From positions 1 through 38,091 of IMG/VR virus record IMGVR_UViG_3300010370_000091: a stretch of DNA of 38,091 nt; one strand, given 5' to 3'. Below, piece by piece: positions 1 through 38,091 of the stretch. The notes under the pieces are model-generated. The model worked only from the letters and a program-made list of their open reading frames with translations, ran no database searches and had not been told where the DNA came from. This stretch comes from a virus. The position numbers were made by a program, and so were the translations under genes. The stretch's first letter is position 1, and each line of letters opens with the position of its first letter.

Positions 1-1
1 A

Positions 2-1672
2 AGCAGCGGTAATACCCCGACTGTTGTTGGGCAGTATGGTGCTTACGGCATTGGTTCGGGTGGCACATCGTCGAGCATTACTGTTGGTGGTTCTAACTAC
101 AATCTTTACACTTTTACTTCTGACGGTAACTTTGTTGTAACTACAGCAGGTTTGTTTGATGTTCTGCTTATTGGTGGCGGTGGCGGAGGCGGAGGTTGTT
201 ATAACGATAATGTCGCTGGCGGTGGCGGAGGTGGCGGTGGTGTATTAGGTATTAACAGCACAACCAGCATTTATCTTGACGCTGGAACTTATTCCGTTGA
301 TGTCGGTGCTGGTGGTGCAGGAACAACCGCAACAGCAAACGGTGGTATCGGTTTGAAATCATCTATCGGCACACAGATATCTGTTGCTGGTGGTGGCGGT
401 GGTGGCTGTTATGACGGTCAATTAAATATGTATCCAACAGGTGCGTCTGGTGGTGGCGTTTTTGATGCAGCCGTAAGTGGCACGGGTTCGGTTTCTTGCG
501 ATAGCAATGTTGGTAATAATGGTGGTGGTTCTACTGCTAGCAATGGCGCTGGTGGTGGCGGTGGTGCTGGTGGTGCTGGTGGTAATGCAACAGGAACAAC
601 TGGTGGCACGGGCGGAAATGGAAAAGACATCAGCACATTTATTACTGGCTCAACTTATTATGCTGGTGCTGGTGGTGGCGGTGGTGGCTCAGTTACAGGC
701 GGAACAGCAGGTAATGGTGGTGTCGCAGGTAAGATATCAGGTGCAGGCAACAATGGTGTGAACTATGGTGCTGGTGGCGGTGGAACAGTTGATGCTTTGC
801 AGTCAGGTAACGGTGCGGCAGGCGCAGTATTTATCAGGTCGAAAACAAGTGCTGTAGCGAATTTGAGTGGTTACGGTGTTGCTTCTGGTGGTAGTTCTTC
901 AACGATTACTGTTGGCGGTCAGAGTTACACGCTGCTGTCGTTTACTTCGGATGCGAATTTGACTGTTAGCACGGGCGGTTTATTTGATGTGCTTCTTGTT
1001 GGTGGTGGTGGCGGTGGGGGTGCAAGAAACGACTCTGATAGTGCTGGCGGTGGCGGAGGTGGTGGCATTTTGCAATCAACAATTTATTTGAATGCAAACG
1101 CATCCATTAAAGTTGGCGCTGGTGGCGCTGGCGGTGGCGGTGTAGGTCGTAACGGTTTTGGTTCTTCAATCGGTTCAACTGCTTTAAGTTTGTCGGTTGT
1201 TGGTGGTGGTGGCGGTGGTAGTTCTGGTGGCGGTAGCACTCGTGTTGGCATGGTTGGTGGTTCTGGTGGTGGTAGTGCTGCAAATGCTGGCGTTCAAGTT
1301 GCAGGTGCAGCAGCGTCAATAGATGTTGTTACGGGTCAAGCAGGTGGTGCTGGGAATACAAATGCTGGCGGTGGCGGTGGCGGTTTTACAGCGGTTGGCG
1401 GTGCAGGTAACGGGGGCACGGCAACGGGTGGTGCTGGTGGCGCAGGTTACGATGTCAGTAACTTTATCGGTGGTTCAGCACTTGTAAAATCAGGTGGGGG
1501 CGGCGGACAAGGCACAACAGGCGGTGCAGGTGGTTCTGGTGGCGGTGGCACAGGTGCTAGCGGTGCAGGCGCAGCAACAGCAGGCACAGCAAATAGTGGC
1601 GGTGGTGGTGGTGCAGGCAATACTGCACAAGCAGGCGGTTCTGGCATCGTCTATGTCAGGTTCAAAATCTAA
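2..1672 (+). CDS. Glycine-rich fibre-like protein, 5' partial
   Basis: The frame is open from the window edge, giving 556 visible residues and no start codon. The protein contains two copies of a module: a G-Y/A-G-x-G-G-T/S-S-S-x-I-T-V-G-G segment, a Y-x-L-x-x-F-T-S-D-x-N strand, a G-L-F-D-V-L-L turn, and then long glycine runs. The second module begins near nt 853. This matches the glycine-rich domain type seen in phage tail-fibre and adhesin proteins, so a receptor-binding or fibre-tip role is likely but inferred. The edge sequence (SSGNTPTVVGQYGAYG) nearly repeats the start of the gene at 37977, so the true start probably lies only a few codons before position 1. The DNA is highly repetitive (GGTGGTGGC), which explains antisense open frames that should be ignored. 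Confidence 0.85.
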   Translation, partial: SSGNTPTVVGQYGAYGIGSGGTSSSITVGGSNYNLYTFTSDGNFVVTTAGLFDVLLIGGGGGGGGCYNDNVAGGGGGGGGVLGINSTTSIYLDAGTYSVDVGAGGAGTTATANGGIGLKSSIGTQISVAGGGGGGCYDGQLNMYPTGASGGGVFDAAVSGTGSVSCDSNVGNNGGGSTASNGAGGGGGAGGAGGNATGTTGGTGGNGKDISTFITGSTYYAGAGGGGGGSVTGGTAGNGGVAGKISGAGNNGVNYGAGGGGTVDALQSGNGAAGAVFIRSKTSAVANLSGYGVASGGSSSTITVGGQSYTLLSFTSDANLTVSTGGLFDVLLVGGGGGGGARNDSDSAGGGGGGGILQSTIYLNANASIKVGAGGAGGGGVGRNGFGSSIGSTALSLSVVGGGGGGSSGGGSTRVGMVGGSGGGSAANAGVQVAGAAASIDVVTGQAGGAGNTNAGGGGGGFTAVGGAGNGGTATGGAGGAGYDVSNFIGGSALVKSGGGGGQGTTGGAGGSGGGGTGASGAGAATAGTANSGGGGGAGNTAQAGGSGIVYVRFKI

Positions 1673-1696
1673 ATAAATCACACAGGAGAATAAACA

Positions 1697-1918
1697 ATGT
1701 CAGCACAATACTTCGCACAAATCGACGACAACAACGTAGTAACCCATGTCGCTGTAGTGCAACGAGAGTTCCTTGAAGCGAACCCTCAACGCTATGAGGG
1801 TCGTTGGGTTGAAACTTTTTTTGATACTGAGGGTAAAACTTATGCTGGTATCGGATACACATACGATGAGGTGTCACAGGATTTTGTTGCGCCTGTAATG
1901 CCTGAGGTTGAGGTTTAG
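1697..1918 (+). CDS. Small virion/fibre-associated protein, copy 1
   Basis: This 73-residue protein starts after a good ribosome site (AGGAG, about 10 nt upstream). It resembles small structural proteins common in aquatic phages, which have an N-terminal FAQxDDNN-x-V segment and an AGIGYTYD near the C-terminus. It is a clear paralogue of the 78-residue gene at 2823, with the same F-L-E-A-N-P, W-V-E-T-F-F and YAGxGYTYD blocks. It sits between two glycine-rich fibre genes, so it probably caps, chaperones or joins those fibres. The exact role is unknown. Confidence 0.85.
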   Translation: MSAQYFAQIDDNNVVTHVAVVQREFLEANPQRYEGRWVETFFDTEGKTYAGIGYTYDEVSQDFVAPVMPEVEV

Positions 1919-1920
1919 TT

Positions 1921-2820
1921 ATGTCCGCTAGGTTGATGGGTTATGTTTCAGCAAGCAACACACCAACTTTGGTTGCTGCAATTTCAGGATATGGTGTTGC
2001 TACGGGTGGAACTTCATCAACTATTACTATTAATGGTCAAAGTTATACTTTGTTAACATTTACCTCAGATGGAAATCTTGTTGTTTCTACTGCTGGTTAT
2101 TTTGATATTTTGATGGTTGGTGGCGGAGGTGGTGGCGCTGGTAGTGGTGGTGCTGGAAACAATTATGAACAAGGCGGCGGTGGTGGAGGTGGTGTTTTAG
2201 TTGCCTCGGGAGATTATGGACTTTTACTAGATACTGGTACTTACGCTGTTGATGTTGGCGCAGGTGGTGGTGCGGGTGTTGCTGGTGCGAAAAGCGACAT
2301 AACGATTAATTTGTTAAGAACACCACTTATTAACGGTGGCGGTTTTGGTGCATATCGTGGCATTACTGGTGGTGCTGGTGCGAATGGTGGCGGTGGTGCA
2401 TATAACACAACAGCAGGTGGTGTGGGTAATCAAACAGCATCAACAACAGGAACTATTAACAACGGTTTAATTCGTTATAGCGGTTATTCTGGTGGTACTG
2501 GTAGTAATGACGCAGGAGGCGGTGGCGGTGGTGGTGCTGGTGGTGCAGGTTCGGCTGCTGTTGCTCAAAACGGTGGTGCTGGCGGTAACGGTGTTGATAT
2601 AAGCGCATTTATTACTGGCGCAACATATTATGCTGGCGCAGGTGGTGGAGGAGGCGGTGGCACGGGTGGTGGTGCAGCAAGCCTTGGTGGTGTTGCAGGT
2701 AAAACATCTGGCACAGGCAACAATGGCGTAAATTATGGTGCTGGTGGTGGTGGCACATATTCCGCATCTTTGGGTGGGGCAGGTGCAGCAGGTGTTATCT
2801 ATGTAAGGTTTAGAAATTAG
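1921..2820 (+). CDS. Glycine-rich fibre-like protein
   Basis: This complete 299-residue protein starts two bases after the previous stop, with only a weak GAGG upstream, so translation is probably coupled. It carries one copy of the module seen in the window-edge gene (TGGTSSTITINGQSYTLL, then TSDGNLVVSTAGYFDILMV, then a polyglycine tract). Its C-terminal half shares a long segment with that gene (FITGATYYAGAG, GVAGKTSGTGNNGVNYG). It ends in IYVRFRN, like the IVYVRFKI end of the other protein, suggesting a conserved terminal strand. It is probably a tail fibre or adhesin. The shared blocks are long enough at the DNA level to support recombination between the genes. Confidence 0.85.
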   Translation: MSARLMGYVSASNTPTLVAAISGYGVATGGTSSTITINGQSYTLLTFTSDGNLVVSTAGYFDILMVGGGGGGAGSGGAGNNYEQGGGGGGGVLVASGDYGLLLDTGTYAVDVGAGGGAGVAGAKSDITINLLRTPLINGGGFGAYRGITGGAGANGGGGAYNTTAGGVGNQTASTTGTINNGLIRYSGYSGGTGSNDAGGGGGGGAGGAGSAAVAQNGGAGGNGVDISAFITGATYYAGAGGGGGGGTGGGAASLGGVAGKTSGTGNNGVNYGAGGGGTYSASLGGAGAAGVIYVRFRN

Positions 2821-2822
2821 TT

Positions 2823-3059
2823 ATGGAACGACAATACTTTGCACAAGTTGACGACAACAACATTGTCACAAAAGTTGCTGTTGTCACACGAGAATTTTTA
2901 GAAGCAAACCCTAACCGCTATACAGGTAAATGGGTTGAAACATTTTTCAACACCGAAGGCAAGGTTTACGCTGGTGTCGGTTACACCTATGACGCTGTGA
3001 ACGATGTGTTCGTAGCCCCACCAGCCCCAGAAGTAGGAGAAAACAATGAAAATCAGTAA
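2823..3059 (+). CDS. Small virion/fibre-associated protein, copy 2
   Basis: This 78-residue paralogue of the gene at 1697 is identical through most of its core (YFAQxDDNN, REFLEANP, KWVETFF, YAGVGYTYD) with a longer acidic tail. It starts two bases after the glycine-rich gene's stop, repeating the arrangement of the preceding pair. The layout therefore looks like a tandem duplication of a unit made of a glycine-rich protein plus this small protein. Its last 14 bases overlap the next gene and contain that gene's ribosome site (GTAGGAG). Confidence 0.85.
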   Translation: MERQYFAQVDDNNIVTKVAVVTREFLEANPNRYTGKWVETFFNTEGKVYAGVGYTYDAVNDVFVAPPAPEVGENNENQ

Positions 3060-3243
3060 ACAACAAAAAGCAGCACTACAGTCATATTTCCGTAGCGTTG
3101 TCGCTGCTGTCGTTGCTGTTGCCGCTACAGGTAACTATGCGCCAGACGACCTAGGTAAAGCAGCAGTTGCTGCGTTGATTCCACCAATTTTACGTTGGGC
3201 TAACAGTAATGACCCTGCGTTTGGACGGGTTGTACAAAAATAA
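3046..3243 (+). CDS. Small hydrophobic protein, possible holin
   Basis: This 65-residue protein has a basic N-terminus (MKISKQQKAA). It has two hydrophobic stretches, residues 17-27 and about 38-50 (AAVAALIPPILRWA), separated by a short polar turn. It lies immediately upstream of an endolysin, with stop and start overlapping (TAATG). Size, charge pattern and position fit a small phage holin that would form inner-membrane lesions. I do not recognise a named holin family, and the first stretch is only weakly hydrophobic, so holin is an inference from context. The start is fixed by GTAGGAG about 8 nt upstream. Confidence 0.75.
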   Translation: MKISKQQKAALQSYFRSVVAAVVAVAATGNYAPDDLGKAAVAALIPPILRWANSNDPAFGRVVQK

Positions 3244-3785
3244 TGCCATTAGTGGTTGCACCTATAAAGTTTTGCAGCCATCTAGCAGGTAAAAAACCCA
3301 GTCAAGTTACACCAGATATTTTGCGTAAATGTTCTGGTGGTGGCAAAATGGAGTTATGTGCTGCTGATGCGTGGGATGCGATGGTTGCCGCCGCTGCTGC
3401 GGACGGCATCACTTTAAAACCAACCAGCCTAGGTGACCAGTTTCGTAGCATTGAACAGCAGAAGACAGCGTTTCTGCAACGTTATAGAAAAGAACCTGTT
3501 GCTAATTCTACTAGTAGGACGTGGAATGGTCAGAAGTGGTGGTTGAAGCGTGGGTTTGCGCCTTTGGCTGCACCGAATGATGACCCTAAGACTTGTAGCC
3601 GTCATATGCTTGGTTTGGCTGTTGATGTTGCAAACGCTAGTGGTAAAGTTTTGAAGTGGTTGCAGGATAATAATGAGAGGTTTGGTTTTAGTCACGAGGT
3701 TCAGTCTGAGCCTTGGCATATCCGCTATGTTGCTGGGGATGATGTTCCTAGTGCGGTTTTGGAGTTTTTGCAACAATCTAAATAA
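3243..3785 (+). CDS. M15 (VanY-like) peptidase endolysin
   Basis: This 180-residue protein has the zinc-peptidase signature of the M15 D,D-/L,D-carboxypeptidase family. SRHMLGLAVDV (119-129) supplies H121 and D128, and EPWH (156-159) supplies E156 and H159. These are the zinc ligands and the catalytic acid. It would cleave peptide bonds in cell-wall stem peptides or cross-bridges at lysis. No signal peptide is seen, so release would depend on a holin, in agreement with the hydrophobic protein directly upstream. The N-terminal 50 residues contain three cysteines and no recognised binding domain. The start overlaps the previous stop (TAATG). Confidence 0.9.
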   Translation: MPLVVAPIKFCSHLAGKKPSQVTPDILRKCSGGGKMELCAADAWDAMVAAAAADGITLKPTSLGDQFRSIEQQKTAFLQRYRKEPVANSTSRTWNGQKWWLKRGFAPLAAPNDDPKTCSRHMLGLAVDVANASGKVLKWLQDNNERFGFSHEVQSEPWHIRYVAGDDVPSAVLEFLQQSK

Positions 3786-3805
3786 CAATCTGTTAGGATG
3801 GTGTT

Positions 3806-4225
3806 ATGCGTAAATGGTTTGTAGCCTTTATTGTCGCATGTCTGGTTGTGCCAATCAGTCATGTTCATGCTGTATCTAGAGAGTTAGTTGGTAAGTGTGG
3901 GCATTGGTTGGATGATGCGTTGGATGTAGGTTGGTCTAGAAGTGATTTATCTAAACTAGATTATATTATGTGGCGTGAGTCACGTTGTTTTCCTAGGGTG
4001 TTTAATTCATCTGACCCGAATGGTGGGTCTGGTGGTTTGCTGCAAATTAACCAGTTTTGGTGTTTACCTAATAAATATAATCCTAGTGGTTGGTTGCAGT
4101 CGCAGGGGATTCTTAATTCGTGTAAACAGTTGTTGATTCCTAGGGTGAATTTAGAGGCTGGTTTAGCGATTTTTGAGTATTCGGAGGAACGTAACGGTAA
4201 TGGTTGGCAGCCTTGGGGTAAATAA
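3806..4225 (+). CDS. Secreted lysozyme/transglycosylase-like protein
   Basis: This 139-residue protein has a signal peptide (MRKW, a hydrophobic core, and cleavage after VHA near residue 22). The mature part carries MWRESR with a candidate catalytic E58, then GGLLQINQFW (77-86), as in SLT/lysozyme-fold muramidases. Four cysteines (31, 61, 86, 106) could form disulfides outside the cytoplasm. It probably cleaves the glycan backbone, complementing the M15 peptidase next door. Alternatively it may be a virion-associated wall hydrolase used at entry, since it sits among structural genes. It is exported without a holin if the signal works. Its stop overlaps the terminase start (TAATG). Confidence 0.85.
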   Translation: MRKWFVAFIVACLVVPISHVHAVSRELVGKCGHWLDDALDVGWSRSDLSKLDYIMWRESRCFPRVFNSSDPNGGSGGLLQINQFWCLPNKYNPSGWLQSQGILNSCKQLLIPRVNLEAGLAIFEYSEERNGNGWQPWGK

Positions 4226-5826
4226 TGGAATTAAATGAACTGTTAAACGAAGCAGAGTTTCGTAAGTGTCGTGGACCTGAAAACGCTAATGTTGATGAAC
4301 AGTTGGCTGCGTTTACATATTTTTGTGAAAAGTATTGGTTTGTTAAACATCCGCAAAAGGGACGTATTTTGTTTAAGTTGCGTCCAGCACAGATTGAAAC
4401 TGTTCATACTTGGATGAGTGAACGTTACAGTATTGTTTTGAAGGCTCGTCAGATTGGTTTCAGTACTTTGGCTGCTGCCTATAGTTTTTGGTTGGCATAT
4501 TTTTTTGCTGACCGTTTTATTGTTATGTTGTCACGTACTGAACGTGAATCTGTGAAGTTGCTATCCAAGGCTAAGTATGGTTACAAGTTTTTGCCGCAAT
4601 GGTTTAAGTTGCGTGGTCCGCAACAGGTAACTGAACATCAACTGAAAATGGTGTTTGATAACGAGTCCGCCATAGAATCATTACCTAGTAGCAATGACCC
4701 TGCTCGTGGCGAGTCGGTGTATTTGGTTATTGTGGATGAATGGGCGTTCTTACCTAATGCTGAGGAAGCGTGGGCTTCTATTGAACCTGTTACTGACGTT
4801 GGTGGTCGTGTGATTGGTTTGTCTACTGCTAATGGGTCAGGTAATTTTTATCACGAGTTGTGGGTTGGTTCTCAAACCAACGCCAACAAATTTAAAGGCA
4901 TCTTTTTTCCTTGGTCCGCTGACGGTGAACGTAATCAGGATTGGTATGATGCTAAAGCGGCTAACATGCATCCTTGGCAACTACATCAAGAATATCCAAC
5001 ATTTCCTGAGGAAGCGTTTATTAAGTCAGGTAATCCTGTTTTTGATATTCAAATGTTGGATGACATGTCTATTGTGGAACCCAGTAGAGGTTATTATCAT
5101 TTGTATTCTGATGGGAATGGTGAGTTTCGTTATTCTGAGAATGGCGAGTTGCATGTTTGGGCTATGCCACAGAAGGAATCTGTTTATGTGATTGGCGCTG
5201 ACGTTGCTGAAGGTTTATCTTATGGTGACTATAGTTCTGCGCATATTATTGATGCACGTAGCGGTGTTGTTGTTGCTACTTGGCATGGTCGTATTGAACC
5301 TGATTTGTTTGGTGAAATGTTGGCTGAATTAGGTTGGTGGTATAATACTGCGTTGTTGGGTATTGAGAATAATAATCATGGTTTAACTACTCTTAAGGCT
5401 GCTCAGAAGCATGGTTATAAAAATCTTTATAAGCAGCGCCGTTTGGCGCATGTTCGTCCTGAGGCTACGGATATTTTGGGTTGGCGTACTACGGCTACTA
5501 CTAAACCTTTGGCTATTGACGAGTTGTCTGCCGCTATGCGTACTGATACTGTACAGATTTATGACCGTTTAACTATTGCGGAGTTGCGTACTTTTGTTCG
5601 TAAGGAGAATGGTAAGATGTCTGGTAGTCCGCATGATGACCGTGTGATTTCTTTGGCTATTGCTAATCAGATGTTGAAGTATGTTTGGTTGCCTGAGTAT
5701 CGTCCGTCTAGTAAGCCGCCTGAAAATAGTTTGTTGTGGTGGGAAAAACATATTTTTGGTGGTCGTAAGGCGGAAAAAACACCGATTGGCGCACATAATG
5801 TGCGCAGTCAGACTCCTTTTAGGTAG
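4225..5826 (+). CDS. terL: Terminase large subunit
   Basis: This 533-residue packaging motor has an N-terminal ATPase and a C-terminal RNase-H-fold nuclease. The Walker A variant is KARQIGFST (73-81), Walker B is YLVIVDE (166-172, D171/E172), and the coupling motif is STAN (200-203). Nuclease acids are visible at D326 (IGADVAEG), E381 (GIENNNHG) and D471/D472 (PHDDRV). It drives genome translocation into the prohead through the portal and cuts the concatemer. Unusually, the likely small subunit is not adjacent: it lies at 36566, with fibre and lysis genes in between. Length is typical for the family. Confidence 0.96.
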   Translation: MELNELLNEAEFRKCRGPENANVDEQLAAFTYFCEKYWFVKHPQKGRILFKLRPAQIETVHTWMSERYSIVLKARQIGFSTLAAAYSFWLAYFFADRFIVMLSRTERESVKLLSKAKYGYKFLPQWFKLRGPQQVTEHQLKMVFDNESAIESLPSSNDPARGESVYLVIVDEWAFLPNAEEAWASIEPVTDVGGRVIGLSTANGSGNFYHELWVGSQTNANKFKGIFFPWSADGERNQDWYDAKAANMHPWQLHQEYPTFPEEAFIKSGNPVFDIQMLDDMSIVEPSRGYYHLYSDGNGEFRYSENGELHVWAMPQKESVYVIGADVAEGLSYGDYSSAHIIDARSGVVVATWHGRIEPDLFGEMLAELGWWYNTALLGIENNNHGLTTLKAAQKHGYKNLYKQRRLAHVRPEATDILGWRTTATTKPLAIDELSAAMRTDTVQIYDRLTIAELRTFVRKENGKMSGSPHDDRVISLAIANQMLKYVWLPEYRPSSKPPENSLLWWEKHIFGGRKAEKTPIGAHNVRSQTPFR

Positions 5827-5851
5827 TTTGGGAACAGGAAAGTGTTATTAG

Positions 5852-6076
5852 ATGACAAATTTTACTTGTGAAGAGTGTTCTAGAGAGTTTTATGATGAAC
5901 AATTGCCCCATCGTGGCGCAATTTGTTTCGGCTGCCATATAAAAAGTGTCCGTCTAGGGTTTACTTACGGCAAAGACAACTTTCATGGGGATACTATTGC
6001 TGAGAAACAACGCAAAATTGTGTCGGATGCCGCTATTAATGGGGTTCAGGCTGAACCTGTGACTAATTGGATGTAG
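5852..6076 (+). CDS. Small zinc-ribbon protein
   Basis: This 74-residue protein has two CxxC knuckles (CEEC at 6-9, CFGC at 25-28), spaced as a zinc ribbon or treble clef. The rest is polar and has no recognised domain. It lies between the large terminase and the portal, so a packaging or virion-assembly role is possible but unproven. Upstream is a GGGAAC motif (5830-5835) of the kind found ahead of several rightward genes. The ribosome site is modest (AGGAAAG). Confidence 0.8.
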   Translation: MTNFTCEECSREFYDEQLPHRGAICFGCHIKSVRLGFTYGKDNFHGDTIAEKQRKIVSDAAINGVQAEPVTNWM

Positions 6077-6077
6077 T

Positions 6078-6275
6078 ATGGAAGCCATTATTGTACCTAT
6101 TATTGTGGCGGTTATCACAGGTCCAGTAGTGGTTGTTTTAAACAAGTTACGTTCAGAAAATACTAGCCAACATGCAGAATCTAGGGACTTGTTGCAACAG
6201 GTTGCTGATAAAGTTGATAGTGTTGGCACTAAATTGGATGAACATATCGGGTGGCATAAAGGTAAGGATGTATAA
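6078..6275 (+). CDS. Single-pass membrane protein with coiled coil
   Basis: This 65-residue protein has an N-terminal transmembrane helix (about residues 3-22) and then a charged amphipathic helix (SRDLLQQVADKVDSVGTKLDEHI). The layout resembles DUF2746-type phage membrane proteins, which occur near lysis or portal genes. It could be a holin accessory, antiholin or spanin-like protein. It starts two bases after the previous stop and its own stop overlaps the portal start (TAATG). Confidence 0.78.
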   Translation: MEAIIVPIIVAVITGPVVVVLNKLRSENTSQHAESRDLLQQVADKVDSVGTKLDEHIGWHKGKDV

Positions 6276-7999
6276 TGGCTAAGAAAAACTTGTCTGATTA
6301 TTTGGCTCAATCCAAACAACGTATTGAATCCAGTCGTAAGTGGCGTAAAGAAGATGGTTATGATGGTACTTGGCGACGTATGGTTGACATGTATAAAGGT
6401 CGCCATTTTGATGACTACAAAACCGAAGACCGCATGTTAGTTAACATTTCGTTTTCAACAATCAACGTTATTTCTCCAAGTATTTCTGTAAACTATCCGA
6501 AGATTACTGTCAATGCTGTTAATCCCGACAATGCTGCTCAGGCTGTTATCGCTGAAGCGGTTGTAAACTATTGGTGGAAGCATCGTGATATTCGTTCACA
6601 TTTCCGCCGTGCCGTCAAAGACATGTTAACTGTTGGTCATGGCTGGATGAAAGTTGGTTACCGTTTCGTTGAAGAAGAAGACACTCAAGGTGGCGACACG
6701 GAAGTTTCTGACGCTGTTGAAGGTGGAGAGTCAACACCAACTAGTATCATTTTGGAGGATAGCCCGTTCGCTGAACGGGTTTCCCCTAATGATGTTTTTG
6801 TTGACCCAGACGCAACAAGTATGCACGATATTCGTTGGATTGCGCAACGCATCCGCCGACCAATCAATGACGTAAAGCAAGATAAACGTTACAACAAAAC
6901 TGCTCGTGAACAAGTTAAAGTTATGGCAGTCAGCCGCTATGCGGATGACCCGTCACGCAAAAAAATACATGACAAAAATGCTGGATACGCAGAAATTTGG
7001 GAATTTTACGATATAGCCAGCAACATGATGAGCATTTTTTCTGAACAGGGCGAAAACTTTTTAGTTAAACCAATCAAAATGCCGTACTCGTTTGGTCAAC
7101 CTTTTGTAATGTTGCGCAACTATGAAATCCCAGACCATTTCTATCCTATGGGTGACCTAGAAAGTATTGAACCGTTGCAGAAAGAGTTGAACGAAACACG
7201 TTCACAGATGATGAATCATCGTAAAAAGTTTGCCCGTAAATATTTGTATAAAGAATCTGCTTTTGACCAGTTGGGTCGCACCGCTTTGGAATCAGATTTA
7301 GATAACGTTATGGTTCCTGTTATTTCGGATGAAAGTTTGGGCAGTGTTGTCTCTGCTTTCCCAGCGGTTATTAACCCACCAGAGTTCTATAATCAAACTA
7401 ATCTAATTGTTGGTGACATTGACCGTATTTCTGGTGTGACAGAGTTCCAACGTGGCGGCGTATCGGAGATTCGCCGCACCGCAACCGAAACATCGTTGAT
7501 GCAAGATGCCGCCAACGCTAGAACTTCCGACAAGTTGGCTACTGTTGAGCAGGCTATCGCCGAAATTGGTCGCCGTATGGTTCAGTTGGCTCAACAATAC
7601 ATGATTGGTGAACAGGTGGCACGTGTTATGGGCAAAGACGGTGAACCTGTTTGGGTTAACTTTGACCGTGACTATTTGCAAGGCGATTTTGATTTTGAGG
7701 TTGCTGCAGGTTCAACCCAACCAGCAAACGAGTCGTTCCGCCGTCAAATGGCATTGCAGATGGTTGATGCGCTTGCACCATTCGCTGGTGCAGGTATTGT
7801 TGACATGGGTAAACTCGCTGCCTATGTGTTGCAGATGGGTTTCGGTGTGAAGAACCCTGACGAGTTTATTAATGCTGCACCACAACAACAGGGTATGCCT
7901 GGTGGTCCTGCTGGTGCTGCGGGTGCGCCACCTGCCAGCCCTGAGGTTGAAGCAATGTTGGCTGCCCAACAACAGCAATCACCACTACCACCACAATAG
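6275..7999 (+). CDS. Portal protein
   Basis: This 574-residue protein has the features of P22-type and related podoviral portals: an N-terminal helical segment (RKWRKEDGYDGTWRRMVDMYKG), an early stretch with VNISFSTINVISPSISVNYPKITVNA, a central SPNDVFVDP wing segment, a PHFYPMGD-like region (IPDHFYPMGDLE), and long C-terminal helices. It would form the dodecameric ring at one capsid vertex through which DNA is packaged and ejected. The C-terminal 45 residues are Gln/Pro/Ala-rich and low in complexity. Position between terL and the scaffold supports the call. The start overlaps the previous stop. Confidence 0.92.
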   Translation: MAKKNLSDYLAQSKQRIESSRKWRKEDGYDGTWRRMVDMYKGRHFDDYKTEDRMLVNISFSTINVISPSISVNYPKITVNAVNPDNAAQAVIAEAVVNYWWKHRDIRSHFRRAVKDMLTVGHGWMKVGYRFVEEEDTQGGDTEVSDAVEGGESTPTSIILEDSPFAERVSPNDVFVDPDATSMHDIRWIAQRIRRPINDVKQDKRYNKTAREQVKVMAVSRYADDPSRKKIHDKNAGYAEIWEFYDIASNMMSIFSEQGENFLVKPIKMPYSFGQPFVMLRNYEIPDHFYPMGDLESIEPLQKELNETRSQMMNHRKKFARKYLYKESAFDQLGRTALESDLDNVMVPVISDESLGSVVSAFPAVINPPEFYNQTNLIVGDIDRISGVTEFQRGGVSEIRRTATETSLMQDAANARTSDKLATVEQAIAEIGRRMVQLAQQYMIGEQVARVMGKDGEPVWVNFDRDYLQGDFDFEVAAGSTQPANESFRRQMALQMVDALAPFAGAGIVDMGKLAAYVLQMGFGVKNPDEFINAAPQQQGMPGGPAGAAGAPPASPEVEAMLAAQQQQSPLPPQ

Positions 8000-8016
8000 G
8001 TCACCAGACATCTTAG

Positions 8017-8034
8017 GATGCGTTTTAACGCATC
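8017..8034 (+). other. RNA hairpin after portal gene
   Basis: GATGCG and CGCATC form a 6-bp stem around a TTTTAA loop, 17 nt after the portal stop. It is immediately followed by the stronger hairpin at 8043. There is no run of T after it, so it is more likely a messenger-processing or stabilising structure than a terminator. Confidence 0.5.
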
Positions 8035-8042
8035 TAAACCAG

Positions 8043-8067
8043 CGGGGGGTATCCACCATACCCCCCG
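8043..8067 (+). terminator. Strong GC hairpin between portal and scaffold
   Basis: CGGGGGGTAT pairs perfectly with ATACCCCCCG (10 bp) around a CCACC loop. Only TTA follows rather than a T run, so intrinsic termination would be partial at best. It may separate expression of the portal from that of the scaffold and capsid. A GGGAAC motif starts four bases later (8071). Confidence 0.6.
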
Positions 8068-8121
8068 TTAGGGAACGCCCATTCTAGTATTAGAACAACC
8101 ATTACGGATTCTAGGAGAAAT

Positions 8122-8898
8122 ATGAGCGATGAAATCGCAGCACAGTCAGCGGAACCAGTTGAAGGGTCACCCACATCTGATAGTGTAGTCACACAAACAC
8201 CCGATACACCTACATTGAACGTACAGGAATACTCTAACTATAGAGTTCCAGTTAAGTTGGATGGAGAGGAATTGCAAGTCCCTCTTAGTGAGGCTATTGC
8301 AGGTTATCAACGTCAAGCCGATTATACTCGGAAAACGCAAGAATTGTCTCAGCAACGTGAAAAAATAGAATTTGCTTCAACACTTCAAGCCGCTTTAGAG
8401 AATAATCCAGCAGCGACACTCAGTTTATTGTCTCAACACTATGGTGTGCAAAACACTCCACAGGTTGACCCAATAGAGGAAGAATCTTTAACTCCAGAGG
8501 AACGTAAGATTCGTGAACTTGATAAACGTGTAGCATCGTTTGAGGAATTTCAGAATCAGCAACAGATTGAAAAAGAAATTGCTGGTTTGCAAACCAAGTA
8601 TAGTGATTTTGATGTAAAAGAAGTTGTGTCAAACGCTTTGCGTATGAATACAACCGATTTAGAAGGCGTGTATAAGCAATTGGCTTTTGATAAAATTGTG
8701 GCACAGTCCAAGTTAGAAGCAGCAGCGAAGGAACGTTTGAAGCAAGCCGATGATGGTGTGCTTGAAGCGAAACGGGCTGCTAGTGTGGTGTCGGGGGGTT
8801 CTTCGGCTACTAGTTCTACTACGACAGAAAAGGTTGCCCCAATTAAGTCTGTGTCTGAGGCTTGGGCTGCCGCTAAACGTCAAATGGGTGCAAATTAA
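8122..8898 (+). CDS. Capsid scaffold protein
   Basis: This 258-residue acidic, mostly helical protein lies between portal and capsid genes. It has a disordered Ser/Thr/Pro N-terminus, coiled-coil-rich middle segments (TRKTQELSQQREKIEF and TPEERKIRELDKRVASFEEF), a Ser/Thr linker and a short C-terminal helix (SVSEAWAAAKRQMG) of the type that binds coat protein. It would guide prohead assembly and then leave. The ribosome site is AGGAG, 6 nt upstream of the start. Sequence conservation in scaffolds is low, so the call rests on position and composition. Confidence 0.88.
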   Translation: MSDEIAAQSAEPVEGSPTSDSVVTQTPDTPTLNVQEYSNYRVPVKLDGEELQVPLSEAIAGYQRQADYTRKTQELSQQREKIEFASTLQAALENNPAATLSLLSQHYGVQNTPQVDPIEEESLTPEERKIRELDKRVASFEEFQNQQQIEKEIAGLQTKYSDFDVKEVVSNALRMNTTDLEGVYKQLAFDKIVAQSKLEAAAKERLKQADDGVLEAKRAASVVSGGSSATSSTTTEKVAPIKSVSEAWAAAKRQMGAN

Positions 8899-8930
8899 CC
8901 ATTTAACAACTATTATTATAAAGGATTATA

Positions 8931-9869
8931 ATGTCTAACGTAAACTTTGATGCGTTGCTTTCAACAACGCTCGCTAATTACCGTGACCAGTTGACAGATA
9001 ACGTGTTTACAGACCGAGTTCTGACGAACCACCTTATGTCAAAGGGTCGCATCCGTATGCTTAACGGTGGTACAAAAATTGTTGAGCCACTTATTTACGG
9101 ACAAAACTCAACTGTGGCTTCGTACTCAGGTTACGACACCATTTCGTTGACAGCACAAACAGGCATCACTGCTGCTGAATACGACTGGAAGCAGTACGCT
9201 GCTTCAATCGCAATCAGCGGTATTGAAGAAGCGAAGAACAACGGTGAACAAGAAATCATCAACTTGTTGGAAGCCAAAATCATGCAGGCTGAAGAGTCAA
9301 TGCGTGAAGGTTTCAACGACATGTTCTACGCAGACGGAACTGGCAACAGCGGCAAGGACTGGAACGGTCTCGGTAACATTATTGAGGCTTCAGGAACTGT
9401 CGGTAACATCAACCGTGCAACTGCTGGTAACGAGTACTGGCGTTCATACGAAGAAAACACCGCAACTGCTTTGACTATCGCTCAGATGGCTACAGCATAC
9501 AACACGGTGTCGGTTGGTAACGACCACCCAGACCTAGTTCTCACAACTCAAACATTGTTTGAGAAGTATGAGGCTTTGTTGCAACCACAGTTGCGCTACA
9601 CAGATGCTAAGACAGCAGATGCTGGTTTCCAGAACCTTCTGTTCAAGGCTGCACCTGTAGTGTTTGACACAAGTTGCACCGCTGGTGTAATGTACTTCAT
9701 TAACAGCAAGTACCTCACACTTGTTGGTCACTCAGGTAAGTGGTTCCAGCAAACAGAGTTCGTGCGCCCAGAAAACTTGGATGCACGTTACGCTTTGATT
9801 ATGTGCTACGGCAACCTCACTTGCCGCAACGCTAAGAAGCAAGGCAAACTCACAGCAAAAACCGCCTAA
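8931..9869 (+). CDS. Major capsid protein
   Basis: This 312-residue protein is the expected coat subunit. It follows the scaffold and begins with a segment typical of phage coat proteins (TLANYRDQLTDNVFTDRVLTNHL). It contains a long helix (EEAKNNGEQEIINLLEAKIMQAEESM) and a C-terminal PENLDARYALIMCYGNLTCRN. An HK97-like fold is likely. Codon use differs from neighbouring genes, with many C-ending codons (AAC, GAC, AAG, ATC) where neighbours prefer T. This fits a very highly expressed protein. The ribosome site is AAAGGA. A strong terminator follows at 9905. Confidence 0.93.
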   Translation: MSNVNFDALLSTTLANYRDQLTDNVFTDRVLTNHLMSKGRIRMLNGGTKIVEPLIYGQNSTVASYSGYDTISLTAQTGITAAEYDWKQYAASIAISGIEEAKNNGEQEIINLLEAKIMQAEESMREGFNDMFYADGTGNSGKDWNGLGNIIEASGTVGNINRATAGNEYWRSYEENTATALTIAQMATAYNTVSVGNDHPDLVLTTQTLFEKYEALLQPQLRYTDAKTADAGFQNLLFKAAPVVFDTSCTAGVMYFINSKYLTLVGHSGKWFQQTEFVRPENLDARYALIMCYGNLTCRNAKKQGKLTAKTA

Positions 9870-9883
9870 TAACGGTTATGTTG

Positions 9884-9899
9884 GGGTTGGGAACAACCC
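9884..9899 (+). other. GNRA-type hairpin after capsid gene
   Basis: GGGTTG and CAACCC form a 6-bp stem closed by a GGAA tetraloop, just before the strong terminator. Together with it, this could protect the abundant capsid messenger from 3' decay. Confidence 0.5.
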
Positions 9900-9904
9900 G
9901 CAAT

Positions 9905-9942
9905 ATGGTAGGGGGAGAAAAGCCCCCTACCATTTTTGCTTT
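9905..9942 (+). terminator. Rho-independent terminator after capsid gene
   Basis: ATGGTAGGGGG pairs perfectly with CCCCCTACCAT (11 bp) around an AGAAAAG loop and is followed by TTTTTGCTTT. This is the best intrinsic terminator in the window. It should set the 3' end of the capsid transcript, with read-through needed for the genes downstream. Confidence 0.9.
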
Positions 9943-9953
9943 ATAGGAGTTTT

Positions 9954-10454
9954 ATGCCCAAAGGGATTGATATAGATAAAATTGTTGCGGAGGTTTTGCG
10001 CAACTTGGGAAAGTCTGGTGTTGTTGATGATGCAGCCAAAATTGGTGGCAATGTAGTAGATAACATTTCTAAAGCATTGTCTGAGGCAACAGGTAAAATT
10101 CGTAAACCTAAAACACCTAAGACACCTAAATCACCTAAGAATCCGCCTGCTGGTGGTGTTGCAGTGCCTAAAACGCCTAAGGGTCCAAAGCCTAAGGGTC
10201 CAAAATCGGGTTCGGCTGACAAATTGGAACGTGAAGCCCAGCGCAAAGCCGAACGTCAAGCAAAAAGTGATGCTTGGGCTAAACAACGTGAAGCATACAA
10301 TCAGATGAAAGCCATTGAACGTCAGGAACGTAAAGCAGCAAACAGGGCTGAATGGGCTAAGATACGTCAAGAAAAATTTCAAGGAAATATCACTGAAGCC
10401 GTTAAAGCAACTTCACGTGGTCGTAGCCGCAACAAAAAGAAAGGCGTAAAATAA
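9954..10454 (+). CDS. Basic, Lys/Pro-repeat protein, probably internal virion
   Basis: This protein has 166 residues from the ATG that follows AGGAG by 4 nt. An upstream in-frame start lies inside the terminator and is rejected. The N-terminus (GIDIDKIVAEVLRNLGK) matches those of the next two genes. It is followed by a KTPK/SPK/GPK repeat tract (about residues 51-85) and a highly charged helical C-terminal half rich in Lys, Arg, Glu and Ala. The Lys/Pro repeats resemble nucleic-acid-binding tails. Position after the capsid suggests a protein packaged with DNA, but this is inference. No known domain is recognised. Confidence 0.85.
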   Translation: MPKGIDIDKIVAEVLRNLGKSGVVDDAAKIGGNVVDNISKALSEATGKIRKPKTPKTPKSPKNPPAGGVAVPKTPKGPKPKGPKSGSADKLEREAQRKAERQAKSDAWAKQREAYNQMKAIERQERKAANRAEWAKIRQEKFQGNITEAVKATSRGRSRNKKKGVK

Positions 10455-10705
10455 TGGCTAAAGCACCTGACAAATTGCCTTTGGATGATATTATTAAGGC
10501 TGTTCTTAAACAAGTACGTAAAGCAGAAAAGAAAGTTTACAACAAGGTAGAAAAAGTTGCTTTAAATCGTGAGGTTCGTAAACAAATTCCTCGCAAAATG
10601 GTTCCTGCTAAAGATGATAGAATGTTTTATCGTGCCGAAAGGGCAAGAGACATTATGAATGAAGGTGGACCATTTGTTACTAAAGCAGCAAAAGGAAAAC
10701 GTTAA
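10454..10705 (+). CDS. Small basic protein with shared N-terminal motif
   Basis: This 83-residue protein starts inside the previous stop (TAATG). Its N-terminus (LPLDDIIKAVLKQVRKAEKK) is a second copy of the motif seen in the flanking genes. The remainder is Lys/Arg-rich (NREVRKQIPRKMVPAK) with no recognised domain. It probably shares a destination with its neighbours, most simply the capsid interior. Confidence 0.83.
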   Translation: MAKAPDKLPLDDIIKAVLKQVRKAEKKVYNKVEKVALNREVRKQIPRKMVPAKDDRMFYRAERARDIMNEGGPFVTKAAKGKR

Positions 10706-11880
10706 TGGCTAGAGGTGGTTCGTCCATTGACGATATCGTAAAAGCGGTAATGGCACAAATTGCTAAAAGCCGCCCCGATGTTGTCTCTGCTGCTAGAAGT
10801 ACAGCAGATGATGCTGGCAAACTTGCCAGCAGTGCTGCATCAGCAGTTAAAAAGGCTTTAGGAAAAAGTAAACCTAAAGTTACTAGCAAAACAGCAAAGA
10901 CAGTAACACCAAAGCCAAGTAGGTCGGCTTCTAGACCGATGACTAAAGAAGAACGTCGTTTGGCTAACAAGAAGGCTGATGCCGAACTTCGTGCTAGTAC
11001 TGCTGATGCCCGTGCTGAAGCCCGTGCTAAAGCAAAGGCTGAACGTAAAGCCAAAAATCGTGAAGAATTTTTGCGGGAAGAAAAAAAGGCTATTGATGAA
11101 AGATATACTGCTAGGACTCAACGCCGTCTTGCTAGTGTTGCAATTAATCAGGATTTGGCTAAAAAGTTTGACGCACTTGAATCTGCTCAAAGAGTTTTAG
11201 GTAATCGTAGTGGTAGTTTTGAAGATAAACTTGATTATGTTGTAAAGAAACGTTTAGAGAAATTGAAGTCTGAAGGTTATGTGCTTGATAAAAGCGAAAT
11301 TAAGGCTTTGAAAACTGCTACTGCTGAAGATTTGAAAGCAAAGGCTATTAGAACTAAAACAAATCTTACTCCTGCTATTGCGGATAGGATTGAAAAACTT
11401 AAGAAAATGTCTCCTGCGGAGTTGGATGTTGAGGGCGCACGTATGGCTTTTCGCCGTAATCTTAAGGATGTTAAAACTGGTCGTGTTCCGAAAGATACTC
11501 GTAGTTCGGCTCAGATTGCCCGTGAGAAACGTATAACTGAACAGTATGAGGCTGCTGAAGCGGCGAAAGCAGATAAGGCACGTAATCGTGTTACTAGTAA
11601 TACTTCTCGTCCTAAGAAAGAATTAACTGCTGAAGAGATTGCTGAAAATAAACGTTTTTATAATAAGAATAAAGGCAATAAACCTAAGCCGCAGCCAACA
11701 AAAACTCCTAGTCCCGTTTCTTCTAAATGGGATGAAGAGTTTGGTCGTTCGCAAGAATTTTTGTCAAAAAATCCACCTAAAACTTTGCCTGACCGTAATG
11801 CTTTTGGTATGACCCGTGAAGAGTTTGCTGCTTATAAAGCAAAACAAGCAAAAGGTGCTAGAGTACCGAAGAAGAAGTAA
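10705..11880 (+). CDS. Basic helical protein with shared N-terminal motif
   Basis: This 391-residue protein is very rich in Lys, Arg, Ala and Glu. The N-terminus (SSIDDIVKAVMAQIAKSRP) is the third copy of the motif. It continues into an Ala/Ser/Lys segment resembling histone-like tails, then long charged coiled-coil helices (residues about 75-135 and 215-275), and a Lys/Pro-rich C-terminus (NKGNKPKPQPTKTPSP). A virion-internal or DNA-condensing role is plausible. Stop and start codons overlap on both sides (TAATG), so it is translated as part of one operon. Confidence 0.83.
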   Translation: MARGGSSIDDIVKAVMAQIAKSRPDVVSAARSTADDAGKLASSAASAVKKALGKSKPKVTSKTAKTVTPKPSRSASRPMTKEERRLANKKADAELRASTADARAEARAKAKAERKAKNREEFLREEKKAIDERYTARTQRRLASVAINQDLAKKFDALESAQRVLGNRSGSFEDKLDYVVKKRLEKLKSEGYVLDKSEIKALKTATAEDLKAKAIRTKTNLTPAIADRIEKLKKMSPAELDVEGARMAFRRNLKDVKTGRVPKDTRSSAQIAREKRITEQYEAAEAAKADKARNRVTSNTSRPKKELTAEEIAENKRFYNKNKGNKPKPQPTKTPSPVSSKWDEEFGRSQEFLSKNPPKTLPDRNAFGMTREEFAAYKAKQAKGARVPKKK

Positions 11881-12404
11881 TGGTTACGCCACGTAATCAA
11901 CGTTATAAACGCAAGGTTAATTCTGCGTTGGATTTATCTAAGATGGCTGCTGACCCTAAAGGGTTTGAGTACGAACAACGTACTAAATCTATTATTGAAA
12001 CAAAACCTGGTTTTGGACCATTTAATGATGTGGTTAATTTGTCGGGTGTTGTTCGTTTCGGTAAAGAAAATTTGGATGCACAATTGGCTGATTTGTTGAG
12101 GTGGAATAAGAAAAGTCCTGGTATTGTGCGTGCGGAAGACAAGTATGGTCAAAAGGTGTCTTTTGCTGGTGAGTCTTTATTGCCATTGAATCAGTTGGAA
12201 AATATTTTAACTGGTAAGGGAACTAAGGGTGACCTTCTTAATGCTTGGTTGTATACTCAAAGAGGTGGTGCAACAGCAATGAAGGGTTTGGGGTTGCTTG
12301 CAAAAGGTGTAACTAAACCTGTTGGTGCTTTAACCCGTAAAGCCAGTGTGGGTAACAAATATGGTCGTAAAGTGTTAGAAAAAGTATTATCGGCATTACC
12401 TTAA
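11880..12404 (+). CDS. Basic protein of unknown function
   Basis: This 174-residue protein ends the block of basic proteins behind the capsid gene. The start overlaps the previous stop. Unlike its three upstream neighbours it lacks the shared N-terminal motif and instead begins MVTPRNQRYKRKVNSALDLSKMA. A middle segment (FNDVVNLSGVVRFGKENLDAQLADLL) looks folded, and the C-terminus is basic. No family is recognised. Placement between capsid and connector genes suggests a structural role. Confidence 0.8.
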   Translation: MVTPRNQRYKRKVNSALDLSKMAADPKGFEYEQRTKSIIETKPGFGPFNDVVNLSGVVRFGKENLDAQLADLLRWNKKSPGIVRAEDKYGQKVSFAGESLLPLNQLENILTGKGTKGDLLNAWLYTQRGGATAMKGLGLLAKGVTKPVGALTRKASVGNKYGRKVLEKVLSALP

Positions 12405-12424
12405 GGAACGGATATCCATATTAT
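12405..12424 (+). promoter_or_regulatory. GGAACGG-type intergenic motif
   Basis: GGAACGGATATCC followed by TATTAT lies in the short gap before the 12423 gene. Nearly the same string is found at 17313-17332. It may be a phage promoter element or an RNA element, and is discussed in the findings. Confidence 0.4.
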
Positions 12425-12671
12425 GATGAGCAACGCAATCCCAGCATACGCATTATACGGCAAACCAGTAGACCATCACAGGCTTTCAGCGGTTGCTGAT
12501 GCGCCGTTGGCGGCTGCCAGCGGCGAATATTTGGGTCGTGGGAACAAATGTATGGGCAATGACGACACTTGTGGCGCTAACCGTATGAAGGGACAGGAGT
12601 TGTGTGTCGGGCATTACCGTCAGGCTGTCAATTTGGCTGAATTGGCTGAACAAATTGAATCCGAGGAGTAA
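12423..12671 (+). CDS. Small putative zinc-binding protein
   Basis: This 82-residue protein has cysteines and a histidine placed as a metal site: C43, C50, C61 and H64 (KCMGNDDTC, ELCVGHY). The start may be at 12423 or at the second ATG, 12426. It lies between the basic protein block and the connector gene. No named family is recognised, and similar short zinc proteins occur in many phage structural operons. Confidence 0.8.
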   Translation: MMSNAIPAYALYGKPVDHHRLSAVADAPLAAASGEYLGRGNKCMGNDDTCGANRMKGQELCVGHYRQAVNLAELAEQIESEE

Positions 12672-12673
12672 TA

Positions 12674-13390
12674 ATGGCATACGCAACAATGACAGCAACA
12701 ACGTTGCGTCAAACCGTCCGTGACATCACAGACCTAGATTCGGAAGACCTACCAGATTCGTTATTGAATGTTTATATCCGTGACGGATATTACCGTATAT
12801 TGGATATGGAAAAACGTTGGTCTTTCCTAGAGAAGTCGTTTACTTTTAATACTGTTGCTGAGCAACGTGAATATACTATTAGTGCTTTTACTGCTGACCC
12901 TATTGGTCAGATTATTTCTATTGTTGACCCAACTGGTACGGGTTTGCGGTTGGAGATGGTTGGGCATGATATGGCGGAGAACACATATATTGGTTCTTAT
13001 GATACGTCTAGTGACCCGTTGTTTTATTCTATTTGGGAAGGCAAAATTCATTTGTTTCCTAAACCGAACGATGTTCGCACTTTGAAGGTGCGGGCTTATC
13101 GTGAGCCGATTGATTGGGTTACTAGCGGTGGTGCTGTTGATGCCAGTCCGTCTTTGCATTTTCCTTTGGTGTATTATGCTTGCAGTCGTGTGTATCAACG
13201 TCTTGAGGATACGGTTATGGCGCAGGAGTATAAGCGTGCTTTTGATGAGGGTGTTGTCTTGGCTAAAGAAAATATTATGAAACCTGCTAGTCATGCACAT
13301 TTGCGTTTATCTCAGGGTCAAACTTCTGGTCGTCCAACCTTTCAGGGTTGGATGTTGAACATGGGTAAGGATTTGGCGGATAATGGCTAA
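12674..13390 (+). CDS. Head-tail connector/adaptor protein
   Basis: This 238-residue protein follows the pattern of podoviral adaptor or tail-tubular-A-like proteins. It has an N-terminal helical bundle (TLRQTVRDITDLDSEDLPDS, then YIRDGYYRILDMEKRWSFLE), a middle beta domain with FTFNTVAEQREYTI and IHLFPKP, and a C-terminal helical segment. It would attach below the portal and receive the tail hub. The ribosome site is GAGGAG, 6 nt upstream. Eight bases overlap with the next gene, a gp10-like hub, which is the usual order. Confidence 0.85.
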   Translation: MAYATMTATTLRQTVRDITDLDSEDLPDSLLNVYIRDGYYRILDMEKRWSFLEKSFTFNTVAEQREYTISAFTADPIGQIISIVDPTGTGLRLEMVGHDMAENTYIGSYDTSSDPLFYSIWEGKIHLFPKPNDVRTLKVRAYREPIDWVTSGGAVDASPSLHFPLVYYACSRVYQRLEDTVMAQEYKRAFDEGVVLAKENIMKPASHAHLRLSQGQTSGRPTFQGWMLNMGKDLADNG

Positions 13391-14996
13391 AGTTCGTGTT
13401 CGTGAACTGAAAGATTTTACTGGGGGGCTTAACTTTCGTGCCGACCAGTTTCAGTTGGCTGATAACGAATCTCCTGATATGTTGAATGTTGAGATTGACC
13501 CACGTGGCGGTATTTTTAGTCGTGGTGCTATGAGGCGTATTAATACTACTGCCGTGTCTGGTACTTGGTCTCCGCAAACTTTAATGCCGTTTTATGGTGC
13601 TAGTAATCGTATAATGTTAAGTACAGCCACTAGGGTTTATTATTCTTCTGGTGGTAATTTTACTATGTTGGAATTTGCTGCTGGTAGTCCTATTACTATT
13701 GCTAATACTCATGGCGCAAGTTTTGCGCCTTGGGGCGATAAAATTTATATTTCCACTGGAACAACTGGTAATGGTGGCTATGTTTGGGATACTGCCAGTA
13801 CTTATGCTACAGCGTTGACAGCAAGTGGTACTAATCCGCATGATTGGCAAACTACTCCTGACCCGACTTTGCGTAAGATGCCAACTGCAGAGTTGTTGCA
13901 TGTTCATGCAAACAAGATGTTTGCTGCTAACGTGAAAATTGCTGGTGTTTATTATCCGAATCGTTTGCATTGGTCGTTGGAAAATGCGCCTGAGAACTGG
14001 GCTTCGGCTGATTATATTGAGATTAATGGTGGCGGGGACCGTATTACTGGTTTGGCTACTGTTGCTGGTCAGTTAATTATTTTTAAACCTAGCGCCATTT
14101 ATGCTTTGTTTGGTTATGATTCCGATAATTTTCAGGTTGTTGAGGTTTCGTCAAGTCTTGGAACAGATTCACCTCATTCTGTTGCGGCAAGTGACAAGGG
14201 TGTGTATTTCATGTCGTATCCTGAAGGTGTTTTTTATTATAATGGTTCTAGTATCGTTGATATTTTTAAAAACATTAAACCTATTTTTGATTTGGGTTAT
14301 ATTTCTGTTGGTGTTGATGATGCGTTTCATTTGAGTTGGATAGGTCAACGTTTGTGGATGTCTGCACCTTATTCCCGTAATGGTGTTGTTACTAATTCTA
14401 CTGTCAATTTTGTTTTTGACCCAAGTATCGGTGGTAATGGTTCTTGGATGCAGTTCTCTACCGCCGATGGTAAAGGTTTGACTGCTGGTTGTGAATGGCA
14501 TAATTCATCTAATGTCAACTATCGTTTGATGACTCATCCTACCCAACCTTATGTTATTCAGGTTGATATGTATGACCAAGAGGTTGATAATATTTCTGGT
14601 TCGGAAGTTAATTATACTAGTAAGTATCGTACTAAATGGTTTGATGCTGGTTCGTATACTCAACGTAAAATGTTTCGCCGTCCAGAGTTTGTTATTAAAC
14701 AGTCTGCTGTTACGCAAACTATTGGTGTCAAAGTTTACCATGATTTTGATGAGGCTGAAGGTAATGAACGTAGAACTTTTAATTTAACACAATCACCTGT
14801 TGGTGCTGGAATGGTTTGGGGGACTAGTAATTGGGGAGATAATTGGTCTACTGGTGCTATTAGTTCTTTGCTTATTACTGGAAACAATTTGGGTTTAGCC
14901 CAAACTGTTCAACTAGAATTTAACGGTCCTGTAGGACAGTTATGGGGAATCAATAGTATCGGATACAAATATCAACCTAGACAGGTTAAAGGATAA
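13383..14996 (+). CDS. P22 gp10-like tail hub/stabilisation protein
   Basis: This 537-residue beta-rich protein begins with RVRELKDFTGGLNFRADQFQLADNESPDMLNV, the signature opening of the phage DNA-stabilisation and tail-hub proteins of P22-like and related podoviruses. That opening is an Asn-rich turn followed by a beta-propeller-like core. Repeating blocks such as AAGQLIIFKPSAIYALFG and VAASDKGVYFMSYPEGVFYYNG fit the family. It would close the portal channel and hold packaged DNA. Location after the adaptor supports this. Confidence 0.85.
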   Translation: MAKVRVRELKDFTGGLNFRADQFQLADNESPDMLNVEIDPRGGIFSRGAMRRINTTAVSGTWSPQTLMPFYGASNRIMLSTATRVYYSSGGNFTMLEFAAGSPITIANTHGASFAPWGDKIYISTGTTGNGGYVWDTASTYATALTASGTNPHDWQTTPDPTLRKMPTAELLHVHANKMFAANVKIAGVYYPNRLHWSLENAPENWASADYIEINGGGDRITGLATVAGQLIIFKPSAIYALFGYDSDNFQVVEVSSSLGTDSPHSVAASDKGVYFMSYPEGVFYYNGSSIVDIFKNIKPIFDLGYISVGVDDAFHLSWIGQRLWMSAPYSRNGVVTNSTVNFVFDPSIGGNGSWMQFSTADGKGLTAGCEWHNSSNVNYRLMTHPTQPYVIQVDMYDQEVDNISGSEVNYTSKYRTKWFDAGSYTQRKMFRRPEFVIKQSAVTQTIGVKVYHDFDEAEGNERRTFNLTQSPVGAGMVWGTSNWGDNWSTGAISSLLITGNNLGLAQTVQLEFNGPVGQLWGINSIGYKYQPRQVKG

Positions 14997-14998
14997 CA

Positions 14999-15298
14999 AT
15001 GGCTACACTTACTATTCCAAACTCTTTTGTTAACGGCACAGCCGCTATTGCAACTGAGGTTAACGCAAACTTTACAGCAATTAAAACATTTGTTGAATCG
15101 TTGGCGGCTGGCACAAACATTGACGCTGGGGCTATAAACTCGGCTGCAATGTCGTCAACAGGTGTAACTGCTGGCGTGTATACAACAGCAAACATTACGG
15201 TTGACTCGGCTGGTCGTTTAACAGCAGCATCATCAGGCACAAGCGGAGTCACTGGAGACAGCGACCAACTTGTTATCGGTTCACAGGTGTTCAGTTAA
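14999..15298 (+). CDS. Small tail-fibre-like protein
   Basis: This 99-residue protein has TIPNSFVNGTAAIATEVNANFTAIKTFVE, a pattern found at the start of many phage tail-fibre proteins, followed by GTNIDAGAINSAAM and a beta repeat (TTANITVDSAGRLTAASSGTSG). It is short for a fibre and may be a fibre anchor or an adaptor for another fibre subunit. The stop overlaps the next start (TAATG). Confidence 0.78.
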   Translation: MATLTIPNSFVNGTAAIATEVNANFTAIKTFVESLAAGTNIDAGAINSAAMSSTGVTAGVYTTANITVDSAGRLTAASSGTSGVTGDSDQLVIGSQVFS

Positions 15299-15441
15299 TG
15301 GCTTGGTCTGTTGTTTCTTTGTCTCTGCTGACAAGTGTTGACAAAAATATCTTGCAGGATATTTTTGTGTCACTTCAGGCTGAACTGGAACGTTTACAAA
15401 AAGAAATAGATGAATTAAAACAGTTGAAAGCAACTAGGTAA
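15298..15441 (+). CDS. Short coiled-coil protein
   Basis: This 47-codon gene fills the gap between two structural genes, starting in the previous stop (TAATG). The N-terminal half is mildly hydrophobic (WSVVSLSLLTSVDKNILQ) and the C-terminal half is a leucine-spaced coiled coil (LQAELERLQKEIDELKQLK). It may be an oligomerisation or membrane-interacting factor in the virion. There is no family match. Confidence 0.68.
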   Translation: MAWSVVSLSLLTSVDKNILQDIFVSLQAELERLQKEIDELKQLKATR

Positions 15442-15445
15442 CATT

Positions 15446-15883
15446 ATGTCAATGATAGACGCATATTACGGTGATTACGGGATGGCTGAAGCGTCTGCAC
15501 GTAAACGTCGTGCCGCAACTTCAATAGCAAACCAACAAGCAGCGTTTCTTGGGCAGCAACGTGGCACACGGAACATAGCGGATTTAACACGTAAACTAAC
15601 TGAAGGTTTCCGTCCCAAAATGGCGGGTTATGGTCAACGTGGTTTGGCTGGTCCTGGGGTGGCTTCAGGTATTCAACGTTCAGGTTTGGAACGTTATGCT
15701 GCCGATATGCAACGTGCGCTTGCTGACGAAACACAAATGTTGCAAGATGAACAGAACCGTATTGCTATGGCTGAAGCACAATCTCAGGCTGACCTTGAGG
15801 ATTATTTGGCTCAGTTACGTTTACAGAAACAAAGAGACATTATTAGTTCGGCTACTGCTCTCAAGCAGTATGCTGCTTACTAG
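15446..15883 (+). CDS. Helical internal virion protein (probable)
   Basis: This 145-residue Ala/Gln/Arg-rich protein has long helices after residue 80 (ERYAADMQRALADETQMLQDEQNRIAMAEAQ, residues positioned about 82-112) and a Gly-rich hinge near residue 65. It is the first of three consecutive helical proteins (with the 473- and 1748-residue products) after the tail hub. That is the position where podoviruses encode internal core or ejection proteins. The role is inferred from that order. Confidence 0.78.
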   Translation: MSMIDAYYGDYGMAEASARKRRAATSIANQQAAFLGQQRGTRNIADLTRKLTEGFRPKMAGYGQRGLAGPGVASGIQRSGLERYAADMQRALADETQMLQDEQNRIAMAEAQSQADLEDYLAQLRLQKQRDIISSATALKQYAAY

Positions 15884-15891
15884 GAGGTATT

Positions 15892-17313
15892 ATGGGATTT
15901 ACATTTAATTATCAACTTGGTCAGTGGGTTACTACACAAGATGCTAGTACTCCTAGTGGGGCAACCACAACTACATTGCCTTCTACAGCAACGACAAGAC
16001 CGACAACTACTACAACTTTACCATCTGGAACTAAACCGCCAATTACGGTTACTTCTACTGGTTCAACTGGTGGTTTTGATTTAAATAAAGAAATAGCCAA
16101 AATTGATGATGCAGCAAAAGCCTATTTGGAAGCAACTGGTAGTGAACCAAGTACTGCTTGGTATACGGCACGTTTGTTGCCAGTTCAAACATATTTAACT
16201 AATCAAGAAGCACAAAAACAGGCTGCTGCTGACCGTGCAAAAGACATTGCCGACAGGGCTTATCAAGATAGGGTTCGTGCGGAAGAAAATGCACGTGAAG
16301 ATAAATACCGTCAAGCACAACTAGATTTGCAACGTGCTGCTGCTGGTAGTTCTGCTGCTGCTCGTGCGCAAGAACGTTTGGATGCTTTGGCTAGAGAGAA
16401 ACGTGACCGTGAGTTTCAATTAGCGCAAGAGAATCGTCAAAACCAGTTTGCTATTGATGCAGAGAATCGTGCTGCTGCACGACAAGATGCACTTGAAGCA
16501 GCGGCACGTGTTCGTGGCATACAAGGTGGTGAGGCTGCTGCAAGAGTTTTGGAGTCGGCTGCTGGTTCTCGTACTTTGGCTGGTTTGCAACGCATTAAAG
16601 AACTTTATGACCCGATGGAAAAAATGACCAATGATGAATTTGCTAATCAATTAGATTTACTTAGCAAAGATTTTGAAATGGCACGTGGACAGGTTAGGGG
16701 TGCTGGTGAGGATTTCCTTAAATCGTTTGTTGATAGTGTTGCATATCAGAATGTTCCTATTACTACATTGGAAGCGCCAACAAATCCTTTGTTGGCTGCA
16801 TTACAATCGCAGGGCGCTGGAACTGGTGAAGTTAAGGCTGTCAGTGATTTTGCTAAACAGTTTGCTACAAGTACATCTGACTTGGGTAAGTGGGCTGCTA
16901 GTCAATTAAATATTGGTCAACAAAACTTTGATATCGCTGCCAAACGTGCCGCTACTGGTGCTACGGCTGCTGCTCTTCAGGGGTTGGCTGGTCAGGAACC
17001 ACGTATTAAGGCTGGTATGCAGGCTGATGTTAATAGACGGTTGCAGGAAATTGCTATGCAACGTGCGCAAGCAGCAGAGAATGTTTATAGCCGTGAACAG
17101 GATGCCCTTGACAGGGCTGCGGCTATGCGTGCTGAAACGTTGGCTAAGTATGGTCCAATGGAAGAAACTAAAAAGCCTGAAGAGGTTAAAAAACCTGAAG
17201 ATGATGCAGCAGCGGCGGCTGCCGCACTTGCCAAAAAGAAGGCTGAAGAAGAGGCTGCTAAACGGGCAGCAGGTATTGCTTCGGCTAAGGCTGCTAGAAC
17301 TTCCGAGTTTTAG
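15892..17313 (+). CDS. Internal virion protein, long coiled coil (probable)
   Basis: This 473-residue protein starts after a perfect AGGAGG ribosome site. Residues 15-60 form a Thr/Pro/Ser-rich low-complexity linker (TTTTLPSTATTRPTTTTT). Residues 65-420 are almost entirely alpha-helical, Ala/Gln/Arg/Glu-rich, including RDREFQLAQENRQNQFAIDA. The C-terminus is Lys/Glu/Ala-rich. Composition and order match podoviral ejection proteins that form a channel across the envelope, although sequence does not identify a family. Confidence 0.8.
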   Translation: MGFTFNYQLGQWVTTQDASTPSGATTTTLPSTATTRPTTTTTLPSGTKPPITVTSTGSTGGFDLNKEIAKIDDAAKAYLEATGSEPSTAWYTARLLPVQTYLTNQEAQKQAAADRAKDIADRAYQDRVRAEENAREDKYRQAQLDLQRAAAGSSAAARAQERLDALAREKRDREFQLAQENRQNQFAIDAENRAAARQDALEAAARVRGIQGGEAAARVLESAAGSRTLAGLQRIKELYDPMEKMTNDEFANQLDLLSKDFEMARGQVRGAGEDFLKSFVDSVAYQNVPITTLEAPTNPLLAALQSQGAGTGEVKAVSDFAKQFATSTSDLGKWAASQLNIGQQNFDIAAKRAATGATAAALQGLAGQEPRIKAGMQADVNRRLQEIAMQRAQAAENVYSREQDALDRAAAMRAETLAKYGPMEETKKPEEVKKPEDDAAAAAAALAKKKAEEEAAKRAAGIASAKAARTSEF

Positions 17314-17332
17314 GAACGGGTATCCTTATTAT
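17313..17332 (+). promoter_or_regulatory. GGAACGG-type intergenic motif
   Basis: GGAACGGGTATCC then TATTAT follows the stop of the preceding gene, repeating the motif at 12405 with two base changes. It precedes the largest gene in the window by 24 nt. Confidence 0.4.
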
Positions 17333-17355
17333 AGGGTACTAATTTAAGGATTTTC

Positions 17356-20300
17356 ATGGCAACTGGCATAACACGTTCACCGTTTGTTAAAAAACAAACT
17401 ACAGACTACGGTTATGGCAAAGACAGTGAAGGTAATACTACCTATACTGATGCGAATGGTGTAACAACAATTGTTGTCCCTGCTGGTCAATCACCCAGTT
17501 TAAAGAAAGAAAAGTCTGCGTTAGGTAAGGCTGTTAATAAGGCTGGCGCATTGACACGTTTTTTGCCTTTTCAGCCACAGGCACAAAAAGATATTCTTGA
17601 AAGTTTACAGCAGTTAAAAGAAACTGGTAAAACACCTTCTAGTGTTACGGGTGGAATATTTAATACTTTGGGTCAAGTTATTAATTATACTGTTGGTGAG
17701 GGACCTAAAGAAATTTTGCAAGGTCTCGGTGAGGCGGTTAAACCCGTACAACGTTATGGTCAGTCTGCTATTAATGAACTTGCTGAGGGTCTCACTCAGT
17801 TAACTCGTCTTGGTTATGGTGAACCTTTATATTATAAGAAGGGTGTTTATAAGGGTCAAAAAATTGAGGCTAGTTGGAAAGATTTTGTTCGTCAAGCAAA
17901 AGACCCTAAGTTTAAATTGTTTGGTAAAGAATCTGTTACTGGTATGGGTGGTGTTGCTGGTGGAACTTTACAGTTTATTGCTGATGTCACTACCGACCCA
18001 ACAACGTATGTTGGTTTGCCTGCAAGTCAAGCATCCAAAGCAAATAAAGTTGCGTTAGCAACCAGAGTTGCAACAGAACTATATCCAAAGTATCCTGAAC
18101 TTAAATCTATTCCTAATTTGTTGGATAATATTGTTCGTTATGGTGCTGTTGAATTACCTGATTATGTTCGCAAAAATGAAAACATTTTTGTTGGCGTAAA
18201 ATATATGGGTTACGAAATCAAAAATAGTAGCGCCATTGCTAAAGCATGGCGACATACTTTGGGAGAAGTTAGTCCTGCTATTGGTGATGTTCTTTATAAA
18301 TATAAACCTAATTGGGCTGTAAAAACTGCTCGTGGTGGTGTCGCACCTTTGGTTGCTCAGGGTGTGGGGCGTGGTATAAAATCTGGTGACGATTGGATTA
18401 GCACATATCTTGGTGGTATAGCAGAACATTCTGCAAGCATCAGGTCTAGAGGTAGGGCTGCTCTTTATAGTCAAACACAGTTATCTAAAGGTTATGGAAT
18501 TTTGCGTGCGATTGAACAACTACCTGATGCCGCACAACAAGAAGTATACAAAATTATTGAAAACCGTAGTCCTGTTTATGCAAGCAGTCAAGAAGTTCAA
18601 GACATTGCTGATGCTTTCAGAAAATGGGATGATGAAGCATATCAAGCAGTTGACGACTACAGAGTTCAACAAATTCGCAACAAGTGGGGTGCTTTACCAA
18701 ATGAACTTGGTGTAATAGACGACCACTTGTATCACTCCATGACCCCTGAAGCACGTGATTGGATGATGTCCGAAGGTTATAAGAGTGGCTGGTTTGATGA
18801 CCTAGATTTCAGTGGTGCAGATATAGAGACAGGTAAAGGTATTTCTAGTCATCGTAAGTTGCGTGACGCAACGTTTGACGCAGAAGGCAACCTTGTCCAT
18901 GCTGAAAAGTTTATGGGCGAAGATGTTATTGTTGGTAGCATTGAGGCTATCAACGAAATTTCTATGCGCAAAATTGGTATTCCTTGGTTCAAAACAGATG
19001 TTCCGACTATTATGATGGACAGTTTACATTCTTATAGTAGAATGATGGAACGTACGGCATATTATGACAGAATGATGGATTTTGGTCCTGCTGTTATTAA
19101 ACCTTTAATTAAACATGTTGTTCCTGACGCTGCGCTTGTTGCAGAACTTGAAGATGTTGCAACGAAGTTGCTTGCTACGCAACGTTCGTTGAAGAGTCGT
19201 ATTTCTCGTGGTGTAAAGAAATTAGCGGGGACAAAAGAAGCGGCTGCAACAGAGTTGGAGAATGTTTCTCAAATTGCTATTGATGTTTTGTCAGGCAAAA
19301 TTGCTCAAAGGGTTGGTATTACTGCCGAAACTGAAACAATTTTGAAAGAAATGGCAAAAATTAAAAAGACCTTGAATAAGGCAACCAAAGCCGCAACAAA
19401 ACTTAAGGCTGAACTTAAAGGTGAATCTAACGATGTTATAATCAGTTTGGTTAAACAGGTTGATGCTTTTGAGAAAGCATTGGCTGAAGGTACTGCTGAC
19501 CGTTTTGTTACATTACAGGAACTTCATAAAGAGTATTTGTCGTGGTATCCTAATGCTAACGATTTTGAGGGCAAGAGTGCGGAATGGTTGGCTGAACGAA
19601 TTGTTCGTGCTGCGGGTGGCGCAGACGCTATTGAGGCTCGTGAAGCGAGCCGTGTTGCACAAAACAACTTTATACGTGAGCAAATAGACGCATTACCTGA
19701 GACATCTATTGAAGAACGTCAATTTTTGGAAAACAAGTTGATTGAAAATGAAACAGAACTTGAAGCAATTCAACGTATAAACGATGTAAAAAACAATGCA
19801 ACTTATGCTAGTGAAGGTTGGATTTATGGTTTTGTTCCCGACACTAGTGGTGAACCTGTGCCGTTCCAAATTTTCACAACCGCACCTATGGATAATGAGT
19901 TTGGTACATTTAGCCAAATGGATGATGCTATTGCTGGTCATGCTATTCCTGAGAGTGAGTTGTTGGATTTGCGTGACCCTGAAACTTTTTCTGCTTTTTT
20001 AAATCCAGAATTTTGGGCTGACGATTTAAATAAAGCATGGCGACAAGTTGGTATAACGGAGTATATATCTGAGTCCGATATTGCTAATATGATTGAAAAT
20101 AATGGTGTTTTGGATGAAACATTTGTGCGAGTTAATCCAGAAAAAGCAGAACTTTTGTCTGGTTTATGGGATATGAAAACTCGCATTGATGTTGCTAGGG
20201 CATCTGGCAATATTGAAAAATTGACCCATAATGAACTTGGACAGTTTTTTGAATGGTTTAAAGATGTGCAACAAAGGATTGCATATTCTTTCAGCCCTGA

Positions 20301-22602
20301 TAATTCTGATGCTGTTGGTGGTATTGCATCACAATGGTGGTTTAAAAACCTTGTTGATGATGCGGCAGGTAACGGCTATAAAGGTGTGTTGATGCCCGCA
20401 TCAAATATTTTTGGTGACGGTTACCATTTTGCTTCAGATGAATGGGCTGTGTTGGTTCCCGATAATTGGAAAACACCCAAGATTGGGCAAGCACCAACCG
20501 ACCCTTGGCAAACTGTTAAAGGTAACAAGTTTTTACAAAACTCGCTTGATTCCACTATGGAAATGCACCAGTTGTCTTTGCTGGATAATAACGAGAAACT
20601 TCGCAACATGGGTCTTGATGTTGAGGAATCGTTGGCTAAACGTTCCGAACTTACCGCACAGTTGGAAGAAACACAAAAACAGGACACTGCTTTCCGTACT
20701 TTAATGGAATTGCGTAATACTAATAATGTTTTGGTTGACGGCAAGTATGTGCCACGTGAGCAAGTTTTAGCAAAACTTGCAACTGCTGATACGGAATTAA
20801 AAAAGGTTTATGACAGCATAGACAAAGAAGTCAAACAGCAGATTGAGGCAAAGTTTGGTGTTGCAGAGTTGAATACGCAACGTTTGAAGTATGAGGAACG
20901 TTTGCCCATGTTGTTGGACCAAGCAAAGGTTTTGGAAACTTGGACTGAGGGTGCTGGTGCTGGTTTGAAGCAGGAAATTCAGGACATGATTTTGTTGATT
21001 AAGAGTAAACCTGCTAAGGGTTCTACTGGTGCAAGCAATGCTGCCTATGTTGATAAAGTGTTGAAATCTATTGAGACTAGTAGTTTGATTGATGACCCAA
21101 AAGTTGCTGAGGCTTATGACCGTGTTACAACCATATTGCATGCTGATGAGTTGAAGTTGGCTACCGTCAATGAAGAACTTGAACAAAGTTTGGATTGGTT
21201 GCAGATGGCTCAAATGGGTTTGTTGAATGGTAAACTTGTTAATGATGTTGCGGAAAAAGGTTGGCAAGAAATCAAGGGTATGGGTTTGCAGATGCCTAAA
21301 GAGGTTTTGGATGTTTGGGGTCCAAACATTAAGAAACTTCTTAATCAGGTTGAGTTTAGGGATTGGATGAAAAACCTAGACAGGGTGAATAACTATTGGA
21401 AACGTTGGGTTACTAGTACTGTTGGGTTCTTTGTTCGTAACGGTTTTTCGGGTATGTTTATGAATTATGCTGATGGTGTCACTAATGATGCTATTGAACA
21501 GGGTTTGAAATGGGCTGCGTTACAGAATGAAACTAAACGTGGTATTGCTAAGGGCGATATTTTTGCTAACTGGACTCAACGGGCTAAGATTACTGACCCG
21601 AACGAGTTGGCTAAAGCGGAATGGGTTACTCAAGTTGTTTTGGCTACAGGGCATGGTGTGACCGATGACTTTGCAGCGCCTACTATTGGTCGGCGTGGTG
21701 CGGTGTTGACGGATAAATATTTCCAGTTTTTTAATCGTAAAAATAAATTTGTTGAACGGGCGTTACGTTTGCCGATGGCAATAGATTCGTTTAACAAGGG
21801 TCAAACTTTTGATGAGGCTGTGGCACGTATTAATCGTATTCATTTTGATTACAGTGATTTGTCTAAGTTGGATAAGGTTGCAAAACGGGTTGTACCGTTT
21901 TGGGTTTGGACAAGCCGTAACGTTCCGTTGCAATTGACGCAAATGGCGGCACGCCCTAAAGCATATTATGAATATGAGAAAGTCAAAAAGTCTTTTCCTG
22001 TTAACCCTAATTTGATTATGCCTAAATGGATTGCCGACAAGGATGCTTTGGGTATTATGGGTAATTGGGTGTTGACACCTGATTTGCCTCATATTCGTTT
22101 GGCGCAACAGTTGCAATCTATTACAACACCTACTGGTATTTTGGGGCAGGCAGCGTTGCCGTTCCGTTTGCCAGCAGAATTGTTGGCAAACAGACAACTT
22201 GGTATTAGTACTGGACCATTCCGACAAGACGAAGTTAAGGGTTATACTGCTCTTATGGCAAAGTTTATAGGTCCATTGATGGGTACAAAATATGTTTATT
22301 ACGATAAGAATAAGAATCTTGTTATGGATTCACGTGTAAACTATATTTTGGAACAGGTTTTCCCTGCATTGGGACAGTTCAATCGTATTACTGGTGGTGT
22401 GTTTGGTGGCAAAGATACGTTAGAAGAACGTATGGTTTCTAGTTGGTGGAACTATTTTGGTGTGCCAGCACGTGAAATTGGTGAGAAACAGCAAGAATCT
22501 GAAGTTGTGCGTAGAAAATGGGTTGCTAGCCAGTTGGTAAAAGATTTGCAAAAACTCGCTAATCAAGAACAAGCGCAAAAGTTAGAAGAACAACAACCTT
22601 AA
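17356..22602 (+). CDS. Giant internal virion / polyvalent protein
   Basis: This 1748-residue protein is the largest product. No single family covers it. Visible parts are a basic N-terminus, Gly-rich helices at residues about 100-210 (GGVAGGTLQFIADVTTDPTTYVGLP), long Lys/Glu coiled coils at about 600-720 and 1090-1290, a central globular region at about 810-1045, and a folded C-terminal third with many Trp/Phe residues. Size, location at the end of the late arm and composition fit a core or ejected protein such as a T7 gp16-like or polyvalent protein. The central part ends with a GYKGV and DEWAVLVPDNWK arrangement reminiscent of ADP-ribosyltransferase-like domains, but this is weak. Its stop overlaps the stop of the convergent gene. 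Confidence 0.85.
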   Translation: MATGITRSPFVKKQTTDYGYGKDSEGNTTYTDANGVTTIVVPAGQSPSLKKEKSALGKAVNKAGALTRFLPFQPQAQKDILESLQQLKETGKTPSSVTGGIFNTLGQVINYTVGEGPKEILQGLGEAVKPVQRYGQSAINELAEGLTQLTRLGYGEPLYYKKGVYKGQKIEASWKDFVRQAKDPKFKLFGKESVTGMGGVAGGTLQFIADVTTDPTTYVGLPASQASKANKVALATRVATELYPKYPELKSIPNLLDNIVRYGAVELPDYVRKNENIFVGVKYMGYEIKNSSAIAKAWRHTLGEVSPAIGDVLYKYKPNWAVKTARGGVAPLVAQGVGRGIKSGDDWISTYLGGIAEHSASIRSRGRAALYSQTQLSKGYGILRAIEQLPDAAQQEVYKIIENRSPVYASSQEVQDIADAFRKWDDEAYQAVDDYRVQQIRNKWGALPNELGVIDDHLYHSMTPEARDWMMSEGYKSGWFDDLDFSGADIETGKGISSHRKLRDATFDAEGNLVHAEKFMGEDVIVGSIEAINEISMRKIGIPWFKTDVPTIMMDSLHSYSRMMERTAYYDRMMDFGPAVIKPLIKHVVPDAALVAELEDVATKLLATQRSLKSRISRGVKKLAGTKEAAATELENVSQIAIDVLSGKIAQRVGITAETETILKEMAKIKKTLNKATKAATKLKAELKGESNDVIISLVKQVDAFEKALAEGTADRFVTLQELHKEYLSWYPNANDFEGKSAEWLAERIVRAAGGADAIEAREASRVAQNNFIREQIDALPETSIEERQFLENKLIENETELEAIQRINDVKNNATYASEGWIYGFVPDTSGEPVPFQIFTTAPMDNEFGTFSQMDDAIAGHAIPESELLDLRDPETFSAFLNPEFWADDLNKAWRQVGITEYISESDIANMIENNGVLDETFVRVNPEKAELLSGLWDMKTRIDVARASGNIEKLTHNELGQFFEWFKDVQQRIAYSFSPDNSDAVGGIASQWWFKNLVDDAAGNGYKGVLMPASNIFGDGYHFASDEWAVLVPDNWKTPKIGQAPTDPWQTVKGNKFLQNSLDSTMEMHQLSLLDNNEKLRNMGLDVEESLAKRSELTAQLEETQKQDTAFRTLMELRNTNNVLVDGKYVPREQVLAKLATADTELKKVYDSIDKEVKQQIEAKFGVAELNTQRLKYEERLPMLLDQAKVLETWTEGAGAGLKQEIQDMILLIKSKPAKGSTGASNAAYVDKVLKSIETSSLIDDPKVAEAYDRVTTILHADELKLATVNEELEQSLDWLQMAQMGLLNGKLVNDVAEKGWQEIKGMGLQMPKEVLDVWGPNIKKLLNQVEFRDWMKNLDRVNNYWKRWVTSTVGFFVRNGFSGMFMNYADGVTNDAIEQGLKWAALQNETKRGIAKGDIFANWTQRAKITDPNELAKAEWVTQVVLATGHGVTDDFAAPTIGRRGAVLTDKYFQFFNRKNKFVERALRLPMAIDSFNKGQTFDEAVARINRIHFDYSDLSKLDKVAKRVVPFWVWTSRNVPLQLTQMAARPKAYYEYEKVKKSFPVNPNLIMPKWIADKDALGIMGNWVLTPDLPHIRLAQQLQSITTPTGILGQAALPFRLPAELLANRQLGISTGPFRQDEVKGYTALMAKFIGPLMGTKYVYYDKNKNLVMDSRVNYILEQVFPALGQFNRITGGVFGGKDTLEERMVSSWWNYFGVPAREIGEKQQESEVVRRKWVASQLVKDLQKLANQEQAQKLEEQQP

Positions 22603-22886
22603 TTATCGTGCAAGTTTAATGCTTGTGTTAATTCGGCTATAATTTTAGAGTATTCAAACCAACTTTTGTTCTTGGCGATTTCATCGCCAGATTGCGCACG
22701 TAAATATAATTCAACGAGTTCTCGTGCAGCAAGGACAGAGATGACGAACTCTACTACGAATCCGTCACTGTCGTCTTTGATGATGCTTGTGAATATGCCT
22801 TCTAGTTCGCTAATGTCGTCTTTGTCAAATAGGTACATTAGTTCGTTTAGGTCTTCGGGGTCCCAGTTGTGTTCGCTAGATGTCAC
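22599..22886 (-). CDS. Acidic protein of unknown function
   Basis: This 95-residue protein is the last gene of the leftward operon. It is strongly acidic in its first half (EHNWDPEDLNELMYLFDKDDISELEG) and helical throughout, with no recognised family. The start overlaps the preceding gene by 11 nt. Its TAA overlaps the TAA of the opposing 1748-residue gene within TTAA. Confidence 0.8.
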   Translation of the reverse strand: MTSSEHNWDPEDLNELMYLFDKDDISELEGIFTSIIKDDSDGFVVEFVISVLAARELVELYLRAQSGDEIAKNKSWFEYSKIIAELTQALNLHDN

Positions 22887-23037
22887 GGAAATGTTCCAGT
22901 TTGCGTATTGCTACTTCTAGGTCGTTTACTTTGTTGATGAACGTTTGTGGCGAACCGTAACGTTTCAGTTCTTTTTTCATAACGGCTAGTTCGTGGCGGA
23001 GTTTGTCTATGTTAGTTACTTGGGGTAATTTGGTCAT
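22876..23037 (-). CDS. Small helical protein
   Basis: This 53-codon gene has a Leu/Lys-rich amphipathic sequence (IDKLRHELAVMKKELKRYG, then FINKVNDLEVAIRKLEHF), consistent with a short helical hairpin or coiled coil. It overlaps the upstream gene by 26 nt and the downstream gene by 11 nt. The unbroken chain of overlaps in this operon supports it as a real gene. Function is unknown. Confidence 0.72.
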   Translation of the reverse strand: MTKLPQVTNIDKLRHELAVMKKELKRYGSPQTFINKVNDLEVAIRKLEHFRDI

Positions 23038-23242
23038 ATAGTTGTTGTGCGATTCCTTCTACAATTTGGTCTATTTCTAAACCGTTTTCGGATTTGAAGT
23101 CTTTTCCTAAGATGTCTCGCATTACTACGATAACACCCATCAGGGTTGAGATTATGAACTCTGTGTTGATGAAAATTTTATCTTCACCTATTGAGTATTG
23201 TGTTCCTTCTTTGCCGTATTTTGATTCTGTTTGTTCACTCAT
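23012..23242 (-). CDS. Small phage protein of unknown function
   Basis: This protein has 76 residues from the ATG at 23242, which has AGAGGA upstream. A longer in-frame start is rejected because it would overlie most of the zinc-ribbon gene. It has a polar N-terminus, a hydrophobic central segment (FINTEFIISTLMGVIVVMRDILG) and an acidic helical end (LEIDQIVEGIAQQLYDQI). It could be membrane-associated. Its start overlaps the upstream stop (ATGA). Confidence 0.78.
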   Translation of the reverse strand: MSEQTESKYGKEGTQYSIGEDKIFINTEFIISTLMGVIVVMRDILGKDFKSENGLEIDQIVEGIAQQLYDQITPSN

Positions 23243-23409
23243 TCTGTTTCCTCTATGATGTCGTAACTTGAATATGACATTGATAGGACACGCCCGTTGG
23301 GGGCGACTGCTATCCATGTCGGGGCATCGCTATCACAGTAACAGCCGATAGTACGTTTTTCATCGTTTTGAAAAACGTGTCTACAGTTGTTACAGCGAAC
23401 TGTAACCAT
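23239..23409 (-). CDS. Small zinc-ribbon-like protein
   Basis: This 56-codon gene begins MVTVRCNNCRHVFQ and contains two Cys pairs (C6/C9 and C23/C25), a plausible zinc knuckle. It overlaps the upstream Nmad1-like gene by one base (TAATG) and the downstream gene by ATGA, so it is translationally coupled on both sides. A role in binding nucleic acid or a host protein is possible but unproven. Confidence 0.75.
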   Translation of the reverse strand: MVTVRCNNCRHVFQNDEKRTIGCYCDSDAPTWIAVAPNGRVLSMSYSSYDIIEETE

Positions 23410-23912
23410 TATCGTTTATCTCCTTTCAATGGCAACTTAAACGAATCTTCGTTCAACATAATTGATATCATGGAATATCCAACAATATCAATGTATGAAT
23501 CCACTAGTGATTCGTTTGTTGGTTTACTACGTTTACTCAGGTTGTCTATGCGTGCAATTTTGTCGCATATGCGGATAGCAACACCGATTATACCGAAGTT
23601 GGTGATGTTGTTGTGTCCGTAGTCGTGTTGTTTACGGCATAACAGTTGCACCATTTCATCATGTTCAAATGGTGGGTGATTATCCAATAGCCATTGTAAT
23701 GCTTGTACGCCTGCACGTTCTAATACTAGGACTGCTAGTTCGGTGTCGGATTCTTCTGCGTTACCTAGTTGTAAACTTTTTATCCATTTACTGATATAGG
23801 TTTCTATTGGTTTAAACATTTTAGGGTCGGGTAATGTTGTTGATGCTTCTTGTCGTAGTTTCGTGAGTGCCGCATCAGCCGCTTTGTTGAATGTGGTGTA
23901 TGTTGGTTTCAT
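23409..23912 (-). CDS. Nmad1/DUF1599-like protein
   Basis: This 167-residue protein's C-terminal half matches the pattern of the nucleotide-modification-associated domain 1 (DUF1599) family. It has KQHDYGHNNITNFG (94-107), GVAIRICDKIARIDNL (110-125) and ESLVDSYIDIVGYSMI (134-149), with acidic residues (D138, D142) and Arg/Asp/Lys placed as in MazG-type all-alpha NTP pyrophosphohydrolases. It may process a nucleotide pool or a modified nucleotide. The N-terminal 85 residues are helical and not recognised. I see no companion base-modifying enzyme in the window. Confidence 0.78.
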   Translation of the reverse strand: MKPTYTTFNKAADAALTKLRQEASTTLPDPKMFKPIETYISKWIKSLQLGNAEESDTELAVLVLERAGVQALQWLLDNHPPFEHDEMVQLLCRKQHDYGHNNITNFGIIGVAIRICDKIARIDNLSKRSKPTNESLVDSYIDIVGYSMISIMLNEDSFKLPLKGDKR

Positions 23913-24257
23913 TTAATCTCCTATGATTCCGTATTTGTTGTTTAATATTTCCATGATAACTGGATTCTGTTTCAATAATATTTCTAGTTTGTTTACTGCC
24001 GATTTTGTTTTACGCCAAGCATGCGACTTCGCTGATATACCCACTTCACGGGCTGCTTCTTGAAATGTTTTGCGTTCATAGTAAATCAAGTATATCATCT
24101 GCTGGTCAGTCTCGTCCATAGATGCAACTGTTTTAGCCACAGCGTCAAGCAACACAATGTCATCATCATAGTCATGTGCAACCGCATACGGTTGCATCAA
24201 CCACTCTATATCGTTTGAGTGATATTTCTTTTGGTTAGGGATATCTTCAGGAATCAT
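23913..24257 (-). CDS. Sigma-70 region 4-like DNA-binding protein
   Basis: This 114-residue protein has a C-terminal helix-turn-helix (about residues 36-92) like sigma region 4: LLDAVAKTVASMDETDQQMIY, then YYERKTFQEAAREVGISAK, then a recognition helix HAWRKTKSAVNKLE. No region 2 is seen, so it cannot be a complete sigma factor. It may act as a transcription activator, an anti-sigma or partner protein, or a region-4 replacement. It ends the nucleotide-metabolism block and could control the late arm, which has repeated GGGAAC motifs. Confidence 0.8.
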   Translation of the reverse strand: MIPEDIPNQKKYHSNDIEWLMQPYAVAHDYDDDIVLLDAVAKTVASMDETDQQMIYLIYYERKTFQEAAREVGISAKSHAWRKTKSAVNKLEILLKQNPVIMEILNNKYGIIGD

Positions 24258-24708
24258 ATTTTTCGTTTATCATCATGTCCATAACGTCCTCAGGTTGTAA
24301 CAAGTACCCCATGCTGGGGTTACCGCTACGCCACGCAAACTTATGGTACGCTTTCGGATTGAATCTGTCTTTGTTCGCTTTCAAATAACGTTTCAATCTT
24401 GGCACAGACACAATGACGAACGCACCATCTAAAGCGTACACATACACCCACCATTCCGCTTTTGTCACCGCTAAACCTGATGGTTGCCATAATGGTTCCC
24501 CGTTGTCGTCAAGACGGCGACGGGGATTCTGAACCATTTCAACAACCATACGACCATTACGGTAACGGTCAGTTTTAACTTCAAACGCACCACTACTAAT
24601 TTTTTCTAGAAATTCGGAAACAAGTTTCTCACCTTTGTGACCAAACGACAGGTCTGTTTGCCAATCGTGGGGCATTGGTCCAATATCGTAATCGGATTTT
24701 TTACTCAT
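24247..24708 (-). CDS. Putative PD-(D/E)XK nuclease
   Basis: This 153-residue protein contains FEVKTDRYRNGRMVVEMVQNP (starting at 42), in which E43-V-K45 would be the E-x-K of a PD-(D/E)XK site. E27 in HKGEKLVSEF is a candidate first acid. SGLAVTKAEWWVYV (78-91) supplies the following helix and strand. It looks like a small phage endonuclease or Holliday-junction-type nuclease. It lies directly after a RusA resolvase with a 4-nt overlap, so the two may act together on recombination intermediates. The exact family is not certain. Confidence 0.72.
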   Translation of the reverse strand: MSKKSDYDIGPMPHDWQTDLSFGHKGEKLVSEFLEKISSGAFEVKTDRYRNGRMVVEMVQNPRRRLDDNGEPLWQPSGLAVTKAEWWVYVYALDGAFVIVSVPRLKRYLKANKDRFNPKAYHKFAWRSGNPSMGYLLQPEDVMDMMINEKYDS

Positions 24709-25043
24709 TCTTTAAACCCAACTATGACGGTCACTTGTTTATCATCTTCCCATGCTGTACCATTTAAGCCGTCCATCAATAACTTTATGTAGTTATCTAG
24801 GTCGCCACGCAACAGCGTTGGCGTATCGGATTCAATTGGTCGTAATTCAATAGCGATGCCCTCTTTTTTGAACGTGCAAGTCAACATTACTTCACCTTCA
24901 TATTTCGGTCCAGTGTATGCTGTGCGAATAACATCTTCCGATTCTAGGGTGCGGGCTGGTGTATAAACACGTCCACGTCTAGTCATGCGTGGTCGCCCCT
25001 TGGGAATAGGTTTTGTTTTTATGAATTGTCTATGTTTTTTCAT
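24705..25043 (-). CDS. rusA: RusA-type Holliday junction resolvase
   Basis: This 112-residue protein has the RusA layout: an early KPIPKGRPRM basic segment (11-20), then RGDLDNYIKLLMDGLNGTAWEDDKQV (from residue 79). The latter has D81 and D83 as metal-binding acids, K87, and D100/D101 as the third acid. It would be a dimer cutting four-way junctions and removing branches before packaging. Length is typical of the family. It overlaps genes on both sides by 4 nt. Confidence 0.92.
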   Translation of the reverse strand: MKKHRQFIKTKPIPKGRPRMTRRGRVYTPARTLESEDVIRTAYTGPKYEGEVMLTCTFKKEGIAIELRPIESDTPTLLRGDLDNYIKLLMDGLNGTAWEDDKQVTVIVGFKE

Positions 25044-25624
25044 GTTTTCCTAGTCTGTATAAAGGTGTGGAATGGTCCGCCAGAACCGTTGTCAAATCTG
25101 GCGCTGATAGTTAATGACTTTATTAAAACACGTTTCGCTGATGCTTGCACTATTTTTTTGTTGCTGGCATACATTTGCATAGCACCTAAACCATAATGCG
25201 CACCCGACCCGATGGCGTACAGATTGTTTGTGTCCATTTCTGTACTATAGTCTGCGTCTATTTGATAGATGACACCGTTGGCGCACACTAATGAATCTAT
25301 TGATGCTTCTGCTGGATTGGATTCGTATTGCGGTAGTCCTAAGCCGTTTTGTTCTAAACATTCTCTGTAGGCTGGTATGAATTGGCTGACCATAAACTTT
25401 GTTAGTTTTATACCGCCAAGTTTGGGAGGGAGTTGCGGCGGATTAAACACGTGTTGTATAATGTTTGCGCCACGTGTGTCGCCTGCTACACCTATGAAGT
25501 ATTTGCCTACGGTGATTATTTTTGATTGTGTCATTTTGCCGACACGTCCGTAGTCGTCTGTCCATTGGCTGTCTGAACCTATAGCGCAGTAATCTTCGCC
25601 TTGTATTGCTAGGATTGTTGTCAT
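25040..25624 (-). CDS. Proteasome/HslV-like Ntn-hydrolase peptidase
   Basis: This 194-residue protein begins MTTILAIQG, so removal of Met exposes a Thr as in proteasome beta subunits and HslV. All expected active-site positions are present, numbering from Met1. They are T2 (nucleophile), D18 in AIGSDSQ, K35 in MTQSKII, a GSG turn at 139-141 (YAIGSGAHYGLGAM), and D178/S181/G182 in ARFDNGSGGPF, the D-x-x-S-G-G element. The overall length suits an HslV-type subunit. It probably assembles into a ring and degrades protein or matures a phage product. No HslU-type unfoldase lies next to it, though two AAA+/RecA-fold ATPases are in the same arm. The setting, between primase and RusA with 4-nt overlaps, is unexpected. 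Confidence 0.88.
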   Translation of the reverse strand: MTTILAIQGEDYCAIGSDSQWTDDYGRVGKMTQSKIITVGKYFIGVAGDTRGANIIQHVFNPPQLPPKLGGIKLTKFMVSQFIPAYRECLEQNGLGLPQYESNPAEASIDSLVCANGVIYQIDADYSTEMDTNNLYAIGSGAHYGLGAMQMYASNKKIVQASAKRVLIKSLTISARFDNGSGGPFHTFIQTRKT

Positions 25625-26535
25625 GAGTGTACTCGTATCACTAGTTTGTCTATTTCTAGGTCGCCGTTGGGACGTAGATGATATTTACCCCACCGCCTGT
25701 CGGCGGTTTTGATAATGATTTTGGTTTGACTAGGGTTGAGTCCTGATTTGACACACTCGTAACCAAGTTTGGCTAGGGTTGATGAACGGTCTTTGGACGG
25801 TAGTGGTCCGTCACGCCAAATGACTTTGCCTAGCGGAGACAGAACTTGCATAGCCTCGTCTAATGTGGCATCATATTCTGTGTGCATAATCCCAGGTGCG
25901 GGTTTAATTACAGGTTTATAATGTGCCGCAAGGCGGGCGATGTCGGCTGGTGTGGTGCGATTAGCGATAGCCATAGAAACAAAGTCGCAGATATGTAGAA
26001 CTGATTGGAAGTCGTTGGGGTTTAGAACTCGTTGGTTGTGTGTGGTGTCGTCAATATAATTTGGGTATGGTAGGCGAACATAGTTGCCGTATTGTCCGTG
26101 TTTGAGTGTGGTTTGTTTGGGGTTTACTTCTGTGGCTGGTACGTCAGCGACCTGATGCGCAGCCAATAGCATGTTGCGCATAATCTCAGCGGACACTGGT
26201 TCTGTGGCGAACACCCAAACATGGTAACCTTTGGAACGTGAACGTTCTATCCACGAGATGACACCACCTGCACGTAGTGCGTCATGTAACTGTCGGGCTT
26301 GATGTAAAGATTGTTCTAATCCTAAGTCAAAATCTGAACAGCCCCACACAACTGACGGTACACCGTTTATGGGTACAATCGGATATACACCGATACGTTC
26401 CGAACCGTTTAGGTGACGTTCAAATGTGCCACGATTAAGTGGTAGTTTTGCGCAACCGCCACTGTCTGTGCCGTAAACGTCACCACGTCCACGAAACAAT
26501 TTAACATAATTGTCTAACAAATTTCCGTCTATCAT
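25621..26535 (-). CDS. AEP-type primase
   Basis: This 304-residue protein has archaeo-eukaryotic primase superfamily motifs. These are CSDFDLG (66-72) with the two acids of motif I, SRSKGYHVWVF (99-109) with the basic/His motif II, and GNYVRLPY (150-157) near motif III. The C-terminal part (KLGYECVKSGLNPSQTKIIIKTADRRW) resembles PriCT-type helical domains of phage and plasmid primases. It would make primers for replication. It follows a RecA-fold helicase, the usual partner. It overlaps the peptidase gene by 4 nt. Confidence 0.83.
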   Translation of the reverse strand: MIDGNLLDNYVKLFRGRGDVYGTDSGGCAKLPLNRGTFERHLNGSERIGVYPIVPINGVPSVVWGCSDFDLGLEQSLHQARQLHDALRAGGVISWIERSRSKGYHVWVFATEPVSAEIMRNMLLAAHQVADVPATEVNPKQTTLKHGQYGNYVRLPYPNYIDDTTHNQRVLNPNDFQSVLHICDFVSMAIANRTTPADIARLAAHYKPVIKPAPGIMHTEYDATLDEAMQVLSPLGKVIWRDGPLPSKDRSSTLAKLGYECVKSGLNPSQTKIIIKTADRRWGKYHLRPNGDLEIDKLVIRVHS

Positions 26536-26544
26536 ATACCCCCT

Positions 26545-27621
26545 TTACCAATCTGTGAGAATTTCTTGCATGGATAATTGTTCTACTTCGGGTTGCACAA
26601 TGTTTTCTTCAAGTCGGTATGGTAGCACCCCGTTCTCCAACCGTTTCAACCGACCTGTTCCTGCTTCAATTAAAAAGTCCATATCGTCCAACAGGACGGA
26701 CGCAGGACGTTTACATTTAACCAAGTTTAACGTAACAGTATCCATGTGAATACGCAGATTGTATTGCAATTCTTCTATCTTGGACATGATTCGTTCAGCG
26801 TTTGATGCTTTATCTAATTTTTCTTGCAGTTCACGAATGTGTCCTTCTATTTCAAATCGTTTACGGCGTACACCAACAATGTGTGTTGCTTGTTGTTCAC
26901 CACCGTAAGCACCTGAACTAATAGTCATTTTACGTCCGTCAGCACCTGCTGTACGGCTGGACTGGTGCAATACGATTAGCGGAATATTGTGACGTTTACC
27001 GAACGCTTTAATGCTGTTGGCTTTTGACGGTACGTCTTCGCCACCACCTGTAATCAAATCCAAGTAGTCCACAACGATTAGTTGTGGGTCACCTAGTACG
27101 TCTATTGTTTCCGATAATGCACGTTCCATTTCAATCAGCGACACAGTTTGGTCAAACACCGCCAAGTTCGGGAAATGTTCTAATGCTGTGTTGCGTAACA
27201 GTTCAATGGATTGTCTGTCGTTTTGTGATATGCGTTCTTCAAGAATGTTTGCGTCAATGCCGTGAGTTACGCAAGCAAGTTTAATCAATGTTAATGTTCG
27301 TGGCTCATCGGGACAAAAGTAGATTACACGTTTGTCTTTGTTCGCCACAAGAATCTGTAGCAACGCCAATGTTTTACCGCTATGACTATAGCCGTTTATA
27401 ATGCACATCTCTGATGGTGCAATACCACGCATCTGTGCATCTATCTCATGGAAACCTAGATAGATTCTTTCTTGTGGTGATTGCGCCCAATGAACATAAT
27501 CATCTGCGGCTTTATGTAATGGTGTGTAATACGCTAATGATGCCGTAGACAAGTCGGGCGTGGGAAGAATTTCCCCACGCCCCAACTTTGCCCAACGACC
27601 CACATAATCGGGGTCGGTCAC
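26545..27621 (-). CDS. RecA-fold replicative helicase (DnaB-like)
   Basis: This 358-residue protein has a RecA/DnaB C-terminal-type ATPase: Walker A GYSHSGKT (77-84), a catalytic-acid region PDEPRTL (104-110), Walker B LIVVDYLD (181-188), and motif H3 IPLIVLHQSSR (213-223) with a sensor Gln. There is no DnaB N-terminal domain. Residues 1-60 only resemble a short linker. It probably encircles DNA at the fork with the primase encoded next. It begins 3 nt after the upstream gene's stop. Confidence 0.88.
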   Translation of the reverse strand: MTDPDYVGRWAKLGRGEILPTPDLSTASLAYYTPLHKAADDYVHWAQSPQERIYLGFHEIDAQMRGIAPSEMCIINGYSHSGKTLALLQILVANKDKRVIYFCPDEPRTLTLIKLACVTHGIDANILEERISQNDRQSIELLRNTALEHFPNLAVFDQTVSLIEMERALSETIDVLGDPQLIVVDYLDLITGGGEDVPSKANSIKAFGKRHNIPLIVLHQSSRTAGADGRKMTISSGAYGGEQQATHIVGVRRKRFEIEGHIRELQEKLDKASNAERIMSKIEELQYNLRIHMDTVTLNLVKCKRPASVLLDDMDFLIEAGTGRLKRLENGVLPYRLEENIVQPEVEQLSMQEILTDW

Positions 27622-27624
27622 AGG

Positions 27625-28071
27625 TTACCGCCTAACTCGTGGTTCCCAAAACGCTTCTGTACCCGTAGTGGATTTGAACCAAGGACGTTTAGGATTGACC
27701 GCTAAACCGTCACGGTTATCCCAAACTTCGGTAACACCTTTCTTTGCACATTCAGTATGCAACCATGCTGGGATTGGACCATGTTGCGTACCTTTGATAC
27801 GAACCTGACCACCTTGCGCTGGTTGAAACACTGGCTGTGCTGGCTGTGTTACTACCTGACTATTCGGGAACGCTTGAACCAACATTTCTTCTTGCGTTGG
27901 TGCTTCGCCCGTCATACCCATTTTGGCAAACAATGCGTCTACCGTTGCGTCCAATGCCAAGACAAAATTAGCAATATTCATTTGAATATCATCTGTCTTT
28001 GGTGTTATATCAGCAGCAATCTTACCTGCAACCTGAATAACGATTGATTGGTCTCTGTTTACTGTAGTAAT
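27625..28071 (-). CDS. Small replication-operon protein, apparent ATT start
   Basis: This 148-residue reading starts at ATT (28071-28069), with AGGAG 6 nt upstream and an in-frame stop just before that. The first in-frame ATG is 30 codons later (27981) and has no ribosome site. The extra N-terminus reads TTVNRDQSIVIQVAGKIAAD, folds sensibly and runs straight into the ATG-started part, arguing that it is translated. The C-terminal half has a Pro/Gln-rich linker and a basic domain (RIKGTQHGPIPAWLHTECA to the WFKSTTGTEAFWEP end). The product may be a single-stranded-DNA-binding or helicase-loading factor. The family is not recognised. A G-to-T sequencing error at the start is an alternative. Confidence 0.65.
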   Translation of the reverse strand: MTTVNRDQSIVIQVAGKIAADITPKTDDIQMNIANFVLALDATVDALFAKMGMTGEAPTQEEMLVQAFPNSQVVTQPAQPVFQPAQGGQVRIKGTQHGPIPAWLHTECAKKGVTEVWDNRDGLAVNPKRPWFKSTTGTEAFWEPRVRR

Positions 28072-28104
28072 AACTATCTCCTATCTGTTTGTTGTTGTGA
28101 ACTA

Positions 28105-28113
28105 ACTATAGCA
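28105..28113 (-). promoter_or_regulatory. Extended -10 promoter candidate for replication operon
   Basis: On the leftward strand TGCTATAGT is an extended -10 (TG, one base, TATAGT). It lies 34 nt upstream of the ATT start at 28071, with the stop of the Cas4-like gene just before it. No clear -35 is present, as expected for extended -10 promoters. Confidence 0.42.
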
Positions 28114-28118
28114 TACCC

Positions 28119-28925
28119 TTATTCAACGTCATGGCAATTGAAAGCGCCTTTGCAGACACTCCAAAAAGAACACCATGACTCTGAACATAACGCACTTTCA
28201 TCATTTGTTATCCATTGATTATCTACACCAGTTCGTAACGCCATATTTACAGCACCACGAACATGATGTTTTAACCAATTCCAATGTTCAGCACCCCGAT
28301 AAATTGGCACAATCTGTGCCTTCGGGTCTAGTTGCCGAATCATTACACCATAATTAAACTTCGGTTGAACGTCCAACTGTTGAGATATCGCATAAGTATA
28401 AACAGTTGGTTGAATAGCGGACTTCTGTTTACTGGATTGACTATAGGTACGTTTAGCGGTTTTCCAATCCCAAACAAGACCGTCATCATCAACATAATCT
28501 ATTGTACCTTCAAGCCATACAGCGTAACCGTTCACGTCAATGCCAAGCGGTGTTTTAAACGGCAACTCTGATTTGCCACCCAATTTTACTTTAGGTAAAA
28601 TTGTATCGTAAAAAGCCTTTGACATTGATTCCAAATATTGTGGAATATCTTCCTGAACAATGTTTGTTTTCTTGTAGTTCGTTGTTTCTAAAGATTCATA
28701 ATCATTGGCAACAACGTCTAACATATCAACAAACTTTGAAGCCGTTCCGTTTAGGACGGCTTCAATACCTGTATGGATTGCTGTACCTATAATAGTTGCG
28801 TCAGAACCTGTGCGGAACTCTGGACGAACTAAACCAAGTCTGGCACGTTCTGGGCAAATAGCCATATCACCAAGCCAAGACTGTCTGACATAAACTATTT
28901 TATTAAGTTCGTCTACCCGCATCAT
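28119..28925 (-). CDS. Cas4/RecB-like Fe-S PD-(D/E)XK nuclease
   Basis: This 268-residue protein has the PD-(D/E)XK exonuclease core: H51 (GTAIHTGIE), D143 (EGTIDYVD), D153-W-K155 (VWDWKTAKRT), Q172 (QPTVYTYA). It also has a four-Cys cluster site typical of Cas4/AddB: C24 (MAICPERARL) and C247, C252, C258 near the C-terminus (LCSESWCSFWSVCKG), with a further C264. It probably degrades DNA from ends to support phage recombination. There is no CRISPR array in the window. Two adjacent ATG codons make the start 28925 or 28922, and the second has the better spacing from AGGAG. Confidence 0.85.
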   Translation of the reverse strand: MMRVDELNKIVYVRQSWLGDMAICPERARLGLVRPEFRTGSDATIIGTAIHTGIEAVLNGTASKFVDMLDVVANDYESLETTNYKKTNIVQEDIPQYLESMSKAFYDTILPKVKLGGKSELPFKTPLGIDVNGYAVWLEGTIDYVDDDGLVWDWKTAKRTYSQSSKQKSAIQPTVYTYAISQQLDVQPKFNYGVMIRQLDPKAQIVPIYRGAEHWNWLKHHVRGAVNMALRTGVDNQWITNDESALCSESWCSFWSVCKGAFNCHDVE

Positions 28926-28932
28926 TTCTCCT

Positions 28933-28995
28933 TTAGATATTAAGTAATAGAATATAAATAAAAGTTAATACAATTACAGCATAGACAATTCTCAT
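28933..28995 (-). CDS. Possible 20-residue membrane peptide
   Basis: This 20-codon open frame (MRIVYAVIVLTFIYILLLNI) is essentially one hydrophobic helix. The start overlaps the upstream stop (ATGA), with a weak GGAAAG upstream, and the stop falls just before the ribosome site of the Cas4-like gene. It is too short to be sure, though the coupling and composition are suggestive of a micro-membrane protein. Confidence 0.42.
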   Translation of the reverse strand: MRIVYAVIVLTFIYILLLNI

Positions 28996-29147
28996 AGTCT
29001 ACTTTCCAAATTAGGGAACTCTAGTTTAATTTTAGCCCATAACTTTTGGGCTTTTTCACTAGGGTCGTTTCTTATTTCATTGTAAACTTTCTTTTTATGT
29101 TTCCAAAGTCTTTCATTCATTTCTTCTACTGTTTCATTTTCTCTCAT
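28992..29147 (-). CDS. Small basic helical protein
   Basis: This 51-codon gene is Lys/Glu/Arg-rich (MRENETVEEMNERLWKHKKK, then ending KLEFPNLESRL). It has no recognised domain. It sits between the HTH protein and the Cas4-like nuclease with a 4-nt ATGA overlap to the short membrane peptide. It may bind DNA or a host factor. Confidence 0.65.
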   Translation of the reverse strand: MRENETVEEMNERLWKHKKKVYNEIRNDPSEKAQKLWAKIKLEFPNLESRL

Positions 29148-29151
29148 GGTT

Positions 29152-29763
29152 CTAGTATACCTTTCTGTTGTTTGACTTCTTGATGTCTCTGCTAACTCTG
29201 AACAGTTTTTTCCAATAGGTCATAGTGGTTTTGCCTGTTTGGAACAAACGGGCAATAGCGGAATAGTTCTTTCCTTCGGTTTCAATCATCAATGTACTAA
29301 AGTTCCGAAACTGTTCTTCGGTCATAACATGTTTATGTTTATTGACACTGACAGCACAGATGAACTGTTCCAATGAAACATTGAGCCGTTTCAATATATC
29401 TATAATGTGCAGCGATGGGTGCTGATGGGCGGCAGCCATTACACTGTCACGAATCAGTTTCCATTTCTGTAAATTGGTGTAGGATTCAGGGAACTGTAAT
29501 GGCACAATGTCGGATTCATTAGCATAATAGATTCCGCCATATTCTGCCCACAGGTCGTGAACATATAGTAATGTTTCCAAATATTCTAGGATTGTTTCAT
29601 CAGTCCATTCGTGACTTTTGACATAACCCAAGATTTCGGCTATTCGTTCACCCTGCCACATGTCAAACACAGCATCTTTAGATACCATGACTGACTTGGC
29701 AGGGCGAACGTCACATAAACATGATTCATCGTGTGTTGCCACACCGCATTGTTCTACGGTCAT
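29152..29763 (-). CDS. Protein with C-terminal helix-turn-helix
   Basis: This protein has 203 residues from the ATG that follows AGGAG by 6 nt. The longer in-frame reading upstream is another gene's territory. Residues 1-20 include a Cys cluster (C6, C15, C17). The middle is acidic and helical. The C-terminus (LMIETEGKNYSAIARLFQTGKTTMTYWKKLF) is a helix-turn-helix like those of phage transcription or packaging regulators. It probably binds DNA, and the position ahead of the Cas4 and helicase genes suits a regulator. Its start overlaps the upstream stop (ATGA). Confidence 0.78.
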   Translation of the reverse strand: MTVEQCGVATHDESCLCDVRPAKSVMVSKDAVFDMWQGERIAEILGYVKSHEWTDETILEYLETLLYVHDLWAEYGGIYYANESDIVPLQFPESYTNLQKWKLIRDSVMAAAHQHPSLHIIDILKRLNVSLEQFICAVSVNKHKHVMTEEQFRNFSTLMIETEGKNYSAIARLFQTGKTTMTYWKKLFRVSRDIKKSNNRKVY

Positions 29764-29906
29764 AATGACTCCTTTCGTAATTTTGTTATAAGTGTATTTA
29801 GTTGTTCTTCGGAACACAAAGATGATATACAGCCGACAAGATATTCAACGGCTAAATCACCCCACCCTGCTCGGGCTAATCGTGTTATCTCGTTTTCTTT
29901 GTTCAT
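29760..29906 (-). CDS. Small protein of unknown function
   Basis: This 48-codon gene (MNKENEITRLARAGWGDLA, a hydrophobic segment VEYLVGCISSLCSEEQ, and a basic end) is coupled by ATGA to the gene on each side. It contains two Cys residues four apart. No family is recognised. Its ends match those of its neighbours exactly, which supports it. Confidence 0.72.
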   Translation of the reverse strand: MNKENEITRLARAGWGDLAVEYLVGCISSLCSEEQLNTLITKLRKESL

Positions 29907-30103
29907 TTTATTGCGTCCCACCAATCATCTTCTTGTTCATTCTCAAACTCCACAATTAATTCTTCCATAATGCTATGTCCAAGTTCAATACACGCTTCCG
30001 ATAGTTGTGTACCGATTTCTTCCATAACATAATCACATTGGTCGTCCGTCCAATCAGGACGGTAACCTTTAATATCTTCACCTAACCATTTAATGACTAT
30101 CAT
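29903..30103 (-). CDS. Acidic small protein
   Basis: This 66-residue protein is very acidic in its C-terminal half (ELIVEFENEQEDDWWDAIK) and has a leading basic patch. No domain is recognised. Acidic micro-proteins of this kind in phage early operons often bind host enzymes, but that is only an analogy. It starts in the upstream stop (TAATG) and ends with ATGA into the next gene. Confidence 0.75.
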   Translation of the reverse strand: MIVIKWLGEDIKGYRPDWTDDQCDYVMEEIGTQLSEACIELGHSIMEELIVEFENEQEDDWWDAIK

Positions 30104-30315
30104 TATTTATCTCCGTTTCTGTAGTTGTCCCAGTCTATCTGATATTCTATGTTTTCGTTTATTATATCTAGGTCATCGTGTAATGCGAACGCCGCAGCGC
30201 TGATGCCGTGCGTTATACGATTATCTAACAGTTCGTATAACAAAACTTCGGCTTCATCTTCATCATTTGCATATACATCAAACGAAATACTGAACGTACC
30301 ACGATATAGATTCAT
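30103..30315 (-). CDS. Small acidic beta-rich protein
   Basis: This 70-residue protein (LYRGTFSISFDVYANDEDEAEVLL, helix, then a short acidic C-terminus) has the beta-alpha pattern of a small ferredoxin-like or DUF-type phage protein. No family is named. It is coupled to the upstream zinc-knuckle gene (ATGA) and to the downstream gene (TAATG). Confidence 0.75.
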   Translation of the reverse strand: MNLYRGTFSISFDVYANDEDEAEVLLYELLDNRITHGISAAAFALHDDLDIINENIEYQIDWDNYRNGDK

Positions 30316-30482
30316 TCCGATTCCTTTCCGAAACCGCTAGGTTTCTTAGATAAACGCATAACCCCATGCTTGGTACACATAGGTTTATCCGTCATGCGGA
30401 CATGGATTTCAACACCATGCCTACACAACGAACATTCATAATAACCTTTCGGATATAACGTATTACCTTTAGGTGTTTTCAT
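30312..30482 (-). CDS. Small zinc-knuckle protein
   Basis: This 56-codon gene has YYECSLCRHGVEIHV followed by MCTKHGVM. C17/C20 and C36/H39 form a plausible zinc site. The start overlaps the upstream stop (TAATG), and the stop overlaps the next start (ATGA). It is one of several metal-knuckle micro-proteins in this arm. A regulatory or anti-host role is conjecture. Confidence 0.75.
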   Translation of the reverse strand: MKTPKGNTLYPKGYYECSLCRHGVEIHVRMTDKPMCTKHGVMRLSKKPSGFGKESE

Positions 30483-31096
30483 TATTTCTCCGTTTCTGTT
30501 TTAAGGAACTCCTCAATTTCACTAACCAACTGCACCCCATCTTCTTCCGCATTATAATCCTGAACCGCTTTCAATATTTTCTCCAATAACGTATTCATTT
30601 TCTCTATCGTTTCAGGTGTTCGCCCCTCGTTCTCAATATCTTCACCCATAGAGTTCATCACTTCCATGATTTCCTCTTCGGGAACAAGATTATGTTGAAC
30701 AGCAAACTCCATAACACCAGCGATAAAAGTTGCTTCGTTATATGATTCGGCTACACGTTGCAAGAATCCGCTCATCAACCATTTGACAAACGTATCAGGA
30801 ACATCACCGTCCTCACCGTCACCAGCATCAGTGACAACAACAACATTACCACGAATTTCCTGACGAAACAAAGCACTAGCAAGCCAATTCATTTCCGAAT
30901 CCTTGACTAGTCCTTCATCATCGCAATAACCAACCAACTCAAACGGCTCATCGGTGTCACGTTTCTGCGCAAAAATACGCACAGCCTCAATGTTACCACC
31001 AACCAACGACTGAATTGATTCCAACCCATTAACTACAACAGGTTCAGGTTCAACACCCGTACCCGACTTCAATAACACTGCTGATACTGCACTCAT
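30482..31096 (-). CDS. DUF3846-like protein
   Basis: This 204-residue protein's N-terminal region (ESIQSLVGGNIEAVRIF, then GYCDDEGLVKDSEMNWLASALF, then IRGNVVVVTD) follows the DUF3846 pattern found in phage and plasmid proteins of unknown role. Residues 120-204 form an acidic helical extension not needed for that domain. It lies in the early operon between micro-proteins. Confidence 0.82.
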   Translation of the reverse strand: MSAVSAVLLKSGTGVEPEPVVVNGLESIQSLVGGNIEAVRIFAQKRDTDEPFELVGYCDDEGLVKDSEMNWLASALFRQEIRGNVVVVTDAGDGEDGDVPDTFVKWLMSGFLQRVAESYNEATFIAGVMEFAVQHNLVPEEEIMEVMNSMGEDIENEGRTPETIEKMNTLLEKILKAVQDYNAEEDGVQLVSEIEEFLKTETEK

Positions 31097-31100
31097 TACA

Positions 31101-31244
31101 TTACCACCCTTTCATAAGTAGTTTGATTATTATATTTATAACACATAACGCAACTAACATTTGATACGCTTTCGCAAACAAACGTTTACTAGGCGTATCA
31201 TTCTCTAACCAGTATGCTATCCTTGACCACCATTCCTCTATCAT
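31101..31244 (-). CDS. Small membrane protein
   Basis: This 47-codon gene has a polar, Trp-rich start (MIEEWWSRIAYWLEND), a short basic segment, and a C-terminal transmembrane helix (MLVALCVINIIIKLLMKGW). The start overlaps the stop of the MoxR-partner-like gene (ATGA). It may target host membranes or anchor a complex. Confidence 0.7.
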   Translation of the reverse strand: MIEEWWSRIAYWLENDTPSKRLFAKAYQMLVALCVINIIIKLLMKGW

Positions 31245-32086
31245 ATTAACCCCAATCCTGTAATTGTGGACATAATGAACTTCATACCATCTTCCTCAAA
31301 GTTGCCAGTGCCTGACTCAAAGTTATCAATCACAACGTCCGCATTAACATGCGATTTCAACTTGCAATTAGACGCTGAACCGTAACTTTTGCCAATAATT
31401 TTCTTAGCCTCACCCCACTTGGACATCTCCATATTAGAGAACGAGATACGCCTAAGCATAGACGGGTGAGCAATTGCGAACATCAAATTATCAATGTCCA
31501 ACAACTGTTGCGAATCATGCAACTTCGTAAGCATACTATGATAATGACCACCACTAGCGGTTGCAATCTCGCTGTAGACTTCAACACCGACACCCATACG
31601 GTTAATGATATCAACCAACGAACATATCATCGCACCACGCTGACGGATTGTCTCTGCTGAAATATTGTAATTAACTGTACCATTAATTAACAATCGCACA
31701 ACACGCCCCATGCGTGTTTGTGGCACATCAACATAATCAACCATACACTCAGGGTCGCCAATGAGATAACGGTCAATGTCACCTGACTCGCCAGTGATAT
31801 TGAACTTAGTCTCAAACATGTTACCGAACGTAGCGCTAATGATATTGTCCAACGAGTTAATCAACTTATCAACTTCGGGACGTATCTCATGCCAACCACG
31901 TGTACCTAAATCGCAGGCTTCGTCCAAACTAGCGGAACCAGCCCAAGAGTTATTATCACGTTTATCGGACGACTTACGTTTCGTATTACTACGAGCATGC
32001 ACCAGCAAATCCGCTAATGTGTCGTATTCCTCAGTCCAAACGCTATATGTTCCGTGTCCATTATATGTGTGCATAAACTGTCTCAT
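31241..32086 (-). CDS. MoxR-ATPase partner protein (DUF7192-like)
   Basis: The ATG at 32086 is preceded by GGAG with 6 nt spacing and gives 281 residues. An upstream GTG (32140) has no such site. The protein lacks a named motif, but NNSWAGSASLDEACDLGTRGW and the C-terminal FESGTGNFEEDGMKFI resemble uncharacterised proteins coded beside MoxR-type ATPases in phages. A substrate or adaptor of the ATPase gene just upstream is the likely role, by gene neighbourhood. I am unsure of the family name. Confidence 0.75.
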   Translation of the reverse strand: MRQFMHTYNGHGTYSVWTEEYDTLADLLVHARSNTKRKSSDKRDNNSWAGSASLDEACDLGTRGWHEIRPEVDKLINSLDNIISATFGNMFETKFNITGESGDIDRYLIGDPECMVDYVDVPQTRMGRVVRLLINGTVNYNISAETIRQRGAMICSLVDIINRMGVGVEVYSEIATASGGHYHSMLTKLHDSQQLLDIDNLMFAIAHPSMLRRISFSNMEMSKWGEAKKIIGKSYGSASNCKLKSHVNADVVIDNFESGTGNFEEDGMKFIMSTITGLGLI

Positions 32087-32120
32087 AATATCTCCAATCG
32101 TAGTTGTTGTTGTTTCCCTA

Positions 32121-32147
32121 ACTTTAACATACCAGTCCACGTCCGCA
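32121..32147 (-). repeat. Divergent copy of the GGACGTG/GTTGAAGT element
   Basis: The leftward strand reads GGACGTGGACTGG then TGTTAAAGT, resembling the element at 33547, 34490, 34807 and 34878, and lies 35 nt ahead of the start at 32086. It is the weakest copy. Confidence 0.35.
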
Positions 32148-32183
32148 GGGAAGGAAACGAACGTGAACTGGTAGTCACGAACG

Positions 32184-33485
32184 TTACACTTCTACAGGCG
32201 CACCCTTAGGTACGATAACCGATTCCATAACCTTAGATACCACATCAGGCTTAACACCCTTGAGTAAACGCATATCAATAGCGTCCTGCCAAGTGAACCC
32301 ACCTGCAAGTAACTTAGCACCACCAACACTAGCACGTGGCGACACAATCACTTTCAGACCGTGATTATCAACGTTACGGCGTGCAGTACGAACAATATGC
32401 AACCATGTTGAACCATGTTCCATATCCAACCCCGTACCACGCACCAACTCAGTCTCTAGGCGTTCGTCAATCTTAACGTGCATCATCGTGAATCGGTCAA
32501 TCGTAGCACCATCAATCGGCGCACGACCAACATACTCAGCAGTAGCACCATTACCCCACGTGTTCGCCGCCGCAATCGCAACAAACTTCGGGTGACGCTT
32601 CACCATACCGTCAGGAAACGACATGCTATCGTTAGATAACGCATCATTCAACACGGTCAAAATATTCGGATTACTAGCATCAATCTCGTCCATTAAGAAC
32701 ACGCCACCGTGTTCATAACGGTCACGGAAACCCGTAGACTGATACAAGTTATCGCTAATAGCCTTGTAACCCTTGATATCCGCTTTAGACGACTGCGAAT
32801 TGAACGGCTCGGCGCTAAACGCCAACCCCAACGATTCGGCAACCTGACGGGCAATCTTAGACTTGCCAACACCAGCGCTACCAGTCATCCACACATGTTC
32901 ACCGCATGCAACCGCACGAAGAACCTTAGGGAATATCTCGTGAGTCAATCCTGTCACGGGACGAGTTTCACCTGTCGGCAAAACCACGTTAGTTACCAAC
33001 GGACGAACATCACGCAACAACTCCATAACATGTAAACGTTCCCGCACCAACGCTGACTCAATCAACTCCTTAACAGCGTTTTCGTCCACGCCAACAGAAC
33101 GCAAAGCGTCCTGAATCACGTCACGAACAGCGTTAGCAACCTTGTCACCTGTCGGCACAGACGGCGAAGCCGTAGGTGCAGACGCTGGTAACGGTTGTGT
33201 CGGTTCAGGCAACGGCTTAGCAACCAACACACACTCACCACGAGCCGCATATTCATTACATGCGTCCATAATGGTATTGCGGATTTCATCAACCGTTTTC
33301 GCCATCGGCTTACCAACCCACTTGCGGTCAAACACACGACTGTACATAGCAATCAACGTGTTTTTATCCAAATACCTAATTTGATACGGATATTCTCTCC
33401 CGTTCGGGAATTGAACAACCGCTACCTGTTCCGTGACATTAACACGGATAACATTCATAGCCTTCCCTGCCATAACATTACTCAC
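32184..33485 (-). CDS. MoxR-type AAA+ ATPase
   Basis: This 433-residue protein's AAA+ core runs from about residue 180 to 400. It has Walker A GSAGVGKS (202-209), Walker B FLMDEI (263-268), a sensor-1 region VAIAAANTWGNG, and an arginine segment near TIDRFTMM. This is the MoxR/CbbQ/CobS branch. The first 90 residues form a separate domain, followed by a Pro/Thr/Ser linker (residues 90-113). It would remodel protein complexes, perhaps with the next gene. GTG and two ATG codons (33473, 33458) compete as starts, and none has an ideal ribosome site. The arm's proteasome-like peptidase makes an unfoldase role worth testing. Confidence 0.88.
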   Translation of the reverse strand: MSNVMAGKAMNVIRVNVTEQVAVVQFPNGREYPYQIRYLDKNTLIAMYSRVFDRKWVGKPMAKTVDEIRNTIMDACNEYAARGECVLVAKPLPEPTQPLPASAPTASPSVPTGDKVANAVRDVIQDALRSVGVDENAVKELIESALVRERLHVMELLRDVRPLVTNVVLPTGETRPVTGLTHEIFPKVLRAVACGEHVWMTGSAGVGKSKIARQVAESLGLAFSAEPFNSQSSKADIKGYKAISDNLYQSTGFRDRYEHGGVFLMDEIDASNPNILTVLNDALSNDSMSFPDGMVKRHPKFVAIAAANTWGNGATAEYVGRAPIDGATIDRFTMMHVKIDERLETELVRGTGLDMEHGSTWLHIVRTARRNVDNHGLKVIVSPRASVGGAKLLAGGFTWQDAIDMRLLKGVKPDVVSKVMESVIVPKGAPVEV

Positions 33486-33513
33486 TTTCTGCCCGATTAG
33501 GGCGTTTTGTTTA

Positions 33514-33537
33514 TCCGATTAGCGGAATTGCTAACCG
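33514..33537 (-). other. Hairpin upstream of MoxR-type gene
   Basis: In leftward RNA, CGGTTAGC pairs with GCTAATCGG around AATTCC, counting one G-U. It lies between the repeat copy at 33547 and the start codon region. A second short hairpin (GCCC, GATTA, GGGC) lies at 33501-33513. Confidence 0.45.
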
Positions 33538-33546
33538 AAACCTAGT

Positions 33547-33574
33547 ACTTCAACACGTCCGTCCACGTCCGTGC
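33547..33574 (-). repeat. GGACGTG/GTTGAAGT element, copy A
   Basis: The leftward strand has GGACGTGGACGGACGT then GTTGAAGT. It lies 62 nt upstream of the MoxR-type gene. Confidence 0.55.
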
Positions 33575-33582
33575 ATTATTCG

Positions 33583-33903
33583 TTACGATACTTGAATACC
33601 GTTATATTCGTAACGTGGATTACCACCATTACGGCGATACTTCCACAAAGAACCCATAATCTTATTCATGCCCTGCTGGTCAGATGCACTACCCCAACCA
33701 GTAGAAATCGGCAAGAAAACCCACACATTCGGCTCACGCTCCGTGAAAAACCCCATAACCGTACCGTGATGCTTAATGTAACGCTCACGTTTTTTCGTGG
33801 CTTCATTCATCACATCGCAATAAGTCCACTTGCCACACTTACGCTCAGAACCCAAACGCCACCACTCACCTGATTCGTTCGGGTTAATAAATGCCAATTT
33901 CAT
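33583..33903 (-). CDS. Protein of unknown function
   Basis: This 106-residue protein is rich in Trp, Gly and Lys (SGEWWRLGSERKCGKW, then GTVMGFFTEREPNVWVFLP, then ISTGWGSASDQQG). It appears beta-rich and globular with no signature I know. It stands alone, with an AAAGGAC ribosome site and a promoter-like palindrome upstream at 33943-33976. Confidence 0.78.
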   Translation of the reverse strand: MKLAFINPNESGEWWRLGSERKCGKWTYCDVMNEATKKRERYIKHHGTVMGFFTEREPNVWVFLPISTGWGSASDQQGMNKIMGSLWKYRRNGGNPRYEYNGIQVS

Positions 33904-33942
33904 AATAGTCCTTTCGTTAATGTTAATAAAAATATCCGTTTA

Positions 33943-33976
33943 CGGGTAGCGGAGAAATATTATAGTCCGCTACCCG
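33943..33976 (-). promoter_or_regulatory. Inverted repeat enclosing TATAAT
   Basis: Arms CGGGTAGCGG and CCGCTACCCG (10 bp, perfect) enclose a 14-nt loop. On the leftward strand the loop contains ACTATAAT, a good -10 sequence. It sits 40 nt before the 33903 gene. A repressor bound to the arms would cover the -10. As RNA it could be a strong hairpin in the upstream transcript. Confidence 0.55.
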
Positions 33977-34032
33977 CAGTGATTCACAACCCAACCAAAT
34001 CATAGGAAACTAACCCTATTGATTGAACCTGC

Positions 34033-34047
34033 GGAGACACTATCTCC
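34033..34047 (-). other. Short hairpin covering an AGGAGA site
   Basis: GGAGA and TCTCC pair around a 5-nt loop. On the leftward strand this sequence is AGGAGATAG, a ribosome-site look-alike with no sizable gene after it. Confidence 0.35.
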
Positions 34048-34136
34048 TAACGTGCATGACACCATATCACACACATTAGCGGTTCGGCAACGCTATGAAC
34101 GTCACAAACTCGGCACATGCCCGAACCCATAACCAT
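34047..34136 (-). CDS. Possible 29-residue zinc-knuckle peptide
   Basis: An open frame of 29 codons reads MVMGSGMCRVCDVHSVAEPL and ends CVIWCHAR, with a C-x2-C plus C-x3-C-H pattern. There is no clear ribosome site and the start lies in a small hairpin (34130-34148), so it may be chance. I list it because several metal-knuckle micro-proteins exist in this arm. Confidence 0.3.
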   Translation of the reverse strand: MVMGSGMCRVCDVHSVAEPLMCVIWCHAR

Positions 34137-34148
34137 TGAAAATGGTTA
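34130..34148 (-). terminator. Small hairpin after the 34150 gene
   Basis: TAACCAT and ATGGTTA form a 7-bp stem around TGAAA, overlapping the space just after the stop of the 83-residue gene. The lack of a T run makes termination doubtful. Confidence 0.35.
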
Positions 34149-34149
34149 A

Positions 34150-34401
34150 TTACTTGCTGGCAATACGGTCAAACGTATAGAAAATCTCTGCGCTAACCGA
34201 CTCAGTTTTCACATCAAACAACACAACTCCTTCGGAGTTCGTGCGAACCTGCTTCTCACGCTTATCCGCAGTCATCACACTAACAACCGTGCCTTTCGCA
34301 ATCGGCGTGGACGCTGGAAACGCCACACACCAAACATGGTCAATTTTCGCAAAACGACCAACGATTGACGGAACTGATGTCTTTGCTGTTTTCTTAGCCA
34401 T
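34150..34401 (-). CDS. Small protein of unknown function
   Basis: This protein has 83 residues from the ATG that follows AAGGACA. The longer in-frame reading upstream is rejected for lack of a ribosome site. After a Lys/Ala/Thr-rich lead (MAKKTAKTSVPSIVGRFAKI) it is beta-rich (HVWCVAFPASTPIAKGTVVSV, starting at residue 22, then EGVVLFDVKTESVSAEIFYTFD). It may fold as a small barrel. The function is unknown. Confidence 0.76.
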   Translation of the reverse strand: MAKKTAKTSVPSIVGRFAKIDHVWCVAFPASTPIAKGTVVSVMTADKREKQVRTNSEGVVLFDVKTESVSAEIFYTFDRIASK

Positions 34402-34489
34402 TATAAGTGTCCTTTCACTCAAGGGAACGGCTGAACGTTCACGTTCACCTAATGTCACGAACCATATCGCAACCACCGCTCATTATTCA

Positions 34490-34520
34490 ACTTCAACAGA
34501 CACGTCCAAGAACACGTCCG
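34490..34520 (-). repeat. GGACGTG/GTTGAAGT element, copy B
   Basis: The leftward strand reads GGACGTGTTC, then TTGGACGTGTCTGTTGAAGT. It is 89 nt upstream of the 34401 start. Confidence 0.55.
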
Positions 34521-34556
34521 CTAACGTTTTGCGGATAGTGGGGAATTGAACCCCAA
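34513..34556 (-). other. tRNA T-arm-like hairpin plus acceptor-like segment
   Basis: On the leftward strand TGGGG-TTCAATT-CCCCA is a perfect 5-bp stem with a 7-nt loop that matches the T-arm consensus TTCAA, followed by CTATCCGCA like an acceptor 3' side. No matching 5' acceptor (CGGATAG) or anticodon arm is found upstream. A second hairpin (TCCGC, GCGGA) overlaps the acceptor-like segment. This is not a complete tRNA. It could be a tRNA remnant, an attachment-site fossil or a tRNA mimic. Confidence 0.45.
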
Positions 34557-34601
34557 CAAGCACACCAGCGCTACCCTGCCCACAAGGAGAAACGGGCAAA
34601 C

Positions 34602-34739
34602 TCAAACGGTATAACCGTTCATCAACTCAACTAACTCATCATGACGCAACTCGGCAACAATCTCACGCCAATCCGTAACCCCACGTGAAATCGCATTCTC
34701 TTCATTCACTTGCCTATCGGCAACAAACTCACCGTACAT
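34602..34739 (-). CDS. Small acidic protein, first gene after the repeat region
   Basis: This 45-codon gene (MYGEFVADRQVNEENAISRG, then VTDWREIVAELRHDELVELMN) is acidic and helical. GTGGAT just before the ATG is a weak ribosome site, with a better GGGAGAG further away. It is the first gene downstream of the leftward promoter candidate at 35074, which fits an early gene. The family is not recognised. Confidence 0.62.
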   Translation of the reverse strand: MYGEFVADRQVNEENAISRGVTDWREIVAELRHDELVELMNGYTV

Positions 34740-34806
34740 ATCCACTCACTCTCCCGTACCGCAGTACGACTAGGTAATCGTTACCGAACAGCAACGACAA
34801 ACAATA

Positions 34807-34831
34807 ACTTCAACAGGTACGTCCACGTCCA
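34807..34831 (-). repeat. GGACGTG/GTTGAAGT element, copy C
   Basis: The leftward strand reads GGACGTGGACGTACCTGTT then GAAGTT. It lies 68 nt upstream of the 34739 gene and about 50 nt from copy D. Confidence 0.6.
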
Positions 34832-34877
34832 TATACGTGAACCCTGCATGCTGTCGGCAACGACAACACAACAACAA

Positions 34878-34910
34878 CACTTCAACAGGCACGTCCACGT
34901 CCACGTCCAT
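34878..34910 (-). repeat. GGACGTG/GTTGAAGT element, copy D
   Basis: This copy has three tandem GGACGT units followed by GCCTGTTGAAGT (leftward strand). The sequence after it (TGTCGTTGC) is also shared with copy C, so C and D may be a local duplication. Confidence 0.6.
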
Positions 34911-35073
34911 GCCCATCGCATCATCATCATGACATCGCTACCGAAACACTGCCCCAAGTATTTAAAACATCCATCCCCGCTCCCTCGCACACCCGCCCAC
35001 GAAACAACACCCCACTTCTCACTCGTCCGCTCGCACGCTTGCACACGTGTAGCGACCCCAAAAAATTGGTGGC

Positions 35074-35079
35074 ATTATA
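35074..35079 (-). promoter_or_regulatory. Leftward -10 candidate (TATAAT)
   Basis: A perfect TATAAT on the leftward strand lies in the gene-free stretch, about 335 nt before the first gene of the spaced leftward block. No good -35 is present 17 nt upstream, so an activator or other recognition would be needed. Confidence 0.42.
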
Positions 35080-35151
35080 CAGCATTATGGCTCTTTATGT
35101 GGGGATGCGTGCATGTCCGCAAAGAAACCTCACACGTCCGCACACGATAGG

Positions 35152-35177
35152 GGGGTGCATAGGGGGGGTCGCACCCC
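35152..35177. other. GC-rich hairpin with G-tract loop
   Basis: GGGGTGC and GCACCCC (7 bp) flank a loop containing seven Gs. It could pause polymerase. It lies in the gene-free region. Confidence 0.4.
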
Positions 35178-35218
35178 TCGTGGACGTGTGACTCTAATAG
35201 TCTAGGGCGAGATGTGTT

Positions 35219-35240
35219 GGCGGTATATGAACCGCCCGTT
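35219..35240 (+). terminator. Possible rightward hairpin terminator
   Basis: GGCGGT and ACCGCC pair around ATATGA and are followed by CGTTTTGT. Between a leftward gene end (35300) and the gene-free stretch, it might block stray rightward transcription. The T run is short. Confidence 0.4.
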
Positions 35241-35299
35241 TTGTCTATGCTGTATGGGGGTGGGGGTTGTTTGGAACGGAGTCCCTAGTTTTGTATGAT

Positions 35300-35602
35300 T
35301 TAACAGTTCCATTTACGCAAAGATAGTGCTTTGCGTGTTGGTCGTCCTTTGGAGTCTTTCATTGGTCCTGGCATGCCGCTCATTCGGGCGCAGAATGATT
35401 TGCGGCGTTTCGCTGCTTTGGAGTTTGGTTTTAGTTTGCTTGGTGGTGTGGTGACAGCCATTTTTAGTTTAAACCCTGGGTTTTGTCGTCTGTAGGATGC
35501 TACGCCTTTGGCGTTTAGTCCGCCTGTTGGGTTTTTGCCTTCTTTGCGTGTCCATGCTGCTGTCTTGTAGGCTTGTTGGACGGTCATTTTTTGTTTTGCC
35601 AT
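35300..35602 (-). CDS. Basic protein, DUF6321-like
   Basis: This 100-residue protein is Lys/Arg-rich. The pattern AYKTAAWTRKEGKNPTGGLNAKG, followed by RKSFCARMSGMPGPMKDSKGRPTRKALSLRKW, recalls a family (DUF6321 as I recall it) seen in aquatic phages and giant viruses. Function is not known. Composition suggests nucleic-acid or virion binding. It is one of three consecutive small basic genes and shares its start with the stop of the upstream one. Confidence 0.8.
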   Translation of the reverse strand: MAKQKMTVQQAYKTAAWTRKEGKNPTGGLNAKGVASYRRQNPGFKLKMAVTTPPSKLKPNSKAAKRRKSFCARMSGMPGPMKDSKGRPTRKALSLRKWNC

Positions 35603-35997
35603 TATCGGTATTTCGCAGTCTTTTTTGCTATGGTTTTGGGTTGTTTAACGAATTGTTTACCAGCCTTTGTTCCTTTACGTTTAGCGGCACTTGTGGCTGC
35701 GTATTCTTTAGCCGATAGTCCTTTGATGGCTGCTGACGGCAAGTAGCGTTCGCCTGTTGCTTTGCGTCCTACGGTGGATGGTTTTCCTGATTTGGTTCGC
35801 CATTTTTCTTTTGTCCATTTGGATAAAGATTTTTGGGCTGCGGTTTTTGGACCGCTGAATGAACCGCCTGCTTTTTTATAGCGTTGGTTTGCTAGTTGGG
35901 CTTTACGTGCTGACCATTGCCCTGCACGTCCTCCTGCTGTTCCAGCCTTGACGGCTGCAACTATCTGTTTCCGCAGTTCAGGTTTATTGTAAGCCAT
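35602..35997 (-). CDS. Basic protein, DUF5872-like
   Basis: This 131-residue protein has a Gln/Lys/Arg/Ala-rich sequence, including GRAGQWSARKAQLANQRYKK, KWTKEKWRTKSGKP and SAAIKGLSAKEYAATS, as in the DUF5872-type proteins. The C-terminal 30 residues are Lys-rich. A DNA-binding or capsid-associated role is plausible. Its start and stop each overlap a neighbour by a single base. Confidence 0.8.
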   Translation of the reverse strand: MAYNKPELRKQIVAAVKAGTAGGRAGQWSARKAQLANQRYKKAGGSFSGPKTAAQKSLSKWTKEKWRTKSGKPSTVGRKATGERYLPSAAIKGLSAKEYAATSAAKRKGTKAGKQFVKQPKTIAKKTAKYR

Positions 35998-36287
35998 TAC
36001 TTAGATGGTTTAGGGAACTCACCCCAACTAGGTCCACCCATGCCTTGTTTTTTAGATTGAACTGGTGTAGGTTTACGGCGCTTAGATTGGTCAACCTTAG
36101 GTGCAGGACGTTTCTTTTTAGCAGCCTTAGGGTTCTTATAGACGTACGGTAATCCTGCTTCATCTTCATTCCACCCTGTTTGTTTAGGGGACATTTTCAA
36201 TTTAGCCTTGTCACGTTCGTATTGGGCTTTACCTTCAGGGGTATAAGCGTAGTGTTTAACTTTGCCACCCATACTTAATTTTGGCAT
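35997..36287 (-). CDS. Small basic protein
   Basis: This 96-residue protein begins MPKLSMGGKVKHYAYTPEGK and is rich in Lys, Pro and Gly (KKKRPAPKVDQSKRRKPTP), resembling the start of many aquatic-phage small proteins with unknown function. It is the first gene of the leftward arm after the control region, with AAGGA upstream of the start. Two leader hairpins (36340, 36366) precede it. Confidence 0.8.
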   Translation of the reverse strand: MPKLSMGGKVKHYAYTPEGKAQYERDKAKLKMSPKQTGWNEDEAGLPYVYKNPKAAKKKRPAPKVDQSKRRKPTPVQSKKQGMGGPSWGEFPKPSK

Positions 36288-36339
36288 AATAATCCTTTTT
36301 GTCTTTGCTGCACAGTTATATTAGTATTGTCCTTAAATC

Positions 36340-36357
36340 GCCACCCTAAGGGGTGGC
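36340..36357 (-). other. Leader hairpin 1 of leftward arm
   Basis: GCCACCC and GGGTGGC form a perfect 7-bp stem around TAAG, 53 nt upstream of the 36287 start. It may be a transcript-leader structure or attenuator. Confidence 0.5.
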
Positions 36358-36365
36358 TATCTAAC

Positions 36366-36380
36366 GGTCAGGAACTGACC
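36366..36380 (-). other. Leader hairpin 2 of leftward arm
   Basis: GGTCAG and CTGACC pair (6 bp) around GAA, next to a run of C. It belongs to the same leader as hairpin 1. Confidence 0.45.
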
Positions 36381-36420
36381 CCCCTCAGTCCCCCCTACTA
36401 AAAAACATCCCGTTCCCTAA

Positions 36421-36435
36421 TGAGAATCATTCTCA
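36421..36435. promoter_or_regulatory. Fur-box-like 15-bp palindrome
   Basis: TGAGAATCATTCTCA is a perfect 7-1-7 inverted repeat. It matches the core of the well-known Fur recognition pattern (TGATAAT-n-ATTATCA) except for one symmetrical change. It lies between the inverted GGGAAC (36412) and the repeat array, where a bound regulator could silence either arm. Confidence 0.55.
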
Positions 36436-36477
36436 ATAATCCCATCTAGCCTAGACAGCACAAAGGTTTTATCTGAA

Positions 36478-36521
36478 ATGTTACACAAATGTTACAAGAA
36501 TGTTACACAAATGTCACAAAG
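36478..36521 (+). repeat. Four direct 11-bp iterons
   Basis: ATGTTACACAA, ATGTTACAAGA, ATGTTACACAA and ATGTCACAAAG lie head to tail with a strict 11-bp period, about one helical turn, so a protein would bind one face. Two inverted-sense units follow at 36524. This fits an operator or origin iteron array. Confidence 0.75.
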
Positions 36522-36523
36522 AT

Positions 36524-36545
36524 TTAACATTCCGTTAACATTCGG
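36524..36545 (+). repeat. Two 11-bp repeats in inverse sense to the iterons
   Basis: TTAACATTCCG and TTAACATTCGG are tandem repeats of the same 11-bp length. Their TAACATT is the reverse complement of the AATGTTA shared by the upstream iterons, making a large inverted arrangement ending 20 nt before the terminase start. Confidence 0.7.
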
Positions 36546-36565
36546 GGAACAATCCTACTAGGTTG

Positions 36566-37006
36566 ATGACTGAATTATTGGATGTCCGACAACAAAAATT
36601 CTTGGACTGGCTATGCACCCCAAGTGTTGCTCGTGTCCCGTCATCTCAAGAGAAGTATGCTCAGGTTGAGGGTGTTGATGAATCTACCCTTAGGCGGTGG
36701 AAGAAGAAACCTGCGTTTAAGGCTGCTTGGGAGAGGCGTGTTGCTGAATCTCAGGGTAGTCCTGAGCGGACTCAGCAGTTGTTGGATAATTTGTTTCAAC
36801 GTGCTTTGGATGGTGATAACAATAGTGCTAAGTTGTATCTTCAGGCTACTGGTCGGCTTGCGCCTGTTCAGTTGCAGGTTGAACATACTGGTAAGGTTTC
36901 GGAGTTGTCGGATGCGCAATTGGCTGAATTGATTGCGGCTTCCGCCGCCAGTGAACAGCAGTTGCGTTTAGATTCAGCGAAGACAGTTGGTTATGGCTCA
37001 AACTAA
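36566..37006 (+). CDS. terS: Terminase small subunit (probable)
   Basis: This protein has 146 residues from the ATG at 36566. A TTG just before it is less likely. The N-terminal region is a helix-turn-helix (QEKYAQVEGVDESTLRRWKKKPAFKAAWERR), the usual DNA-recognition domain of small terminases. A helical oligomerisation segment (RTQQLLDNLFQRALDGDNNSAKLYLQ) follows. It would bind the packaging site and activate TerL, whose gene lies far away at 4225. A GGGAAC and the inverted iteron half lie just upstream. Confidence 0.8.
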   Translation: MTELLDVRQQKFLDWLCTPSVARVPSSQEKYAQVEGVDESTLRRWKKKPAFKAAWERRVAESQGSPERTQQLLDNLFQRALDGDNNSAKLYLQATGRLAPVQLQVEHTGKVSELSDAQLAELIAASAASEQQLRLDSAKTVGYGSN

Positions 37007-37289
37007 CGACCAAATGTACATTGCTTTGATGGCGATGTATCCTGATGCTGGTGACACGTTGGCTGATTTATTGTACACCCATTGGTCTACTGTCGGTTTA
37101 CAGTATCGTGGTAGTTTACAATATCAATACTATAAGGATGCTGGGGCTGCTGGTTCCACTTGGGGTGATGTTGCTAATACGTTTTGGTCGGATGGCGATT
37201 TTGTTGTCTATAATTTGGAACAGGAAGATGGAACAGATTTTCTATTAGAGGATGGTGGTTTCATTTTGATGGAGGCTGGCAATGGCTGA
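36993..37289 (+). CDS. Small structural protein
   Basis: This protein has 98 residues from the ATG that overlaps the end of the previous gene by 14 nt. It is rich in aromatic and acidic residues (NDQMYIALMAMYPDAGDTLAD, positioned at 4-24, then VYNLEQEDGTDFLLEDGGFILMEAG). The closing block resembles the ends of short phage tail or fibre proteins. Its role is not known. Confidence 0.76.
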   Translation: MAQTNDQMYIALMAMYPDAGDTLADLLYTHWSTVGLQYRGSLQYQYYKDAGAAGSTWGDVANTFWSDGDFVVYNLEQEDGTDFLLEDGGFILMEAGNG

Positions 37290-37578
37290 TAAAAAGATAA
37301 CACAACTAGATGCCTTGACGGAGTTGGCTTCTGGTGACCTGTTTGTTGTTGTTGACAGCGTTGATGGTACTCCTGTTAGTAAGAAGATTACGGCTGCTAA
37401 TGTTGCTAGTTATATCAATAGCCTTGTCGCTGCTGGAGTTACGACCTTGGATGGTTTGGATGATGTTACGATAACGTCCGTTTCTAGCGGACAGTTGTTG
37501 TCGTATAATGGTTCAGCGTGGGTTAACAGCGCCCCTGTGGCGGCTTTCAACCCTGTTGAAGCCGCAGTATTCATGTAG
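37282..37578 (+). CDS. Small fibre-like structural protein
   Basis: This 98-residue protein opens with ADKKITQLDALTELASGDLFVVVDS, a pattern common at the N-terminus of phage tail or fibre proteins that attach to the baseplate or hub. It continues with Ser/Thr/Val-rich beta sequence. The 8-nt overlap with the preceding gene implies coupling. Short length suggests an adaptor rather than a complete fibre. Confidence 0.76.
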   Translation: MADKKITQLDALTELASGDLFVVVDSVDGTPVSKKITAANVASYINSLVAAGVTTLDGLDDVTITSVSSGQLLSYNGSAWVNSAPVAAFNPVEAAVFM

Positions 37579-37611
37579 GGAACGATTTAACCACTTATTA
37601 GGAGATAACAA

Positions 37612-37974
37612 ATGGCAACATTTACCAAAAAGATTCTTTCAAACAGCACAGACGGCAAAGCCATCAAAGTTGCTGCTACCGCAACGGCTGGTACTCTTAT
37701 TCATACTGGTTCAACAACAACGACAACTCTTGACGAGGTTTGGTTGTATGCGGTAAACACTTCTGCTTCGTCAGTTAAATTGACGATTGAATGGGGCGAG
37801 GCTACTGCACCTGATGGCAACATTGAAGTAACTATTCAGCCTGAGGCTGGTTTAGTGACTGTAATTCCTGGGTTGCTCATCAAGGGTAATGCGACTGCGC
37901 TTACTGTTCGTGCGTTTGCTGCGACAGCAAACGTAATTACTATTCACGGTTTCGTTAATCAGATTACGGTTTAA
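37612..37974 (+). CDS. Beta-sandwich structural protein
   Basis: This 120-residue Ala/Thr/Val-rich protein has alternating beta strands (KAIKVAATATAGTLIHTG, then VKLTIEWGEATAPDG, then NIEVTIQPEAGLVTVIPG). It follows AGGAG with a GGGAAC upstream (37578). It resembles small beta-sandwich virion proteins found next to fibres. The following gene begins two bases after its stop. Confidence 0.76.
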   Translation: MATFTKKILSNSTDGKAIKVAATATAGTLIHTGSTTTTTLDEVWLYAVNTSASSVKLTIEWGEATAPDGNIEVTIQPEAGLVTVIPGLLIKGNATALTVRAFAATANVITIHGFVNQITV

Positions 37975-37976
37975 CC

Positions 37977-38091
37977 ATGCCCAATAGGCGTGAACTCGGA
38001 TATGTAAGTAGCGGTAATACCCCGACTATTGTTGGGCAGTATGGCGCTTACGGTGTTGGTTCGGGTGGCACGGCGACCACTACTACTGTTG
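37977..38091 (+). CDS. Glycine-rich fibre-like protein, 3' partial
   Basis: This gene begins MPNRRELGYVSSGNTPTIVG and then repeats, with small changes, the module that opens the window (GQYGAYGVGSGGTATTTT). Only 38 codons are visible. If the sequence is circular this gene would flow towards position 1, but the two ends are not in the same frame when joined directly, so some sequence is missing or the repeat was mis-assembled. Confidence 0.8.
   Translation, partial: MPNRRELGYVSSGNTPTIVGQYGAYGVGSGGTATTTTV

Follow-up and report, generated by a model that had tools for sequence, protein, structure and literature searches.

What is a proteasome-type peptidase doing among the replication genes of a small freshwater phage? 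In the window (the whole 38,091-nt stretch of viral DNA that was analyzed), the initial annotation had noted a proteasome/HslV-like gene between a primase gene and a RusA gene. We asked whether its product looks like an active enzyme, to which branch of the proteasome family it belongs, and what its genomic setting says about its role.

The Peptidase Gene and Its Viral Relatives

The proposed open reading frame is real, although its strand had to be corrected: the plus strand of the interval is full of stop codons, and the gene lies on the minus strand (Table 1). It begins ATG ACA (Met-Thr) and shares four nucleotides with each neighbor, an ATGA with the primase gene (25621-25624) and another four with the RusA gene (25040-25043), as described before. 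All of the motifs claimed for the product were found, namely T2 after the initiator Met, D18, K35, G139-S140-G141, and D178-N-G-S181-G-G. No in-frame ATG, GTG, or TTG occurs between M1 and the preceding stop codon, so a propeptide encoded from a usual start codon is impossible and Thr2 is the second residue; a propeptide of the 20S beta type is thereby excluded. By analogy with the related enzyme BPH (see below), Met1 would be removed to expose Thr2.

Table 1. Features of the window discussed in the text
Feature	Position	Strand	Remarks
Group I proteasome-like (T1) peptidase subunit	25040..25624	minus	194 aa, predicted nucleophile Thr2, without propeptide
Met1 (initiator, removal expected) and Thr2 (predicted catalytic nucleophile) codons	25619..25624	minus	T2 invariance and structural alignment
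AEP (TOTE-type) primase	25621..26535	minus	PF22548, E 2e-19; upstream of peptidase
RusA-like Holliday junction resolvase	24705..25043	minus	PF05866, E 1e-14; phrog_140; downstream of peptidase
DnaB-like helicase	26545..27621	minus	PF03796, E 1e-14; same operon
phrog_13596 protein	24247-24708	minus	Among the best conserved operon genes, ~50-100% identity where found
1748-aa protein	17356-22602	plus (opposite strand)	Same place in nearly all relatives, weakly conserved
MoxR/CobS-type AAA+ ATPase	32184..33485	minus	PF07728, E 4e-12; phrog_249
CobS/MoxR-type ATPase and DUF7192/phrog_1909 protein	31241-33485	minus	Constant pair across the podovirus group

Two scans of IMG/VR yielded 94 loci, and at least 586 relatives were confirmed in the second scan. 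In a conservation set of 95 viral sequences including the window protein (63 of them distinct), T2, D18, K35, G48, and D178 are identical throughout, while residues 140 and 181 are each either S or T. The start codon alternates between ATG and GTG among relatives, with T2 fixed in either case. Close relatives, in which a loss of conserved residues would have spoken against an intact enzyme, thus retain all five invariant positions. Pairwise dN/dS values are mostly 0.01 to 0.15 with a maximum of 0.22, indicating strong purifying selection. As judged from these sequences, the gene is kept as an active-looking enzyme.

Fold and Family Membership

A profile search, proposed at the outset as a check, returned a peptidase family rather than a non-proteolytic Ntn family. 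The protein scores 24.3 bits against the Pfam Proteasome profile PF00227 (gathering cut-off 22.4), and the catalytic Thr1/Ser1, Asp17, and Lys33 and the oxyanion Gly47 of proteasome-like proteins correspond to T2, D18, K35, and G48. Among phage families, phrog_1040 (“peptidase HslV family”) matches best (E 6e-21); all 38 aligned relatives match it too (best E 4e-33), with the window peptidase covering only 130 of the 277 profile positions. It belongs to PHROG 1040 by match, but the name implies HslV, which finds no support in the membership tests (see below). The cut-offs for 20S beta subunits were likewise not reached (TIGR03634, 19.9 vs. 224 bits; TIGR03690, 16.3 vs. 191.9 bits). A profile search of the PDB matched BPH, the beta-proteobacteria proteasome homolog, at 1.6e-9, making BPH the nearest solved structure by sequence and profile. 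Taken together, the PHROG, Pfam, and PDB matches are far better than chance would give.

An AlphaFold (AF2) model built from the 38-sequence alignment reached a mean pLDDT of 88.4 and a pTM of 0.85. Its best fold match is again BPH (5ovs; Z 20.1, 176 residues, rmsd 3.0), with model residue 2 falling on Thr1 of BPH in the structural alignment; HslV (Z 19.3) and proteasome beta subunits (Z ~19) follow, with ~170 residues aligned. Both helices H1 and H2 are present in the model, where helix 71-92 is clear and long, and residues 93-109 form a 17-residue linker of low confidence between this helix and strand 110-115. In a library of viral structures, the closest match, at 73% identity, belongs to an uncultured Caudovirales phage and bears the name HslV; many other phage proteins follow. 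Residues, profiles, and predicted fold thus agree with the earlier reading of an intact N-terminal Thr hydrolase of the proteasome/HslV type.

In a maximum-likelihood tree, the window protein falls in a well-supported viral clade of 66 rows that includes Actinomycetia phage DSL-LC01, the ct2KA10 record, and Arthrobacter phage Hum25. Its neighbors in the tree come from rhizobia, Streptomyces, a Moorella phage, and Vibrio phages, and HslV, BPH, and PrcB branch separately. The deep joins are uncertain owing to long branches, including the join that places the viral clade with AAH-like rows and apart from the one BPH. R51, P63, and D125-Y126 are found in the viral clade as well as in the rhizobial/Streptomyces set and are absent from HslV, BPH, and PrcB, except for Y126 in the one BPH. 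The rhizobial/Streptomyces set resembles the published AAH group in its taxonomic spread (PMC8665760); we call these rows “AAH-like” from that spread (rhizobia, Streptomyces, Firmicutes phage) and not from a published AAH alignment. A genome scan with the viral-clade alignment found no close bacterial homolog.

With AAH proteins, members of group I, the window peptidase has in common the lack of a propeptide and the occurrence in phages, and with the AAH-like rows a neighboring, though uncertainly joined, position in the tree and R51, P63, and D125-Y126. It is only ~24 to 29% identical to the AAH-like proteins, however, and the two clades, while adjacent, are separate. Most of the AAH-like bacterial proteins (L104-L134) carry S/T at the position of the oxyanion Gly (G48), GCG where the phage clade has GSG, and Ser at the Asp166 position (D178), so that the active site of the phage clade is the more canonical one. 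With BPH (PDB 5ovs, 5ovt, and 5ovu; PMC5777263) it shares the fold, a long pore-loop region, and the Met-Thr start, but the two proteins are only ~20 to 24% identical and are separate in the tree, and while the pore loop of the BPH compared has a net charge of −6, the long window loop (residues 93-109, 17 aa) has a net charge of only −2. PPH, named as a proteasome homolog of phages and their hosts, is also a phage-borne group I homolog (PMC8665760), but it comprises ~140 residues and lacks helix H2, in contrast to the 194 residues and helix 71-92 of the window peptidase. The window peptidase ranks among the proteasome-like subunits of group I (MEROPS T1) but is not HslV proper.

Could such a fold serve a reaction other than general proteolysis? 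Connectase proves that a T1 fold is capable of transpeptidation (PMC8665760), and BPH was silent in vitro on the model substrates tried, so that it may need a cofactor or be specialized (PMC5777263). A non-proteolytic T1-fold enzyme, such as a connectase-like ligase, or a highly specific processing enzyme is nevertheless an unlikely identity for the phage protein, given that the model contains both H1 and H2 and lacks the connectase-type two-helix insertion between S3 and S4, and that the triad is full and canonical, as are G48, S/T140, D178, and S/T181.

Less likely still is an HslV of viral origin that pairs with the HslU of the host to work as HslVU. The fold and catalytic residues are those of HslV, the HslV structures score close to BPH, matches to HslV profiles exist (weak, E 2e-6 to 3e-6), and the 73% identical phage protein bears the HslV name. 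The scores, however, are ~27 bits against equivalog cut-offs of 137 and 158 (NF003964, 27.6 vs. 137 bits; TIGR03692, 27.0 vs. 157.75 bits), the protein is apart from HslV in the tree, and the residues R51, P63, and D125-Y126 that it shares with AAH-like proteins are absent from HslV. Its H2-S7 linker is long, in contrast to the short one that takes the place of the long BPH pore loop in HslV (PMC5777263), and no HslU gene lies nearby. HslV is not listed for Actinobacteria (Table 1 of PMC8665760), so HslU would be unexpected if the host is actinobacterial.

An Accessory Gene in Several Genome Slots

To what extent is the gene bound to the replication operon? Among 80 loci retrieved via the primase (11 of them unscorable), the peptidase gene lies between primase and RusA in 31 (DnaB at least 72% identical to that of the window) and elsewhere in 2, while in 36 the operon is present without it. 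Within its own phage clade, the gene is kept between the primase and RusA in 31 of 31 scorable peptidase-bearing loci (same DnaB threshold). No match to the peptidase was found in the whole records of 27 peptidase-less relatives, using a query that succeeded in all 11 of the known carriers to which it was applied. In three relatives (L084, L086, and L189), the primase adjoins RusA and a peptidase of a different clade (a 45% identical subclade in L084 and L086) follows DUF1599. A special tie to DNA replication, or to the neighboring primase and RusA, is weakened, since relatives carry the gene in other places, the head module among them, and 36 related operons do without it. From its varied presence and position, the peptidase gene is accessory: it was acquired or relocated more than once, moves between phage lineages and genome slots, and most likely stands outside the replication machinery.

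Different relatives (L013, L023, L042, and L043) have different extra genes inserted between primase and RusA, a gap that therefore looks like a cargo slot; in L042 and L043, one of these genes resembles, by eye, a PnuC-type membrane protein. The 1748-aa protein encoded on the opposite strand (Table 1) is perhaps an injected virion protein.

Position Beside Head Genes

Prohead proteases are usually encoded beside the portal gene, ahead of the scaffold and capsid genes. In a clade of large phages, the peptidase gene is found between a metallophosphoesterase gene and an SPP1-type portal gene, upstream of the scaffold and major capsid genes, and in Planktophila phage E7 (ct2KA10 record) and L028 it directly follows the portal gene. 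Because this is the usual site of a prohead protease, we tested a role in head maturation. Other candidate proteases are scarce in the records with this head context: an S14 (ClpP-type) protease was found in 0 of 17 and an S49 protease in 0 of 15, and an S78 protease was found only in DSL-LC01, where the T1 gene lies elsewhere.

With the portal as an anchor, 45 loci of the large-phage group carry the peptidase. It is missing from 22 relatives whose upstream sequence spans at least 2.5 kb and whose gene order is unchanged, with similar capsid genes. An essential role in capsid formation is thus unlikely, as these 22 relatives have the same portal, scaffold, and capsid genes without the peptidase. 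The portals of the large phages are of the SPP1 type, and the window phage has a P22-type portal with a scaffold; neither SPP1 nor P22 is known to use a head protease. In the window, moreover, the gene lies in the replication operon and on the strand opposite to the head genes. Head maturation, favored at first by the position and the missing proteases and then weakened by presence/absence variation within one phage group, leaves a prohead protease that migrated into the replication operon as a very improbable origin.

Candidate Unfoldase Partners

The window was said to lack HslU, and a search of the record with AAA_2 (PF07724, HslU/Clp-type) indeed gave no match; a ClpP-type protease had no match there either. 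Of the 26 peptidase-bearing records, only 2 exceeded the PF07724 cut-off, with sequences that are ClpA/B-like by eye and far from the peptidase gene (~60 kb in the one record measured). We therefore rejected a phage-encoded HslU or ClpX-like partner.

The MoxR/CobS-type ATPase, which the initial annotation had raised as a possible unfoldase, is present in the window and, where the upstream sequence suffices, in 16 of 17 loci that bear the peptidase, but it is most improbable as a dedicated partner because it is common without the peptidase (14 of 25 related peptidase-less loci with sufficient upstream sequence), and it has its own constant neighbor in DUF7192 and lies ~6.5 kb from the peptidase gene. 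A host unfoldase (ClpX/ClpC, Mpa/ARC, or HslU) may serve the peptidase instead.

Carrier Phages and Their Hosts

WhiB, a marker not known outside actinobacteria and their phages, is encoded in all nine tested carrier records of the large-phage and ct2KA10 types (outside the small-podovirus group and L045) and was found in none of the other 17 carrier records, the window’s group included. A search of the window phage for WhiB and tRNA genes as host clues found neither; its host may be actinobacterial.

Two records deposited in GenBank as “Caudovirales sp. ct2KA10,” OX376640.1 and OX376641.1 (L032 and L323), are by their titles LanE43-AprE7 and LanE43-AprF5, the two phages cultured on “Ca. Planktophila” strain LanE-43 (PMC10202952). 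Both E7 and F5 carry homologs of the peptidase, which places the family in proven actinophages. AAH was not found in any actinophage by Fuchs et al. (2021), and the Planktophila phages are candidates to fill this gap. In DSL-LC01 (L031, OQ999401.1), a WhiB gene comes immediately after the HslV-like peptidase gene (37959-38648), and no protease is mentioned in the main text of the genome paper.

Discussion

Phage members of the family have been catalogued before, which makes the gene less surprising than first thought: PPH and AAH proteins of phages were described in 2021 (Fuchs 2021; PMC8665760), a “proteasome-like” gene is listed for Alteromonas phage V22 (PMC7289586), and both PHROG 1040 and the database entry named HslV already existed. 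Our literature search found no experimental study of a phage member. The present analysis adds a measure of how large the viral clade is, evidence that it is mobile, arguments against two of the suggested roles, and a connection to actinophages in culture.

We favor, with a probability of roughly 60%, an intact self-compartmentalizing peptidase of group I (HslV/BPH/AAH) that would form a BPH-like ring, act independently of an unfoldase or with a host partner, and play an accessory, conditional role. In BPH, Met is removed to expose Thr1, the subunits form a tetradecameric double ring that reacts with epoxomicin, and no unfoldase is known (PMC5777263). The mechanism that we propose for the phage peptidase, from Met removal through ring formation to degradation, follows this analogy. 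The methionine aminopeptidase of the host would take off Met1 and expose Thr2 as the N-terminal nucleophile, which would form the triad with D18 and K35, with G48 at the oxyanion hole. The subunits would then come together as a BPH-like homo-oligomer, in a single or double ring, which could digest proteins that are unfolded or have exposed loops, either with no dedicated AAA+ partner or with a host-encoded one. From the accessory distribution, DNA replication is a less likely function than a conditional one, for example in host takeover or in countering host defenses; the peptidase may remove host defense or regulatory proteins or help with protein turnover during infection.

A further reading, which we consider rather unlikely, sees in these proteins a propeptide-free viral proteasome clade that serves as swappable cargo of freshwater actinophages and whose rings, with a host unfoldase (Mpa/ARC, Clp) or none, destroy host defense proteins or regulators early in infection. 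If true, this would be a virus-owned proteasome redirecting the degradation system of its host.

The window peptidase joins a large and little-studied family, with its at least 586 confirmed relatives in IMG/VR, whose gene is mobile, selected, and dispensable and for which a MoxR partner and an essential head-protease role are argued against. The family extends from the small freshwater phage of the window to phages grown on abundant lake actinobacteria, and its presence in two cultured phages that infect an abundant freshwater actinobacterium allows its role to be tested in a real infection.
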